Positions 1 to 64,000 of a stretch of 64,000 nt of DNA are shown here, in pieces (the first letter of the stretch is position 1; each line of letters starts with the position of its first letter). This stretch comes from Anaerolineae bacterium (GTDB taxonomy: Bacteria > Chloroflexota > Anaerolineae > JAFGEY01), in the NCBI GenBank assembly GCA_016783145.1, contig JADHXD010000002.1, forward strand, positions 1-64,000, given 5' to 3'. Below the pieces are notes generated by a model. That model had not been told where the DNA came from and did no database searches. It saw only the letters and a program-made list of their open reading frames with translations. The position numbers and the translations under genes are program-made.

Positions 1-283
1 GCAAAATGGCCTGAAACCATAGGTTTTGCCCGGTTTTCAAACGAAAAACGGCTGTTCTGAGACCACCCGCCCGGAAAAACCTTCAGAGCGTTTCAAAAAC
101 TGTCAATCTAACTTCCCGGGGTTCTGAACCATGCCCAGTTGACGCTGTCGGAAGCTTCTAGCGGCATTTGTTCTGTCCACCTCGGCTTCTGAGTCGTGTT
201 GGTGCATTGAGGGCACCCCTGGCGCTCGACAGACCCTCCAGACAGCTCTCTGACACCAACTCAGGGCGCCACGGGGCTCTACC

Positions 284-712
284 ATGGACGATTCACAGAC
301 ACGTACCTTCCCAGGTCGATTTGACATGCTGTCCGCTATCTGCGAGTTTGTCACCGCTGCCGCTCGGGACGCCGGACTTTGTGAGCATGCTGTCTATGAC
401 GTTCAGATAGCGGTCGATGAGGCGTGCAGCAACATCATCGAACACGCCTACGGTGGCGAGGGACGCGGCTCCATCGAGTGCACCTGTCGGGTCAACCATA
501 GAGGACTGACCATTGTCCTCCTCGACCAGGGCCGGCCATTCGACCCGCAGCGCGCGACAGACCCAGACCTCTGCTGCAGTCTGCAAGACCGCACAGAAGG
601 AGGTCTGGGTCTATATTTTATCCGTCGTCTGATGGACCAGGTCCACTTTGAGTTCTCCCCAGGCTCGGGCAACGTACTGACTATGTCCAAACTCAGGAAA
701 GCAGCACCTTGA
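284..712 (+). CDS. RsbW-like anti-sigma factor / HATPase_c domain serine kinase
   Basis: 142 aa; HATPase motifs (AVDEACSNIIEHAYGG, LLDQGRPFDP, GGLGLYFIRRLMDQV); directly followed by SpoIIE phosphatase gene. Confidence 0.88.
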   Translation: MDDSQTRTFPGRFDMLSAICEFVTAAARDAGLCEHAVYDVQIAVDEACSNIIEHAYGGEGRGSIECTCRVNHRGLTIVLLDQGRPFDPQRATDPDLCCSLQDRTEGGLGLYFIRRLMDQVHFEFSPGSGNVLTMSKLRKAAP

Positions 713-3700
713 GCCATCAAGTCCATCAGGCTGCTCTACCACTGTGGGAACTGGTCCTCGGCCTGAGCGAACGCTTGATGAACGAGACCGAGGTCAGTGC
801 CCAGTACGAACTCATCCTGGAAACGGTCGTTCAGATAACCGGCGGAGACGTAGACCTCTGGTTCTCCCAGAGATACCTGCGGCCTTTCGCACCGGACGCC
901 GCAGAATCACTTCTCTCTCCGCCACTCTCCGATCTGATGCGTCGCGCACTCGACGCCAGGAAAATGTGTTGCGACGCAGAGGGTCCCCGCGCAGCCGCAC
1001 CGGCAGTTGCAGTCCCTCTGATCGCGCGCGAGAACATCATAGGCGTATTGCAGGTCAGGCGACCTGGTGGTCCCCTCTTCCAAGAGGCTGAGCTCAAGTT
1101 GCTGGCCTCCTTGGCTGCCCAGTCAGCGATCGTCCTCCACGCCACGCATCAGGAAGCCGTGGAACAGTGGCAGAGCGAGCAGCTCGCGCTGGTCAGCAAG
1201 GTCAGTGCTCAGGTCGCCAATGTCCTCGACCTGCAGGAGCTCTCCCGTCGAGTGACCGATCTCATCCTCCGCACGTTCACCTACTACTATGTGGCTCTCT
1301 TTGTCCTTGAAGCGGAGAGCCCTGTCTTGCGGTGCAAGGCCAGCGCCGGCCCTGACCGAGATGGGGCCGAACCAGGAGAGCTCCTCACCAACCTGGAGAT
1401 TCACCTGGGCGAAGGGATCATCGGCCACGTCGCTCAGACCGGCGAGGAGATCCTCGCCAACAATGTCAGTGAGGAGCCGCGCTATCGCCACCTTGACTCG
1501 CTGCCCGAGACCCGTTCAGAGGTGGCCCTCCCTCTAAAGATCGAAGGCCGCGTGCTGGGCGTCTTGGATGTGCAGAGCGATCGCAGCGAGGACTTTCACG
1601 AGGTGGACCTGCTGGTCCTCCGCTCTCTGGCAGAAAACATATCGATTGCGCTGGAGCACGCTCAGTTGTACAGCGATCTGCACCGCCGAGCGGAGCAGAT
1701 CACCATTCTGTCAGAAGTCAGCCGTGCCGTAACCTCCTTCATCGACCTGGAAGCGCTCCTCGATGAGGTCGCGGCGCTGATCCAGCGCAGGTTTGGCTAC
1801 CCGTTCGTGCACCTTCTGACCGTGGACCTTACCCGAGGGCAAGTCATCTACCGGGCCGGGACGGTCACGTACGGCACGGCCTCTGAGACGGCTAGGCCAT
1901 CCCTTGGCTTGGAAGCCCCGGATGACATTATGTCTTGGGTCGTTCTTCACGGCGAGACAGCTCTGGTTGACCCCGTGAGCGGCGACCCGCGGTGCCCGTC
2001 CACCACGCTGCGGTCCCAGAGCGTGCAGTCCGAGTTGGCTGTCCCCCTTGTGTTTGGCAGCAGGGTATTGGGCGTCCTCGATGTGCAGAGCGATCGTCGC
2101 CACGCCTTTGACTCGGATGATCGCGCGCTCTTTGAGGCCCTGGCTGACAGCATAGCCATCGGTGTCCGCAATGCGAATCTGTATCGCGCCGAGCGATGGC
2201 GGCGCCAGGTTGCCGACAGCATGCGAGGCGTGGCCAGCATGCTATCGGCCGATGTGGTTGTTGAGGATGTGTTGAGCGCCATCCTCCAGGAGCTGGAACG
2301 CGCCCTGCCCTGTGATCTGGCGGCCATCTGCCTGCTGGAGGAGGAAGATCTGTACGTCGCTGCCAGCAGGGGGGAAGAGGCCAGCCCACAGGTCAGTGCC
2401 TTTCGCTCTGACGCGAATCTCTGGCTCGCGCACGCTCTGAGTGCTGATCAGCCGATCATCCGATCGGCTGATTCCCCTATCGACCCGCTTGCTGCCGCAA
2501 AGGGGTTCCCTGCTGACTACTCGGCAATTGCCGCCCCACTTCGGACTGGCCTCAGGCAGCTTGGACTCCTGATCTTGGCTGATCGGGATGCTAGACGGTA
2601 CGGGGCGGAGTCCAGGGTGATTATGGCTGCCTTTGCCAGCTATGCATCTGTGGCCATTGAGAACGCGCGCATGTACCAGGCGTCTCAGGAGCAGGCACTG
2701 ATCGCAGAAATCATGCTCCAGGTTGCAGAAGCCACCCAGTCGCTGGCGACACTCAACGATGTGCTTGAGACCGTGGTTCGCCTGGTCCCTATGCTGGTCG
2801 GTGCGGACCGTTGTGCCATCCTCCTGCGGGATCAGGTCGCTGGGGCTTTCTTGCCCGCTGCGGCGTACGGGCTCAACGCTTCACAGCAGGACACGTTCTT
2901 CCTGTGGCGCATAGACCGTGAGGACAGCGCTGCGTTTGGCGAAATGTCTCTCTCCAAGTCGCCCATCGTCTGCTACGAGCTGGGGTCAGACCCCGACCCC
3001 CTATACTCTGCCGTCTCGGCGTTGGGCTTCTCCTCGTTGCTGGCACTCCCCCTCCTCGCCCAGGGCGAGATGCTGGGCGCGATGCTGGCGGACCTGCAGG
3101 CGGGCCAGCCAGGAAGTCGTATGTTGGAGACCCGCTACGGCGAGAGATTGGCCGTACTTCAGGGGATCGCCCATCAGGCTGCCGCCGCGGTCGAGAACGC
3201 CGTGCTACGCGAGGCACAGCAGGAAGAAGCCTACGTGTCCACTGCTCTGCTCCAGGTTGCGCAGACGGTGGCCACACTCAGCGACCTTGGTGACATCCTG
3301 GCGGCGATCGTTCGTATCACGCCCATCCTGGTTGGCGTCGAGCGCTGCGTTCTCTTTCTGTGGGAGGACGAGCAGGCCTGCTTCAGAGCATCGCATACCT
3401 ATGGGATCTCGCGGGACGCAGAACTTGGCCTTTTCAGTCAACGCTACTCTTCCGGAGACTTTGGCATCCTTGATGCTGTGCGAGAGCGCGGCAGCCTGGT
3501 TGTTCACCCATATGAAGTGCGGTCAGATGTCCTTTCCGGCACAGAGCAGTTCATGCCAACCGACTTTGCTGTCCTGATAGGCGCTGTTGCAGACCGCGCG
3601 ACCAGTCGCACGCTGATGGGTTTCCCCCTCTCAATCAAAGGCGACATCCTCGGCGTAATGGTCCTGGACGAGGCCGAAGACTACCAAGGCTCTCGTGAGA

Positions 3701-4611
3701 GGCGGCTCGAGATCATTACCGGGATCGCGCAGCAAGCCGCTCTGGCGCTGCAACATGAACAGCTCCAACAGGAGAGACTCGTGCGGGAGCGACTTGAGCG
3801 AGAGCTTCAGCTCGCGCACGAGATCCAGCAAACCTTCATTCCAGACCAGCTCCCCAGCCTACCCGGCTGGGAGCTGGCCGCTGTCTGGCGGGCGGCTCGA
3901 CAGGTGGCCGGAGACTTCTATGACCTGCTCGATTTGCCCGATGGACGGATGGGGCTCCTGGTCGCTGACGTGGCAGACAAGGGCATGCCAGCGGCCCTTT
4001 TCATGGTGTTGACACGGACCCTGATCCGAGCCGCAGCCCTGGAGAACGCTTCACCATCGGCCGCCCTGGCCCGGGTAAATGACCTGCTTGTGCCTGATGC
4101 CCAACACGGGATGTTCGTGACGGCGTTCTACGCAGTGCTGTCCCTGGACACAGGCGCCCTGACCTATGCCAATGCCGGGCATAACTGCCCCCTGCTGCTG
4201 CGGTCAGGGGCACGCACAGTGGAAGAGCTGAGCAAGGGAGGAATGGCCCTCGGAGTGCTGGAAGGGGAACGTATGAAAGAGCACTCGACAGTGCTCGAAC
4301 CGGGCGACTGTGTGGTGTTCTACACAGATGGGGTTACGGAGGCATACTCTCCAGAACAGGGCCTGTACGGAGATGACCAATTCCGGCTAGTGATCGAGGC
4401 ATCTGCAGGCCGTTCAGCGCAGGCTGTGCTTGAGGCCATCGACCGATCCGTCCTTGCACATATGGGCTCTGCACCCCCCTCTGATGACCTGACTCTTATG
4501 GTGCTGCGCCGAGAGGCGATCGCTGACCCGCCCCAGCCGACAGCGACCGGTCAGCGAAAGGTGGGAACCGGCTCAGAGACTCATTCAGTGTCTGGCTCCG
4601 GCAAAGCCTGA
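709..4611 (+). CDS. Multi-GAF (about six) PP2C/SpoIIE-type protein serine phosphatase
   Basis: 1300 aa; repeated GAF-like units followed by C-terminal PP2C motifs (AGDFYDLLDLPDGRMGLLVADVADKGMPAALFM, YANAGHNCPLLL, DCVVFYTDGVTEA); TTG start overlaps preceding stop. Confidence 0.9.
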   Translation: MSHQVHQAALPLWELVLGLSERLMNETEVSAQYELILETVVQITGGDVDLWFSQRYLRPFAPDAAESLLSPPLSDLMRRALDARKMCCDAEGPRAAAPAVAVPLIARENIIGVLQVRRPGGPLFQEAELKLLASLAAQSAIVLHATHQEAVEQWQSEQLALVSKVSAQVANVLDLQELSRRVTDLILRTFTYYYVALFVLEAESPVLRCKASAGPDRDGAEPGELLTNLEIHLGEGIIGHVAQTGEEILANNVSEEPRYRHLDSLPETRSEVALPLKIEGRVLGVLDVQSDRSEDFHEVDLLVLRSLAENISIALEHAQLYSDLHRRAEQITILSEVSRAVTSFIDLEALLDEVAALIQRRFGYPFVHLLTVDLTRGQVIYRAGTVTYGTASETARPSLGLEAPDDIMSWVVLHGETALVDPVSGDPRCPSTTLRSQSVQSELAVPLVFGSRVLGVLDVQSDRRHAFDSDDRALFEALADSIAIGVRNANLYRAERWRRQVADSMRGVASMLSADVVVEDVLSAILQELERALPCDLAAICLLEEEDLYVAASRGEEASPQVSAFRSDANLWLAHALSADQPIIRSADSPIDPLAAAKGFPADYSAIAAPLRTGLRQLGLLILADRDARRYGAESRVIMAAFASYASVAIENARMYQASQEQALIAEIMLQVAEATQSLATLNDVLETVVRLVPMLVGADRCAILLRDQVAGAFLPAAAYGLNASQQDTFFLWRIDREDSAAFGEMSLSKSPIVCYELGSDPDPLYSAVSALGFSSLLALPLLAQGEMLGAMLADLQAGQPGSRMLETRYGERLAVLQGIAHQAAAAVENAVLREAQQEEAYVSTALLQVAQTVATLSDLGDILAAIVRITPILVGVERCVLFLWEDEQACFRASHTYGISRDAELGLFSQRYSSGDFGILDAVRERGSLVVHPYEVRSDVLSGTEQFMPTDFAVLIGAVADRATSRTLMGFPLSIKGDILGVMVLDEAEDYQGSRERRLEIITGIAQQAALALQHEQLQQERLVRERLERELQLAHEIQQTFIPDQLPSLPGWELAAVWRAARQVAGDFYDLLDLPDGRMGLLVADVADKGMPAALFMVLTRTLIRAAALENASPSAALARVNDLLVPDAQHGMFVTAFYAVLSLDTGALTYANAGHNCPLLLRSGARTVEELSKGGMALGVLEGERMKEHSTVLEPGDCVVFYTDGVTEAYSPEQGLYGDDQFRLVIEASAGRSAQAVLEAIDRSVLAHMGSAPPSDDLTLMVLRREAIADPPQPTATGQRKVGTGSETHSVSGSGKA

Positions 4612-7600
4612 GCGGCATGCGCCGCGCGGATCGCGCGGTGTAGAGGGATGTTCTCGAGATAGGTACGGCGGAACGGACTGGAGGGCGGGATCAGGCCGTG
4701 TTTGCGCATCATCTCGTCGTAGGCCATCTGCAGGTACTCCAGTGCTTCCTCCTGGCTCCCGGTCGCCGCCAGGGCGTTGGCGTGGCGGAACAGGATCTCC
4801 TCGCTGAGGCATTCGATGATCTGGACCCCTCCCAATGACTGGCAGAGATCGAGTGCCGCGCGAGATGCACTCAACGCGTTCTGGCGATGCACTTCTGCCT
4901 CCAGCTCATCAACGGCGTGCTCTGCCAGGCCAAGATGTGCCGCTGATGCCTCGCAGTCTGCGGCCATCACGTACTGTCGGGAAAGCATCGGCTTTTCCCT
5001 CACCAGCCGGCGCGCCTCGTCTGCGCATCGCAGGACCTCGTGCAGGTGAGCCGGGTCATCCAGAGCGCAGTAGAGACTAGCCGAGACAAGGGCAAGCCCG
5101 ACGTGTCCAATGTCCCATACGGTCAGCCCACAGATGCGCCGTGCTCGCTCAAGGATTTGCAGCGCCCGTTCAGCCTCGCCTTGCGCAGTCAGGATCTGGA
5201 TCATGCGCAGGAGCACAAACAGCTCGCCCGTGTCCCCCTCCTGTCGTTTTCTTGAGGTCTCAAGCATCTCCCAGGCGGCCTCATAGTCTCCCAGGAATAC
5301 CCCCTGTGCCTCCCCGCAGGATGTCAGAGAGATGGACTCACGCACGTAATATCCAATCTCACGGCTTATGGCCAGCTTCTTCTGATGGCATTCCAGCAGC
5401 AGCCGGTGATAGTCACCGTTGCGCTCGTACTGCATGCCGATCAGGTCGAGAAGGTTCAATTCGGTCATCTTGTCTTCGAGCGCCTGACAGATGGGCAACG
5501 CAGCCTCCAGGTATTCCATGCTGCGCTCAGGTTCGTCCCAGGCAAGCACCCTTCCGATGCTGATGAGGATATTCACCTCGTACCGTTGGTCGCCAAGCTG
5601 CCGGGACAGCTCAAGAGCTTGCTCTGCATAGTCCCGTGCGTCTGGGTCATTGAGTCTGATGCGCTGACCGGCGATGGATAACAAGCTCTGCATCTCGCGT
5701 CGCTGGTCACCGAGTTTCCGCGCAAGATCCAGCGCCTGCTCGGCCAATGGGATGCCTGCCTCCAGCTCATCTTGGCTCTGCCAGCGTGCTACGCCAGGCT
5801 GCGAGAGCAGCGCGTCGATCAACCAGGCGGGGTCATCGGCCAATCGCTGTGCGAGCGGCAAAAGAGCGCGGGCGTCGGTCCATCCGGCCTCCTCGTCTCC
5901 CATCCAGAACAGAACCTGGCTGCGCCCATTGAGTACCTCGAACTGTTGAGCGCGGATGGCGTACAATCGGTCTTCATCCTCGGTCTGTGCTTCCGTCGCG
6001 TCCAGTAGTTCCAGGGCACGTGTATAGTGCCCCAGGGCCTCTGTGTTCGAGTAGATCTGTCTGGCCTGCTCAGCAGCCTGCACCGCATAGAACAGCTCTT
6101 TGTTTGCATCGCCCGCACACCGATAGTGATATGCGAGCAAGTCATAGTACCTTGGCAGCGCCCCCAACCCGAAAAAGTCCTCGAGACGTTCGGCCACCTG
6201 GAGGTGATACACCGCGCGCTGTGCGCTGAGGAGGCTCTCGTAGGCCGCATCGCGGATCAGGGTAGACTGAAACACGTACTCTGTCCCCAAGGCGGGCAGG
6301 TGTCGGCACTCGGCGATCAACTGCGCCCGCTGAAGGGCCATCAGGCGCTCATTCAGAGAGGCTCGGTCCTCGACAAGCTCCTGAAGCACGTTCGACCAGA
6401 ACACGCTTCCGATCACGGACGCCATCTGCAGCGTCTGTCGCTCTCCCAGGGATAGATCGTCCATCCGTGCCGAAAGCAGGCCACGCAAGGTGTCGGGGAG
6501 GTCGAGAGAGGTCACGGTTCGGGTGGCACGCCACTCGCCTGCGTCAGGCTCTCGCACCAGCACTCCCTGCATGATCAACGACTCGATCAGCTCCTCGATG
6601 TAGTATGGATTGCCCTCCGCCTTCTTGAGGATAAGGACACGTGTCTTCTGCGGAAGCGCTTGAGGGCCGATCAGGCGGTCGATCATCTCGCGGCTCTGCT
6701 CCTCATCCAGTGGAGCAAGTTGCAGCTCGGTCAGCCGCTGGGAATACCTGGCTCGTACGCGGTCGTGGAATTCCTTCAGCCTGGGATTGTGATCCAATCT
6801 GAACATCACGGCGCACAGGAGTGGCTCCTGCTCACACAACGTGAGACAGTACTCCAGCATCTCCAAGGAACTCGCATCCGCCCAGTGCACGTCCTCAAAG
6901 GTCAGCACCAGCGGAGTGCGCCGCGCCATAGCCATGGCCCAACTGCGCAGGGCGACCAGGAACTGCTGGTGCAGTCCCTCGGCATCGAGACGGCGGATCC
7001 GCTCGGCCAGTGCCTCGTCCAGGGGCAGCGAGAGCAAGGTCGCAAGGTAGGGAGAGTACTCGTTCTCCCGGGTGCCCCACAGTTGCTCAGATTCGCGATA
7101 CAGGAGATCACACATCTCCGGCTTGGGCTCTCCTCCGTGCATCCCGAGCCAACTCTGCAGCAGGTCTATCCACATCGAATAGGGCCGGGACTGCTCATAG
7201 GACCTGCAGCGTCCTTGCAGCCAGGTCAGCATCGGGAAAACCTGCTTTGGGTCATCGCTGCCCTGGGTTTTTGCCAACAGAGCGAGGTCGCGCAGGTCTT
7301 GCTGGCGCACGTGAGCAGCCAGGTGAGACTTGCCCATGCCCTCGTTCCCCGTCAGCAAAACGACCGACCCTCGGCCTGCACGCACTTGCCCAAGGCAGCT
7401 CTTCAAGGCCTCGCCTTGCTCGTCGCGTCCGATCAGGAGAGACGGGAGCCCGTACGTTTCCAGACGAAGGGACCGGCTGACGTCAGCCTTTGGCGCGAGG
7501 GGTCGGAACACCGCCAACGGCTGGCTGATCCCTTTCACAGAGATCTCGCCCAGGTCCTCCCACTCGAACTGTGACCGAACCAGACGGTACGTGCTTTCTG

Positions 7601-8432
7601 TGACCAGTACCGTGCCTGGCTCAGCCGCAGTCTCCATGCGTGCAGCAAGGGCCACGGCTCCTCCCATCGCCGTGTCCTCACTGTAATGGCTGCGGTCCCC
7701 GATACTGGCAACGATCACCTCTCCTGTGTTCACCCCGACGCGGAGAGATAGCTCAATGTCTCTATGTTCAGCCAGGTCGGCAGCGTAGAGCTTGATCGAG
7801 GACTGCATCGCCAACGCGGCCAGTACCGCTCGCTCGGGATCGTCCTCGTGAGCCAGCGATGTGCCAAAGAAGGCCACCAATCCATCACCTCGGAACTGGT
7901 CCACCTCCCCGCCAAAGCGATAGATGTCGTTCTCTAGGATCTGGAAGACGTGGTTCATAATCTCGACCCATGCTTCCGTGCCTATCTGCTCCATCAGATC
8001 CGTAGAGCGCAAGACGTCGGCAAGGATCACGGTAGCATGGCGACGTTCGCCCTCAAGCTGCGCGAGCGAAGAGTGCGAGAGGGGCGGACGTCGACTTCCG
8101 AGAAGAAGCCTTGATGCCGTTCCTTCTTCCTGAGACGATGGCTCGACAGAGGATGCGCCCGCGGTCCCAGTCAGCGCGGCATGACCGGCATCTCTCCCGG
8201 TCTCCTGGACCGTACGCGACCCGCACGTGCCGCAGTAGCGGTGGTCGGCAGGGTATACAGACCCGCACTCGGGACATGCCACTGGGAGTTGCACACCGCA
8301 CATTCCACAGTAGCGGAAGCCTGGCGGGTTGCCGAAACCGCAGTCAGGGCATACGGACGGCAGGATGGCGCCACACATGCCACAGAATCCCATGCCTGGC
8401 GGTCCATCAAAACCGCATCGTGGGCAGTTCAT
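4581..8432 (-). CDS. Class III adenylate/guanylate cyclase domain + AAA ATPase + TPR protein with N-terminal zinc ribbons
   Basis: 1283 aa; three CxxCG...CGxCG ribbons, cyclase core (ATVILADVLRSTDLMEQIG, FRGDGLVAFFG), P-loop GNEGMGKS, TPR-like C-terminus; converges on and overlaps preceding gene by 31 bp. Confidence 0.9.
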   Translation of the reverse strand: MNCPRCGFDGPPGMGFCGMCGAILPSVCPDCGFGNPPGFRYCGMCGVQLPVACPECGSVYPADHRYCGTCGSRTVQETGRDAGHAALTGTAGASSVEPSSQEEGTASRLLLGSRRPPLSHSSLAQLEGERRHATVILADVLRSTDLMEQIGTEAWVEIMNHVFQILENDIYRFGGEVDQFRGDGLVAFFGTSLAHEDDPERAVLAALAMQSSIKLYAADLAEHRDIELSLRVGVNTGEVIVASIGDRSHYSEDTAMGGAVALAARMETAAEPGTVLVTESTYRLVRSQFEWEDLGEISVKGISQPLAVFRPLAPKADVSRSLRLETYGLPSLLIGRDEQGEALKSCLGQVRAGRGSVVLLTGNEGMGKSHLAAHVRQQDLRDLALLAKTQGSDDPKQVFPMLTWLQGRCRSYEQSRPYSMWIDLLQSWLGMHGGEPKPEMCDLLYRESEQLWGTRENEYSPYLATLLSLPLDEALAERIRRLDAEGLHQQFLVALRSWAMAMARRTPLVLTFEDVHWADASSLEMLEYCLTLCEQEPLLCAVMFRLDHNPRLKEFHDRVRARYSQRLTELQLAPLDEEQSREMIDRLIGPQALPQKTRVLILKKAEGNPYYIEELIESLIMQGVLVREPDAGEWRATRTVTSLDLPDTLRGLLSARMDDLSLGERQTLQMASVIGSVFWSNVLQELVEDRASLNERLMALQRAQLIAECRHLPALGTEYVFQSTLIRDAAYESLLSAQRAVYHLQVAERLEDFFGLGALPRYYDLLAYHYRCAGDANKELFYAVQAAEQARQIYSNTEALGHYTRALELLDATEAQTEDEDRLYAIRAQQFEVLNGRSQVLFWMGDEEAGWTDARALLPLAQRLADDPAWLIDALLSQPGVARWQSQDELEAGIPLAEQALDLARKLGDQRREMQSLLSIAGQRIRLNDPDARDYAEQALELSRQLGDQRYEVNILISIGRVLAWDEPERSMEYLEAALPICQALEDKMTELNLLDLIGMQYERNGDYHRLLLECHQKKLAISREIGYYVRESISLTSCGEAQGVFLGDYEAAWEMLETSRKRQEGDTGELFVLLRMIQILTAQGEAERALQILERARRICGLTVWDIGHVGLALVSASLYCALDDPAHLHEVLRCADEARRLVREKPMLSRQYVMAADCEASAAHLGLAEHAVDELEAEVHRQNALSASRAALDLCQSLGGVQIIECLSEEILFRHANALAATGSQEEALEYLQMAYDEMMRKHGLIPPSSPFRRTYLENIPLHRAIRAAHAAQALPEPDTE

Positions 8433-8468
8433 CTCAGCACCTCTCGACAGCCTTCGCTCGTGCCAGCA

Positions 8469-9638
8469 CTAGGCGGGCAGCCTGATTGCTGCATCCCGCT
8501 CGGCCGACTCGACGATCGCCGCCACCACCTGCGTCTGCCGCAGGCCGTCGATGCCGGTGGGCAATGGCCCGTACCTGTCCCAGGAGGAGGGCGTCAGTGT
8601 GTCCTCGAGCACTGCATCCACGGCACTCCTTACCACGCGCCACGAGTCTAGGGGAGCGGCAAACGCTTCCAGGCCGTACCTCAGGTCACCTCCTCCAGCC
8701 TTCAGTTCTCCAGCCGTCGGGTCGGGCCGGTGCAGCAGCGCCCGCACGTTGATCCCTTCGCCAGCGAGGTCGTTTTGAAATGCGAACAGCTCGTGCGGCG
8801 ACAGGCGTTCACTGACATTGGCGCGCCAGCCCTCAACCTCACCAAACCCAGGGCGCTTGATATAGGACAGCGAACCCTCTGAGCCCGAGAACGAGAGCGC
8901 AAACTCGACCAGCCCATCGATGTGTTTGATCCACTCAGCCTTGACTCTGAACTTGGCGCCACTGTCGAACGTCAGAAACGCATCATACAGATCTGGCGTG
9001 TACCCTAACACCCTGCGCTGCGAGATCGCATACACGTCGGACACCTCTGACGGAGAGAGCACCCACCGTAAAAAGTCCACCACGTGGCTCAGCAAAAAGT
9101 GGGCGGTGGACGATGCCCCAACCCAATCCTTGGTTCTCGCGCCCCACATGCGCGTCGGAACGGAGATGTTGTCATCCAGGTGTACGTCCCCGTAGATGAC
9201 TTGGCCCAAGAGGCCGCGCTGGATAACCTGGTATGTTGCGCGATCGAGGGCGGATCCGCGGTTGGCATAGTTGACAAACATGCGCGCCCCGGCACGTTCG
9301 GCCGCCTCGAACATCTCTTCGGCATCCGCTGTTATCGTGGCCATCGGCTTCTCTAGAATGATCGTCGGCGCGCCAGCCCGGATCGCCGCAAGCACAGGGT
9401 CCTTGTGGAAAGCATCCGGCGTGGCCACGACGACAATGTCCAGCGTTTGATCTTTCAGCATCGACACATAGTCTTCATAGGGCTGAGCGCCTACTTGACT
9501 GCCGATTTCTCGCGCTCTGTCGCCGCGAATATCGGCGACGGCCACTACCTTTGTCTCTGAGTGCTTCTCAAGGAACCGAACATGTTGGCTGCCCAGAATA
9601 CCCAGGCCGATGACTCCGGTCTTTAGTTGTTCGCTCAT
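8469..9638 (-). CDS. Gfo/Idh/MocA family oxidoreductase
   Basis: Internal start MSEQLKTGVIGLGILGSQHVRFLEKH (Rossmann GxGxxG), EKPM motif; upstream part of 523-aa ORF not Gfo-like. Confidence 0.9.
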   Translation of the reverse strand: MSEQLKTGVIGLGILGSQHVRFLEKHSETKVVAVADIRGDRAREIGSQVGAQPYEDYVSMLKDQTLDIVVVATPDAFHKDPVLAAIRAGAPTIILEKPMATITADAEEMFEAAERAGARMFVNYANRGSALDRATYQVIQRGLLGQVIYGDVHLDDNISVPTRMWGARTKDWVGASSTAHFLLSHVVDFLRWVLSPSEVSDVYAISQRRVLGYTPDLYDAFLTFDSGAKFRVKAEWIKHIDGLVEFALSFSGSEGSLSYIKRPGFGEVEGWRANVSERLSPHELFAFQNDLAGEGINVRALLHRPDPTAGELKAGGGDLRYGLEAFAAPLDSWRVVRSAVDAVLEDTLTPSSWDRYGPLPTGIDGLRQTQVVAAIVESAERDAAIRLPA

Positions 9639-9847
9639 TTTTCCTCCCAGACGCCACAGTCCACCCCGCAGGGCGGGTGTCCGTGGACTGCCAGCGTCCA
9701 TCCTCCTTTCAAGCTTGGCCGAGAAATCCATACTCTGAGAACAGACGAAGCGCGAGCAAGACATGGGATGTTGCGCACAGAACAGGGACGATACGCACGG
9801 ATTATACACCAACTCGGCGATTTCCGAAAACAATGACATATGGTATA

Positions 9848-9869
9848 CTGTTCCCGCACTGCGGAACAG
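9848..9869. promoter_or_regulatory. Inverted repeat CTGTTCC-N8-GGAACAG overlapping the start region of a TATACT -10 promoter
   Basis: Perfect 7-bp arms in the divergent intergenic region between Gfo/Idh and URO-D genes; TATACT at 9844-9849. Confidence 0.45.
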
Positions 9870-9907
9870 GTTTGACAGACAGCGGCCGCACGTGATCTGG
9901 GGAGGCG

Positions 9908-11035
9908 ATGAGCATGGATCACCTGGAACGTTTCCTGTCCGTGATGGAATATGAGCCTGTCGACAGGGTCCCAAACTGGGAGCTGGGGGTCTGGCCTCAG
10001 ACTCGCCAGAGCTGGGAGAGCCAGGGACTCGACGCGGCACGCCTGCACTGGAACTGGTTTGCCGGCGAGCTTGCCCTCGGTATGGATCCTCGCGAGTTCA
10101 TTCACTTTCGAGGGGAGATGATCCCGAGCTTCGAGCACCGAGTGTTGAGAGAGGATGAACGAACGGTGACCTTTCGAGACACACAGGGCAGGACACGCGT
10201 GGCACTCAAGGAGGGAACCATCAACGGCGGTCGTATGTCGATGGACCGCTACATCGGCTTTCCGGTGCAGAGCGCGGATGACTGGGAAGGAATAAAGAGG
10301 CGGTTCGATCCAGCCAGCCCACAACGGTACGAGCCCAACTGGCCGCAGCTACGTGCAGCGGGCTGGCAGCAGCGGCGACACCCACTCGTCTTCGGCCCAA
10401 ACTGCACGACACTGGGCTTCTACTGGTTTGCCAGGGAGCTGATGGGCACAGAAGGGCTGTCGTATGCGTGGTACGACCAACCAAGCTTGATACACGACGT
10501 GATGGAGTTCTGGGCCCACTTTCTCATCAAAGCCGCACAGCCGATACTCGAACATACCACGGTCGAGTACATCTGCCTCAGCGAAGATATGGCCATGAAA
10601 ACCGGCCCGCTGCTCAGCCCCCAGACGTATGAGACATTTATCTACCCCAGGCTGAGACGGGTGGTCGATTTCTTCAAGTCACACGGCGTCCGCTACGTCG
10701 CAGTGGATACGGACGGCAATCCCGAAGCGCTCATCCCGTGGCTGATGGAGGCCGGCGTCGACGTGGTTTGGCCGCTCGAGAGGGCCGCCGGTCAGGATCC
10801 CGTGCGGCTTCGCCGCAAGTTCGGCCGTTCCTTGCGGCTCTGGGGCGGGGTAGACAAGCGTGTTCTCGCTCAAGGCCCTGAAGCGATCGACAGGCACTTG
10901 CGAGCCCTCCTGCCCTTGATCGCTGAGGGAGGGTTCATCCCCACCGTGGATCACACCGTTCCACCTGATGTGACTTGGCGGAATTTCCAGCACTACCTGG
11001 AGAGCAAGGCTAGACTCCTGCACGGAGAGCTGTAA
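9908..11035 (+). CDS. Uroporphyrinogen decarboxylase-family (URO-D/MtaA-like) protein
   Basis: 375 aa; URO-D family pattern (TGPLLSPQTYETFIYPRLRRVVDFFKSHGVRYVAVDTDGN, LWGGVDKRVLAQG). Confidence 0.85.
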   Translation: MSMDHLERFLSVMEYEPVDRVPNWELGVWPQTRQSWESQGLDAARLHWNWFAGELALGMDPREFIHFRGEMIPSFEHRVLREDERTVTFRDTQGRTRVALKEGTINGGRMSMDRYIGFPVQSADDWEGIKRRFDPASPQRYEPNWPQLRAAGWQQRRHPLVFGPNCTTLGFYWFARELMGTEGLSYAWYDQPSLIHDVMEFWAHFLIKAAQPILEHTTVEYICLSEDMAMKTGPLLSPQTYETFIYPRLRRVVDFFKSHGVRYVAVDTDGNPEALIPWLMEAGVDVVWPLERAAGQDPVRLRRKFGRSLRLWGGVDKRVLAQGPEAIDRHLRALLPLIAEGGFIPTVDHTVPPDVTWRNFQHYLESKARLLHGEL

Positions 11036-11077
11036 CCTCGATTCGAGCCCGACCTCCCAAAGCCCAAGGAGAAGCAC

Positions 11078-12544
11078 TTGATGAAAGCCATCATGGTGAT
11101 GTTTGACTCTCTGAACCGACACATGCTGCCCCCCTATGGCTGTGAATGGGTGCGCGCTCCGAACTTTGAGCGCCTGGCCAGGCACGGGGTGACCTTTGAG
11201 AACAGCTACGTCGGCAGCATGCCCTGCATGCCAGCCCGACGCGAGATGCACACGGGACGCTACAACTTTCTCCATCGCAGTTGGGGGCCATTGGAGCCCT
11301 TTGACGACTCTATGCCCCAAATACTCGGGGAGAGCGGCATCTACACCCACCTGGCGAGCGATCACGGACACTACTGGGAAGATGGTGGCTGCACCTATCA
11401 CACGCGCTACACCACGTGGGAGATATCCCGGGGGCATGAGGGTGACCCTTGGAAGGGACAGATCGCCGATCCCGAGATCCCCGAATCAGTCGGTAGACAT
11501 TCGGGACGGATGTGGCGGCAGGACTGGGTCAACCGGCAGCATATGCAGCGCGAAGAGGATCAACCGCAAGCCAAGACGTTCGCCCAGGGGCTAGAGTTCA
11601 TCGAGACCAATCACGATCAGGACAACTGGTTCCTGCACATAGAGACCTTTGACCCCCACGAACCCTTCTACACCCAAGCTCAGTACAAGGCGTTGTACCC
11701 ACATCACTACGATGGTCCGCACTTTGATTGGCCACCGTATGGACCGGCGCACGAGACGCCTGCGCAGGTCCAACATGCGCGCTACGAATACGCGGCATCG
11801 CTGAGCATGTGTGACGCGTGGCTTGGCAAGGTGCTCGACCTGATGGATAAGCACCATTTGTGGGACGATACGATGTTGATCGTCAATACCGACCACGGGT
11901 TCCTGCTTGGCGAGCATGACTGGTGGGCCAAGTGTGTCCAGCCCTTCTACGGCGAGGTCGCCCATTCGCCGCTGTTCATCTGGGACCCGCGTTGTGGCTG
12001 CCAGCATGAGCGTAGAACAGCCCTGGTGCAGACGATCGACCTGCCAGCCACTCTTCTCGAGTTCTTTGGCGTTCCCCTTCCTGTGGACATGCAGGGCGCT
12101 CCGCTGCGTGAGACCATCGCCACAGACAAGCCTGTGCGCCACGCAGCCCTCTTTGGGCTGCACGGTGGGCACGTCAACGTCACAGACGGGCGCTACGTGT
12201 ATATGCGCGCGCCCGCCACGCCAGAGAACTGCCCGCTGCACAACTACACACTGATGCCGACCCATATGCGGGCTCGGTTCAGTGTCGATGAGCTCAAGCA
12301 CGCCGAGCTGGCAGACCCGTTCTCCTTCACCAAGGGATGCCGCACCATCAGGGTGCCTGCTCGGAGGTGGCCCGGATCCCACCCATTCCAGACCTTGCTG
12401 TTTGACCTGAGGACCGATCCCAAGCAAGAAAACCCGATCCAGGACGCGGACATCGAGGCTCGGATGATCCAGCAACTGGTCAGGCTGATGGAGGAGAATG
12501 ACGCGCCAAGGGAGCAGTTCACCCGCCTGGGACTATCTCACTGA
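11078..12544 (+). CDS. Sulfatase (formylglycine-dependent, Cys type)
   Basis: 488 aa; CMPAR (CxPxR) maturation motif followed by HTGR; NTDHGFLLGEHDWW. Confidence 0.92.
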   Translation: MMKAIMVMFDSLNRHMLPPYGCEWVRAPNFERLARHGVTFENSYVGSMPCMPARREMHTGRYNFLHRSWGPLEPFDDSMPQILGESGIYTHLASDHGHYWEDGGCTYHTRYTTWEISRGHEGDPWKGQIADPEIPESVGRHSGRMWRQDWVNRQHMQREEDQPQAKTFAQGLEFIETNHDQDNWFLHIETFDPHEPFYTQAQYKALYPHHYDGPHFDWPPYGPAHETPAQVQHARYEYAASLSMCDAWLGKVLDLMDKHHLWDDTMLIVNTDHGFLLGEHDWWAKCVQPFYGEVAHSPLFIWDPRCGCQHERRTALVQTIDLPATLLEFFGVPLPVDMQGAPLRETIATDKPVRHAALFGLHGGHVNVTDGRYVYMRAPATPENCPLHNYTLMPTHMRARFSVDELKHAELADPFSFTKGCRTIRVPARRWPGSHPFQTLLFDLRTDPKQENPIQDADIEARMIQQLVRLMEENDAPREQFTRLGLSH

Positions 12545-12616
12545 CCGCAGACAGCCAGCCACGGCTCTGCACTTCACCGGTCACGCGCCGCACACAACGC
12601 ACGGAGGAGACAGATT

Positions 12617-13729
12617 GTGAAAATCACCGACATCAAGACTTATCTTGTCAATGCCAACTCTGGCATGCATGCCGACCGGCCGAGAGGCAGGAACTGGGTC
12701 TTTTGCAGGATCGCCACGGATACGGGCCTGCACGGTGTGGGCGAAGGGGGCGGTTGGCCAGCGGTCGTGCAACGCGGTCTCGAGGAGATTGCGCCCCTGC
12801 TCATCGGCGAGGATCCATTCGCGATCGAGCGACTGTGGCTCAAGGTCTACGACGTGCTGCACGGGCACGGACTGACCGGCTCTGTGCGTGGGGGCGTGAT
12901 CAGTGCCATCGATATGGCTCTCTGGGACATCAAGGGCAAGGCACTCGGAGTACCCGTCTACGAGCTGCTGGGCGGCAAGGTGCGCGACAGAATACGACTC
13001 TATGCGCACGCCAGCTCCGTCGAGCAGGGACGCGCGCTAATCGAGAGGGGCTACACCGCCTTCAAGTGTAGCCCCTCCCCAGCAGTCCTGCGCACACTGC
13101 GCGAAGCGCTGGGCAACGATGTAGAGATAGGCGTCCACTGCCATGGCGAGTTCTCTCCTGGAGGTGCGCTGCAACTAGCCAGGGCCATCGAGCCCTGGGA
13201 ACCTGCCTTTCTCGAGGAGCCCACCCACCCGGATGACCTCGATGCCCTGGAGTGGCTGTCCAAGCGGACCAGCGTTCCGCTGGCATCTGGAGAAAGGCTC
13301 TTCTCCAAGTGGGCCTTTCGCGACCTGCTGCAGCGCCGGGCCATCGAGATCGCCCAGCCGGAGATCACGCGCATTGGAGGCATCACAGAGGGAAAAAAGA
13401 TCGCCACCCTGGCCGAGGCCTTCTCAGTCAAGGTAGCACCGCACGATGGCTCTGCCGGCCCCATCGCCGAGATGGCCAACATCCACGTACTGGCCTGCTC
13501 CCCTAACTGCATCTACCTGGAACACAAGGTGGGGGACGTGCCCTGGCGTACAGAGGTCGCCTCGGGCGTGATCCCTGAGGAGGACGGATACATTCCCGTC
13601 CCGAATCTCCCCGGTCTCGGCATCGACCTGAATGAGGAAGCGATCGCCGCACATCCGGTGTACGCCGTGCAAGAGCTAGAGTACCGTTTTCGCACACCCG
13701 AGGAGATGCAGCTACATCGGCCCGGCTGA
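12617..13729 (+). CDS. Mandelate racemase/muconate lactonizing enzyme family (galactonate dehydratase-like)
   Basis: 370 aa, GTG start; enolase superfamily pattern (DMALWDIKGKALGVPVYELLGGKVRDRIRLYAHA, FLEEPTHPDD, KVAPHDGSAGPIAEMANIH). Confidence 0.9.
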   Translation: MKITDIKTYLVNANSGMHADRPRGRNWVFCRIATDTGLHGVGEGGGWPAVVQRGLEEIAPLLIGEDPFAIERLWLKVYDVLHGHGLTGSVRGGVISAIDMALWDIKGKALGVPVYELLGGKVRDRIRLYAHASSVEQGRALIERGYTAFKCSPSPAVLRTLREALGNDVEIGVHCHGEFSPGGALQLARAIEPWEPAFLEEPTHPDDLDALEWLSKRTSVPLASGERLFSKWAFRDLLQRRAIEIAQPEITRIGGITEGKKIATLAEAFSVKVAPHDGSAGPIAEMANIHVLACSPNCIYLEHKVGDVPWRTEVASGVIPEEDGYIPVPNLPGLGIDLNEEAIAAHPVYAVQELEYRFRTPEEMQLHRPG

Positions 13730-13790
13730 AGCCCCGCGTCACAGAGATGCAGGAGGGTCTGCCGGGGCCTGTCGCTCTCCCTGCCCCGCG

Positions 13791-14681
13791 CTAGCGAAGG
13801 GCGCCCGCATCCTCCAGAACCTGGCGTAGTTTGGCCCGAGCCTCCTCTGAGAGCGGACCCACAGGCTGACGTGCCGGTCCGGCCGGCAGGCCGAGCATGT
13901 GCATCGCTTCCTTGACGACCATCGGGAATGTCCCCAGGCCGAAGGCCAGACGCACAGGCAAGAGACGCTCCTGCAGCGCCCTTGCCTCCCCCAAGTCACC
14001 TGCGGCGACCGCGTCGTAGATGCCCACTGCCAGGTCGGGCACAACGTTGGCTGTGGCGGTCACTGCACCCGTACCGCCGTGCAGCAGCGCCGCATAGATG
14101 AGAGAATCGCGTCCGACAAAGGCACGGAACCCGGGCGGACAGAGCCGCAGGTGCTCGGCAAACTGAGTGAGGTCCCCACTCGAGTCCTTGATCCCAGAGA
14201 AGTTCGGCGCGTCACGGGCTATGCGTGCCACAGTCGCCGGCGGCATCGGGACACCCGTCCGGCCGATGTTGTCGTAGGCCATCACAGGCAAACTCACCGC
14301 CGAGGCAATATCCATATAGTAGCGGTACAACTCCTCTTGGGAGGGCTTAATAAAGTAGGGGGTGATCGCGGCCAAGGCATCGGCGCCAGCCGCCTCAGCC
14401 CTTCTAGCCAAGGATACCGCCTCTCGGGTGGTCACAGCGCCCACGTGGGCCACGACAAAGACCTGCTCCTGAGCCGCATCAAGCGTCACCTCCAACACAC
14501 GCTGGCGTTCGTCGGTAGAGAGCGCATAGAACTCCCCCTGGCTGCCACCTGGGAACAGGCCGTGCACGCCTCGTTCGATGAGGAATCGTGTGACTACACG
14601 CAGTCCTTCTTCGTCGAGTGACTCGTCTGCTTTGAACGGTGTGATCATGGCGACGATGATCCCCGCGAGCTGCTTGTCCAT
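13791..14681 (-). CDS. Dihydrodipicolinate synthase/N-acetylneuraminate lyase family protein
   Basis: MDKQLAGIIVAMITPFKADESLDEEGL..., GGSQGEFYALSTDER, YDNIGRTGV, GIKDSSGD; AGGAGGT RBS upstream of internal Met at 14681. Confidence 0.92.
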   Translation of the reverse strand: MDKQLAGIIVAMITPFKADESLDEEGLRVVTRFLIERGVHGLFPGGSQGEFYALSTDERQRVLEVTLDAAQEQVFVVAHVGAVTTREAVSLARRAEAAGADALAAITPYFIKPSQEELYRYYMDIASAVSLPVMAYDNIGRTGVPMPPATVARIARDAPNFSGIKDSSGDLTQFAEHLRLCPPGFRAFVGRDSLIYAALLHGGTGAVTATANVVPDLAVGIYDAVAAGDLGEARALQERLLPVRLAFGLGTFPMVVKEAMHMLGLPAGPARQPVGPLSEEARAKLRQVLEDAGALR

Positions 14682-14753
14682 GGATGACCTCCTTCTCAGA
14701 GTCTGGATAGATGCCATTGTAGCATACTTTGGCACCTGCAACAAGCGGACTGA

Positions 14754-14762
14754 CCCTCGAGT
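14754..14762. repeat. Left 9-bp target-site duplication CCCTCGAGT
   Basis: Identical to 14885-14893, abutting inverted termini. Confidence 0.75.
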
Positions 14763-14884
14763 TAGGGCTGCTGCATAGTCCGAGGGGGGCGCATCCCCTG
14801 ATGCGTCCGGCTTGCTGGCGCACCGTGCCGCATCGGGGGATGCGGCACTCCTCGGTCAAGTCAAGAGACAATGCAACAGCCCTA
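14763..14884. mobile_element. MITE-like 122-bp non-autonomous element with TIR TAGGGCTG(C/T)TGCAT
   Basis: Left TAGGGCTGCTGCAT / right ATGCAACAGCCCTA (13 of 14 complementary), no ORF, further internal inverted repeats, flanked by 9-bp direct repeat CCCTCGAGT. Confidence 0.75.
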
Positions 14885-14893
14885 CCCTCGAGT
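14885..14893. repeat. Right 9-bp target-site duplication CCCTCGAGT
   Basis: Identical to 14754-14762. Confidence 0.75.
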
Positions 14894-14976
14894 GAGGAGT
14901 ATCGCGGTCAGGGAATGGTGTCCCCTCACTCAGTCTGCGGAGCACCCGCGATGCGCCCCGTGGTGGTACCCTCGAC

Positions 14977-15005
14977 TTGACCAGGGGACGATGGCGTGGT
15001 ATACT
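14977..15005 (+). promoter_or_regulatory. Sigma70-type promoter TTGACC-N17-TATACT for the gntR gene
   Basis: -35 14977-14982, -10 15000-15005. Confidence 0.75.
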
Positions 15006-15019
15006 GGCGCTGTGGCCAG

Positions 15020-15032
15020 GTGGTCTAACCAC
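15020..15032. promoter_or_regulatory. Probable GntR/FadR-type operator GTGGTCTAACCAC
   Basis: Perfect palindrome with TGGT-N3-ACCA core immediately downstream of gntR promoter. Confidence 0.7.
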
Positions 15033-15071
15033 TCTACCAGAACGAAGACAAAGGGTTACACTGTGGACGAG

Positions 15072-15788
15072 ATGTTCGGCTTCCGCCTTCAGCGCGACAA
15101 GCTCTACAAACAGGTCGCTGACAAGGTCCAGGAACTGATCGCCGCCGAGTCTCTCCGGCCTGGCGATAAGCTTCCTGGCGAACGCGAGCTGGCGGACCGG
15201 ATGGGTGTCAGTCGCACTGTGGTTCGCGAGGCCATCCGCGTCCTGAGCGTCCGCGGACTGGTCAGAGTCAAGTCAGGCTGCGGGACCTATGTGCAGGAAC
15301 TGAGCCACAAGGATGCTGCGGCCTCTATCGAGCTCTACCTAAAGCTGCGGCAGGATGCGTGTTCCCTCCAGGATGTCCACGAGGTGCGGCGAATGATCGA
15401 GGTCGAGACAGCCGGACTGGCCGCCCAGCGGGCAACGGAGAGTGACCTGGCGGCTATGGAAGCGGCGCTCAGGGATATGTCCGCCCACCGGCACGACCCG
15501 GCCAAGTACGCGTTCTATGATTTGGCCTTCCACACTGCAGTTGCGGCAGCCACGCACAACGACCTTTTTGGCGTCCTCCTTGGCCCGATCTCTGACCTGC
15601 TCATGCAGATCGTTCGGGTCTCCGTGGACGCGCCAAGAGCGATGGACGTCGGTCTGGCGCATCACCGTCGAATTCTGGAAAAGATCAGGGAACGAGACAA
15701 GGAAGAGGCCAGGCAGGCGATGAGCGATCACCTCGACCAGGCCCGCAGACAGGTAGAAACTGTCCGCAAGCAAACGGACTCACCCTAG
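15072..15788 (+). CDS. GntR family (FadR subfamily) transcriptional regulator
   Basis: MFGFRLQRDKLYKQVADKVQELIAAESLRPGDKLPGERELADRMGVSRTVVREAIRVLSVRGLV (wHTH) plus FCD domain. Confidence 0.93.
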   Translation: MFGFRLQRDKLYKQVADKVQELIAAESLRPGDKLPGERELADRMGVSRTVVREAIRVLSVRGLVRVKSGCGTYVQELSHKDAAASIELYLKLRQDACSLQDVHEVRRMIEVETAGLAAQRATESDLAAMEAALRDMSAHRHDPAKYAFYDLAFHTAVAAATHNDLFGVLLGPISDLLMQIVRVSVDAPRAMDVGLAHHRRILEKIRERDKEEARQAMSDHLDQARRQVETVRKQTDSP

Positions 15789-15813
15789 AATTCACCTGAA
15801 AGGAGATGGAGGA

Positions 15814-16665
15814 ATGGAAAAGCGAAAGCTCGGTAAGACAGGCGAGCGTCTCTCTGTGGTCGGTTTTGGCGGAATCGCAGTCATGGATGAAGAGCCAAGC
15901 GTCGCAGGGCAGCTTGTTGCCACGGCAGTCAACGAGAGAGGGATCAACTACTTTGACGTGGCACCCTCCTACGGCAATGCCGAAGAGCGCCTGGGACCAG
16001 CCCTTGAGCCGTATCGTAACTCGGTCTTCCTGGCCTGCAAGACGGGCAAGCGCAATGCGAAAGATGCGGAGGCTGAGCTCACGACATCGCTAGAACGTCT
16101 GCGCACAGACCACTTCGATCTGTACCAGCTACACGCAGTCACGACGATGGAGGATGTCAATGAGATTCTCGGCCCTGGCGGCGCGTTGGAGACATTCGTT
16201 CGGGCGCGAGAGAAGGGCCTCGTGCGCTTCTTGGGATTCTCCGCCCACTCAGAGGAGGCTGCCCTCGCCTTGATGGACCAGTTTGCGTTTGACACGATCC
16301 TCTTTCCCATCAACTGGGTCTGCTGGCACAAGGGCAAGTTCGGTCCAAGGGTGCTTGAGAGAGCGAGCGAAAAGGGAATGGGCATCCTGGCCCTCAAGAC
16401 GATGGCCAAGCGCCGCTGGCGAGAAGGCGAGCAGCGCAAGTGGAGCAAGACCTGGTACTCTCCGGTAGATAGCTTTGAGGAGGCCTTGGGCGCAGTTCGC
16501 TTCACGCTCTCCAAGCCGATCACCGCCGGCACAAGCCCGGGTCACGCCCAGCTACTGTGGTGGATGTGCGATGCGGCGGACCAGTTCACACCCATCACTC
16601 CCAAAGAGGACGCTGAGCTTTCTCGGCGCGCTCAGAAGCTCGATCCCATCTTTCCTCAGGCTTAG
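15814..16665 (+). CDS. Aldo/keto reductase
   Basis: 283 aa; LGKTGERLSVVGFGGIAVMD, DVAPSYGNAEERLG, FDLYQLHAV. Confidence 0.9.
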   Translation: MEKRKLGKTGERLSVVGFGGIAVMDEEPSVAGQLVATAVNERGINYFDVAPSYGNAEERLGPALEPYRNSVFLACKTGKRNAKDAEAELTTSLERLRTDHFDLYQLHAVTTMEDVNEILGPGGALETFVRAREKGLVRFLGFSAHSEEAALALMDQFAFDTILFPINWVCWHKGKFGPRVLERASEKGMGILALKTMAKRRWREGEQRKWSKTWYSPVDSFEEALGAVRFTLSKPITAGTSPGHAQLLWWMCDAADQFTPITPKEDAELSRRAQKLDPIFPQA

Positions 16666-16726
16666 TGGAGCGCTCTGATGGGACGCGAGCTAAGAGCCTG
16701 ACCTTCGATACCTGACAATCAAAACC

Positions 16727-16907
16727 GTGGCATAGCAGCCGGGTGTTGATCCCCCGGCTGCCCCACGTTGTCCGCGTCTCTGCGCGGACAAAGAGTACGA
16801 TGGCTGCGGTTCCCGTCATCGATGCGCGCTGAGACACAGAGCACAAGCTCGATGCTGCACGCTGGTCCTGAGCCTGGGAATGCACACCAGCGGCTCAGCC
16901 GAGCCGC
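16727..16907 (+). other. Hairpin-rich intergenic segment upstream of D-2-hydroxyacid dehydrogenase gene
   Basis: Perfect stems GCAGCCGGG/CCCGGCTGC (16735-16743/16753-16761), TTGTCCGCG/CGCGGACAA (16768-16776/16783-16791), GCGGCTC/GAGCCGC (16890-16907). Confidence 0.5.
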
Positions 16908-16993
16908 CGCCATCGTGCCCCCGAGCTGGCGGGTTGGCCGCCAGAATAGAGCATGGGCAGTGATCGGGCACGGATCGAACTGGCAGAGGAACT

Positions 16994-17956
16994 ATGAGCA
17001 CAATCGCAATCGGATATGAACCGGGGGCGCTGTCAGAGGGACATCTGGCAAGCATCCATCGGCTGGCCCCAGACATGGAGATCCTGGTCACCGAGGATCG
17101 CGCCGAGATCCAGGCCGCACTGGACGAGATCGAGATCGCGGCTCGCCGCTTTCCGCATGACCTGGTCCTCAAAGCGAGCGGTCTGCGCTGGTTTCAGCAG
17201 TGGGGCGCCGGTGCGGACTGGCTGCTGCGCTACCCTCAAGTAGCAGACCTGGACCTTGTGGTGACGAATGCTTCAGGAGTGCACGCCATCCCCATCAGCG
17301 AGCACATACTGGCTTTCCTGCTCGCTTTTGCTCGCGGTCTTCACTCAGCAGTCCGCGCCCAAGAACACCGCACGTGGACAAGAGGCGTCGGCGAGGACGT
17401 CTTTGAGCTGGCCGGGAAGACCATGGTCCTCGTCGGTGTCGGCGCGATCGGTGGGCGGACGGCGGAGATAGCCACGGCACTCGGGGTAGAGGTGTTCGGA
17501 GTACGTCGACATCCGGCTGCTGACGCACCCAGTGTAGCCGCGATGTACGGTCCCGACCGTCTGCTGGATCTGCTGCCGCGAGCCGACTTTGTCGTCCTCA
17601 CCGTTCCCTTGACGCCTGAGACCAGGAATATGATCGGGGAGCGCGAGCTGCGGGAGATGAAGCGGACGGCCTACCTCGTCAACATCGGCCGGGGCGGAAC
17701 CATTGAGCAGCGAGCGCTGATCCAGGCGCTGCAGCAGGGCTGGATCGCTGGCGCGGGCCTGGATGTCTTTGAGACTGAGCCCCTGCCAGAGAGCTCGCCG
17801 CTGTGGCAGATGCCCAACGTCATCATCACCTCCCACTATGCCGGACGTACGCCGCACTATGAGGAGCGGGCAATGGCGATCTTTGTGGAGAACCTGGAAC
17901 GGTATCGAGCGGGAAAGCCGCTGCGCAACGTGGTAGACCCGGTGCTCGCCTACTGA
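16994..17956 (+). CDS. D-2-hydroxyacid dehydrogenase (NAD-binding)
   Basis: 320 aa; VGVGAIGGRTAEIATALGVEVFGVRR, LVNIGRGGTIEQRALIQALQQGWIAGAGLDVFETEPLP. Confidence 0.92.
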   Translation: MSTIAIGYEPGALSEGHLASIHRLAPDMEILVTEDRAEIQAALDEIEIAARRFPHDLVLKASGLRWFQQWGAGADWLLRYPQVADLDLVVTNASGVHAIPISEHILAFLLAFARGLHSAVRAQEHRTWTRGVGEDVFELAGKTMVLVGVGAIGGRTAEIATALGVEVFGVRRHPAADAPSVAAMYGPDRLLDLLPRADFVVLTVPLTPETRNMIGERELREMKRTAYLVNIGRGGTIEQRALIQALQQGWIAGAGLDVFETEPLPESSPLWQMPNVIITSHYAGRTPHYEERAMAIFVENLERYRAGKPLRNVVDPVLAY

Positions 17957-18248
17957 GCTGGTCGCCCTGGTCGCCCACACCGGCGACCCGGATTTGCCCA
18001 TCGTGCGCTGGGACAATCCTTTCAAGCCCAGACAGAGAGTCCGCGGCGTACAGTGGCACGACGACGAGATCGGCGTCGCCGGATGCCTGATAAGTCTGGT
18101 CCACGCCGTGCGCGACGGCGAAGAACCTACCTATGGGCCTCTGCAGGCGCGGCTGGATCAAGCGGTAACGCCTGCTATCCGGCAGTCATCACGGCAGGGC
18201 GGAAGCCCTGTAGAGTTCCCTTTGGACCCAGCCGCGCAGCGCGAGTGA
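17957..18248 (+). pseudogene. C-terminal remnant of a Gfo/Idh/MocA-type oxidoreductase
   Basis: Reading frame ...RWDNPFKPRQRVRGVQWHDDEIGVAGCLISLVHAVRDGEEPTYGPLQARLDQAVTPAIRQSSRQGGSPVEFPLD resembles the extreme C-terminus of Gfo proteins; no Rossmann domain upstream. Confidence 0.55.
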
Positions 18249-18320
18249 GTGGGGCGCGCCGGACGAACACAAGGCACGGATCACAGCTTTCTGTGACGAG
18301 ACAGAGGAGGAATCAACTCG

Positions 18321-19343
18321 ATGCAGTACCGGCGATTTGGCGGATTGGACTGGGAGGTTTCGGCACTGGGGTTTGGCTGTATGCGACTACCCGTCCAGGA
18401 CGGCGACAGTTCCAACATCGATGAATCCGAAGCGATACGAATACTTCACTATGCCATCGACCACGGGGTGAACTATCTGGATACAGGCTATCCCTACCAC
18501 GGAGGAAACAGCGAACGCGTGGTGGGCAATGCGCTCAGAGGCGGGTATCGGGACAAGGTCAAGCTGGCGACCAAGCTCCCCGCTTGGGCAGTCGAACGTA
18601 CGGAGGATTTCGACAGGTACCTCAATGAACAACTCGACAAGCTGCAGACCGAGCACATCAAAGAGATCCTTGACTACTATGAAGATTGGGCGCTCTGCCA
18701 GATCCAGTACAACTATATGAACGAGGAGGTGCAGGCGGGCACAAAGGGTCTCGAGTACGCCGCCTCAAAGGGTGTGGCAGTCGTTGTGATGGAACCTCTG
18801 CTTGGCGGCAAGCTGGCGGACCCTCCACGACCGATCCAAGACTTGTGGGACACCGCACGCACAGAGCGCTCGCCCGTCGACTGGGCGCTGCAGTGGCTGT
18901 GGAACAAGCCTCAAGTGTCGACCGTTCTCAGCGGAATGAGCACGATGGAGCAGGTTGTACAAAATGTCCGCAGCGCCAGCGCGTCGCGCGTGGGCAGCCT
19001 GGACGCGGACGAACTGGCTTTGGTTTCACAGGTACGCACCAAGTATGACGAACTGTGCCCAATCCCCTGCACGCAGTGCCGCTACTGCATGCCGTGCCCG
19101 AACGGCGTCGACATCCCGCGCAACTTTGCCACTTTCAACACGGGCGTGATGTACAACACGTTTGGGAGTGCCCAGGGCGGATACGCCCGCATTCCCGAGG
19201 ATGCAAGAGCAAGCGCGTGCATCCAGTGTCGTCAATGCGAGGAGCTCTGCCCCCAGAGCATCGCAATCAGCGAGTGGATGCCGGTTGTGGATCAAGTGCT
19301 GGGCGAAGGACATCCCTACGAGGAGTGTCGGATCCCGCAGTAG
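18321..19343 (+). CDS. Aldo/keto reductase with C-terminal 4Fe-4S domain, apparently internally deleted
   Basis: 340 aa; AKR N-terminus, CTQCRYCMPCPNGVDIPRNF and CIQCRQCEELCPQSI; continuity broken at LQTEHI-KEILDYYEDWALCQIQYNYM where DFYLLH... segment is expected. Confidence 0.85.
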   Translation: MQYRRFGGLDWEVSALGFGCMRLPVQDGDSSNIDESEAIRILHYAIDHGVNYLDTGYPYHGGNSERVVGNALRGGYRDKVKLATKLPAWAVERTEDFDRYLNEQLDKLQTEHIKEILDYYEDWALCQIQYNYMNEEVQAGTKGLEYAASKGVAVVVMEPLLGGKLADPPRPIQDLWDTARTERSPVDWALQWLWNKPQVSTVLSGMSTMEQVVQNVRSASASRVGSLDADELALVSQVRTKYDELCPIPCTQCRYCMPCPNGVDIPRNFATFNTGVMYNTFGSAQGGYARIPEDARASACIQCRQCEELCPQSIAISEWMPVVDQVLGEGHPYEECRIPQ

Positions 19344-19447
19344 CTTCGGAGACTCTATTCCCCCAGACAGCGCGGGTATCCGGGCCGAATCAAGACATCG
19401 CTTTCACGCTTCAGCCGCTGTCCTGCGGACACCGGCTGCTGCGTCTA

Positions 19448-21739
19448 TCACCGCGCCTCCTGCCGGTGGATGTGATGGTCCTGCTGTTCGCGACTGAGCA
19501 TCGTAAAGTAGGCGCACCATCCTCCCATACGAACCCGCAGCGACTCATAGCGGTCAGGTTCCCTCTGTGCGGAGCGCAGTTCTTCCGTGTCGGCTACCGT
19601 CAGCGTCATCATCGCGCCGCCAGTGTCCACAAAACCGCGAACGAGTCCGACCATGCGCTGCGTGCCCTCCTCACCCAACACCAGGCGCTTGGACAAGCGC
19701 AGGTCCAGGGGCCCTCCGGCGGGCAAGTTGCACTGGTTCATCTTGGCGTATGAGAGGATCGCGCCAGGAATGCCCTCGGCATCACGCCCCAGGGCCGGAG
19801 AGAAATTGGAGGATACCGGTTCGCCTGACCGCCTCCCATCGGGCGACGAGCCAAGACCCTGGCCGATACCGATGTACCAGGAGAACGTCCCCACACCACA
19901 AGGAAACTTGATGGCCGAACGGTGCGCTTGCGCATGCTGGTGGACGATCGATGTAAAGGCCTCGATGAGTTCACGCCCGACGGCGTCGGCCCGGTCGTCG
20001 TCGTTCCCATACTTGGGTGCCGACAGAAGCTGAGCACGAAGGGGCTCGTACCCGCAGAAATCCGCGTCGAGCGCTTCGCAGAGGTCGGCCATTGTGGCTC
20101 GACTCTGCTCAAAGATCACTGTCTTGATGGCTGTCAGGGAGTCGATCGCATGCGCAGCGCTTTCGGCAAGCATACCGAACGTGCGATACTTGGCCCCGCC
20201 AGCGGTCATATCGCGACGGGACGCGATCGCCCCGTCGATCAGGGCGCTCAGCAGCGGCACAGGCGCGATCGTACTCCGCTCGTCGATCGTGTCCGCGACC
20301 TGCTGCACGACCCTACCCACCATAGAGTCCAGTTGTCTCAGAAATGCCTGCCAGACCTCCTGGTAAGTGGTGAAAGCACGCGGGTCACCCGTATCGAGAC
20401 CCGCCTGGAGCCCATCTGTGCGACCAGCGCCCCGGTTAAGCACCCATTCCAGGCAGAGCATCATGCTCAGTCGCTGGAAGCGAAAGTCCGTCCGCCCTGG
20501 GATGATCACCTCCCAGCACCCATCATTGGTATAGTCACGCGCATCCCCGACCGGCATGCCAATCCGTACCAGGTCCGGGACGATCGCTTCGTCGTTAAAG
20601 ATCGCTGGCATGCCCCCACCCTCCTTGAGCACCTCGCAAGTCCGGATGACAAGCTCTTCAGGCGAATCTCGGTGCAGGCGTACGGTGAGCAGTGGATTGG
20701 TCATCCGGTTGCGGCGATAGCTCTCCAACAGCAAGAAGGTCAGGGGATCAGTCCCATCTGCGCCGTCAGGCTTGAGGCCGCCGATCACGATGTTCTGGAG
20801 CCAGTGGTTCGTGGCGTCGAGGCTGTCTCGATCGGTCCCGATCTGAGAAGAGGTATCGTGTCGCGTGCGTCGGGCGGCCTCCACCGACTCAGGCGTGCGC
20901 GCCTCGGGCCGCTGCTCTTCTATGGTCTGTGCACGCTCGTTGAATTTCAGGCAGAAGCAGTCCACCAATTCCGCCGCCCGCGGGAGGGTCAGCCGACCGC
21001 TTTCCAGATCGGCCCGCAAGTAGGGCCACGCGTACTGGTCCAGCCGCCCCACTGCGTTCCCATTCATCGTGGAATGAAACACCATATGCAGCAGCCATAC
21101 GGCCTGAAGCGCCTGCCAAAACGTCCGAGACGGACCTGCCGGCGCCTGGCGCAGGTTCTCAGCCATCTCAAAGAGCTCTGAAGCTCGCTGCTCGTTCCCC
21201 TCTGCCCTCGCTTCATCCTCGCATCTCTCGGCCAAGCGCTGGGCATAGTCCACAACCGCATCCAAGGCGATCGCGACAGAGTCGAGAAAGGCGGCTTCCT
21301 CATTTGTCCCCGCTTGACACCGCTGTTCTTCGGCCTCGGCGCGGATCCCACGCAGGCCCTTGCCCAGCAAGGTCGGATAGTCAGGCACGATGTGACCAAA
21401 GACCGAGCGGATACTCAGTCTTTGTTCTGCCGCCGCCTTCCGCTCGCTTTCAGTCGTGTATTCTGGAAAGCCGCGTTCGCAGTGTACGCGGGGGGACTCC
21501 AGGGTCATCGAGCCAGCAAAGAGCTGTCCTTCCCACAGGTCTGTCGGCATCTCCGCGAGCTTGCGAGCGATCGCCCGAGCCTTGCGTACCGGCAGCGGCT
21601 CTGACATAAAGCGTGACTCGATGTACGTGGGGCCGAGCCACCCTACCGGCGGCTGCTCCATTGCGGCACGCACTCGGTGCCTCAGATCGGCAACTCTTGG
21701 GGTATCCCTCAACTCCTCTATCCTCATATGGTCTGTCAT
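19448..21739 (-). CDS. Glycyl radical enzyme (PFL2/glycerol-dehydratase-like superfamily)
   Basis: Catalytic-Cys loop NDGCWEV (CxE) and C-terminal glycyl motif RMGGWCAYF; N-terminal GRE pattern; RBS-consistent internal Met at 21739. Confidence 0.88.
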   Translation of the reverse strand: MTDHMRIEELRDTPRVADLRHRVRAAMEQPPVGWLGPTYIESRFMSEPLPVRKARAIARKLAEMPTDLWEGQLFAGSMTLESPRVHCERGFPEYTTESERKAAAEQRLSIRSVFGHIVPDYPTLLGKGLRGIRAEAEEQRCQAGTNEEAAFLDSVAIALDAVVDYAQRLAERCEDEARAEGNEQRASELFEMAENLRQAPAGPSRTFWQALQAVWLLHMVFHSTMNGNAVGRLDQYAWPYLRADLESGRLTLPRAAELVDCFCLKFNERAQTIEEQRPEARTPESVEAARRTRHDTSSQIGTDRDSLDATNHWLQNIVIGGLKPDGADGTDPLTFLLLESYRRNRMTNPLLTVRLHRDSPEELVIRTCEVLKEGGGMPAIFNDEAIVPDLVRIGMPVGDARDYTNDGCWEVIIPGRTDFRFQRLSMMLCLEWVLNRGAGRTDGLQAGLDTGDPRAFTTYQEVWQAFLRQLDSMVGRVVQQVADTIDERSTIAPVPLLSALIDGAIASRRDMTAGGAKYRTFGMLAESAAHAIDSLTAIKTVIFEQSRATMADLCEALDADFCGYEPLRAQLLSAPKYGNDDDRADAVGRELIEAFTSIVHQHAQAHRSAIKFPCGVGTFSWYIGIGQGLGSSPDGRRSGEPVSSNFSPALGRDAEGIPGAILSYAKMNQCNLPAGGPLDLRLSKRLVLGEEGTQRMVGLVRGFVDTGGAMMTLTVADTEELRSAQREPDRYESLRVRMGGWCAYFTMLSREQQDHHIHRQEAR

Positions 21740-21903
21740 CCGCGATCCCTCCAGGCTCAACCAGACAGCTATCACTCCGTTCTACGCCCGCGCTCTGCCT
21801 GTAGGGTGTGATTGTACCACGGAAGACAGCGCAAGGCAAGGTCTGCCTGCTCTGCCTGCCAGCGAGCAGGAACGAAAAAGAGCGTCACTCGCGGCACCGG
21901 GGC

Positions 21904-21944
21904 GCAAAGAAAGCCGGAGGCGCAGCGCTTGCTGCGCCCCCGGC
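21904..21944 (-). terminator. Intrinsic terminator of the NACHT-HEAT gene
   Basis: 14-bp stem GCCGGAGGCGCAGC/GCTGCGCCCCCGGC (one mismatch) with TTTCTTT tail on the minus strand. Confidence 0.7.
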
Positions 21945-21968
21945 ATAGGGTAGGCCAGACCGGCACGG

Positions 21969-24725
21969 TCAGGCTGCAGTGATCGACTTTAGGCAGTTGT
22001 AGGCCGCCTCACGGACGTTCGGCAAGAGATCCTCTTCCTGCAGGATCGGCTTGACCTGATCGACGAGATGCTGGTCACCTACCCGCCACAGCCCCAGTGC
22101 CCGCAGAGAGTCGCAGCGAATGGGGTCTGCGATCTTGCTGTCCTCTGCCAGCGCGAGCAGCGTGGAGGCAGCCTGATCCATCTCATCCAGTTCTGCCAGA
22201 TACATTGCAGCCTTGTGCCGTACAGCCGCCATGTAGGATTGCTCAGCGGCTGCCTTGAGATAGGTCAGCGCCTGCTCGTCCTCTCCCCACAGAGACAGGA
22301 GGTAGGCGATAGGAACGCGGAGCGGGTCGCTCTTTTCCTCAGAGTCGTACAGCGTCACATTCAAGGCCTCCACAACCAGGTTCTTGTGCTGGACGGGCAG
22401 GGACCCCAGCATCTCCGCCGCCGATCGGCGCACCCGTGGGTACACCTTTCTGTCCTGGATGACGCCGATCCACTCCCGGATGACATCTTCCCGGTTCGCC
22501 CCCAGCGTGCACAGGGCCTGCATGGCGGTCTCACGAACATCTTCCGTGGTGTTCTCTTCGGTCACCCAAACCAGCAACACAGAGATCGTCGCGTTGTCGA
22601 GGTCCTCGTCACCAGAAAAGCCCAGCTCTCCTAGGAAAGTAAGCGCTTCGTTCCGCGTGCTGCGATACAGGCTCTTGTCCGCAACCAACATCAGTAGATG
22701 TTGCACGCCCACATCGAGGTTCCCAGTCCGGGTGATGGCGCGTGCAGCGGCAAGCCGAACAAAATCTTTGACTTTTCGGTCTTTGCTCTCGGCGATCTCC
22801 AGCAGGGCCTCCAGTATGGTTTCGTCCGAGTACTCCAACTCACCCAGCGCATCCAGTGCCTCTCGCTGTCCAGGTGGGTAGACCTTGGGATTCCGCGCCA
22901 ACGCAAGCGCGATGTGGGCGGCTTCGGCCACGTTGCCCAGCCTGCCGAGAGCTCTGACAAGTTGGCTTCGCACAGAGTCATCGACCTGCTCATCACGCGC
23001 CAACTCCCATAGCCTCTCGGTAAGCTGTGGGTCCCTCCAGGCAGACAGTACGTGGAGCAGCCCCCGGGCAGCAGCGATCTGCACCGTGTACGGAACCTTC
23101 TCGTCCTCGTTCTCCGCGCGTGCCAGTGAAACAAGGGCATCGATGATCGCATCACCGTGTGTGTGGGCAGCGATCAGACCCAGTGATTCTCCCATAGCGG
23201 ACCGCAGATCGAGAGACCTTCCAGGATTGCGGATGCGGGCGAGCATGCTGTCCTCAACCTCTGCCTGCAGCTCTCCGTCCAGGACTCGGCGACTCGCCAG
23301 CTTCCCGATGGACGTGATGGCCGCCTGACGCAACAGCGTGCTCGCTTCGCCATCGTCCATGCAGACCTGCAACGCCTTGACCACGCGCCCGGCATCCGGG
23401 TGCCCTGGCTCTCCCAGGAAAAGAGCGGCTGCCTCACGAGACCACTCGTCTCGCTCACCATCCTCAATGATCTGCAGTGCTCGTTCCATGGCGTAGGGTT
23501 CGCCTGACAGCCGAAACAGCGCATCCATCGCATCGTGCCGTCCGGCCGCTTGTGGATCGGTCAACCAGTCCACCAGCCCGTCGATGATGGTCTGGCGCAC
23601 ACTTTGGTCCAGTCCGCTGGTCGCGCCAGCAGCTGCCAGTCCGTATGCCGCGGCGCGCAGGTGACGATGCAGGACTCTCTTCAGCGGATCGTTCTTTCCA
23701 GCCTCAAGCACTCGGGTGATCAACCTCGCCCAGGCATCAGGGTGGTCCTCGGCCAAGAACCGCCAGGTCAGTCCAAGCTTTGTACGCCAGGCCGCATCCC
23801 ACAGGTGGGAACGCACCTCGTCCCACAGAGCATCCAGTCCACTCTCGAGCAGAACGGCCTCGAGGTAGCGCGCGCCTGCAATGTCCTGAAGCAGACGAGA
23901 AGAGGCCATCTGCACCTCGGACTCTTTCTCTGTGAGGTCTGCTTTCACCTCATTCCACACCTGTTCCAGATCCGCAGCAGAGTACTCGCCCCACGGCACG
24001 AGAGCAAAGTGGGCGAACTGCTCCGGATCTAGCGATGGCTCGTAAGCATCGGCCCGTGCGGTCACGATGCACTTGCAGCGGGGATACTGCCGCGCCCATG
24101 ATTCGATTTGGCCGGCGACCCTGGCCCGGTCGTCCTGACTGGGGACCGCGTCCAGGTCGTCAAAGCAGAGCAACGCCTGTCCGCGCACGAGCATATCCTG
24201 GAACATCTGAGGGGGCAGGGAGAGGTCCATGTGCTGCTGCGCGTCCTCAGACAGGTACTCGGGCAAAGAACACTGTGAGGCCACCAGCTCGGGCAGGTTG
24301 ATGATGCACGTCAAGAAGTGCGCCCCTTCATTCGACGTCGACAACGGATGCGTCGCCAGGTCGCGCAGCGCGATGGTCTTTCCTGCGCCCGCCTCGCCCA
24401 GCAGAACGACGCGAGACTCGCGAGACACAATCTCCCGAACCGACGTTGAGGGACCAAACGGCGTCCGCCTGATGAGATCTATCGGCGGCTGCGCCTCCAG
24501 TCGCTCCCGGATCTGTGCCTCGTTGGCGCGCCTGCGCGCGCTGATCAGCGATTCTTTGGCTCGAGCCCATTCTCGCTCAGCGTAGTCTGGGCCGGGCCGA
24601 ACATACTGCGGAACATAACCTTCCTCCAATGTTGCGTCTGGTTGACCGATACGTTTCAAAACGCCATATCGCTTCGAAACTCGGTCTGCATAGTCTGCGT
24701 GCGTGCTCATAATCTTCTCCTTCAA
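21969..24725 (-). CDS. NACHT/STAND P-loop ATPase with C-terminal HEAT repeats
   Basis: 918 aa (likely start MSTHADYADRV); Walker A GEAGAGKT, Walker B LLCFDDLDAVPS, VTARADAY; many HEAT-like helices. Confidence 0.85.
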   Translation of the reverse strand: MKEKIMSTHADYADRVSKRYGVLKRIGQPDATLEEGYVPQYVRPGPDYAEREWARAKESLISARRRANEAQIRERLEAQPPIDLIRRTPFGPSTSVREIVSRESRVVLLGEAGAGKTIALRDLATHPLSTSNEGAHFLTCIINLPELVASQCSLPEYLSEDAQQHMDLSLPPQMFQDMLVRGQALLCFDDLDAVPSQDDRARVAGQIESWARQYPRCKCIVTARADAYEPSLDPEQFAHFALVPWGEYSAADLEQVWNEVKADLTEKESEVQMASSRLLQDIAGARYLEAVLLESGLDALWDEVRSHLWDAAWRTKLGLTWRFLAEDHPDAWARLITRVLEAGKNDPLKRVLHRHLRAAAYGLAAAGATSGLDQSVRQTIIDGLVDWLTDPQAAGRHDAMDALFRLSGEPYAMERALQIIEDGERDEWSREAAALFLGEPGHPDAGRVVKALQVCMDDGEASTLLRQAAITSIGKLASRRVLDGELQAEVEDSMLARIRNPGRSLDLRSAMGESLGLIAAHTHGDAIIDALVSLARAENEDEKVPYTVQIAAARGLLHVLSAWRDPQLTERLWELARDEQVDDSVRSQLVRALGRLGNVAEAAHIALALARNPKVYPPGQREALDALGELEYSDETILEALLEIAESKDRKVKDFVRLAAARAITRTGNLDVGVQHLLMLVADKSLYRSTRNEALTFLGELGFSGDEDLDNATISVLLVWVTEENTTEDVRETAMQALCTLGANREDVIREWIGVIQDRKVYPRVRRSAAEMLGSLPVQHKNLVVEALNVTLYDSEEKSDPLRVPIAYLLSLWGEDEQALTYLKAAAEQSYMAAVRHKAAMYLAELDEMDQAASTLLALAEDSKIADPIRCDSLRALGLWRVGDQHLVDQVKPILQEEDLLPNVREAAYNCLKSITAA

Positions 24726-24888
24726 AATGAGGTGCGTTGCGCCAACACGACTGTGGCGCGCACCGAGATCACTCTATGCTCAGGACACCACGGATCGTGA
24801 TGCTCAGAGAGGAAAGGACTTGGGATCTCATCCCGAGGACGAGGGAATCTGGAACCGAAGCACATTTGGAAGCCGTTAAGGAACCTTC

Positions 24889-24905
24889 AGTATACTGCTA
24901 CTATA
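24889..24905 (-). promoter_or_regulatory. Candidate -10 elements (TATACT, TATAGT on minus strand) downstream of repeat array
   Basis: Minus-strand TATACT at 24894-24889 and TATAGT at 24905-24900, 8-19 bp from the 11-bp repeats. Confidence 0.45.
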
Positions 24906-24913
24906 CCTGGCTC

Positions 24914-24979
24914 GCATTAGAACGGCATTAGAGAAGCGTTAGACAAGTGTTAGAAACCCATTAGATTCTCATTAGATCG
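24914..24979. repeat. Six tandem 11-bp direct repeats, consensus (G/C)CATTAGANNN
   Basis: TTAG at 24917, 24928, 24939, 24950, 24961, 24972: exact 11-bp period. Confidence 0.9.
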
Positions 24980-25014
24980 CGCCCATGCGTAAAAGCGTAT
25001 CCCTGCGAGCAGCA

Positions 25015-25743
25015 TTAGGCTCGCCGGTCTGGTGGCCCAAGTAGCGCGGTGCGAACCACGAACACAAAGGCCTCCAGTACGATCCGGCCGCTCATCTTGG
25101 ACTGTCCCACGCGGCGATCTTCAAAGATGATGGGGAACTCGACAACTCGACCCTTCATTCGCTCGACATAGTAAGCGGCCCCAACTTGAAAGCCATACCC
25201 GTGTAGCTGAAGTGACTCCCACGGAACGCTCCGCAGCGTCTCTCGTCGGTAGCACCGGAACCCGCCGGTGCAGTCACGGGTCTGGAGGCGAAGCATCGTC
25301 CTGGCAAACGCGTTGCCGCCCCAGCTAATGAGCTTTCGGAGAGCTCCCCAGTTGGCAGTGCCGCCTCCCGGGACATACCGCGAGCCGATCACCAAGTCTG
25401 CGCGCTTGATCTCGTCAAGGAAGCCGGGCAAGTAGCGAGGATGATGTGAAAAGTCACAGTCCATCTCAAAGACGCAGTCATAGTCGCGCTCAAGCGCCCA
25501 GCGGAAGCCGGTCACATAGGCAGTGCCCAATCCCATCTTGCCGCGGCGGTGCAGAACGTGGATTCCCTCCCGCTCCTGAGACAGCCGCTCAGCGATCTGG
25601 CCCGTTCCGTCTGGAGAACCGTCGTCCACAACCAGCACCTCAAACCCACAGTCCAGTGCCTGGATGGCGTCGATCAGTGGCTCCAGATTGCCGGCTTCAT
25701 TGTACGTTGGGACAATGATCAGTGCCCGCGGCAGGTCCTTCAT
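25015..25743 (-). CDS. Polyprenol-phosphate mannosyltransferase (DPM1-like GT2)
   Basis: 242 aa; ALIIVPTYNEAGNLEPLI, VVDDGSPDGTG, MDCDFSHHPRYLP, GSRYVPGGG. Confidence 0.92.
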   Translation of the reverse strand: MKDLPRALIIVPTYNEAGNLEPLIDAIQALDCGFEVLVVDDGSPDGTGQIAERLSQEREGIHVLHRRGKMGLGTAYVTGFRWALERDYDCVFEMDCDFSHHPRYLPGFLDEIKRADLVIGSRYVPGGGTANWGALRKLISWGGNAFARTMLRLQTRDCTGGFRCYRRETLRSVPWESLQLHGYGFQVGAAYYVERMKGRVVEFPIIFEDRRVGQSKMSGRIVLEAFVFVVRTALLGPPDRRA

Positions 25744-25792
25744 CTCATCCCTTTCCAGACGCGCTCGACAGCCGGTTTACCTCACCGGCTCC

Positions 25793-26917
25793 TCAAGCCA
25801 ACGGATCGCGCTGCGACCGGATGGCATCGATCACGTCGAACGGATCTGTCGTGATCACGCTCGACCCGTACAGCTCCATGCAGCCCACATCTGTTGTGCG
25901 AACGTTCAGATCCCCACGATCGACCAAGCGCACCACCGCCGGGAACCCGTCCCAATCCTCTTCCGCGACATCTATCGGGCGCTGATACAGGGCTAGGTTG
26001 AAACTCTGCACCCCCATCGCGCCGGTATAGGTCTGGAGTATGGATCCTAACGCCTCCTTGCAGTCATCGTTGTCGATCCAACACGTCGGGGAAATGAGCA
26101 GGATCTCTTTCTCCTTGACCGGGGTCAAAGAGACGACCGCGCGGGTTTCACCGATAGTCGTTGCCAGACCCAATGCTTCATGCACCCGATAGAGGTCATC
26201 GAAGTAGTTCTCTCCGTGCGCCAGACGGTAGAGCAACGCCTGGCGTCGCCAGTGCTCCACGCGTGCATAGTGCATCCCGCGCCCCAAAGCAACCTGCATA
26301 TGCCCGTGGACGATCGACGCACCCCCTTTCCACAGACAGTTCCACATCAAGAAAAAGTACTTTGCCGAGCGGTCCGCGTTGTGCGCTCGCTTGGCCCAGC
26401 GCAGAGCGGTATCGATGTAGTCGCGTACTCGCTCAGAGGAGATCTCCAGCGGGTTGTGCTCGTCGAATATAACCAGCCCATGGTACCCGTCGTACTTGGC
26501 GATGTTGCTGGCGGTGATGCAGTACTTGCCGCGCACACGCCCTGGCAGCCCCTCGGCAAAGATGTCCTCGGGAGTCAGGCTTTCCGGGTGGCAGAAGGGC
26601 CCGCCGCGTGTCTGCTCGATAGCGGCACATACGTCCACCTCGGGCCACAGGTCGATCGGGCGGACGCCGCGGAGTGGGTTGAACAGCGCACCCTCCATAG
26701 TGATCAGGTTGGTGACCTTGACGACGTGCTGAGTGCGAACAGCGCCCAGGTCGCCGAATGTGCTCTCGACCCACGCTTGCATCGAAGGCGGAACAGCCAG
26801 TCCTCCCACCGCCGTCTGCACGTGGTAGATCCGGTTCACGAGTGCCCGGTCCGTCTCTGAGAGAGCGGCGACGTACCCATCGAGGTGGGCGATCTGTCTC
26901 TTGGCACACTTGGCCAT
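25793..26917 (-). CDS. Galactose-1-phosphate uridylyltransferase-like (HIT superfamily) protein
   Basis: Internal start MAKCAKRQIAHLDGYV; HGHMQV histidine-triad-like motif; upstream part of 593-aa ORF is spurious. Confidence 0.65.
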   Translation of the reverse strand: MAKCAKRQIAHLDGYVAALSETDRALVNRIYHVQTAVGGLAVPPSMQAWVESTFGDLGAVRTQHVVKVTNLITMEGALFNPLRGVRPIDLWPEVDVCAAIEQTRGGPFCHPESLTPEDIFAEGLPGRVRGKYCITASNIAKYDGYHGLVIFDEHNPLEISSERVRDYIDTALRWAKRAHNADRSAKYFFLMWNCLWKGGASIVHGHMQVALGRGMHYARVEHWRRQALLYRLAHGENYFDDLYRVHEALGLATTIGETRAVVSLTPVKEKEILLISPTCWIDNDDCKEALGSILQTYTGAMGVQSFNLALYQRPIDVAEEDWDGFPAVVRLVDRGDLNVRTTDVGCMELYGSSVITTDPFDVIDAIRSQRDPLA

Positions 26918-26984
26918 AGCAGGTGTGGTCCTCCTTTGCGCAGGCTCAACATCATAGCATAGCTCGCCCCAAAAGGCAAACACC

Positions 26985-27013
26985 TTGACGAAATCCCGTT
27001 CTCGTGCTATGAT
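26985..27013 (+). promoter_or_regulatory. Sigma70-type promoter TTGACG-N17-TATGAT
   Basis: -35 26985-26990, -10 27008-27013; implies a ~215-nt leader before ATG at 27236. Confidence 0.65.
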
Positions 27014-27235
27014 TCGACACCGTTGATGGACATCTACAAGGCCAGGTCGGACAGATATCACACTCTGCGGCCACCAGCCGGCATTGCAGGAAGCATCGGT
27101 GAGCCCGTGACTCGCCGGAAGCGACCTGGCCTGGAGAGGATCTGCCTGGCAGAACCCGGAAGCCTGAGGTCGCCAGCTACAGACCACCATCCGTTGCTCC
27201 AGCGAGCAGACTTTGCCAGATAGGGAAGGCTGTAT

Positions 27236-29065
27236 ATGCCCGAGTCGCCTTACCAGTTTGACCTCGTTGTGCACGCCACACACGAGGCAGGCGTCAAAGT
27301 CGGAGGCATTGGTGCCGTGTTTGACGGGCTGCTCAGTACGCGCGCCTACGGCGAACACGTGGGACGCACGGTTCTGGTCGGCCCCATGACTACGAGTGAC
27401 AAAGTGGAAATGGAGCGGCTGACGGCGCCGCGAAACCAGCTCCGAGTCATCTATTCTTCCTACCATGGCATAGACCGAGCTGTTTCCACTCTGCGTGGCC
27501 GCCTGCGCGCGATCGAACGCCAGCACCACGTCAGGCTTCTCTACGGCACGCGCGCGTTCGGCACAGCCCGCCACGAGATCATTCTCGTAGATGGCAGCCA
27601 GGCCTCACCGTCACGACTCAATGCCTTCAAGTCTGGCCTGTACCGTCACTTTGGCATTCGTTCTGATCTCTATGAAAGCCATCCCGAGTACAGTCTCCAC
27701 GTCAATGCCGCAGAGCCCGCGTATCGCGCCCTGCAAGCAGTTGTGAACGGGACCCGGGGCCGGCGATTCATCATCGCTCACGAATTCATGGGTCTGCCTC
27801 TCTGCTACTGTGCCATCATGCGTGACCCCGGCACATACGACACCGTCTTCTACGGGCACGAGGTCGCCACTGTGCGCCCGATCGTTGAGTCACACCCTGG
27901 GCACGACACCATGTTTTACAGCGTTCTCGGCCAGGCGCAACAGGAGGGACAGTTTCTGGAAGACGTGTTCGGCGACCAGTCGCACTTTTTCAAGCACGGG
28001 CTGATCCGCCCGGCGGCGAGCTACTGTGACAACATCTTTGCTGTGGGTGACTTTGTCGTGCAGGAGATGCGTTTTCTCGACGCAAACTGGAAAAGGGCCA
28101 ACATCGACCTGGTGTACAACGGCGTGCCCAGTCACGAGATCGGCCTGGAAGAGAAGCGAGTCTCTCGGTCTCGACTCCAGCAGTACTGCACCAACCTCCT
28201 GGGATATCGCCCCGATCACGTGTTCACACACGTCACCCGCTTCATTCCCTCCAAGGGCCTTTGGCGCGACATCCGTGTGATGGAGGCCCTGGCACCGCTT
28301 CTGGAGCGTCAGGGCAAGAGCGCAGTGCTGTTCATCCTCTCCAGCATCATCCCCGTGGGGCGTCCCCCAGAAGCGATCTTGCAGATGGAAGCTCAGTACG
28401 GCTGGCCGGTCAATCACCGCGACGTTCCGATCCAGGTAGATGGCCAGGATGTGCCCGACCTTGTCAGTCACGAGATCCCCTTCTACCGGGCCATCGAGCA
28501 GTTCAATCAGGTGGCAGGAAACGCTCAGATCGTCCTGGTCAACCAGTTCGGCTGGAGTCAGGACCGCTGCGGCAAGCGTATGCCCCAGGAGATGTCGTTC
28601 ATCGACATCCGCCAGGGCTCCGATCTCGAGTTCGGCCAGAGCGTGTACGAACCCTTTGGCATCGCTCAGGTCGAACCACTGAGCTTTGGTGCACTGTGCG
28701 TGATCTCTAGTGTATGCGGCTGCTTGGGCTTCATCCGCCAAGTCGGTGGGTTGGACAAGCTCAATGTCATCGTCGCTGACTATACGATGACTGGCCGGCT
28801 GGGGGAAGGCTTGGATACGGCCCTGTCCATCGATCAGAAGCGTCGCAATCAGATCGAGGCTGTCCAGGCCGAGCTCGTTGCAGCACAGATCTCCGATCGC
28901 CTGCCTCAGGATGACAGAGCGGCTCACAGTATCCTCAAGGAGGGATATGCCTTGAGCAAACAGATGAGTTGGGAGGTAGTCGCTCGTGACTACTTGATTC
29001 CAGGCCTGGCACGCGCAGCACAAAAAGCCAGACCACCAGCAACGGTGAGACAAGACTCATGTTGA
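27236..29065 (+). CDS. Glycogen/starch synthase-like glycosyltransferase
   Basis: 609 aa; [17 protein letters not shown] (KxGG-type), [29 protein letters not shown]. Confidence 0.8.
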
Positions 29066-30357
29066 GCGCCCTGGCGATGATCCTTGCGGGAGGACAGGGC
29101 ACTCGTCTGAGCATTCTGGCGCAGAAGCGTGCGAAACCGGCAGTGCCCTTTGCCGGCAAGTACCGCATCATTGACTTTCCCTTGTCCAATTGCGTCAATT
29201 CGGGAATCACCACGGTCGGTATCCTGACCCAATACCGCCCACGATCCCTCAACGATCACATCCGCAACGGAAGGCCATGGGATCTGGACAGAATGAGCGG
29301 CGGCGTGGTCCTCCTCCAACCCTACCAGGTTTCGACCGAGGACTGCGCTTGGTATCGAGGCACGGCGGAGGCGATTCACTACAACCTGGACTTTGTCCAC
29401 AGCTACGCTCCACGCTGGACGATCATCCTTTCCGGCGATCACGTCTACAAGATGGACTATAGCCGCCTGCTGCGCTACCACGAAGAGACCGGCGCCGACA
29501 TGACCGTTTGTGCGATCCGAGTGCCAATGGCTGAGGCACCGCGGTTTGGGATTCTGGGCCTGAGTAGTGCGCGGCCCGGACGCGTAGCCACGTTCCAGGA
29601 AAAGCCTTCACATCCAGAAAGCGACCTGGCTTCGATGGGGATCTATGTGTTTGATACCCAGGTCTTGACACATATGCTGGAAAGGGATGCCTCCATAGAC
29701 ACCTCTTCGCACGACTTTGGCAGGGACATCCTCCCCGCGATGATAGCAGACGACTATCAGGTCTTCTGCTACGAGTTCAGCCACTACTGGGTAGACGTGG
29801 GCACGGTGCAGGCCTACTGGGAAGCGCATATGGACTTGCTGGACGAGGACGTACCTCTGGACCTACAGGATCGGTCCTGGATCATCCACACGCGCAGCGA
29901 GGAGCGCCCACCGGTCAATGTGCGCACGGGTGCATCTATCGGGCACAGCCTGATCTCCGACGGATGCGTGATCGAGGGTGCGGTCGAGTACTCTGTTCTC
30001 TCGCCCGGGGTACGCATCAAGCCGGGCGCCATCGTTCGGAACTCTATCGTTATGACGGACACGGTGATCGACGAGATGGCGGTTATCGATCGGGCGATCA
30101 TTGACAAGAACGTGCGCGTTGGCGCGAGGGCTCAGGTTGGCGTTGGGCAGGACCTGAAAACGCCCAATAGGGCCGACCCACGACTGGACACCGGGCTCAC
30201 GCTGATCGGCAAGAATGCAGTCATCTCCGGGGGAACCATCATTGGACGCAACTGTGTCATCGCCAGTGACACATCCGCAGCAGAGCGCGCCGGTCGCATC
30301 ATAGCCAGTGGCGAGACGATCGGCGGCACTGAAGGAGCCACAGGAGGATTCCGCTAG
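29059..30357 (+). CDS. glgC: Glucose-1-phosphate adenylyltransferase
   Basis: 432 aa; [47 protein letters not shown], left-handed beta-helix C-terminus. Confidence 0.93.
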
Positions 30358-30474
30358 ACGTCAGAAAACAACAGTGGCACGTGCGCAATGCCCGACACGT
30401 TCCTGTCCATTGGGCACGCACGCTCTGTGGATACTGCCACACCATACCCTACATCGCAGAGGACAAACATCGCA

Positions 30475-31869
30475 ATGACCGAGCTCACCATGTGCATTCA
30501 CGGGCATTTCTACCAACCACCACGGGAGAACCCATTCACGGGTCTCATCCCGCCCGAGCCAGGAGCAGAGCCTTTCGAGAACTTTAACGAAAAGATCCAC
30601 AGCGAGTGCTACAGACCCAACGCGGAACTGGGGAACTTTGAGCTGATCAGCTTCAACTTTGGCCCCACTCTAGCGCATTGGTTAGAAGCGCAGTTCCCGG
30701 TCACCCACGATCGCATCGTGATGTCTGACAAACGCCATCGCCGAACGTTCGGTGTAGGAAACGGCATGGCTCAGGCCTACAACCATACCATTCTTCCTCT
30801 AGCCAGGCATCGTGACAAGGCGACCCAGATCAGGTGGGGAATCGCTGACTTTGCCCATCGGTTTGGGCACGCGCCAGAGGGGATGTGGCTGCCCGAAATG
30901 GCCGCCGACATCGATACCCTGGCGGCCATGCAGAGCCTGGGATTGCGCTACACCCTCCTGTGCCCGCACCAGGTCCGCGATCCGAATGGGGACTGGGTGG
31001 ACAGCAGGATGCCGCACTATGTTCGCTTGTCTGACAACCGGTACTTGACCGTCTTTCTGCGCGATGAGCAGATGTCCAATCGGCTGGCATTCGATCCCGG
31101 GCTCACGGCCAGTGCGGCGCACTTTGCGGACTGGTGCCGGGACACGGCACACACGGACAGCGGGCTGTTCATCATCGCCACCGATGGCGAGACATTCGGC
31201 CATCACCAGCACCGGCGGCAGCACTTTTTGCGCTCCCTTTTGCGGACGGAGGCCAGCCGCGTCGGGTTCCAAGTCACAACTCCCGGAGGATATCTCCGCC
31301 GACATTCTCCGACGCGGGATGTCGTGCTCGTAGAACAGACTGCGTGGAGCTGCGCCCACGGTCTGGCCCGCTGGAATACAGGCTGTGCATGCACGTCGGG
31401 AGATCAGCGGTGGAAGCTGCGCCTGCGCACGGCGTTCGATCGCCTTGCAGGCAGCGTTGATGCGCTCTACGAGAACGAGTGCCGCGCGTGGATTGATGCA
31501 CCATGGAAGTTGCGCGACGGCTACATCAATGTCATGCTGGGCATCATCGAAGGACCTGATCTACTGCGGCAGTTCTCTTCCCGAGCCATACCCACTGAAG
31601 CGACCCGTCGGCTCTTGCATCTGTTGGAGGCAGAACGTTACTGTCAAGCCATGTATACCTCGTGTGGCTTGTACTTTGAGGATCTCGGCCGGATCGAGAC
31701 CCGGAACAACATTGCCTATGCGTCCATGTCGGTAGACCAGGTCAAGCTGGCGACGGGCTTGGACCTGTCCCCCGGCCTTCGCAGCGATCTGGCTGCAGCA
31801 AAAAGCTGGGTCACCCAAGAGACAGGCCAGGACATATACGACAATGTGGTCGCACACAGGCGAGCATAG
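30475..31869 (+). CDS. GH57 family glycoside hydrolase (DUF3536-like)
   Basis: MTELTMCIHGHFYQPPRENPFTG, PEGMWLPEMAADIDTL, IIATDGETFGHHQ. Confidence 0.85.
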   Translation: MTELTMCIHGHFYQPPRENPFTGLIPPEPGAEPFENFNEKIHSECYRPNAELGNFELISFNFGPTLAHWLEAQFPVTHDRIVMSDKRHRRTFGVGNGMAQAYNHTILPLARHRDKATQIRWGIADFAHRFGHAPEGMWLPEMAADIDTLAAMQSLGLRYTLLCPHQVRDPNGDWVDSRMPHYVRLSDNRYLTVFLRDEQMSNRLAFDPGLTASAAHFADWCRDTAHTDSGLFIIATDGETFGHHQHRRQHFLRSLLRTEASRVGFQVTTPGGYLRRHSPTRDVVLVEQTAWSCAHGLARWNTGCACTSGDQRWKLRLRTAFDRLAGSVDALYENECRAWIDAPWKLRDGYINVMLGIIEGPDLLRQFSSRAIPTEATRRLLHLLEAERYCQAMYTSCGLYFEDLGRIETRNNIAYASMSVDQVKLATGLDLSPGLRSDLAAAKSWVTQETGQDIYDNVVAHRRA

Positions 31870-31881
31870 GTTCAGTGTGAG

Positions 31882-34173
31882 ATGAGCGAGCCTTCACCCG
31901 ATTTTGGCGCGATACTAGGTCCCACTGGCCCGCTGGCGCGGGCGCTGGGCGAGTACGAACATCGCCCAGCACAGATCAGGATGGCAGAGACGGTTTGGCA
32001 GGCGATTGCCTCGCAGCAAGATGCGCTGATCGAGGCAGGGACAGGCACGGGGAAGAGCATCGCATACCTTGCTCCCATTCTGCTCAGCGAGAAAACCCTG
32101 ATCATCTCCACTGCGAACAAGGCGCTCCAGAGTCAGCTCTATGACAAGGATGTGCCCCTGGTCCGGAATGCCCTGGGCCTGGAGTTTGACACGGTGCTGA
32201 TCAAAGGACGGCAGAACTATGTCTGCCGCCGCAAATACCAGGTCGAACTTCCACAGCAGCGGGTCTTTGCCCAGATGGATGGCACCCAGGTGTACGACCT
32301 CGATGAACTCGATGACTGGGTCCGCGGCACAGAGTCGGGCGATCTTGAGGAGCTCCGTTTTGTCCTCGATCCCGATACCCACAGCCACATCACCTGCCCA
32401 GCAGATGAGTGCCTGCACGGTGACTGCCTGTACTATGGCCGCTGCTTTGTGATGAGAATCCGCCAGAAAGCCGCCGAGGCACGGGTCGTGATCACCAATC
32501 ACCACTTGCTGATCACCGACCTTCAGCTACGAACGATGGGCGGACTGGCCCTTCCCGACACCGACCTCATCGTCTGCGATGAGGCGCACCAGATCGAAGA
32601 CATCGCTACTTCCATCTTTGAGACCACTGCCAGCGACTACACCGTGCCCAGTCTGTTGCTCCGACGGTTGGTTCGCGAGCACACACCGTCCAAGACTCTC
32701 GAGGAATTGGCCTCACTGAACCGCCTGTTCTTCGAAGGGGTGCGAGCCTTCATGGAGGAGCCCACGTGCAAGCTCTCCGGGGACTGGCAAGAGGGAATCC
32801 GCCTGGGGCGCAGCCTCCGCGATTTGGCGAAATCGCTGGCTGGACTAAACCCATACGGCGATAACCCGGATATGGAGGAGGAAAACACGCGCTTTGGCTT
32901 GGCTCTCCAGGCCATTCGCGCCGCAGCGGACAGCATCACCAGGGTCAGCAAAAGCAGCAAGGATGGAGAGGTCGTCCGCTTCGCCGAGCAGGCGCGGCAG
33001 CGACACGTGAGCTTGATCCTCCACGCCACCCCCATCTCTGCTGCCGAACCCCTGGGCAAGTTCCTGTTTGGCCCCAACACCGTGATCTGCACGTCGGCTA
33101 CACTAGCCACGGGCGGCACATTCGAGCTGCTCAAGTCGCGCTGCGGCATTCCCGGAACGCCGCTCGAGTTGATTGGGGAGCCTGTATTTGACTTTGCCAA
33201 GCAGGCAGTGCTCTACCTTCCAGACCTGCGCACATACGACTGGCAGAACCGAGAGAAATACTTTGACGATGTTGCCGAGGAAACCTTCCGTCTGCTGGAG
33301 GTCAGTCGAGGGCGAGCATTCTGTCTATTTACCAGTTGGGCCGGCATGCAGTATGTCTCTGATAGACTCCGCGAACGGCTGCCTTGGCCAGTGTTGGTCC
33401 AGGGCGAGCTTTCACGCCCCGAGCTGCTCCGGCTGTTCAAGAATACGCCCCACGCTGTGCTCTTTGGGACCAAGTCCTTTTGGGAAGGCGTCGACGTGCC
33501 GGGAGATGCGCTGTCCTTGGTGATCATCGACAAGCTACCCTTTCCTTCTCCACGCGATCCCCTGCATGAGGCGCGCACAAGTCGCATCGATCAGGAGGGC
33601 GGCAGCTCCTTTGGAGAGTATACGCTGCCTTTGATGACCCTGGCACTCAAGCAGGGATTCGGTCGACTGATCCGCACCAAGACGGACCGTGGAGTAGTAG
33701 CCATCCTCGACAGCAGGCTAGCAAAGAAACGTTACGGGGATTTGGTGATCCGTTCGCTGCCTCCTGCATACATGACCCATCGCTTCTCGGACGTGTATCG
33801 CTTCTTCTCGAACGAGCCCTTCGACGCGGACTATGCGTTGACGGTCTGGACAAACTCCGAGCAAGATGATGGCTCGCACTATCATTGGCAGCTCGCCAGT
33901 TTGCCAGACGGCCGACACAGAGAAGGCACGGGAATCGAGTCTTCCCCCTTTGCGGCCCGATGGGCAGGCGTATTGGCGGGAGTGAAGCGACTGCAGGAGG
34001 CAATCCACCGGGGAAACAAGCAAGCATCAAGTTTCAAGCTGGAGATCCGGCTGCCTGGCATCAGCGGACAGGGCAGCCAGATCCTGAAGGCCGTGCAGCC
34101 CGACCTAAAGGTCAGACTGGACGCCTTCCGCGAGGTGCATGTCATGACCCTGGAAGGCACGGCGGACCGATGA
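31882..34173 (+). CDS. dinG: DinG/Rad3-like ATP-dependent DNA helicase
   Basis: 763 aa; Walker A EAGTGTGKS, DEAH-box (CDEAHQIEDI), Fe-S-type Cys cluster CPADECLHGDCLYYGRC, GTKSFWEGVDVPGD, QGFGRLIRTKTD. Confidence 0.9.
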   Translation: MSEPSPDFGAILGPTGPLARALGEYEHRPAQIRMAETVWQAIASQQDALIEAGTGTGKSIAYLAPILLSEKTLIISTANKALQSQLYDKDVPLVRNALGLEFDTVLIKGRQNYVCRRKYQVELPQQRVFAQMDGTQVYDLDELDDWVRGTESGDLEELRFVLDPDTHSHITCPADECLHGDCLYYGRCFVMRIRQKAAEARVVITNHHLLITDLQLRTMGGLALPDTDLIVCDEAHQIEDIATSIFETTASDYTVPSLLLRRLVREHTPSKTLEELASLNRLFFEGVRAFMEEPTCKLSGDWQEGIRLGRSLRDLAKSLAGLNPYGDNPDMEEENTRFGLALQAIRAAADSITRVSKSSKDGEVVRFAEQARQRHVSLILHATPISAAEPLGKFLFGPNTVICTSATLATGGTFELLKSRCGIPGTPLELIGEPVFDFAKQAVLYLPDLRTYDWQNREKYFDDVAEETFRLLEVSRGRAFCLFTSWAGMQYVSDRLRERLPWPVLVQGELSRPELLRLFKNTPHAVLFGTKSFWEGVDVPGDALSLVIIDKLPFPSPRDPLHEARTSRIDQEGGSSFGEYTLPLMTLALKQGFGRLIRTKTDRGVVAILDSRLAKKRYGDLVIRSLPPAYMTHRFSDVYRFFSNEPFDADYALTVWTNSEQDDGSHYHWQLASLPDGRHREGTGIESSPFAARWAGVLAGVKRLQEAIHRGNKQASSFKLEIRLPGISGQGSQILKAVQPDLKVRLDAFREVHVMTLEGTADR

Positions 34174-34565
34174 TGGACCTGCCGGCGGTGCCCTCATCGG
34201 TACTGATCCACAGCGTACTCGGCTTGTACGCCCTCGCCTTTTTGGCTGGCGGCGTCTATCTGCTTGAGCAGAGAGTAGCGCGCATCCGTGATCAGTTCCC
34301 CAAGCACGGGCTTCTGGCAACGCTTTCCGGGTACGCAGCGCTGGGGATCGGTGGCCTGGCAGCTCTCTCTGTTTCCGGGAGCCTCGCCGCCTGGGGCGGC
34401 GACTTCCGCCTAGGAGCACTGGTCGCTACCGTGTCCGGTGTGGGGTACTGGGTATATCGCGCCTATACGGACACGACACCGCCAGGTCGCGTGCGTGATG
34501 CGGCGTTGGCGTTCGCTTGTGCCGCAGTAGCGCTGCTGACCGCTTGGTGGATCAGCACCATCTAG
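34170..34565 (+). CDS. Hypothetical multi-pass membrane protein
   Basis: ATG at 34170 overlaps dinG stop; about four hydrophobic segments. Confidence 0.7.
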   Translation: MMDLPAVPSSVLIHSVLGLYALAFLAGGVYLLEQRVARIRDQFPKHGLLATLSGYAALGIGGLAALSVSGSLAAWGGDFRLGALVATVSGVGYWVYRAYTDTTPPGRVRDAALAFACAAVALLTAWWISTI

Positions 34566-34579
34566 ACAGAGGAGAGGTC

Positions 34580-35104
34580 ATGATCTACGGTGAGAAGACA
34601 CGACTGCGCCGAATCGAGCGCCAGGACCTGGCCACCTTTGTGCGTTGGTTCAGCGATCCTCAGGTACGCGAATTCCTGGTCCTGAATCGGCCTATCTCGA
34701 TGGCTGAAGAAGAACAGTGGTTCGAGAACCAACTCCGAGATCACAGCACCGAGATCTTTTCCATCGAGACAGCGGATAGCGAGCACATCGGCAACATCGG
34801 ACTGCACAACATAAACTGGGTGCACCGGCACGCTGAATTGGGCATCGTGCTGGGAGAAAAACAGTTCTGGGGTCAGGGCTATGGGAGTGACGCGATACGT
34901 ACCTTGCTCAAATTCGCGTTCCAGGAACTGAACCTGCATCGCGTGTCACTCAGGGTGTACGAAGACAACGTCCGAGGGATTCGCGCCTACCAAAAGTGCG
35001 GCTTTGCACCAGAAGGACGGTCGAGAGAGGCGATCTATCGCAAAGGCAGATACTGTGACGAGCTGTTGATGAGCATCTTGAGACACGAGTTCGAGGGAGC
35101 ATAG
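34580..35104 (+). CDS. GNAT family N-acetyltransferase (RimJ/RimL type)
   Basis: MIYGEKTRLRRIERQDLATFVRWFSDPQVREFL, GQGYGSDAIRTLLKFAF, RAYQKCGFAPEG. Confidence 0.92.
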   Translation: MIYGEKTRLRRIERQDLATFVRWFSDPQVREFLVLNRPISMAEEEQWFENQLRDHSTEIFSIETADSEHIGNIGLHNINWVHRHAELGIVLGEKQFWGQGYGSDAIRTLLKFAFQELNLHRVSLRVYEDNVRGIRAYQKCGFAPEGRSREAIYRKGRYCDELLMSILRHEFEGA

Positions 35105-35107
35105 GCG

Positions 35108-35779
35108 GTGAACCTATCTCCAACCCTCAATGAGGAACGCATCCTGCTGCACAGAGGGTACACACGTCTTGCGGGTCTGGACGAAGCAGGACGGGGCGCG
35201 TGGGCCGGACCCGTCTCGGCGGCAGCCGTCATGCTTCCTGTGACCGATCCTCTGCTACCGGAGCGGTTGCGCGGCGTGCGTGACTCGAAGCTCTGTACGC
35301 CTCGCCAACGCGACCTGCTCTACGAGCAGGTCTGCCAAGTAGCACTCTCCTGGTCAGTGGCTCTCATACCTGCGCTCCGCATCGATGACATCGGCATCGT
35401 TGCTGCTACACGGGAAGCCATGCAAGAGGCCGTCTCCCAGCTTGATCCCCCGCCGCACGCCCTGCTGATCGATGCCCTGAGCCTGCCATCCATCGATCTT
35501 CCCCAGCGATCACTCAACAAGGGCGACGTTACCTGTCTATCCATCGCGGCAGCATCCATCGTTGCCAAGGTGACCCGCGATCGGTGGATGATCGCCGCCG
35601 GACAAGCATATCCGAGGTACGGCTTTGCCAAGCACAAGGGATACGGCACCCAACACCACTGGCATGCACTACAGGAAATGGGCCCACTGGACCTACATCG
35701 CTGGTACTTTGCGCCGGTCTCGGCAACAGCCGAGAGAATGGGGATAGATTCTCCACGCTTACAACGGCGCGCCAAGTAG
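35108..35779 (+). CDS. rnhB: Ribonuclease HII
   Basis: 223 aa; AGLDEAGRGAWAGPV, KGDVTCLSIAAASIVAKVTRDRWM, HKGYGT. Confidence 0.93.
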   Translation: MNLSPTLNEERILLHRGYTRLAGLDEAGRGAWAGPVSAAAVMLPVTDPLLPERLRGVRDSKLCTPRQRDLLYEQVCQVALSWSVALIPALRIDDIGIVAATREAMQEAVSQLDPPPHALLIDALSLPSIDLPQRSLNKGDVTCLSIAAASIVAKVTRDRWMIAAGQAYPRYGFAKHKGYGTQHHWHALQEMGPLDLHRWYFAPVSATAERMGIDSPRLQRRAK

Positions 35780-35844
35780 TGCCATCCGCGAGCCGATCGG
35801 ATCGCCGGATGCCATGCTGCACACTGATGCGAGTCGCTCGCCTC

Positions 35845-36054
35845 CTAACCCTCTGATGGCTTGCCAAGATTACGCATAGAGCGCTTCTCAATCCACTCTT
35901 CCAGCAGATCACGTTTCACCCGCCACTGCCTGCCCAACTTCAGAGCCGGGATCGCTCCCTCGCGAGCAAGACGACGCACAGTGAGTTCATGCAGTCCCAA
36001 GTACCGCGCCACCTGAGAGATCGTCATAATCTGCGGAAAGCTCTCGTTTTCCAT
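35845..36054 (-). CDS. Excisionase/MerR-type helix-turn-helix DNA-binding protein
   Basis: 69 aa; MTISQVARYLGLHELTVRRLAREGAIPALKLGRQWRVKRDLLEEWI. Confidence 0.88.
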   Translation of the reverse strand: MENESFPQIMTISQVARYLGLHELTVRRLAREGAIPALKLGRQWRVKRDLLEEWIEKRSMRNLGKPSEG

Positions 36055-36085
36055 CGTGTTCGTCCTTTCTTCTCACACCTTGACT

Positions 36086-36949
36086 CTACGAGCGCAGGAC
36101 GGCCGCGAGCGCGGCAATGTGCTCGGGCGAACTACCACAGCATCCCCCGATGACCTGGGCGCCCAGTTCGACCAGGCGCGGAGCGTGAGCGGCAAAGTCC
36201 TCCGGGCCCAGGTCAAACACGGTCTCCCCACCTTCGAGGCGTGGCAGGCCAGCGTTGGGCTTGGCGATCAACACGGCCTTTGCGAGCACGGAACGCATGC
36301 CGGTCAGGACAGGGGTCATGACCTCCAGGCCCTCTCCGCAATTTCCGCCGATGGCAGCCAGTCCCATTGGCCAAAGTGTCTCCGCCGCCTGCTCTGGGGT
36401 CACGCCCATCATGGTCCGTCCGCCACGACCAAAGCTGAGCGAGCAGAAAACCGGCAGGTCTGTGGCTTGGTGTGCTCCTTCGACTGCGGCTCGTGCCTCG
36501 TTCAGATCGCTCATCGTCTCGATCCAGATCAGATCCACCCCACCCTCAGCCAAAGCCCGGGCCTGCTCAGCGAACACCTGGACAGCATCTTCATAGCCCA
36601 ACATCCCGTAAGGCTCCATCAGTTCGCCGGTAGGGCCGATGTCTCCAGCGGCATAGGCGCAACCGCCTGCTTCCCTGGAAGCGAGGCCCGCAGCCGCCCG
36701 GCTCAGCTCCACCGTGCGCTCCCCCAACCCGCCTACCCGGTCGAGCTTGACTCGGCTGCCGCCGAACGTGTTGGTCAAGATGACCTCCGACCCGGCATCC
36801 AGGTACGCGCGATGGAGCGCGCGCACGGCATCGGGGTTCTCTGCATTCCACAGTTCTGGTGCGACACCCGACGGCAGTCCCAAGGACTGAAGCATCGTAC
36901 CCGTGGCGCCATCGGCGATGAGGGAAGAGCCCTCCTCAAGATACGTCAT
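36086..36949 (-). CDS. Homocysteine S-methyltransferase family protein
   Basis: LIADGATGTMLQSLGL, LTNTFGGSRVKL, GGNCGEG, GGCCGSSPEHI zinc-binding motifs. Confidence 0.9.
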   Translation of the reverse strand: MTYLEEGSSLIADGATGTMLQSLGLPSGVAPELWNAENPDAVRALHRAYLDAGSEVILTNTFGGSRVKLDRVGGLGERTVELSRAAAGLASREAGGCAYAAGDIGPTGELMEPYGMLGYEDAVQVFAEQARALAEGGVDLIWIETMSDLNEARAAVEGAHQATDLPVFCSLSFGRGGRTMMGVTPEQAAETLWPMGLAAIGGNCGEGLEVMTPVLTGMRSVLAKAVLIAKPNAGLPRLEGGETVFDLGPEDFAAHAPRLVELGAQVIGGCCGSSPEHIAALAAVLRS

Positions 36950-36984
36950 CAAATCGCGCAAAGTCCTTTCCTCCAGAAAAGGCT

Positions 36985-37635
36985 CTACCTGCTCTCGGTT
37001 GCGGTAGGCACCGCGGTCGGCGTCTCTGACAGCGGTGTTGAGGTCGGCAAGGGCGTTACCGTCCACGGCGGATCAACGCGCTCTGGCGTGGGCGTGAGCA
37101 GAGTGCCCTCGATGGGATATCCCCCTGCGTACCAGCGGCTGAACCCACCGTCAAGTGCCAAGACCTTGGTAAAGCCGGACTCATAGAGCAGCATCGCAGC
37201 CTTCAGACTCACGTGCCTCTGCAGTGATAGGTCATAGAGCACAACGGTCACATCTCGGTCCAGCTCACCGATTCGCTCCTGTAGCACTCCAAGAGGGATG
37301 TGCGCAGCCCCGGATACGTGAGCCCGTGCATAGGCGGCAGAGCTGCGCACATCGACCACCACGACCGCATCTCCCCGCTCCAAGAGACGGTTGAGCTCTG
37401 CAGGCAGCATCCTGGGTACCTCAAGCTCGCTCGGTGGAGGCAGAGTCCCGTCCCAGGTGGCAGTCGGCTCTACGACCAGCGTCGGGACGGGGACCGGGCC
37501 CGAGGTGGTAATCGGCGTCCATGTCGGGGGAAATGGAGCATCGCGTCCCAGAGCGCTTTCCGTCGGGGTCAGCGGGCTGGTACACCCCACCAGCGCCATC
37601 CCCAAAACCAACAGCACGGTCACCTGGTGCCGCAT
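36985..37635 (-). CDS. Rhodanese-like domain lipoprotein lacking the catalytic Cys
   Basis: Lipobox LVGC after signal helix; VVVVDVRSSAAYARAHVSGAAHIPLG rhodanese; active-site loop reads LYDLSLQRHVSLKAA. Confidence 0.85.
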   Translation of the reverse strand: MRHQVTVLLVLGMALVGCTSPLTPTESALGRDAPFPPTWTPITTSGPVPVPTLVVEPTATWDGTLPPPSELEVPRMLPAELNRLLERGDAVVVVDVRSSAAYARAHVSGAAHIPLGVLQERIGELDRDVTVVLYDLSLQRHVSLKAAMLLYESGFTKVLALDGGFSRWYAGGYPIEGTLLTPTPERVDPPWTVTPLPTSTPLSETPTAVPTATESR

Positions 37636-37789
37636 CTTGTCTGCCTTTGCGCGAGAACGGGACACTCGAAACCAAGTCAAGCTGTGCATCTATCTGCATT
37701 CTAGCATAAAACTGGTTGGAAATCAAGTCTTTCGGCAGTCTTTGGTGCAGATCATCCGTTAGTCATAGTTCATGAGTTGATTACAGAGT

Positions 37790-38740
37790 TCAGTGCGCTT
37801 TTATGTCAACGCATGAGACCGGACATACCTCCACACACTCCATACAGCGGATACATTCCCCCGGATTCGCGTCCTCATAGATACGAATGTCCACCGGGCA
37901 CACCTGCTGGCAGCGGTTGCATTGGCTGCACACATCCCGCCGCACGGACATCTGCAAAGTGCTCCACCGGTTCAAGTAGGACCAGAGCGTGCCCAGCGGA
38001 CAGATCCACCGGCAGAAGGGCCGTCGGGTCGCCATCATCCACGCCAGAAAGGCCAAGAGAACGGCGGCCTTGAGCCAGAAAAAGCTGCCGACCAAGTCCC
38101 TCAGGCTCGGCTCTAGCATCACCTGTGGGATGCCTCCCTCCAGCATCCCGGCGGGGCACAGCTTGCAGAACCAGGGCTCCAGCGAGACAAGAGGAAGCAA
38201 GACAACCACGCCGAACAGTGCAAAGAGCCGACTAGAACCCAAGAAAGCGTAGAGAACAAAGCCAGCAGTGAGGTACAAGGCAAACCAGAACGGGGTGAGT
38301 GCAAGAGGCTGCAGCACGGCGTATGCGCCCGCCGCGTAGAGCAAGGTGGAGGGGACAAGCCACCTCCATCCTGCTCGCCTGCGAGGACGCACATGCCATT
38401 TGGGGACAGGTAGCCTGTGAAGCAGCTCCTGAAGCCAGCCAAAAGGGCAGAACCAGCCACATGCAAGTCGCCCTCCCAGTGCTCCAGCCAGTCCTATCAC
38501 GCCAAGCACATACCACGGGACCTGTCTGAGCCCCACAAAGTGCTGGATCGAACCGATCGGACACGCCGTCACCGCCAGCGGGCATGCGTAGCAGTTGAGA
38601 GCCAGACAGGGAATGGCCTTGGTGACCTGCTGAGTGACCCCGGAGTTCAGAGTGAGTGTAGACGCAAGCTGAACCCAGGATCGCAGCCGGAGCACACGCA
38701 CCCAAAACCGTGGATCGCTTTGCCCTTTGACCTCGCTCAC
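37790..38740 (-). CDS. NapH/NosR-like 4Fe-4S membrane protein
   Basis: 316 aa; CGWFCPFGWLQE, CRWICPLGTLWS, CSQCNRCQQVCP, CIRCMECVEVCP; several TM helices. Confidence 0.9.
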   Translation of the reverse strand: MSEVKGQSDPRFWVRVLRLRSWVQLASTLTLNSGVTQQVTKAIPCLALNCYACPLAVTACPIGSIQHFVGLRQVPWYVLGVIGLAGALGGRLACGWFCPFGWLQELLHRLPVPKWHVRPRRRAGWRWLVPSTLLYAAGAYAVLQPLALTPFWFALYLTAGFVLYAFLGSSRLFALFGVVVLLPLVSLEPWFCKLCPAGMLEGGIPQVMLEPSLRDLVGSFFWLKAAVLLAFLAWMMATRRPFCRWICPLGTLWSYLNRWSTLQMSVRRDVCSQCNRCQQVCPVDIRIYEDANPGECIRCMECVEVCPVSCVDIKAH

Positions 38741-38846
38741 GACATCTCTCCAAGCTGAGACCCAGATCTCGGTTCTGTCCGCTGCTGGCTCGCGGGTGTG
38801 TCGCGCTGGGCCAAGGGCATCAGAGTATGCAACACAGGATTCCCGG

Positions 38847-38866
38847 ATGGCCTACCCGAGGCCCAT
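38847..38866 (-). promoter_or_regulatory. SECIS-like hairpin downstream of in-frame UGA
   Basis: Minus strand ATGG(G)CCT-CGGGT-AGGCCAT, 7 bp plus bulged G; loop begins 17 nt after the UGA and contains GGG. Confidence 0.5.
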
Positions 38867-38998
38867 ACACGAGAATCAAAGCAAGAGCGCGTTGATCAGG
38901 ACCTGCCGCCACTGTTCCACAAGCAGCCCAGCCAACAGCGCCCCCACAGCCAGGAGGACGATCACTCGATTGATGGTACGCAATCGATCACTGTCCAT
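38852..38998 (-). CDS. Candidate selenoprotein: small membrane protein with UxxC in place of CxxC (CD1871A-like)
   Basis: MDSDRLRTINRVIVLLAVGALLAGLLVEQWRQVLINALLL-U(TGA 38878-38876)-FSCMGLG-TAG; SD GGGGAGG 2-3 nt upstream; sits 9 bp after M24 peptidase gene and upstream of 4Fe-4S protein. Confidence 0.6.
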
Positions 38999-39007
38999 GG
39001 TCCTCCC

Positions 39008-40108
39008 CTACGAGATAAACTGAAGCTCTCTGGGAAAGGTCGTCAGGCACTCCGACCCGCCCTCTCGGACGACGACATCGTCCTCGATGCGCACCCCACC
39101 TACTCCGGGCACATAGACGCCAGGCTCGACGGTGAACGCCATACCTGGCTCCAACGGCAGAGTATTCCCCTCGACGATGTATGGAGGCTCGTGCGTTTCG
39201 ATGCCCAGGCCGTGACCGGTGCGGTGGATAAAGTACTCGCCGTATCCCGCAACAGCGATGACCTGGCGTGCCGCGCGGTCCACCTGCTGCGCCGTGACAC
39301 CAGGTCGGATCGCTGCCTTGCCCTCCGCGTTTGCATACTGCACCACGTTGTACATCTTGACCAGCGCGCCGCCTACCTCGCCCAAGGCAAAGGTGCGCGT
39401 GATATCGGACAGGTATCCATCGTGATACACGCCGCAGTCGATCGTCAACAGCTCACCGGCACAGGTCTGCCGATCTGAAGGCCCTCTGTGGGGATCGGCT
39501 CCGTTTGGCCCAGAGACGACGATGACGAACGCGATGCGATCCGCGCCTGTTCTCATCAGCTCCTGTGCCAAGCGATCCGCGATCTGGCGCTCGGTAAGCC
39601 CGATGAGAGGCCGGGAGATCAAGGATCGCAAGCCTTGCTCCGTGATCTCGATCGCGCCGCGCATGGCCTCGACTTCTTGTGCATCCTTGATAAGCCGCAG
39701 GCCAGGCAGGGCTTCCTCCAGTGAGACAATGCACACGCCGGGCGCTGCGGCCTCCAGAAAGCGCAGTTCCAGCACTCGCATATGCAGGTGTTCGACCGCA
39801 CATCGTTTTCCATCCAGACCCAGTGCTTGGGCAGCCTGCGCGAATGCGGATGCGGGGCCTTCGTCGTCAGAGTATGGGTAGAGCTCGATGTTCTCGCCTG
39901 CCATCGCCGCCGCGCGCCCCTTCTCCAAGAGAGGAAGCACCACCGCCGGACGACCACCTAGAGGGAAGAAGGCGACTATGGGACGTTCGGACATAAACAG
40001 GGTCAAACCACTGAGGTAGCGCAGGTTGGGGCCGGGTACCAGGGCCACGCAATCCAGTCCGGAAGAAAGCTGTCGCTCTGCCAGTCGCAGCATCCGACTT
40101 TTCTGCAT
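39008..40108 (-). CDS. M24 family metallopeptidase (Xaa-Pro aminopeptidase-like)
   Basis: 366 aa; TIDCGVYHDGYLSDITRTF, HRTGHGLGIETHEPP, FTVEPGVYVPGVGGVRIEDDVVV. Confidence 0.93.
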   Translation of the reverse strand: MQKSRMLRLAERQLSSGLDCVALVPGPNLRYLSGLTLFMSERPIVAFFPLGGRPAVVLPLLEKGRAAAMAGENIELYPYSDDEGPASAFAQAAQALGLDGKRCAVEHLHMRVLELRFLEAAAPGVCIVSLEEALPGLRLIKDAQEVEAMRGAIEITEQGLRSLISRPLIGLTERQIADRLAQELMRTGADRIAFVIVVSGPNGADPHRGPSDRQTCAGELLTIDCGVYHDGYLSDITRTFALGEVGGALVKMYNVVQYANAEGKAAIRPGVTAQQVDRAARQVIAVAGYGEYFIHRTGHGLGIETHEPPYIVEGNTLPLEPGMAFTVEPGVYVPGVGGVRIEDDVVVREGGSECLTTFPRELQFIS

Positions 40109-40165
40109 TGTTTGCCTCCGCGCTCAACAAGGGATACGGTCTCGGCATGCGCGCCTCAACGAGTG

Positions 40166-41410
40166 TCAGCGTCCGATCAACGGTGTCAGAAACGTGGGAA
40201 GGCACCCGTCCTTCTTTGGTGGAGGCTCCGGCTCTTCCGGAGGAGGCTCTGGAGGCTCGTCTCCCTGGACCCTTCTGAGGGCATGCTCTGCTTGGGCGCG
40301 TCCAGCCCCCTGTGCATTCTGGTCCTGGCCCAGGTTCAGGGCGGTCGCCAGCAACGCCTCCTTGACCTGTACCGGTGTCAGCCCGGGAACTGCTTGCAGC
40401 AGCAGGGCGGCCACGCCTGCGGCATGTGGGGTAGCCATGCTCGTCCCGGACGCGGCAGTATATCGCTCGTCGACCGGTCCCCCCATGCTCGTTCCAGCGG
40501 CGCGTGCAGCGACAATATCGGTCCCAGGAAAACAGATATCTGGCTTGGGCCGTCCGTCTGCCGTGGGTCCTCGTGAAGAAAAGCTGGCGACGCCATCTTC
40601 GCGCGTGACCGCTCCGACTGTGATCGCATCGGCAGCCGCCCCGGGTGAACCGATCGTCCGAGACCCTGGCCCTGCGTTGCCAGCAGCCACACAGACCACG
40701 ATCCCCCGAGCTACAGCCGCGTTGCAGGTCAGCGATAGGGCATCCTGGCCGTCGCTCGATCCCGATCCGCCCAGCGAGAGGTTGATCACCTGAACGCTCT
40801 GCTCCACGGCCCACTCTACGCCAGCCATCACCCCGCTCATCGAACCAGAGCCATTCCGGTCCAAAGTCCGAGCGATGAACAGGGTGGCCTCAGGCGCAGC
40901 GCCCTGGTACCTTCCGCCCTGTGCCGCACCGCTTCCGGCCGCAGTACTAGCCACGTGCGTGCCATGTCCGTTTTCGTCGCCATAGTCACCGCCGACAAAG
41001 CTCGCCCCGGCCACAATACGCCCTGCGAAATCGGGGTGTGCTGGGTCTATGCCAGTGTCCACAATGGCGATCTTAATCCCCGTACCCCGGTAGCCTGCCG
41101 CCCACACTGCCGGAACCTGGATCTGGGGTAGAGACCGGTCCAGGCAGGTGTGGATCTCTTCATCGTACCAGATGTACTCGATACTCTCGTCATCGGTCAG
41201 ATCCAGGATGTCCGTCCCGCGCGCTATCGTCGCCACGGTCGGTGTTAGCTTGTACACGTACCTCGCTTCGATGCCCTCGGCTACCGTCTGCGAACGCATT
41301 GCATCTGGCCCGTACTTGATGATCACTGGAACCGGCGGAACGGCCGCCTCCAGTGCGTGAGGCTCGCGAAGCCTGGACAGAAGGTCTGGTGCTAGCTTGC
41401 TTTCATCCAT
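40166..41410 (-). CDS. S8 family serine peptidase (subtilase), no obvious signal peptide
   Basis: 414 aa; IVDTGIDPAHPDF, NGHGTHVAS, SGTSMATPHAAGVAALL; Pro-rich C-terminal tail. Confidence 0.93.
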   Translation of the reverse strand: MDESKLAPDLLSRLREPHALEAAVPPVPVIIKYGPDAMRSQTVAEGIEARYVYKLTPTVATIARGTDILDLTDDESIEYIWYDEEIHTCLDRSLPQIQVPAVWAAGYRGTGIKIAIVDTGIDPAHPDFAGRIVAGASFVGGDYGDENGHGTHVASTAAGSGAAQGGRYQGAAPEATLFIARTLDRNGSGSMSGVMAGVEWAVEQSVQVINLSLGGSGSSDGQDALSLTCNAAVARGIVVCVAAGNAGPGSRTIGSPGAAADAITVGAVTREDGVASFSSRGPTADGRPKPDICFPGTDIVAARAAGTSMGGPVDERYTAASGTSMATPHAAGVAALLLQAVPGLTPVQVKEALLATALNLGQDQNAQGAGRAQAEHALRRVQGDEPPEPPPEEPEPPPKKDGCLPTFLTPLIGR

Positions 41411-41733
41411 TGATCGTCCTTCCTTTCTACGGCCTTGTCTGCTGGGTTGCTGTCAACCCCCATCGTCGTGATCGTTTGGTCCAGCTCCACCCTGGCCACC
41501 CATGGCTCTTCCAGCACATTGAGCACATCTTGGGCCAGTCCGCTGGCAGCAATGGTGTTGGTCAGACGAAAAGCACGGGCGACGGACAGCCCGCAGCTCT
41601 CTACTCCCTCAACGTGCTGGTCCGCAGCGTCGAGGGTGTGCACAATGACTGACACCCTCGCGCACGGGTCCTCCCTCCACATCCGCATCAAGTCTTCTCT
41701 CGCCTTCATCCATGCCTCCCGCTCAGAGCGCAC
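41392..41733 (-). CDS. Small protein overlapping the subtilase gene, possibly I9-propeptide-like
   Basis: 113 aa ORF overlapping subtilase start by 19 bp; VSVIVHT...LSVARAFRLTNTIAASGLAQDVLNVLEEPWVARVELDQTI. Confidence 0.55.
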   Translation of the reverse strand: MRSEREAWMKAREDLMRMWREDPCARVSVIVHTLDAADQHVEGVESCGLSVARAFRLTNTIAASGLAQDVLNVLEEPWVARVELDQTITTMGVDSNPADKAVERKDDQWMKAS

Positions 41734-41922
41734 CTCAGCAGCGCACGTGGAACACCCCTGGCTGCACGTGGTACGAGCCCCTTCGACTCGCCGCCGGAGC
41801 GCTCATCAAGCACAGCTTCATCATACCACACCCGAGGCACGCGGTCAAGGCTTCGGCGGCCCCAATCTCCGCTTGCCCTCCGCCAAGATTTCGGGTAGAA
41901 TATTCGCCGTGCAGGGGCGCAT

Positions 41923-41950
41923 TTGCGTCTGGCAGGATTTGTGTTAGAAT
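41923..41950 (+). promoter_or_regulatory. Promoter TTGCGT-N16-TAGAAT upstream of GH protein gene
   Basis: -35 41923-41928, -10 41945-41950. Confidence 0.5.
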
Positions 41951-42094
41951 ACGCCCCACTCTCGGAGGAGAAGACACCAGGGATTCCTGTGCACCATGGT
42001 GAAGGCCCAAGGCATTTTTCTGCTGCGCCCGGCTTTCGTCCGTGGATAGCAACGCAACTGGGCGCGTTAGTTGGAAAGGAGTAGTGGAATACTT

Positions 42095-45000
42095 ATGAGT
42101 ATTGAAGAAGCGAACCCTGGACCCCGACGTAGGTTTTGGAGAGGTCCTGCTGGGGGTCTGCTGATCAATCTGATTCTGATCGCTGCGATCGTGCTCAGCG
42201 TTCTCTGGTTGCCGCCTTTGTCCCTCAGCAAGCGTCTCCTGGAGGGCGACTATGTCACTTTGGGCGAGGAAGCGTGGTCCGTTACCGATGCCGACGGCAC
42301 GCAGTTCACCGTCTTGCCTGAGGGACTGCGTGGAAGCGTAAAGGCCAAGCTGACGTCTGTTCCGAGAGCCAGTTTTCTCGAGGGAACGGCAGGAGAAGAC
42401 CTGATCGCTGCCGCAGAAAGCAAGCCTAGCTACCTTGACATAAAAAGCCCCTTGTATCGCATCTCGCTGCGTGGTGAGCTGCCGACAGCGGCGCTCATAT
42501 CGATTCCGATCCCTAACGATGCCCAGCCATACGAAATACTGGATATGTACGCCTGGAGTGGCGCTGGATGGCAGTGGTTGCCCAGCCAGGTCATCGGTCA
42601 AGAGGATGTGATCATCGCCGAGCTAGACAATGTGCCCGAGCAGATGGACTTTGTTGTTGCCCAAACGCTCCTTCTGCCTCCGGTTGTGTCGGCTGACCTG
42701 ACTGGCACCGTCGCGCCGGACGAGGCCAGCGGCATCGTTTCCGAGCTGAACCCACGTCTCCTGACTCTGGGTGATGGGGGTCAGATCATCGGCGCGGCCT
42801 CGATCGACATTGGGCCAGGCTCATCCTTTGCTATAGTGCCCATACTGTCCGACCTGATGCCCGACGGCACGATCCGAAATGACCTTGTGGACAACGTGCT
42901 GGCGGATGACGCTGCGCAGCAAGCGCATATCGATGCCATCCTGAACGCCGTCAGTACCTACGGCTACCAGGGCATTGAGGTCGACTACCGCGCGATCGAC
43001 CTGGGGTTGAGGGACCGGTTCAGTGCTTTTGTCTCTCAGCTCGCTGACCGGCTCCACGAGCAGGGCAAGATCCTCAACGTACGCGTAGAACTTCCTCGCC
43101 AGGTTTCTTTTGATCAATGGGACACAGGCGTCTTTGACTGGCGCAGACTCGGTCAGTCGGTCGATGGCATCAAGGTGCCAGGCATCCTCGATCCGCAGGC
43201 CTACGTGCAGGACGGAAAGATGGATCAGCTTGTCCGCTGGGCCATCAGCCAGGTCAGTCGCCAGCAAGTGCAGTTCGTTCTCTCCACACGGAGCATCGAC
43301 TTCCGCGGCAACAATCCCTCGTTCGTGACCTACGTCGAGGCGATGGAGCCGTTCACCGATGTCTCAGTGGAGGGAGCGCGCGAGATCGTGGATGTAGAGG
43401 AACGAGTGGTCTTTAGCCTCAGCGCAGGACCGGGAAGCACTGGCATTATGTACGACGAAGGCGCTCAGATCTACTGGTTTCGCTACCAAGACGACAAGAA
43501 CGAAGAGCACACGGTGTGGCTGGAGAACTCGGCCAGCATCGCCCACAAGCTGCGCTTGCTGGCTCGCTACAACTTGCGCGGCATAGCATTCGATCACCTG
43601 CTGGACGAAGGCAACGACGAGCAGGTCCTAGAGGTCGTCCGCCAGTTCCATACGCAGACCATTCCTACCATTCCCGACCAGTTCGCCGTGGTGTGGACGG
43701 TTATGGACTGGACGGGCGGCAGAGTGGACAACCTGACCACCCCTCTCAGCGACCCGCGTTTGGTGTGGGTCGCTCCTGGGGTTGCAGGCGAATACACGGT
43801 CGTCGCGGCACTGTCGTCCGATGGCGGCAAAACAGCAGTCGTCCAGGGACAAGCGATGGTCGAGGTGGGACAGCCTCCAACGCCAACACCCACGCCAGAG
43901 CCCACCAAGGAAGCTCAGCCCACTCCTACGCCTGAGCCTACGCCCACACCGGAAGCAGTCGCCAAGACCGACTCCGAAGCGACGGTCACCAACAACGTGC
44001 TCAATCTGAGGGCCGGTCCGGGCACCAACTATGCTGTGGTCGGGCAAGTGCAGAGAAACGACGTGCTCAAGATCCTGGGCAAGAACCCCGAGGGAACTTG
44101 GGTCAAGATCGCTGCGCCCGATGGCGCCGAGGCTTGGGTGATCCTGACCTACGTTGACGTGAATGTGCCTCTGGCTGACGTGAGCGTAGCAGAAGTGCCC
44201 GCTGTTCCGACCCCAGCCCCCCAGCCAACCAGGGCGGCCCAGCCGGCTGCCCCTGCGCCCCGCAACACGGGCTTTGGCTACGGGGTACAAGCCCACGAAG
44301 ACACAGCGCGGGTGACACAGGCGATCAACGACCTGGGCTTTGGCTGGCTCAAGCAGCAGGTCCGCTGGGAACACAACGAGGGCCGCAAAGGCGAGTACGG
44401 GTTTGGCGGCCTTGACAACCTGGTAAACACCGCCCGTGGCGGCGGCGTCAAGGTGCTGTTCAGTGTGCTTGCCGCCCCGGGTTGGGCGCGCAGTGGCAAG
44501 TCTGGCATTGGCCCGCCCGACAACTACCAGGACTTTTACGACTTTATGGGCGCGATGGCCGCGCACTTTAAGGGACGCGTCGGCGCCTATGAGATCTGGA
44601 ACGAGCAGAACCTGAAGCGCGAGTGGGAAGGTGCGCCGCTCAGTGCGTCGGACTATGTCCGGCTGCTCAAGGGCGCATACCAGGCCATCAAGGCGGCGGA
44701 CCCCAACGCTGTCGTCGTCAGTGGTGCACCAACGCCGACTGGCATTAACGACGGGAGTTGGGCCATCGATGACCGGAGCTACCTCCAGCAGATGTATAAC
44801 GCTGGGCTCAAATACTACTGCGATGCCGTTGGCGCACACCCGAGCGGCTATGCCAATCCGCCGGACGTCTACTATACGGGTGGAGACTTTGATCCGGGCC
44901 GGGGGTACGATGACCACCCCAGTTTCTTCTTCCGGAACACGATGGAGGACTACTACCGGATCATGGCGGCCAATGGCGACGGTGGGAAACGCATTTGGGC

Positions 45001-45277
45001 CACTGAGTTTGGTTGGCCGACGACCTCAGGGATGGGCGTTTCGGCGAGCTCAGGCTACGAGTTCGCGGCGGACATCAACGAGCAGCAGCAGGCCGACTAC
45101 ATCGTACGTGCCTACACGTGGTCCCGCAACTGGGGTCATGCCGGGGTGATGTTCCTTTGGAACCTCAACTTCTGGCCTGTGGCTGGTTCAGCAAACGAGA
45201 TGGCCAAGTACGGCATCGTGCGTGGCGACTGGTCGCCGCGACCAGCGTACACCGCCCTCAAGAACATGCCCAAGTAG
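42095..45277 (+). CDS. Membrane-anchored multidomain protein: GH18-like domain, PT-rich linker, SH3b, clan GH-A glycosidase domain
   Basis: N-terminal TM helix; GYQGIEVDYRAI; PTPTPEPT linker; NLRAGPGTNYAVVGQV SH3b; YEIWNEQN GH-A motif; likely start MSIEEANPG at 42095. Confidence 0.85.
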   Translation: MSIEEANPGPRRRFWRGPAGGLLINLILIAAIVLSVLWLPPLSLSKRLLEGDYVTLGEEAWSVTDADGTQFTVLPEGLRGSVKAKLTSVPRASFLEGTAGEDLIAAAESKPSYLDIKSPLYRISLRGELPTAALISIPIPNDAQPYEILDMYAWSGAGWQWLPSQVIGQEDVIIAELDNVPEQMDFVVAQTLLLPPVVSADLTGTVAPDEASGIVSELNPRLLTLGDGGQIIGAASIDIGPGSSFAIVPILSDLMPDGTIRNDLVDNVLADDAAQQAHIDAILNAVSTYGYQGIEVDYRAIDLGLRDRFSAFVSQLADRLHEQGKILNVRVELPRQVSFDQWDTGVFDWRRLGQSVDGIKVPGILDPQAYVQDGKMDQLVRWAISQVSRQQVQFVLSTRSIDFRGNNPSFVTYVEAMEPFTDVSVEGAREIVDVEERVVFSLSAGPGSTGIMYDEGAQIYWFRYQDDKNEEHTVWLENSASIAHKLRLLARYNLRGIAFDHLLDEGNDEQVLEVVRQFHTQTIPTIPDQFAVVWTVMDWTGGRVDNLTTPLSDPRLVWVAPGVAGEYTVVAALSSDGGKTAVVQGQAMVEVGQPPTPTPTPEPTKEAQPTPTPEPTPTPEAVAKTDSEATVTNNVLNLRAGPGTNYAVVGQVQRNDVLKILGKNPEGTWVKIAAPDGAEAWVILTYVDVNVPLADVSVAEVPAVPTPAPQPTRAAQPAAPAPRNTGFGYGVQAHEDTARVTQAINDLGFGWLKQQVRWEHNEGRKGEYGFGGLDNLVNTARGGGVKVLFSVLAAPGWARSGKSGIGPPDNYQDFYDFMGAMAAHFKGRVGAYEIWNEQNLKREWEGAPLSASDYVRLLKGAYQAIKAADPNAVVVSGAPTPTGINDGSWAIDDRSYLQQMYNAGLKYYCDAVGAHPSGYANPPDVYYTGGDFDPGRGYDDHPSFFFRNTMEDYYRIMAANGDGGKRIWATEFGWPTTSGMGVSASSGYEFAADINEQQQADYIVRAYTWSRNWGHAGVMFLWNLNFWPVAGSANEMAKYGIVRGDWSPRPAYTALKNMPK

Positions 45278-45294
45278 GCATTCATCACACCAAC

Positions 45295-45333
45295 CACAGA
45301 GGAGCACGGACAGACAGTTCGTGCTCCTCTGTG
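45295..45333. terminator. Long perfect hairpin between tandem GH genes
   Basis: CACAGAGGAGCACG-N11-CGTGCTCCTCTGTG, 14-bp perfect stem; no clear U-tract, so not a classic intrinsic terminator. Confidence 0.5.
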
Positions 45334-45353
45334 TACTGCTTGAGGTCAGACGT

Positions 45354-46658
45354 ATGAACCTGCGCCGAGGCGATCGGTACGTGTTTTGGCCGCGAGTCAC
45401 TGCAGCGCTTGCTGTGATCGTGGCGCTTGCCACGTCATGCCGAGTGGCGCAGGCCATCCCGTCGCCCATCCCGTACACGACACCCAAGGCTCCACTTGCT
45501 ACTCAGGGTGCCCCACCGACAAACACAGCCGTTCAGCCCGGGCCAACCCCGACAGAGCAAGAGCCCAAGCCCTCACCACCCACAGCCACGCGTGCGTCGC
45601 AAGCCGGACCTACAGCCACGCCCGTACCGTCTCCACGAATGACTTCCCCAGACTATGGCATCCAGGCCTTCCTCTGGTGGCGGCCCGAGGTGGCCACGCG
45701 GGATCTCAGGCTGATCCAAGATATGGGATTCCCTTGGGTCAAGCAAGTCTTTGCCTGGTCCGACATCGAGTGGGCGGGCAAGGGGATCTTTAACTGGAAT
45801 CAGGCCGACGGAGTTGTGCACCACGCGAACGAGGCCGGGGTCAAACTGCTGGCTCGCCTTGACCGCGCGCCCAAGTGGACAGGAGCAGGAGATCCCAACG
45901 GACCGCCGGACAACTTGGAGGACTTTGGAGATTTCTGCTACGCAGTCGCATCTCGCTACAAAGGGCGCATCCAAGCGTACCAGATCTGGAACGAACCAAA
46001 CCTGGCGCGCGAGTGGGGAGGCAGGCCGCCCGATCCCGTGGAATACGTCCGCTTGCTCAGCATCGCCTACCGACGCATCAAAGAGGCGGATCCTGACGCC
46101 CTCGTGATCAGCGCAGGCCTGACTCCGACAGGGACCTCGTCAGACCAGGCCATGCCCGACTCAGTGTACCTCGAGCAGATGTACCAGGCAGGCTTTCAGC
46201 ACCACTGCGACATGGTCGGAATGCATGCCGCTGGCTTCAAAGCGCCGCCGGAGCTCTCTCCAGCAGAGGTCGCCGCGAACAAGGAAGAATACGGGGGAGA
46301 GCGGTTCTTCTGCTTCCGCCACGTCGAGGACCTGCGCGAGATCATGGAGCGCCACGGGGATGGCGCGCGGCAGGTGGCCATCCTGGAGTTCGGCTGGACT
46401 ACCGACCTGATTCATCCAAGCTATTCGTGGCACGCGGTCACCGAAGAGCAGCAGGCCCGCTATCTGGTGGGCGCCTATGAATACGCGCGGGACAATTGGC
46501 AACCATGGATCGCCCTGATGAGCACGATCTACATTGCCGATGCGGACTGGACGGAAGACCGCGAGGAGTACTGGTGGGCCATCACCTACCCGGACTACCC
46601 GCGTTTCAGGGCCAGGCCAGCGTACGACGCACTGCGCGCAATGGACAAGGTGCGGTAG
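45354..46658 (+). CDS. Clan GH-A glycosidase-like protein with N-terminal signal/anchor
   Basis: MNLRRGDRYVFWPRVTAALAVIVALATSC; YQIWNEPNLAREW; paralogous to C-terminal domain of the preceding gene. Confidence 0.85.
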   Translation: MNLRRGDRYVFWPRVTAALAVIVALATSCRVAQAIPSPIPYTTPKAPLATQGAPPTNTAVQPGPTPTEQEPKPSPPTATRASQAGPTATPVPSPRMTSPDYGIQAFLWWRPEVATRDLRLIQDMGFPWVKQVFAWSDIEWAGKGIFNWNQADGVVHHANEAGVKLLARLDRAPKWTGAGDPNGPPDNLEDFGDFCYAVASRYKGRIQAYQIWNEPNLAREWGGRPPDPVEYVRLLSIAYRRIKEADPDALVISAGLTPTGTSSDQAMPDSVYLEQMYQAGFQHHCDMVGMHAAGFKAPPELSPAEVAANKEEYGGERFFCFRHVEDLREIMERHGDGARQVAILEFGWTTDLIHPSYSWHAVTEEQQARYLVGAYEYARDNWQPWIALMSTIYIADADWTEDREEYWWAITYPDYPRFRARPAYDALRAMDKVR

Positions 46659-46662
46659 TGGA

Positions 46663-47844
46663 TCAGATGACCCCTACTTCCTTTCCCACCCGCTCAAACA
46701 GCTCCAGCACGCGGTCCAACTGCTCGTCGGTGTGTGTGGCCATGTAGCTTGTGCGCAAGAGCGACTTGCTGGGTGGCACGGCGGGCGGCACGACAGCATT
46801 CGTGTATACTCCAGCGTCAAAAAGCGCACGCCATATCCTGAACGTCGGGATATCATCGCCAATGATGATCGGGATGATCGGGGTCTGGCTCGAGCCCGTA
46901 TCGTACCCTAGGTCCTGGAACCCCTGGCGCATCTTTTGGGCGATATCGAGCAGGCGCTTGGGCCGCTCAGGCTCGGTCCGCATGATTTCCAGGGCGGCCA
47001 GGCAGGCCGCCACATTCGCCGCCGGCATAGCCGCGCTAAAGATCAGAGAGCGCGCGTGGTGCTGTATGTAGTGGATGGCAGCCTTGTCCCCGGCTATGAA
47101 CCCGCCAAGCGAGGCAAAAGACTTGCTAAAGGTGCCCATGATCAGATCCACGTCGTCCGTAACACCGAAATGGGAGGCCGTGCCCCGGCCGTTCTGACCC
47201 AACACACCGGTCGCGTGCGCATCGTCAACCATCAAGCGTGCCTTGTACCTCTTGCAGAGGGGGATCATACCAGGCAGAGGAGCGATATCGCCTCCCATGC
47301 TGAAAATGCCGTCCACGACGACGAGCTTGCCTTGATCAGGTTCACACTTGGCGAGCGTCCGCTCCAAGCTGTCCATGCTACTATGTCGAAAGCGAAGCAT
47401 CTGCCCGAACGAGAGCCGGCACCCATCGACAATGCTGGCGTGATCTTCTCTGTCGGTGATGACCACGTCGTCCTTCCCAACCAGAGCAGAGATCGTGCCC
47501 ACGTTTGTCTGGTACCCGGTGCTGAAGACGAGGGCAGCCTCCTTGCCGACAAAGTCGGCAAGTTCACCCTCTAGCTGCCTGTGCAGGTCCAGGGTACCGT
47601 TGAGAAAGCGCGATCCGGTGCAGCTTGTGCCGTAGCGCCGGATCGCCTCGACGGCAGCTTCCCGCACTCTGGGATGAGTCGTCAACCCAAGGTAGTTGTT
47701 GGAGCCGATCATGATCAGCCTTCGGCCATCTATGGTGACTTCCGTCCCCTCCGTATCAGAGAGAGGGATAAAGTACGGATAGCAGCCCATCTTGATGACT
47801 TCTTCTGCGGCGGTGAATCGGTAGCACTTTTCATACAGTTCCAC
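46663..47844 (-). CDS. Alpha-oxoamine synthase, serine palmitoyltransferase-like
   Basis: 393 aa; YPYF, GTEV, GSNNYLGLT, GSRFLNGTLDLHRQLE, DHASIVDGCRLSF, LIMGTFSKSFASLGGFIAGD (PLP Lys), MATHTDEQLDR. Confidence 0.82.
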   Translation of the reverse strand: MELYEKCYRFTAAEEVIKMGCYPYFIPLSDTEGTEVTIDGRRLIMIGSNNYLGLTTHPRVREAAVEAIRRYGTSCTGSRFLNGTLDLHRQLEGELADFVGKEAALVFSTGYQTNVGTISALVGKDDVVITDREDHASIVDGCRLSFGQMLRFRHSSMDSLERTLAKCEPDQGKLVVVDGIFSMGGDIAPLPGMIPLCKRYKARLMVDDAHATGVLGQNGRGTASHFGVTDDVDLIMGTFSKSFASLGGFIAGDKAAIHYIQHHARSLIFSAAMPAANVAACLAALEIMRTEPERPKRLLDIAQKMRQGFQDLGYDTGSSQTPIIPIIIGDDIPTFRIWRALFDAGVYTNAVVPPAVPPSKSLLRTSYMATHTDEQLDRVLELFERVGKEVGVI

Positions 47845-48028
47845 GGTATCTGCTCACCTGCTTTCCTGAGGGTAAGATGTGCAGTATTGTACTTTACTTC
47901 TGGCGATTGGTCAATTGAGCACAGGAGGCACCTTATGGACGATGCGATGGGGCTCGCCGGGTGTTCCACTCGACTGCGGGTGGGCAATTGGCCTCGCTTG
48001 TCCGGGCGACCCGAGGCGCTGACCTGAG

Positions 48029-49015
48029 ATGGCAGATCAGGCGTTCGTCACTGGCGCGACGGGCTGCGTTGGCGCGAACGTGGCTGCGGCCTTACTTGCG
48101 CAGGGGTACCGTGTCCGAGCGATGCGGCGCTCCACGTCCTCGCTGGCAGCACTAGCTGACCTGGACGTCGAGCTGGTGACCGGGGACATCTTTGACCTCC
48201 CCTCCTTGACCGCTGCGATGGAGGGTTGTGAGCTGGTCTTCCACTGTGCTGCTGTCTCTGACTACTGGCGGACCCCTGCGCCGCGCATATACCAGGTGAA
48301 TGTAGAGGGAACGCGCCGCGTACTTCAGGCTGCACTCTGGACAAGCGTTAGGCGATTGGTATACACGAGTTCTATCGGAGCGTTGGGTGTGCCGGCGCCA
48401 GGACATCTCCTGGACGAGTCATCCACCTTCAACCTTCCGCCTCGCCGTTTCCCCTATGGTCATTCCAAGCACCTGGCGGAGCAGGAGGTGCACGACGCGG
48501 TTGCCCGAGGGTTGGACGCGATCATTGTCAACCCATCTCTTGTGATGGGTGCTCGCGATGTCCATTTCATCGGCGGGAGCGCCCTACGCGAGGTCAAGCG
48601 AGGGCTGTCGTGGTTCGCGCCCGCCGGCGGCGCCAACTGGATCGACGCGGAGACGGTCGGTATGGGGCAAGTGCTGGCTGCCAAACGGGGCTTCACGGGC
48701 GAACGGTACATTCTGGGCGGGGAGAACCTGGCTCACAAGGAGGCTCTGGCCTTCATTGCAGACACCGTGGGAGGAAAGCGTCCCTGGCTCACGCTGCCGC
48801 GCGCGCTCACGGGCGCAGGCGCGGTCGCGGTCGATGCGCTCAACGCCCTCTGGCCGGGCATGCTGCCCTTCGGCGGTGATCAGGCACGCATGAGCGGCAT
48901 AGAGATGTACTGCAACTGTCAGAAGGCGTTTCAGGGGCTGGGTCTTCCACGCACGCCCTTCCACGCGGCCGTGAAGCGCGCCTACGCCTGGTACCAGGCC
49001 AATGGCTATATGTAG
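48029..49015 (+). CDS. NAD-dependent epimerase/dehydratase (extended SDR; CerR-like candidate)
   Basis: 328 aa; FVTGATGCVGANVAAALLAQGY, YTSSIGALG, YGHSK. Confidence 0.85.
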   Translation: MADQAFVTGATGCVGANVAAALLAQGYRVRAMRRSTSSLAALADLDVELVTGDIFDLPSLTAAMEGCELVFHCAAVSDYWRTPAPRIYQVNVEGTRRVLQAALWTSVRRLVYTSSIGALGVPAPGHLLDESSTFNLPPRRFPYGHSKHLAEQEVHDAVARGLDAIIVNPSLVMGARDVHFIGGSALREVKRGLSWFAPAGGANWIDAETVGMGQVLAAKRGFTGERYILGGENLAHKEALAFIADTVGGKRPWLTLPRALTGAGAVAVDALNALWPGMLPFGGDQARMSGIEMYCNCQKAFQGLGLPRTPFHAAVKRAYAWYQANGYM

Positions 49016-49123
49016 CCGGCTTTGTGTGAGCACGTAGCAGCGGGGCAGCGTGCGGTCGCGCGTACGCTCCAGATTCGCACAGGCTACGGCCGGCGGCCTG
49101 AACCCTGGCTCGGGCTGCCTCTT

Positions 49124-49151
49124 TGCCACGACGGCGCTCAGGTGTATAATA
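49124..49151 (+). promoter_or_regulatory. Promoter TTGCCA-N16-TATAAT upstream of GNAT gene
   Basis: -35 49124-49129, -10 49146-49151. Confidence 0.6.
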
Positions 49152-49328
49152 CCATACCGTGCAGGCCAGTGCATCCGAGTCCCCTTGTAGACAGCGTCTC
49201 CGGGTTCTCGAGTATGACTCCAGCCGGTGCATTTCGGGTGCTTTGTCGTCGTCACGGTGGCACGTGCCTGAGTCACGTGCCCGTCCCAGCGGACCGTGTG
49301 AAAGGCATTGATCAGGAGGTTGTAGAGC

Positions 49329-50522
49329 ATGACCACTGACAGACTCACGATTCACCCAGTACTCACACCCAGCGAAAGGCTGGCCTTCATCCACTTTATG
49401 TGGGAGGTCTACAAGGATGATCCCTACTGGGTGCCTCCGCTCATCTCTGAGCGGGTAGAGTTCCTCGACAAGGAACGTCACCCGTTCCACCAGCACTCAG
49501 AGGTGGCCCTCTTTATGGCTCATCGTGACGGCAGGCCCGTGGGCACCATCGCAGCTATCCTGAACCGCAGGCACAACGAGTTCCACGGCGAGAAGGTGGG
49601 GTTCTTTGGGCTCTTTGAGGTGCTCCCCGATCAAGAGGCCGCAGAAGGACTGCTGGACTGCGCGTGCGACTGGGCTCGCCAGCGAGGTATGACCGCCATC
49701 CGTGGCCCGGTCAGCTTTTCTACGAATGAAGAGTGCGCGATGCTGGTGGACGGATGGGACGGCCCGCCTGTGGTCATGATGCCCTACAACCCGCGTTACT
49801 ATCCGCAGTACGTGGAGGCCGCGGGCTTCCGCAAGGCGATGGACCTTCTGGCCTACAGGATGGACCTCCGCCATCTTGGCCCTCACGGCGAGAACCTTCC
49901 TCCAAAGCTGCTTCGCGTGGCAAAAAGGATCGAGGAGCGCGGGAGTTTCACGGTGCGCCCGATCAACATGCGGGACTTTGATGCAGAGGTAGAACGCTTC
50001 AAGAGCATCTACAACTCTGCATGGGCAAAGAACTGGGGGTTTGTTCCTCTCACAGACGCAGAGATCGACCACTTGGCCGCTGGGCTCAGGCAGATGCTCG
50101 ATCCGAGCATCACCTGGTTTGCCGAGAAGGATGGGAAACCCGTTGCTGCGATGCTGCCCCTCCCCGACGTGAGCCAGGCACTCATTCGAGCCTACCCCCG
50201 TCCCGGCGCGCCAGAGTGGTGGACGATGGTTAAGCTCCTCTGGCACTGGAAAGTACTCCGCTGCGTTGACAGGATCCGGGGTTTCGCTGGAGGTGTGCTG
50301 GAGGAGTACCGCGCCAGAGGTGTTGACGCGCTCCTGCTGATGAAAATCGCCGAAGCGGGGCTGCCCCGGTACAAGCAGGCAGAGATGTCGTGGGTGCTGG
50401 AGAGTAATGTCATGATGCGCCGCACTGCCGAGATGCTCGGCGGTGAGGTATACCGTACCTATCGCATCTATGAAAAGCCGCTGCAGGACTCACCAGTGCA
50501 GTCTGAGAAGACTACCCCGTAG
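49329..50522 (+). CDS. GNAT-fold N-acyltransferase (YghO/bCerS-like candidate)
   Basis: 397 aa; FMWEVYKDDPYWVPPLISER, RHPFHQHSEVALFMAHRDGRPVGTIAAILNRRHNEFHGEKVGFFGLFEV, RGPVSFSTNEECAMLVDGWDGPPVVMMPYNP. Confidence 0.82.
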   Translation: MTTDRLTIHPVLTPSERLAFIHFMWEVYKDDPYWVPPLISERVEFLDKERHPFHQHSEVALFMAHRDGRPVGTIAAILNRRHNEFHGEKVGFFGLFEVLPDQEAAEGLLDCACDWARQRGMTAIRGPVSFSTNEECAMLVDGWDGPPVVMMPYNPRYYPQYVEAAGFRKAMDLLAYRMDLRHLGPHGENLPPKLLRVAKRIEERGSFTVRPINMRDFDAEVERFKSIYNSAWAKNWGFVPLTDAEIDHLAAGLRQMLDPSITWFAEKDGKPVAAMLPLPDVSQALIRAYPRPGAPEWWTMVKLLWHWKVLRCVDRIRGFAGGVLEEYRARGVDALLLMKIAEAGLPRYKQAEMSWVLESNVMMRRTAEMLGGEVYRTYRIYEKPLQDSPVQSEKTTP

Positions 50523-50523
50523 G

Positions 50524-53406
50524 ATGGGTGTGATGGTGGAAACCGGCTGGATGGTGCGTGAAACGGCGTTTGTGCCCGCTCGCCTCCATCACAAGGAGAC
50601 CGTGTTCACCCTCGGCAATGGCTACCTGAGCACGCGAGGTGCCTTTGAGGAGGGATACCCTCAAGCCTGGGCAGCGACCCTTGTCCACGGAGTGTACGAC
50701 AGCGTACCGACCGCCTACACCGAGCTGGCCAACTGCCCCGACTGGCTGCCGCTCTACATCTCTGTGGACGGGTGCCACTTCCGGCTGGATCGGGGACACG
50801 TGCTGAGCTATCAGCGACAGCTTGATCTCCGGCGAGGCATACTCACCCGCCGCGTGCGCTGGCGCAGTCCTGCTGGACAGACGCTCGACATCCTCTTCGA
50901 ACGCTTCGCCGCCCTGCACGATCCGCACGCGTTGGCGCTTCACTGTGAGATCACCGCAGTGGACTCGCCGTGTACCATCAGGGTCCAGGCCGGTATCGAT
51001 GGCTATGCCAACAACATGGGCGTGGCTCACTGGGAATGGGTAAACCAGGGTGAGACGGACGGGGCAGTCTGGCTCCACACGCGCACGCGCCACTCTGGCA
51101 TCGATCTGGGCATGGCGTCCCGACTGGAGGTGGCCGGCGCCGACAACGTGCACATGGTGGCGGCAGACTGCCACAACGCCCCCGCCGTTGTCGTATCGCT
51201 CGACGCACGACCAGCACAGACGATCTGCTTTGAGAAGATCGTGACCGTCTATACTTCGCGAGAGGCCCGTCAGCCCGCTGCAGCGGCTCGAGAGAGGCTG
51301 TCCCAAGTCAGCGACTATGCACACCTGGCAGCGGCCCAGGAGCACGCATGGGCTCAGGTATGGGCCACCAGCGATGTGCTCATTGAGGGAGACCCCCGCG
51401 CCCAGCTTGCGATCCGTCACAGCCTGTTTCAGTTGCTGATCGCCGCGCCACATCAGGACGACCAGGTGAGTATCCCCGCCAAGACCCTATCGGGGTTCGG
51501 GTATCGAGGACACGTCTTCTGGGATACAGAGATCTTTGTCCTGCCCTTCCTCTCCCTCACACGACCCGCAGCCGCCCGCAACCTGCTGACCTATCGCTAC
51601 CATACCTTGCCAGGCGCGCGGCGCAAAGCAAGGGAGGCAGGCTACGAGGGAGCGATGGTTGCCTGGGAAAGCGCCGCTACCGGAGACGAAGTCACACCTC
51701 GCTGGGTGCCCGGCCCTGAGGGACAAGAGCTGGTGCGCATCTGGTGCGGTGACATCGAGCTTCACATCACGTGTGATGTGGCCTATGCCGTCTGGAGCTA
51801 CTGGCATATCACCGGCGATGACGAATGGATGCAGCGCTATGGAGCCGAGATCCTGCTCGACACGGCCGTCTTCTGGGGAAGCCGCGTCGAGTGGGATGCC
51901 GAGCGGAACCAGTACGAGATATCTGACGTCATCGGCCCGGACGAATACCACGAGCACGTGGACAACAGTGTGTTCACCAACCGCATGGTCCAGTGGCACC
52001 TCCGGACCGCTGTCCAGGCATATGTCTGGCTGTCCCAGTCTCATCCTGGTCAGGCAGCGGATCTCGCGCACCGCCTTGGCCTGACTGCAGAGCGGTTGGC
52101 CCACTGGCGTGAGGTCGCGGAACGCATCGTCGTGCTGCACGACCCCGAGACCGGCTTGATGGAGCAGTTTGAGGGCTTCTTTGCCCTTCGGGATCTGGAC
52201 TTGATCGCATATGAACCACGAGAGAGATCGATGCAAGCCATCCTGGGCATCGAGGGCGCCAACGCTCACCAGGTCCTCAAGCAGGCCGATGTGCTGATGC
52301 TTCTCTACCTGCTGCGAGATCACTATGACCTGAAGGTGCTGCAGGCCAACTGGGACTACTATGCTCCGCGCACCGACCACACATACGGCTCCTCGCTGGG
52401 CCCCGCGATCCACGCGATCGCCGCCTGTGCGCTGGGCAAGAGCGAGGAAGCATACGAGCACTTAATCCGGGCGGCGCTTGTGGACCTGGAGGATGTGAGG
52501 GGCAACGCCGCAGATGGAATCCACGCCGCCTCGGCGGGCGGTCTCTGGCAGGCCATCGTCTTTGGGTTTGGCGGCGTCCGAGTGACCCCGACCGGCCCGA
52601 TCGCCTCACCGCGACTGCCGGCAAGATGGACGCGTCTCCGCTTCAAGATCCAGCACCGCGGGATCTGGTACGAGTTCGACCTGACAGGTTCACGCCAGAG
52701 CGTCGCGGGCACGGCGCTTCCCCCGGCACACAGTGAGCGCGCTGTCCCAGAGATCCGTGGACTGATCTTTGATCTCGACGGCGTGCTGACAGATACGTCC
52801 GAGTACCACTACCTGGCCTGGAAGCGTCTGGCCGATCAGGAGGGAATCCCCTTCGATCGGCAGGCCAACGACGCGCTACGAGGCGTATCGCGCAGAGATT
52901 CCCTGATGATCTTGCTGGGCGATCGCCCCGCCACCGAGGGGCAGATCCGGGAGATGATGGAGCGCAAGAACTGGTACTACCAGGAGCTCATCCAAAGCAT
53001 CGGGCCGGAGAATCTCCTGCCAGGAGCAAGAAAGTTGCTCATCGAACTGAAGGAGGCCGGGCTCAAGGTGGCAATCGGGTCGGCCAGCAGAAACGCACGC
53101 AGTGTGATCCAGAAGCTCGGCATCAGCGGCTGGATAGACACCGTCTCTGATGGGCACAGCGTAGAACGCCAGAAACCTGCGCCTGACCTGTTTCTTCACG
53201 CTGCGGCACATCTCGGCCTGGAGCCGGCTCAGTGCGTCGTCGTCGAGGACGCCGCCTCTGGAGTAGAGGCAGCCCTGGCAGCCGGTATGTGGACCGTGGG
53301 TTCGGGGCCCGCATCCCGCGTGGGAGCTGCTCACGTGGTGATCCCCAGTCTGGACGGCGTGGGTTGGAGACACCTTCAGTGTCTTTTGGTGCAGAGCCTC
53401 GCATAG
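50524..53406 (+). CDS. GH65 disaccharide phosphorylase fused to beta-phosphoglucomutase (HAD)
   Basis: ETVFTLGNGYLSTRGAFEEGYP, DVIGPDEYHEHVDNSVFTN (GH65); RGLIFDLDGVLTDTSEYHYLAWKRLADQEGIPF...VVEDAASGVEAALAAGM (beta-PGM). Confidence 0.93.
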   Translation: MGVMVETGWMVRETAFVPARLHHKETVFTLGNGYLSTRGAFEEGYPQAWAATLVHGVYDSVPTAYTELANCPDWLPLYISVDGCHFRLDRGHVLSYQRQLDLRRGILTRRVRWRSPAGQTLDILFERFAALHDPHALALHCEITAVDSPCTIRVQAGIDGYANNMGVAHWEWVNQGETDGAVWLHTRTRHSGIDLGMASRLEVAGADNVHMVAADCHNAPAVVVSLDARPAQTICFEKIVTVYTSREARQPAAAARERLSQVSDYAHLAAAQEHAWAQVWATSDVLIEGDPRAQLAIRHSLFQLLIAAPHQDDQVSIPAKTLSGFGYRGHVFWDTEIFVLPFLSLTRPAAARNLLTYRYHTLPGARRKAREAGYEGAMVAWESAATGDEVTPRWVPGPEGQELVRIWCGDIELHITCDVAYAVWSYWHITGDDEWMQRYGAEILLDTAVFWGSRVEWDAERNQYEISDVIGPDEYHEHVDNSVFTNRMVQWHLRTAVQAYVWLSQSHPGQAADLAHRLGLTAERLAHWREVAERIVVLHDPETGLMEQFEGFFALRDLDLIAYEPRERSMQAILGIEGANAHQVLKQADVLMLLYLLRDHYDLKVLQANWDYYAPRTDHTYGSSLGPAIHAIAACALGKSEEAYEHLIRAALVDLEDVRGNAADGIHAASAGGLWQAIVFGFGGVRVTPTGPIASPRLPARWTRLRFKIQHRGIWYEFDLTGSRQSVAGTALPPAHSERAVPEIRGLIFDLDGVLTDTSEYHYLAWKRLADQEGIPFDRQANDALRGVSRRDSLMILLGDRPATEGQIREMMERKNWYYQELIQSIGPENLLPGARKLLIELKEAGLKVAIGSASRNARSVIQKLGISGWIDTVSDGHSVERQKPAPDLFLHAAAHLGLEPAQCVVVEDAASGVEAALAAGMWTVGSGPASRVGAAHVVIPSLDGVGWRHLQCLLVQSLA

Positions 53407-53431
53407 GGAGGAGATGAGCCAGCAAGACCCC

Positions 53432-53791
53432 TCAGAGCACGAACCGGCTGTCGGTTGTGTCTTGACCCCTCAGGGACTCGCGCCATCGCCCCTCGTGACA
53501 GCGCCCACACCCGACCCTCGGCTCGGCAACCTCACTCTGAGCCAGCAGACAGAAAGCACGGACCTTGACCCTTGACAGCACCAACCACTGGCGGCCCACC
53601 CATCCCTCCAGCGCTATGTTGGGGCAGGCGTTCGCGCGCAGAATCGCCGGCACTGGGCACGTTCTGCAGAGACTCGGCTGCCACCGCCCGGACCTCGGGC
53701 TGTGCTCGATCAGTCGACACTCCTGGATCTCGCGACCTCGGTTAAAGTCTTCATAGTAGTATCGGCATTCTGTGCCTACTGGTGTGCGCAT
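53432..53791 (-). CDS. Conserved-looking Cys-rich hypothetical protein
   Basis: 119 aa; ordered Cys motifs (GTECRYYYEDFNRGREIQECRL, CRTCPVPAILRANACPN, VGCGRCH). Confidence 0.65.
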   Translation of the reverse strand: MRTPVGTECRYYYEDFNRGREIQECRLIEHSPRSGRWQPSLCRTCPVPAILRANACPNIALEGWVGRQWLVLSRVKVRAFCLLAQSEVAEPRVGCGRCHEGRWRESLRGQDTTDSRFVL

Positions 53792-53842
53792 GGACTTCTC
53801 CCCAGTGAGCCGGTACGGCGTGAGGGTAGGCCGCCGGCCAGA

Positions 53843-55900
53843 TCAGCGGATCTCGAGTGTGGCTATGGTGAGCGAGTCTCCCGCCGGACTGCCGTCGAGC
53901 GCGACAGGGAGTCGGGGCGCACCACTCACCTCATACATTCCAACCAGCAGACGGTATTCGCCGGGCGCCAACGTCTTCGGGACCGGCACACCGTACCGGT
54001 CCGGGAATATGCCCTCCTCAGGCCGCCAGTCGGTCGTCAGTTTCATGCCATCCCCTGGCTCGCCGTCGTACTGAGATACGGGACGACCGTCCGCGCCAGC
54101 CAGGTGCAGGAACACTTTGAATCGCCCAGTAGGCACGTCCAGCGCTTCCCAGAACAGCGTCACCAGCAAAGTGTCTCCGCGCCGCACTTCTGCCGGGGAT
54201 ACAGTGTACCCTCGCAGGGCGATGACATCTCCCAGACGTACACTTGGCAAAGGATGCTCCATCTCTGCGACGGAGAGATCTTCTGACACAGCGTACACTG
54301 CCAACCGTACGTCCCCATACCAGGTGTCTGAGGCCTTGAAGGCGTTAGCACCCAACCAACGCTCCACGATCCGCTCTGGATCGCTTTCCTCGGTCGCCCA
54401 GTACAGGACAAAGAGCCGATCGTGCTTGGACGCGATCTCCGCCAGTTCGGTGACAACCTGCTCCTCGTGAGGTGGGCGCTCTCGGCACAGTGGGTACACC
54501 GGAACGTGCTGTTGATGATAGTACGTGAACACTTCCCACTGGTTTGGCGCGTTGAGAAGCACGGCATCGCCCTCCCGTTCCAAGCCTTCAATGAACGAGA
54601 CGATGGCGCGGTAGTCGCCGCGTGCGTATGTAGGATCATAGTAGTAGTTACGGAGAGAGCGGGCAGCCGCCACACCGACGATGGCAAGTCCCACCATCAA
54701 CCAGAGACGGTTGGCCGCACTCCGTCTGGGTTCGGAAGAGCCTTCCAGGGTGGCGATACCCGCCCCAACCAGGATGGAGAAGGCAGGGCTGGAGACCAGG
54801 AAGAACTTGGCGCGGAAGGCGGGACGTCCGCTCACGGACAGTCCGATCATGACGATCATGGGCGCAACGACCAGCAGGCAGAGGGCCAGTGCGCGAACGC
54901 TGAGCAGACGCCGCGCCCGGCTTCTGGACGCGCGGTCCAGAAGAGGCGCAAAAGCACTCCAGATCCCCAGCACTGAGAACCCAACCATGCCCACGACCAA
55001 CCATCTGGTCAGGTCATCGTCGGCGACTGTCTCTCCCACGCTCAGCAGCTTCAGGGCTTGAGCAACGACAAAGGAGACAGAGTGCACCTCGCTGATCGGA
55101 CCATAGCCCACGGTCTTGGCCCAGGCCGTACCTAGCCAGGGCAGATAGAGGAGCAGCACGATGAGGTGCGTGCCGGCCCACCAACCAGCAGATCTCCATT
55201 GACCCGGCGCCCCTCTCCGTCCGAGCCACCAGGCCAACCAGGCCACGTTGATCGCGGCGAGGACGACGGGAAAGGAATAGTGCGTCCAGAGTCCCGCGGC
55301 AGCCGCCAGGGCATAGACGAGACTCCACAGAAGCTGCTCCCGCCGCCCCCTCCACTCAATCCACCGGATGAAGGCCAAAGTCACCGCTGTCCCAAGCAGC
55401 GCCACAAGCACATACATCCGCACTTCCTGCGAATACTGGACCTGGAACGGGGACACCGCCGCGCAGAACGCCGCAAGCCAGCCTGCCCTGCGCCCAAAGG
55501 CCCTCGTCCCCACAGCATAGACCAGAGCCACCACTGCCATGCCGGTGACAGCAGACAATGCGCGCACGGCAGCTTCACCCTGACCGAAGAGCCTGACCCA
55601 TCCCCACAGCAACAAGTAGTAACCAGGCGGATGGACGTCAGCTCGGGCGGCAGCAATCACCAGGTCCAGCGACCGCTCAGCCAAGCGAACGCTGTTCCCC
55701 TCGTCAGCCCATAGGCTCTGCGCAGTCAGATTCGAGGTGCGCAGTACAGCAGCCAGGATGAACACGAGCAAGGTGAACCCCCAGAGCAACCAGCCCTGAG
55801 TGTGCGAGACCTGTTGTCTCCGCGCCTGCTGGTAGACCCTCGCCTGCTGTCTGGGCGGACTCGTCCTCCCCCTGGCAGGCCGATGTCGCCTCTTGCCCAC
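53843..55900 (-). CDS. Glycosyltransferase family 39-like (PMT/ArnT) membrane protein
   Basis: 685 aa; multi-TM; LWADEGNSVRLAERSLDLVIAAARADVHPPGYYLLLWGW. Confidence 0.88.
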   Translation of the reverse strand: MGKRRHRPARGRTSPPRQQARVYQQARRQQVSHTQGWLLWGFTLLVFILAAVLRTSNLTAQSLWADEGNSVRLAERSLDLVIAAARADVHPPGYYLLLWGWVRLFGQGEAAVRALSAVTGMAVVALVYAVGTRAFGRRAGWLAAFCAAVSPFQVQYSQEVRMYVLVALLGTAVTLAFIRWIEWRGRREQLLWSLVYALAAAAGLWTHYSFPVVLAAINVAWLAWWLGRRGAPGQWRSAGWWAGTHLIVLLLYLPWLGTAWAKTVGYGPISEVHSVSFVVAQALKLLSVGETVADDDLTRWLVVGMVGFSVLGIWSAFAPLLDRASRSRARRLLSVRALALCLLVVAPMIVMIGLSVSGRPAFRAKFFLVSSPAFSILVGAGIATLEGSSEPRRSAANRLWLMVGLAIVGVAAARSLRNYYYDPTYARGDYRAIVSFIEGLEREGDAVLLNAPNQWEVFTYYHQQHVPVYPLCRERPPHEEQVVTELAEIASKHDRLFVLYWATEESDPERIVERWLGANAFKASDTWYGDVRLAVYAVSEDLSVAEMEHPLPSVRLGDVIALRGYTVSPAEVRRGDTLLVTLFWEALDVPTGRFKVFLHLAGADGRPVSQYDGEPGDGMKLTTDWRPEEGIFPDRYGVPVPKTLAPGEYRLLVGMYEVSGAPRLPVALDGSPAGDSLTIATLEIR

Positions 55901-55922
55901 GCCCTTGCCCTACCCTTTCCGT

Positions 55923-56894
55923 CTAGCTCATCCTGTGCTGCTTGTCTGAGCGGACCAATGTGACCTTCCCTCCCTTTGCGATCTGGAACAGGTCAAAGTC
56001 TCGGGCGACAAACGTATTGCCGAACACACTCTGCGCTTCTGCCAGGACCTCGCGCTCATAGTGCCGTCTGGAGAGATGAGTCAAGATAAGGGCACGGACT
56101 TGGGCGTCACGGGCGAGCTGTGCCGACTGCCGAGCAGTCAGATGACCGAAATCAGCAGCTAGATCGCGTTCACTCTCCAGATAGGTCGCCTCAATCACCA
56201 GGGCATCTGCTCCTTGAGCTGCCTGGTGCAAGTTCCGCGTGGTCGATGCATCACCGACGAAAACGAGCTTTGCGCCGGGTAGCACCTCCCCCAACACATC
56301 GTCGGGACGGACTACCCTACCGTCAGGAAGAACCAGCTCCTCACCTCGAACCAGCCTTCTACGCTCTGGCCCTTGAGGGACGCCCAAGGCCTCGGCCTTT
56401 TCGACAAGAAAGGGCCGCCGAGACTTTTCCACAAAGCTGTAACCGTAGCATCCGGGCCCGCGATGCATAACCGGAAAGGCGTCGAGCACAAAGGTGTCAT
56501 CTTCCATCAGCACCCGGGCATCCACCTCATAGTACTCGATCTCCAGCGGTCGCCGGTTTGGCCCCAAAGCCACCTCCATGAGTCTCTCAACGCGATCCAG
56601 CGCCCAACGGCCTCCCCATATCTCCATACGTTCGATGGCCTCCCAGCGACCGAAGGTAGATGCGATACCCCCGAGACCCAGGATATGGTCCAGATGTCCG
56701 TGTGTCAGCAGGATACGATCAAGCCGGCGGAAGCCAAGCCCACTGCGCAGTAGTTGCCGCTGTGTGCCCTCGCCGCAGTCGATGAGAAAGCGATACTCCT
56801 TGTGCAGCACCATGGCCGAAGACAACCCACGATGCACAGACGGAGCCGAGGCCGAAGTGCCAAGAAAGACCAATTCAAACATCTCTATATCCAT
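55923..56894 (-). CDS. rnz: Ribonuclease Z / MBL-fold hydrolase
   Basis: [60 protein letters not shown]. Confidence 0.88.
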
Positions 56895-56953
56895 TCTGGC
56901 CAGATGGCGGCTGACCAGGCCAAGAATACGCGCGAGAAGTGTACTCGCTGCGT

Positions 56954-58036
56954 TCACGCCTCGCTGGATGGGGTATGAACCGTCACCAGACCGGGGCGGC
57001 CCAGCTCGCCATCGATCTCTATGAGCACATCCCGGAGCATCTGAGCGATGACCCACGCGTTGGTAAGAAGGTGGGGCGTGACCGATTCCACCGCATACTG
57101 CGTCCGTCCCCGTGCAAGCGCCACTGGTAGGAGCAGTTGGTCCGCGAGGTGTGCGTCCACAGGTTGTCTTTGCTTGTGGAAGCGGAGGAACCCTCTACAC
57201 GCCTCCTCGGCTACCCTCTCTGCCGGCTTGCGGATACGCCCATAGGAGGCGAACCCTGCCCAAACGTTCTTGTACTCTGCCAGGACAAACACGACGGTCC
57301 CCTGTCCAGGCGACGGTGGGGCAAGGACCTCGATCTGAGGCTTGATCCCCTGCTTGCGTAGCAGAAAGTCAGCTCGAGTTGCCTGGCGCTGGCGGATGTG
57401 ATCGGGCAGATTGGAGGCCGCACTGAGAACCGACACACTTTGCAGTGTCCCTCGGTCTATCAGGTCCATCGGGGACAGGCGCAAGCTGCCTGCGATCTGC
57501 GCTCTGATCCTTCCCCCGCCGCGAGGATACCATCCCCAGGTCTGGACCACGACATCAGCGATGGGAGAGGCCTTCTCCGGAAACGCACCTGCACGCAAGA
57601 CTGCCTGCTTGGACAGCATAGGCAGGTACACTCTGTGCACATAATCCGCGGGTGGGCTCCAGGCAACGTGTGTGCCGCCCACCAATTCAACCTCAGACGG
57701 CCCATCCGAGAACGCCAGGGGCCAGAGCACGGTCTGGAAAACCAGACTGACCGCGCCCGCGGTGCCCACTTCCCATCGGTATCTGCCAGGTCGAGGCGGC
57801 ATAGTGGGCTCAAAGCTTAGGGTCTGCGAGCCTATCTCTGCGCCCTCCACCTTCGCCCCGCAGAGGTCGGCCACAGCCCGAACGGCGGTGAGGTGCTGCG
57901 CGCGGAGACCAGGCTTCTCTCGGCCTGCCCGAATCCGGTCAATGCGAAAGGCCTGCCCTGTGAGCGCACTCAGAGACAGTGCAGTGCGGACAAGCTGCCC
58001 GCCCCCCTCGCCGTACGACCCATCAATCGATCTCAC
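56954..58036 (-). CDS. rtcA: RNA 3'-terminal phosphate cyclase
   Basis: GTG start [67 protein letters not shown]-like. Confidence 0.92.
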
Positions 58037-58059
58037 GAACCCAACCTGAATCCCAGCGG

Positions 58060-58788
58060 CTATCCTCGCAGCTGCCCAAGGCTCTCCAGCTCTCGGATCC
58101 CCTTGTCCACGAATCCCAGAGCCCGAGCCAGGGCTTGTGATGCTGCGTTCTCCCCATCCGCCGCATACAGTGGAAGCAAGCCTGCATCGAGCAAGCTCCT
58201 CACGCACATCGCGCCAACAGCCCTTCCCCATCCCCTGCCCTGGGCTTCTGGCTCGGTGTAGACGTACATCTCTGCCAGGTGAGCTGATCGCCAATTGATG
58301 CCGGCGGCAGACATCACGCGATCGCCTACTCGGATCTCGAACCGAAAGGGGCCTGGACCAGGCTGCACCATCACATTGATGACCGGATGGAAGGAAGGTG
58401 GGTCGAACGCATAGACGCAGTTCAGTTGCTGGCGCTCCAGCAGTAGGGTCTCCTCGACCCCTCTGCGGAGTAAAGGGGTCGTCACCACCGTGTAGGGCCG
58501 ACCGGGATGCAGTGCTTGACGCAACAGACTGGCGGCCAGTCCCTCGGGTGCACGCATAACCACGAGAGGCACAAACAGATCGGCTCTGGTCTGGCAGACT
58601 GCCACAAATCCATCCACCTGCCCTTGAGGTGCCCGGTGTACGTGCAGTCGCACGCGCTCCGGATCGTACTCCAAAGCATAGTATGCCGTCATTGCGTCTG
58701 CCGGGTGGGTAGGCACCAGCAGAGGACCGATCGAGCGTCGTTGGGCCTCGGTGGCCCCACGCTCGCCCGCAGGACCGGAGGCACTCAT
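58060..58788 (-). CDS. GNAT family N-acetyltransferase
   Basis: MSASGPAGERGATEAQ...; AEMYVYTEPEAQGRGWGRAVGAMCVRSLL. Confidence 0.8.
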   Translation of the reverse strand: MSASGPAGERGATEAQRRSIGPLLVPTHPADAMTAYYALEYDPERVRLHVHRAPQGQVDGFVAVCQTRADLFVPLVVMRAPEGLAASLLRQALHPGRPYTVVTTPLLRRGVEETLLLERQQLNCVYAFDPPSFHPVINVMVQPGPGPFRFEIRVGDRVMSAAGINWRSAHLAEMYVYTEPEAQGRGWGRAVGAMCVRSLLDAGLLPLYAADGENAASQALARALGFVDKGIRELESLGQLRG

Positions 58789-59303
58789 TGGGCGTATGTG
58801 CCTACGATGTGACCGTAGTACAGCCGATGAAAGTCCCCGTGGCTGTAGCTGCGATCGAGCACGTTGGGTGCCAGGTTTGGCGGCTGGACATCGTTCCAGT
58901 GCACCACCCTGCATTCATAGACCAAAGGGCATGCATCCAGGACGACACTGTCCACAGACTGCCCCACTGAAGTAGCGATCTCGGCCAGCTTGTCCACGTC
59001 ACGTCCACTGCGTGTGCCACAGAGCGTGACATAGTCCTTCATCTCGGGTGTAGGCACGTTGACGGCAAAGCTCTGCGATTCCTCGATGAACTGGTACGTG
59101 TATCGCGATGGTCGCACCAGCACAACCATCACCGGCAGACCCCAGACCACGCCGACCGTGGCCCAACCGATGGTCATCACGTTGGATGCGCCGTCGGCGC
59201 GTGTGGATGCCAGAAGCAATCCCCCGTGCGCCAGTCTGTGCAATGTCTCACCGAGCTGGTGAGTATAGACAACCTCTTTGCGCTTCACCACTCCTCCCTG
59301 CAT
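58785..59303 (-). CDS. Flavin reductase-like FMN-binding protein
   Basis: NVMTIGWATVGVVWGLPVMVVLVRPSRYTYQFIEESQSFAVNVP. Confidence 0.9.
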   Translation of the reverse strand: MQGGVVKRKEVVYTHQLGETLHRLAHGGLLLASTRADGASNVMTIGWATVGVVWGLPVMVVLVRPSRYTYQFIEESQSFAVNVPTPEMKDYVTLCGTRSGRDVDKLAEIATSVGQSVDSVVLDACPLVYECRVVHWNDVQPPNLAPNVLDRSYSHGDFHRLYYGHIVGTYAQ

Positions 59304-59460
59304 CGTGAACCAGATTGGGCCAACGCAGTGACAACAGAGGACAGTCCCCTGTGGACCAGGGCATTGTACCACGTCCGCTGGAAAAACACAATCCCAGTGA
59401 GCCCGCCCACTCACAGAGAAAAGGCGCTTTGCCTCAATCGAGGGGCACAGAATGGGCGAT

Positions 59461-59489
59461 TTGCGCGTTTCTGCGTTTCGTGATACCAT
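59461..59489 (+). promoter_or_regulatory. Candidate promoter TTGCGC-N17-TACCAT for ncRNA
   Basis: -35 59461-59466, -10 59484-59489. Confidence 0.45.
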
Positions 59490-59495
59490 AGCGTT

Positions 59496-59706
59496 TGTAC
59501 CCTGCTGTGTTGGTGATGCGCCATTGAAGTTTTGAGCCAACACTTATGTTTCTCGGGGGCCATGCTCTTGAAGGGAATGCAGCAGTCCACGCGACTGCTG
59601 ATTCTACAGGTAGGCACCCACCTGCGAATGCAGGTTCAAAACCAATCCGCACACGGCACAGCGGGGCTTGTCGTATCCTACCACCAGGACCACCCTGGTG
59701 GTTTTT
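59496..59706 (+). ncRNA. Candidate structured ncRNA (~210 nt) with closing helix and intrinsic terminator
   Basis: CCCTGCTGTG (59500-59509) pairs with CACAGCGGGG (59657-59666); internal hairpins CAGCAGT/ACTGCTG and ACCTGC-GAAT-GCAGGT; ends in terminator. Confidence 0.5.
59680..59706 (+). terminator. Intrinsic terminator
   Basis: ACCACCAGG-ACCAC-CCTGGTGGT followed by TTTTT. Confidence 0.8.
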
Positions 59707-59780
59707 GGTCGTGAGGGCACCTGGTGCTGGCGCGACACACGAACGCACGAGAAGTCAGGGTACCATAGTAGGAGGAAAGT

Positions 59781-60635
59781 ATGCTACGGGAGCGGGTAGC
59801 GGAGGACATCTTTGTCTTCACAAGCGATCTCTACCTCCAGGTCACGGCAAGCGCGATCTTTACGCCAGAGGGCGTCGTTGTGATCGACACCCTGCCATTT
59901 CCCCAGGAGACTCGTGAGATGCTTCGCTTCATTAGGAGGTACAGCACGAGCCCAATCCGCTACGTCATCCTGACCCACCACCACGCTGACCACTCCTACG
60001 GGACCTACCTCCTTGAGGGAGAGACGATCGCCCACGAGCGTTGTCGCCGCATTCTGGAGAAAGACGGTGACCGTATCCTTGAGGCAGACCAGGACCTGCA
60101 CCCAGAGCTCTTGGAGGTGCAGGTCCGGCTGCCGGAGACGGTGTTCGAGCGCGGGACACTGTCGCTGCATATCGGAAGAAAGACCATTACCCTGATGCAC
60201 ACACCCGGCCACACCAGCGATGGGGTCTCTGTCTACGTCAAAGAGGACAAGGTGCTGTTCGCTGGAGACTTGGTGATGCCCGTCCCGTACATCGTTGGCG
60301 GCGACCGACATGTGATGCGCGAGTCGCTGCACAAGCTCAGTGAATTAGCGATGGACAATGTCGTCCAGGGGCACGGCGACGTGCTCTTGCGAGGTGAGAT
60401 ACCAGAGGCGATCGAGACCAGCCTTCAGTATCTCGACGCGATTGAGCAGCAGGTGGAGAGGCGAGTAGCCAAGGGGATGCCCAAGAACACACTGCGCAGA
60501 TTGAGCATCGAGAGCTGCCACAAATCGCGGATTCCACTCAATGGCCTTGCCGAGGAGCTTCACCAGGCGAACTTGGCCCACCTGTATGATCTGCTGTCCA
60601 TGCAAAAGGAGACCGGAGTAGAGCTGAGAGCCTAG
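59781..60635 (+). CDS. MBL-fold metallo-hydrolase
   Basis: 284 aa; YVILTHHHADHSYGT, MHTPGHTSDGVSVY, VLFAGDLVMP, VQGHGD. Confidence 0.93.
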   Translation: MLRERVAEDIFVFTSDLYLQVTASAIFTPEGVVVIDTLPFPQETREMLRFIRRYSTSPIRYVILTHHHADHSYGTYLLEGETIAHERCRRILEKDGDRILEADQDLHPELLEVQVRLPETVFERGTLSLHIGRKTITLMHTPGHTSDGVSVYVKEDKVLFAGDLVMPVPYIVGGDRHVMRESLHKLSELAMDNVVQGHGDVLLRGEIPEAIETSLQYLDAIEQQVERRVAKGMPKNTLRRLSIESCHKSRIPLNGLAEELHQANLAHLYDLLSMQKETGVELRA

Positions 60636-60662
60636 TAGTCTTCCGAGCAAGGCGCAGAGGTG

Positions 60663-60691
60663 TTGACAACCTGGTACATCTGTGATACAAT
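60663..60691 (+). promoter_or_regulatory. Sigma70-type promoter TTGACA-N17-TACAAT for T-box operon
   Basis: -35 60663-60668, -10 60686-60691. Confidence 0.85.
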
Positions 60692-60699
60692 AGCGTCAA

Positions 60700-60985
60700 A
60701 GATTGACGAAAGACATTGATGGAGACGAGTAGGTAGACACCGCTCATCCAGAGAGTCCGGGTCAGGTGCAAGCCGGACATGAGGGTGTCGTCCGAAAATC
60801 CCTCCGGAGTCGCCAACCGAAAGAGCCAACCACGCTTGAGTAGACTTGGCCGGTGTCGTTCACCGTTACCTGAACGGGGACATGATGCGTGTCCCCTGAG
60901 CGGCCTCCTGAGGAGGCAATGAGGGTGGTACCACGGAAGCTAATCGACGCTTTCGCCCCTGCGGGGCGGAAGCGTTTTTCTTCTC
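60700..60985 (+). promoter_or_regulatory. T-box leader, probably isoleucine-specific
   Basis: AGAGAGT..GGTGCAAGCCGG stem I elements, candidate specifier ATC (60798-60800) in GAAA-ATC-CCTCCGGAGT, T-box AATGAGGGTGGTACCACGG (60918-60936), terminator stem CGCTTTCGCCCC/GGGGCGGAAGCG + TTTTT. Confidence 0.93.
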
Positions 60986-61002
60986 GCGAAGAGAGAGTGG
61001 AA

Positions 61003-61725
61003 ATGACAGTCCTGCTTTACCAAACGGATGCCTACGTAAAGGAGTTCGTGGCCGAGGTTTCGGACGCACGAGACGGGGCCATCGTTCTCGACCGTACGGC
61101 ATTCTACCCCGGTGGCGGCGGACAGCCGCACGATGAGGGTACGGTCAAGACCCGGTCTCACACATACCGTGTGACCAAGGTCAGCAAAGCCGGCGACCGC
61201 GTACTCCACTGGCTGGACACCGGTGGTCTGCACCCCCTGCCAGCCACTGGTACCCATGTCGAGGGGCGGCTGGACTGGAGCCGCCGCTTTGCGCTGATGC
61301 GCACGCACACCGCGCTGCACATCCTCTGTGGCGTGATCTGGCGGGACTATGGAGCTCAAGTGACGGGTGGCAATATGCAGCCGCTGGAAGCACGGATGGA
61401 CTTTGAGCTGGCCCATATGAGCGCTGGCTTTGCGGGAGAGGTCGAAGCCAAGATCAACGCGCAGGTCGCTGCTGGTCGCGAGGTAACAGCGAGCATCTTG
61501 CCACGCGCCGAAGCATTCCTGATTCCCGATCTGATCCGCACCAAGATCAACCTGCTGCCTGAAGGGATTACCAGCGTGCGTGTCGTAGAGATCGAGGGTC
61601 TGGATATGCAGGCTGATGGCGGCACGCACGTGAGCAACACAAGCCAGGTGGGCCACATTCGGGTGGTCAAACACGAGAGCAAGGGCAAGATCAACAAGCG
61701 ATTGCGCATTGCGCTAGACACATAA
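61003..61725 (+). CDS. AlaX-like alanyl-tRNA editing domain protein
   Basis: DRTAFYPGGGGQPHDEG, MRTHTALHILCG (HxxxH), MQADGGTHVSNTSQVG. Confidence 0.9.
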   Translation: MTVLLYQTDAYVKEFVAEVSDARDGAIVLDRTAFYPGGGGQPHDEGTVKTRSHTYRVTKVSKAGDRVLHWLDTGGLHPLPATGTHVEGRLDWSRRFALMRTHTALHILCGVIWRDYGAQVTGGNMQPLEARMDFELAHMSAGFAGEVEAKINAQVAAGREVTASILPRAEAFLIPDLIRTKINLLPEGITSVRVVEIEGLDMQADGGTHVSNTSQVGHIRVVKHESKGKINKRLRIALDT

Positions 61726-61740
61726 CACAGGGGAATGAGA

Positions 61741-64000
<2,260 letters not shown>

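Follow-up and report, generated by a model that had tools for sequence, protein, structure and literature searches.

The 122-bp repeat described here is a genuine miniature transposon (MITE) that lands almost only at one position, 18–19 bp upstream of the -35 box of ordinary promoters. This element resides in a 64,000-nucleotide stretch of DNA from an Anaerolineae bacterium (hereafter called the window). An initial annotation of the window proposed a MITE with terminal inverted repeats (TIRs) and a 9-bp target duplication. The promoter-targeting rule went unnoticed in that annotation and is the main result of this study. We consider it highly probable that the repeat is a non-autonomous MITE of the ISAs1 family, inserted in trans by an ISAs1-type transposase at a fixed place relative to sigma70/sigmaA promoters. 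The element and its surroundings are arranged in the window as follows.

13791–14681, minus strand: dapA-like gene (PF00701, dihydrodipicolinate-synthase family; assigned with Pfam), driven by the target promoter
14694–14688, minus strand: ribosome-binding site (RBS) AAGGAGG of the dapA-like gene, from the sequence
14716–14721, minus strand: -10 box TACAAT of the target promoter, with a 17-bp spacer and one mismatch
14739–14744, minus strand: -35 box TTGTTG of the target promoter, with three mismatches to TTGACA
14745–14753, minus strand: 9-bp gap between the target duplication and the -35 box
14754–14762, no strand: target duplication CCCTCGAGT, copy nearer the promoter
14763–14884, plus strand: non-autonomous element without an ORF of its own, 122 bp, classed as an ISAs1-type MITE from its sequence and BLASTN copies
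14763–14780, plus strand: left TIR TAGGGCTGCTGCATAGTC, which faces the promoter in every in-register copy of the source genome
14790–14805, plus strand: inner inverted-repeat arm CGCATCCCCTGATGCG
14829–14844, plus strand: inner inverted-repeat arm CGCATCGGGGGATGCG
14855–14865, minus strand: subterminal CTTGACTTGAC (minus-strand reading), present at the right end only
14867–14884, minus strand: right TIR, the end away from the promoter
14885–14893, no strand: target duplication CCCTCGAGT, copy farther from the promoter
14977–15005, plus strand: separate, unoccupied promoter of the gntR gene, TTGACC-N17-TATACT
15063–15788, plus strand: GntR/FCD regulator gene, a neighbour outside the element (assigned with Pfam)

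The anatomy reported in the initial annotation is borne out by the sequence. The 9-bp direct repeats at 14754–14762 and 14885–14893 are identical, the ends TAGGGCTGCTGCAT and ATGCAACAGCCCTA agree at 13 of 14 positions, and the TIR arms at 14763–14780 and 14867–14884, when extended to 18 nt, pair at 16 of 18. Inverted repeats in the interior are likewise present, at 14790–14805 and 14829–14844. The suggestion that the whole element could fold into a hairpin agrees with the finding that it is far more foldable than shuffled sequence, both as DNA (z = -7.9) and as RNA (z = -8.1), with 0 of 200 shuffles as good. Rfam matches of the element were sub-threshold microRNA models that recognise only the hairpin, and these were rejected. 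The presence of CTTGACTTGAC inside the right end makes the two ends unequal, and this position is occupied by TTGACA in related elements. Most of these related elements (G047, G050, G183, G199) carry TTGACA about 20 bp inside one tip, and in insertion sequences (ISs) this inner motif could be the transposase promoter.

It had also been proposed that the element is inserted in a divergent promoter region. The element does lie between the dapA-like and gntR genes, but it interrupts no promoter, being located just upstream of the -35 box of the dapA-like gene, and the gntR promoter is separate (14977–15005). The dapA-like gene, on the minus strand, has its ATG at 14681, downstream of TTGTTG-N17-TACAAT and AAGGAGG, and the window copy occupies the 18-bp-type register upstream of this promoter. 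The target promoter is weak when taken alone and was not reported by a consensus promoter scan; it is credible because it shares its register with the other sites described below. The surrounding catabolic cluster (window positions 9908–21775) encodes a URO-D-type protein, a sulfatase, a mandelate racemase/enolase-type enzyme, the dapA-like protein, the GntR/FCD regulator, two aldo/keto reductase-like proteins, a 2-hydroxyacid dehydrogenase and a large glycyl-radical-enzyme-like ORF, with some assignments made with Pfam and the rest made by eye from the ORF list.

Further copies of the element, and full ISs sharing its ends, were among the items for which the initial annotation had suggested searching, and both exist. 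A BLASTN search with the 122 bp yielded dozens of copies in the source genome at 82–100% identity, and ISAs1-family ISs of 1.3 kb with the same type of ends were found in relatives. The element is therefore neither a solitary copy nor devoid of ISs with matching ends. The source genome is a 4.98-Mb draft in 233 contigs that is often broken at repeats, and contig ends frequently fall in copies of the element, as expected of repeats. From this draft, 61 copies could be extracted with their flanks, and thus at least 61 are present. These define 44 primary insertion sites, each with its own target duplication, whose length is 9 bp at 33 sites, 10 bp at 10 sites and 8 bp at one site. The consensus end of the copies is TACGGCTGTTGCA(A/T). 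The 122-bp sequence was not found outside its own genome in searches with left-end patterns against genome and viral contigs and with the element against phages; its ends alone are shared.

An element that is short, palindromic, numerous and foldable could instead be of the REP/REPIN type, moved by a RAYT (TnpA-REP) protein. Target duplications and conserved TIRs are not features of REPs, and this explanation is refuted by the duplications at 44 sites and by TIRs that are shared with ISs encoding DDE transposases. We therefore give it practically no weight.

From the left end outward, almost all sites present the same series of features, namely the duplication, 9 bp, TTGACA, 17 bp and TATAAT, with the promoter directed away from the element. 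A sigma70/sigmaA promoter (TTGACA-N17-TATAAT with at most 4 of 12 mismatches) begins at 18 or 19 bp in 36 of the 44 sites, compared with a background of 0.0016 (P about 1e-92). With at most three mismatches, 33 of the 44 sites retain a promoter in this register, against a background of 0.0006 (P about 1e-97). The background is the same statistic computed at every position of the surrounding DNA, with the sites themselves included, and is hence conservative. The rule was first noticed on part of the 44 sites and then tested, and the gap to the background is far too large for that to matter. When offsets from 5 to 39 were scanned on the promoter side, promoters were found at offsets 18 (27 sites), 19 (nine sites) and 17 (one site) and at no others, and the far side of the element has no promoter in register at the sites of the source genome.

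The precision of this arrangement is also evident when the register is not imposed. A free search of offsets 10 to 40 located a promoter at 40 sites, 36 of which have exactly 9 bp between the duplication and the -35 box. A 9-bp duplication goes with offset 18 (27 sites) and a 10-bp duplication with offset 19 (nine sites). The fixed 9-bp gap, together with a duplication length that tracks the offset, suggests that one cut is precise and the other floats by one base. The positions conserved at the sites are those of sigma70 promoters, including an enriched TG of the extended -10. About four of the 44 sites have no promoter at all. The TGTCAA adjoining the element was considered as part of the mobile unit, and this idea was dropped because the motif is simply the -35 box in reverse and falls beyond the duplication.

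Several observations indicate that the targeted sequences are real promoters. Perfect TTGACA-N17-TATAAT sites number only 61 in the source genome (a reversed control pattern yields 0), and at six of the 61 an element is present in register (contigs C15, C99, C106, C127, C142 and C167). An RBS, start codon and ORF follow within 150 nt downstream at 14 of 37 sites versus three of 37 on the other side, with 11% expected at random (P = 2e-5). A tRNA gene starts shortly after the -10 box at L048 in the source genome and at L288 and L267. Separately, several perfect consensus promoters in G000 (for example C47:3193, C84:22975, C192:19695 and C195:290) share the longer ending TATGGTATAAT with occupied promoters, and promoters with this ending may constitute a family of related promoters.

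Judged from the window copy alone, with its weak promoter that escaped the consensus scan, the element might be regarded as an ordinary MITE without target preference, whose neighbouring promoters reflect chance or intergenic insertion. The register statistics and the occupancy of perfect promoters refute this explanation, and we consider it to be essentially without merit.

Every in-register copy of the source genome has its left end towards the promoter. Among relatives, many of which have near-identical ends, both orientations occur (10 versus 6 relative to the TTGACA-bearing end). Tandem pairs are present at seven sites, where the copies are separated by the same 9–10 bp target sequence. 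At four of these (L018, L021, L037 and L296) the tandem partners are 64–85% alike and each is nearer to a copy elsewhere, with the target sequence shared between them; for example, the promoter-proximal copies of L018 and L021 are 99% and 100% identical to copies elsewhere. These findings suggest that the same nucleotides were hit repeatedly by independent insertions. Local duplication was rejected for these four pairs, whose members come from different subgroups, and is possible for the other three (L022, L024 and L055), whose partners are 98–99% alike. In another family of the class, three copies of a related element were also observed in tandem, joined by the same linker (L059, G046:C228:12151-12560).

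Selection rather than targeting could in principle yield such a distribution, if the element inserted widely and only those copies just upstream of promoters survived because they are harmless or improve expression. Insertion upstream of the -35 box does spare both promoter and gene, and the 14 of 37 sites with a clear gene directly downstream fit this explanation. However, harmless positions would spread over many base pairs and both orientations, whereas 36 of 40 sites have a gap of exactly 9 bp, the orientation is constant and neighbouring offsets are empty. Repeated insertion at the same nucleotides likewise points to a choice of target. We therefore consider selection to be an unlikely cause, and favour fixed placement by a transposase.

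The probable source of such a transposase is indicated by related elements. In other genomes of the phylum, the ends ASGGCTGTTGCAAAGTC flank short elements of about 110–290 bp with unrelated interiors, and titled records with such ends are mostly from Chloroflexota (Anaerolineales, Chloroheliaceae, Oscillochloris and Chloroploca). Ends of the same type also flank ISs of about 1.3 kb in relatives, such as the L267 IS (1325 bp, with TAGGGCTGTTGCAAAGTC at both ends) and the G199:C1026 IS (1320 bp, with a 10-bp duplication). The single ORF of the L267 and L171 ISs matches PF13808 and PF01609, which is the ISAs1-family architecture, and the ISs of G199, G206, G170 and G264 coincide with NF033564 matches. 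The ISs with CAAAGTC-type ends (L267, L389, L171, L142, L164 and L393) group as one clade, with 99/98 support, in a tree of transposases. ISAs1-family elements are recognised by TIRs of the ...GGGCTGTTGCAAAGTC type and by 8–10-bp duplications; both are found in the ISs of relatives, and the duplications of the copies in the source genome are also 8–10 bp. Judging from these sequence features, the element is best filed as an ISAs1-derived MITE.

No recognisable ISAs1 or PF13808 gene was found in the source genome draft, with its 233 contigs and frequent breaks at repeats. A co-resident autonomous element with the same ends was likewise not found in this draft and is present in other genomes of the phylum. 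The evidence tying the element to ISAs1 is thus its ends, its duplication length and the target rule, from which we infer that ISAs1 moved the copies in the source genome. Across 298 genomes of the class, the ends and ISAs1 genes are weakly associated (18/42 versus 81/256, by hand tally).

A transposase of the Mutator superfamily was also weighed as the mobilising enzyme. TnGBS/ISLre2 (p-MULT 3) and the ISKra4 group (p-MULT 4) of this superfamily insert 15–17 bp upstream of sigmaA promoters, their unequal ends determine the orientation, and they have been proposed to contact the initiation complex of RNA polymerase (Guerillot et al. 2014, PMC3942029). The target habit and the connection between unequal ends and fixed orientation are therefore the same as those seen here, and the absence of ISAs1 genes from the source assembly would also fit mobilisation by an ISKra4-, ISLre2- or TnGBS-type enzyme. 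In contrast, the known Mutator elements are located 15–17 bp from the -35 box rather than 18–19 bp, no ISKra4 gene was found in the source genome, and the full ISs behind these ends encode ISAs1 transposases. Mobilisation by a Mutator enzyme thus appears quite improbable, and an ISAs1-type transposase is the preferred candidate.

The promoter rule extends beyond the source genome. MITEs of other genomes, which have different interiors, are in register in 19 of 45 cases with at most three mismatches (0.9% expected, P = 4e-27), as are 12 of 36 ISAs1 ISs of Chloroflexota (0.2% expected, P = 1e-23). Plasmids of other phyla (Photobacterium, Salinivibrio, Azospirillum and Streptomyces) supplied 14 ISAs1 ISs with recognisable ends, and none of the 14 is in register. 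These two counts suggest that the promoter habit belongs to part of the ISAs1 family and not to the whole. When this habit was mapped as a label on the ISAs1 tree, a single origin was not recovered, since the label needs 10 changes and performs no better than shuffled labels, a result explained by the many single insertions that show no promoter. ISAs1 ISs with GCAT-type ends (L118, L129, L132 and L135) are in several cases also in the 18–19-bp register, and the promoter at L129 is perfect. Judging from these ISs, the homing habit may predate the CAAAGTC clade.

We propose that an ISAs1-type DDE transposase acts in trans and would bind the TACGGCTGTTGCA-type ends. It would set one end of the duplicated target near -45 relative to the start site, with 9 bp left before the -35 hexamer, and make the second cut 9 or 10 bp further upstream, such that the duplication would cover roughly -53 to -45. 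These positions assume a 17-bp spacer and a start at +1, which places the -35 hexamer at -35 to -30, the gap at -44 to -36 and the duplication at about -53 to -45. The interval from -53 to -45 is the UP-element region, which is contacted by the alpha C-terminal domains of RNA polymerase. The ends are unequal, and the left end alone faces the promoter. Insertion keeps the promoter and gene intact, and one copy of the target ends up as far from the -35 box as the original was. Regeneration of the target next to the promoter would make the site usable again, which could account for copies that stack in tandem.

The transposase probably locates its site through the RNA polymerase holoenzyme or its promoter complex rather than through DNA alone. 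Docking on the polymerase-promoter complex, a contact that we infer, would account for the invariant register, for conservation that follows a sigma70-like pattern and for the bias towards good promoters. Direct reading of DNA by the transposase is a possible alternative to such docking. With either way of finding sites, insertion misses genes and does not damage the promoter core, and so the element spreads without breaking genes.

Promoter homing is thus already known in kind, and what is added here are the ISAs1-type ends, the 18–19-bp spacing and the repeated use of a target. Like TnGBS, ISLre2 and ISKra4, the present elements are DDE elements that insert at a fixed distance upstream of sigmaA promoters, with unequal ends and a fixed orientation. 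Unlike those elements, which use Mutator transposases and a 15–17-bp distance, these have ISAs1-type ends and an 18–19-bp distance, are non-autonomous and stack repeatedly at one site. The term 'ISAs1' does not occur in the study of the Mutator elements (PMC3942029), and we found no report of promoter homing by ISAs1 or by a MITE in the open-access literature, the scope of our search. The Chloroflexota ISAs1 ISs (L267, G199, G206, G264 and others) share the TAGGGCTGTTGCAAAGTC TIR type and, where detected, 8–10-bp duplications, and a third of them are in the same register, but they carry a transposase, which the window element does not, and their interiors are unrelated. MITEAba12 of Acinetobacter (PMC6382973) is also a short MITE (113 bp) with 9-bp duplications for which sigma70 promoters have been discussed. 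However, those promoters are inside the element and face outward, the reported preference is for AT-rich DNA, and the parent is ISAba12. An analogy made previously (PMC3942029) is with the Ty3 retrotransposon of yeast, which likewise takes a fixed place near start sites through contact with transcription factors and avoids genes, but Ty3 is an unrelated element that relies on eukaryotic transcription machinery and a retroviral-type integrase.

We lean, by a modest degree, towards a broader interpretation in which promoter homing arose in an ISAs1 clade of Chloroflexota separately from the Mutator superfamily, with the transposases of this clade probably docking on the promoter complex of RNA polymerase and sigmaA, and in which the MITEs of the clade stack repeatedly, in one orientation, at -53/-45, marking strong promoters genome-wide. 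The occupied sites provide a ready map of sigmaA promoters that are active in uncultured Chloroflexota. The element takes the place of the UP-element region, and so it offers a test of whether insertions change expression. As a possible tool, the system could place DNA upstream of genes that stay undisrupted. Among bacterial DDE elements, promoter-directed transposition has so far been described as a peculiarity of the Mutator superfamily, and the ISAs1 lineage provides a natural comparison for how transposases are steered to promoters. Base-precise homing in this lineage suggests that the habit has more than one origin, and that the promoter complex may be a recurrent safe harbour for mobile DNA.

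Follow-up and report, generated by a model that had tools for sequence, protein, structure and literature searches.

A six-unit tandem array of the heptamer TCTAAYG, with an exact period of 11 bp, lies in front of a NACHT-HEAT gene in a 64,000-nucleotide stretch of the genome of an Anaerolineae bacterium (hereafter named the window). With good confidence, we interpret this array as the site at which a response regulator of the OmpR/PhoB family would activate a proteostasis (heat-shock-type) regulon shared across the Anaerolineae, to which the NACHT-HEAT gene would belong in this genome. The preliminary description of this DNA had suggested winged-helix activators of that family; the class of regulator stands, but the proteostasis target set had been missed. 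The gene set marked by the box is a previously undescribed heat-shock-type set, which is probably run by a two-component activator. Nothing relevant to a Chloroflexota heat-shock regulon with such boxes was found in the open-licence literature.

The array and the promoter of the NACHT-HEAT gene

TTAG starts at positions 24917, 24928, 24939, 24950, 24961 and 24972 of the window, and these six positions, the exact 11-bp period and the unit sequences agree with those given in the preliminary description. On the strand of the NACHT-HEAT gene (minus) the conserved unit reads TCTAAYG, followed by four variable bases (TCTAAYG-N4). From the upstream-most unit towards the gene, the heptamers are TCTAATG (24970..24976), TCTAATG (24959..24965), TCTAACA (24948..24954), TCTAACG (24937..24943), TCTAATG (24926..24932) and TCTAATG (24915..24921), the last of which is placed by its sequence and by an invariant geometry within the -35/-10 spacer region. 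The TTAG array was the sole run of four or more units of any 4-mer at periods of 7 to 30 in the 64-kb window, the longest runs in 20 simulated windows comprised 3 or 4 units, and the expectation for six-unit TTAG runs at 11 bp is approximately 1e-16. This confirms that the array is far above the chance level; TRF reported it merely as two weak overlapping rows.

On the same strand, the proximal heptamer is followed by a 9-bp spacer (CGAGCCAGG, 24906..24914), equal in length in the other promoters of the set, and by the -10 element TATAGT (24900..24905), identified by sequence and geometry. No sigma-70 -35 hexamer was found at the correct distance from TATAGT. The two -10-like elements noticed earlier beyond the array differ in standing: TATAGT has the conserved spacing, whereas TATACT (24889..24894) is present but off this spacing and is probably not the main -10.

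The NACHT-HEAT gene extends from an ATG at 24710 to 21969 (21969..24710, minus strand) and is preceded by the Shine-Dalgarno-like sequence AAGGAGAAG (24714..24722); an alternative TTG start at 24725 is also open. The predicted leader of the transcript is about 183 nt. Since a strong intrinsic-terminator-like hairpin (21913..21944, minus strand) follows the gene, the unit is probably monocistronic and the array probably drives this gene alone. Pfam analysis identified a NACHT domain (PF05729, 1.2e-10) and HEAT_2 repeats (4.4e-24), which provide the P-loop domain and the repeat sensor region of a STAND ATPase.

Recurrence of the box in the genome and in the class

The preliminary description had proposed a scan of the genome for further arrays. 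The genome is a MAG (5-Mb assembly, 92% complete, 5.5% contaminated), and a search of it for three TTAGA units at 11 bp with at most one mismatch gave 14 matches at six sites, so that the 11-bp array is also present elsewhere in the genome and the check named there did not go against the activator reading; the reversed pattern gave none. On the TCTAA strand of all six sites the last heptamer is followed by exactly 9 bp and then by a -10 element (TATAGT, TACACT, TAATCT, TACAAT, TATAAT and TAGAAT). The genes located after the arrays encode a ClpB/ClpC-like ATPase, a pair of Hsp20 proteins, HtpG and the NACHT-HEAT protein; at one site the target gene runs off the contig, and another site lacks a clear coding target. 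A looser search revealed a weaker box in front of ClpB.

Three loci of this genome (L046, L047 and L049) deserve separate mention. The array with TATAAT (G000:C124:52-106, L049) precedes the gene cut by the contig end, and the likely ATG lies 6 nt after the -10, hence the transcript may be leaderless. At G000:C31:1650-1689 (L046) a complete array with its -10 is directed away from coding genes. The stretch it faces is closed by a hairpin of very high stability (fold z-score -6.7) at a distance of some 65-100 nt, and this array possibly drives a stress-induced small RNA. On its other side it lies just upstream of the TTGACG-TATACT promoter of an epimerase gene. Finally, two units in inverted orientation (G000:C55:15975-15992, L047) were observed upstream of the hrcA-grpE-dnaK-dnaJ promoter, which also bears a CIRCE-like inverted repeat, and double control of this promoter is possible.

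Among 299 Anaerolineae genomes, three TCTAAY units at 11 bp were found in 19, with 4 matches in total for the reversed-pattern control. The genes after these arrays encode ClpB, DnaK, Hsp20, GrpE, HtrA and a site-2 protease, with UbiD, NEW3/ABC operons and unrelated genes in one genome (G047) as minority targets. Two TCTAAY units plus a -10 were present in 59 of the 299 genomes (about 105 matches against about 10 in the control), and approximately 22 of the first 30 such loci precede HtpG, Lon, GroES/EL, ClpB, Hsp20, CbpA or DnaK, a classification that is based on the N-termini of the translations and backed by Pfam for representatives. Overall, the box targets in the class are DnaK, GrpE, GroES/EL, ClpB, Hsp20, HtpG, Lon, HtrA and CbpA, and the boxes of the relatives carry 2-6 units. 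The three-unit array is nearly absent from the other Chloroflexota classes (four genomes). The search patterns were strict, and a box-negative genome therefore means little.

Two further observations were made on these loci. In G047 (family f12) a TCTAACC/TCTAACT variant, with C or T as the seventh base and the same spacing, precedes genes for receiver-domain proteins, a glycosyltransferase, GlmS and others (L101-L106, L108), perhaps reflecting a paralogous regulator with its own regulon. An operon of a NEW3-domain membrane protein and an ABC transporter is repeatedly found next to the box or as its target (L089, L114, L116), and adjoins HtrA in L114.

The geometry of the promoters was analysed with 44 arrays collected without including the -10 in the search. 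TANNNT occurred at one offset (16), which corresponds to the 9-bp spacing, in 36 of the 44, and at any other downstream offset in at most 4; TG stands before it in most of the arrays, forming an extended -10. Shuffled DNA yielded no match to the position weight matrix of the box, whichever of the tried thresholds was applied. In a box of the OmpR/PhoB type, at least two units are directly repeated about every 11 bp, and the box stands where the -35 would be, with a constant distance to the -10. Here, six units are present at that period, no -35 was found and the distance is the same in 36 of the 44 arrays. The layout is that of activator boxes replacing the -35.

The putative regulator

The 11-bp period, the conserved spacing and the linkage to response regulator genes all support the OmpR/PhoB-type winged-helix reading of the preliminary description, and there is little doubt that the regulator belongs to this family. 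Among the 23 Trans_reg_C matches in the genome, one response regulator (C217:11876-12595, outside the window) stands out and is likely to be the one that reads the arrays in this genome. Its orthologues (63-79% identity among the matches listed) are present in about 230 of the 299 class genomes, as counted by hand with best E <1e-80, and pair with a GAF-PAS-HisKA kinase. An orthologue was found in 58 of 59 box-positive genomes, and the box in 1 of 69 genomes without an orthologue (Fisher 1.2e-6, uncorrected for relatedness). Many genomes with the candidate regulator yielded no detectable box under the strict patterns, and no orthologue was found in the box-bearing genomes G131 (two units) and G008 (three units) among the best nine candidates per genome that were scored.

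The regulator gene adjoins dnaK, hsp20 or Zn_peptidase_2 in nine families (f11, f21, f27, f28, f34, f46, f48, f53 and f54), several of which have the box between the regulator and its neighbour. Linkage to hsp or Zn-peptidase genes was observed at 10 of 52 loci of this regulator and at 1 of 51 other OmpR-type loci, a control that is not flank-matched. The GAF-PAS-HisKA kinase lies head-to-head with an array-hsp20 unit in G005, and the array abuts the kinase-regulator operon in a Chloroflexi MAG (L189) and in G455, from another class of the phylum. Receiver and Trans_reg_C domains were confirmed by Pfam on the regulators of this genome (G000), L189 and L153 (a Bacteroidota locus); a regulator with these two domains is linked to the array through operons in relatives and is unlinked within the window. 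In this genome, the neighbourhood of the C217 regulator contains no hsp gene besides a DnaJ-VWA gene, and no box was detectable at the regulator gene itself. Autoregulation within Anaerolineae was rejected, as approximately 30 loci of the regulator showed no convincing box and one marginal match. The regulator scored below the cut-offs of the PhoB models TIGR02154 (198.3, cut-off 296.2) and NF053854 (175.2, cut-off 270) and of RpaB (NF045944; 227.7, cut-off 330). The closest named family is RpaB, well under its cut-off, and hence the name gives no functional hint.

Arrays outside the Chloroflexota were found by DNA-pattern search alone, and the recurring OmpR-type neighbour is therefore independent evidence for the family. 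A Bacillota MAG has an array of the same layout before an OmpR-type regulator gene. Seven Bacteroidota loci (L120, L134, L136, L144, L153, L169 and L171) show the order OmpR-type response regulator, kinase, TCTAAT array and outer-membrane efflux operon. Their geometry is unchanged, and they probably form a regulon for the efflux of metals or drugs. In Phycisphaerae (L129, L151), pstS is preceded by TCTAAY arrays, which represent a pho box of the TCTAAY type; L129 has additional pst genes and phoU-like genes.

A related possibility is that the same heat-shock-type box is read by another protein with this DNA-binding domain, either a SARP/BTAD activator or the FHA-Trans_reg_C protein that occurs together with a Ser/Thr kinase. 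The geometry of SARP boxes is nearly equal: the repeats also have a period of 11 bp, and 8 bp separate the 3' repeat from the -10 (PMC10936776); here the distance is 9 bp after the heptamer. In G005 and G061 the distance between FHA-winged-helix genes and hsp20 arrays is 3-6 kb, and this genome encodes two or more such FHA proteins as well as proteins of the BTAD type. However, FHA-winged-helix genes were not found in the box-positive genome G105 and other f42 genomes, and they occur in box-free families. Neither were they found abutting the array, as the response regulator operon does. The BTAD-type genes of this genome are unlinked to the arrays, arrays with an adjacent BTAD gene were not observed, and the candidate response regulator consists of receiver and Trans_reg_C domains only, with no BTAD domain. 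This alternative is thus unlikely, and the OmpR/PhoB-type response regulator is preferred.

A role of the array as a repressor site, or as a known heat-shock operator (CIRCE/HrcA, HAIR/HspR or CtsR), is far less probable still. The target genes are indeed ones that class I and class III heat-shock repressors control. The CIRCE/HrcA operator is the inverted repeat TTAGCACTC-N9-GAGTGCTAA, which, by reading, is absent at the array; a sequence of this kind lies instead at the genome's own hrcA promoter. The array consists of direct TCTAAYG repeats and not of inverted GCACTC or CTTGAGT motifs, so that the symmetry differs, and the lack of a -35 in the NACHT-HEAT promoter fits activation, not repression.

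A functionless simple tandem repeat is hardly conceivable: some matches elsewhere are indeed plain tandem repeats (Bacteroidales AS23ysBPME_26, Rickettsia), but in the arrays described here conservation is limited to the heptamer and does not extend to the 4-bp gaps, the -10 follows at a fixed distance, and in many families the array is found in front of the same functional class of genes. The Bacteroidales MAG AS23ysBPME_26 (L118, L133, L141, L146, L148, L159, L165, L177 and L181) contains many near-perfect TCTAATCTCGT-type 11-bp repeats that are not promoter-like; they are a dispersed repeat family of another kind.

Comparison with known systems and proposed mechanism

Bacterial heat shock is usually taught as being controlled by sigma32 or by repressors (HrcA, HspR, CtsR). 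CpxR and CssR are OmpR-type response regulators that control HtrA-type proteases, as would be the case here, and answer envelope stress. They are not known to control the cytosolic DnaK/GroEL/ClpB/HtpG set, which is among the genes marked by the box here. The closest known system is the cyanobacterial Hik2/Hik34-Rre1, likewise a two-component system with a GAF-bearing kinase and chaperone targets, in which groES, groEL, dnaK2 and htpG are activated directly (PMC13421787). Rre1 is of the LuxR/NarL type and has the motif GTNCGGK, whereas the candidate described here has a Trans_reg_C domain of the OmpR/PhoB type and 11-bp TCTAAYG repeats. The Anaerolineae set, where chaperone genes appear as direct targets by promoter content, adds ClpB, Lon, HtrA and Hsp20. 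PhoB, also a winged-helix response regulator, acts on direct repeats arranged head-to-tail (the pho box), which overlap the -35 and are strictly spaced relative to the core promoter (PMC3348028, PMC10294691). The system proposed here has these features in common with it, and the TCTAAY array of a Phycisphaerae MAG precedes pst genes with the spacing found in Anaerolineae. The Escherichia coli pho box differs in its consensus, and the arrays analysed here reach six units and have proteostasis targets. SARP/AfsR shares the OmpR-type DNA-binding domain, but no BTAD protein is linked to the arrays.

Judging from the target set and the kinase domains, heat or an unfolded-protein signal would activate the kinase. 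Phosphorylated monomers of the response regulator would then bind the TCTAAYG repeats head-to-tail and cooperatively, one per helical turn, as suggested by the geometry and the gene linkage. The bound regulator would cover the -35 region, its last unit lying 9 bp from the extended -10, and might recruit RNA polymerase by direct contact in place of a -35. The box genes would thus be stress-induced, and protein unfolding would switch on the NACHT-HEAT STAND ATPase together with HtpG, Hsp20 and ClpB-type ATPases. We lean towards the broader view that general heat shock in Anaerolineae is under positive OmpR/PhoB-type control on TCTAAYG, and that the NLR-like NACHT-HEAT protein shares this switch with HSP90, Hsp20 and ClpB. 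A second two-component design for chaperone control, with a different regulator family and in a large, mostly uncultured class, would widen the picture of heat shock. What the analysis offers for testing is a well-defined motif (TCTAAYG, 11-bp period, 9 bp, -10), together with a candidate regulator identified by name and a list of targets.

The NACHT-HEAT gene as a putative member of the regulon

Control of the NACHT-HEAT gene by the array is suggested by one promoter, which carries the longest array found in the genome. No orthologue of the protein was found at E <1e-25 in the other 298 class genomes, so its membership would be lineage-specific, and the gene looks like a recruit of this lineage to the proteostasis regulon; domain-level NACHT homologues had no box upstream. 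PADLOC and NCBIfam yielded no useful name: no PADLOC model of a known anti-phage NACHT system matched, and a weak match to RT_UG23 (1.9e-5) was obtained. For this gene, left unnamed by the databases, the promoter hints at co-production with HSP90, small heat-shock proteins and disaggregases, which, if true, would link a receptor with a putative role in conflict or quality control to proteotoxic stress. In several Anaerolineae, ATPase-winged-helix fusions (STAND-like NTPase plus Trans_reg_C; L252, L298-L301) adjoin a gene for a PspA-like coiled-coil protein, and the fusion is possibly the regulator of this PspA-like stress gene.
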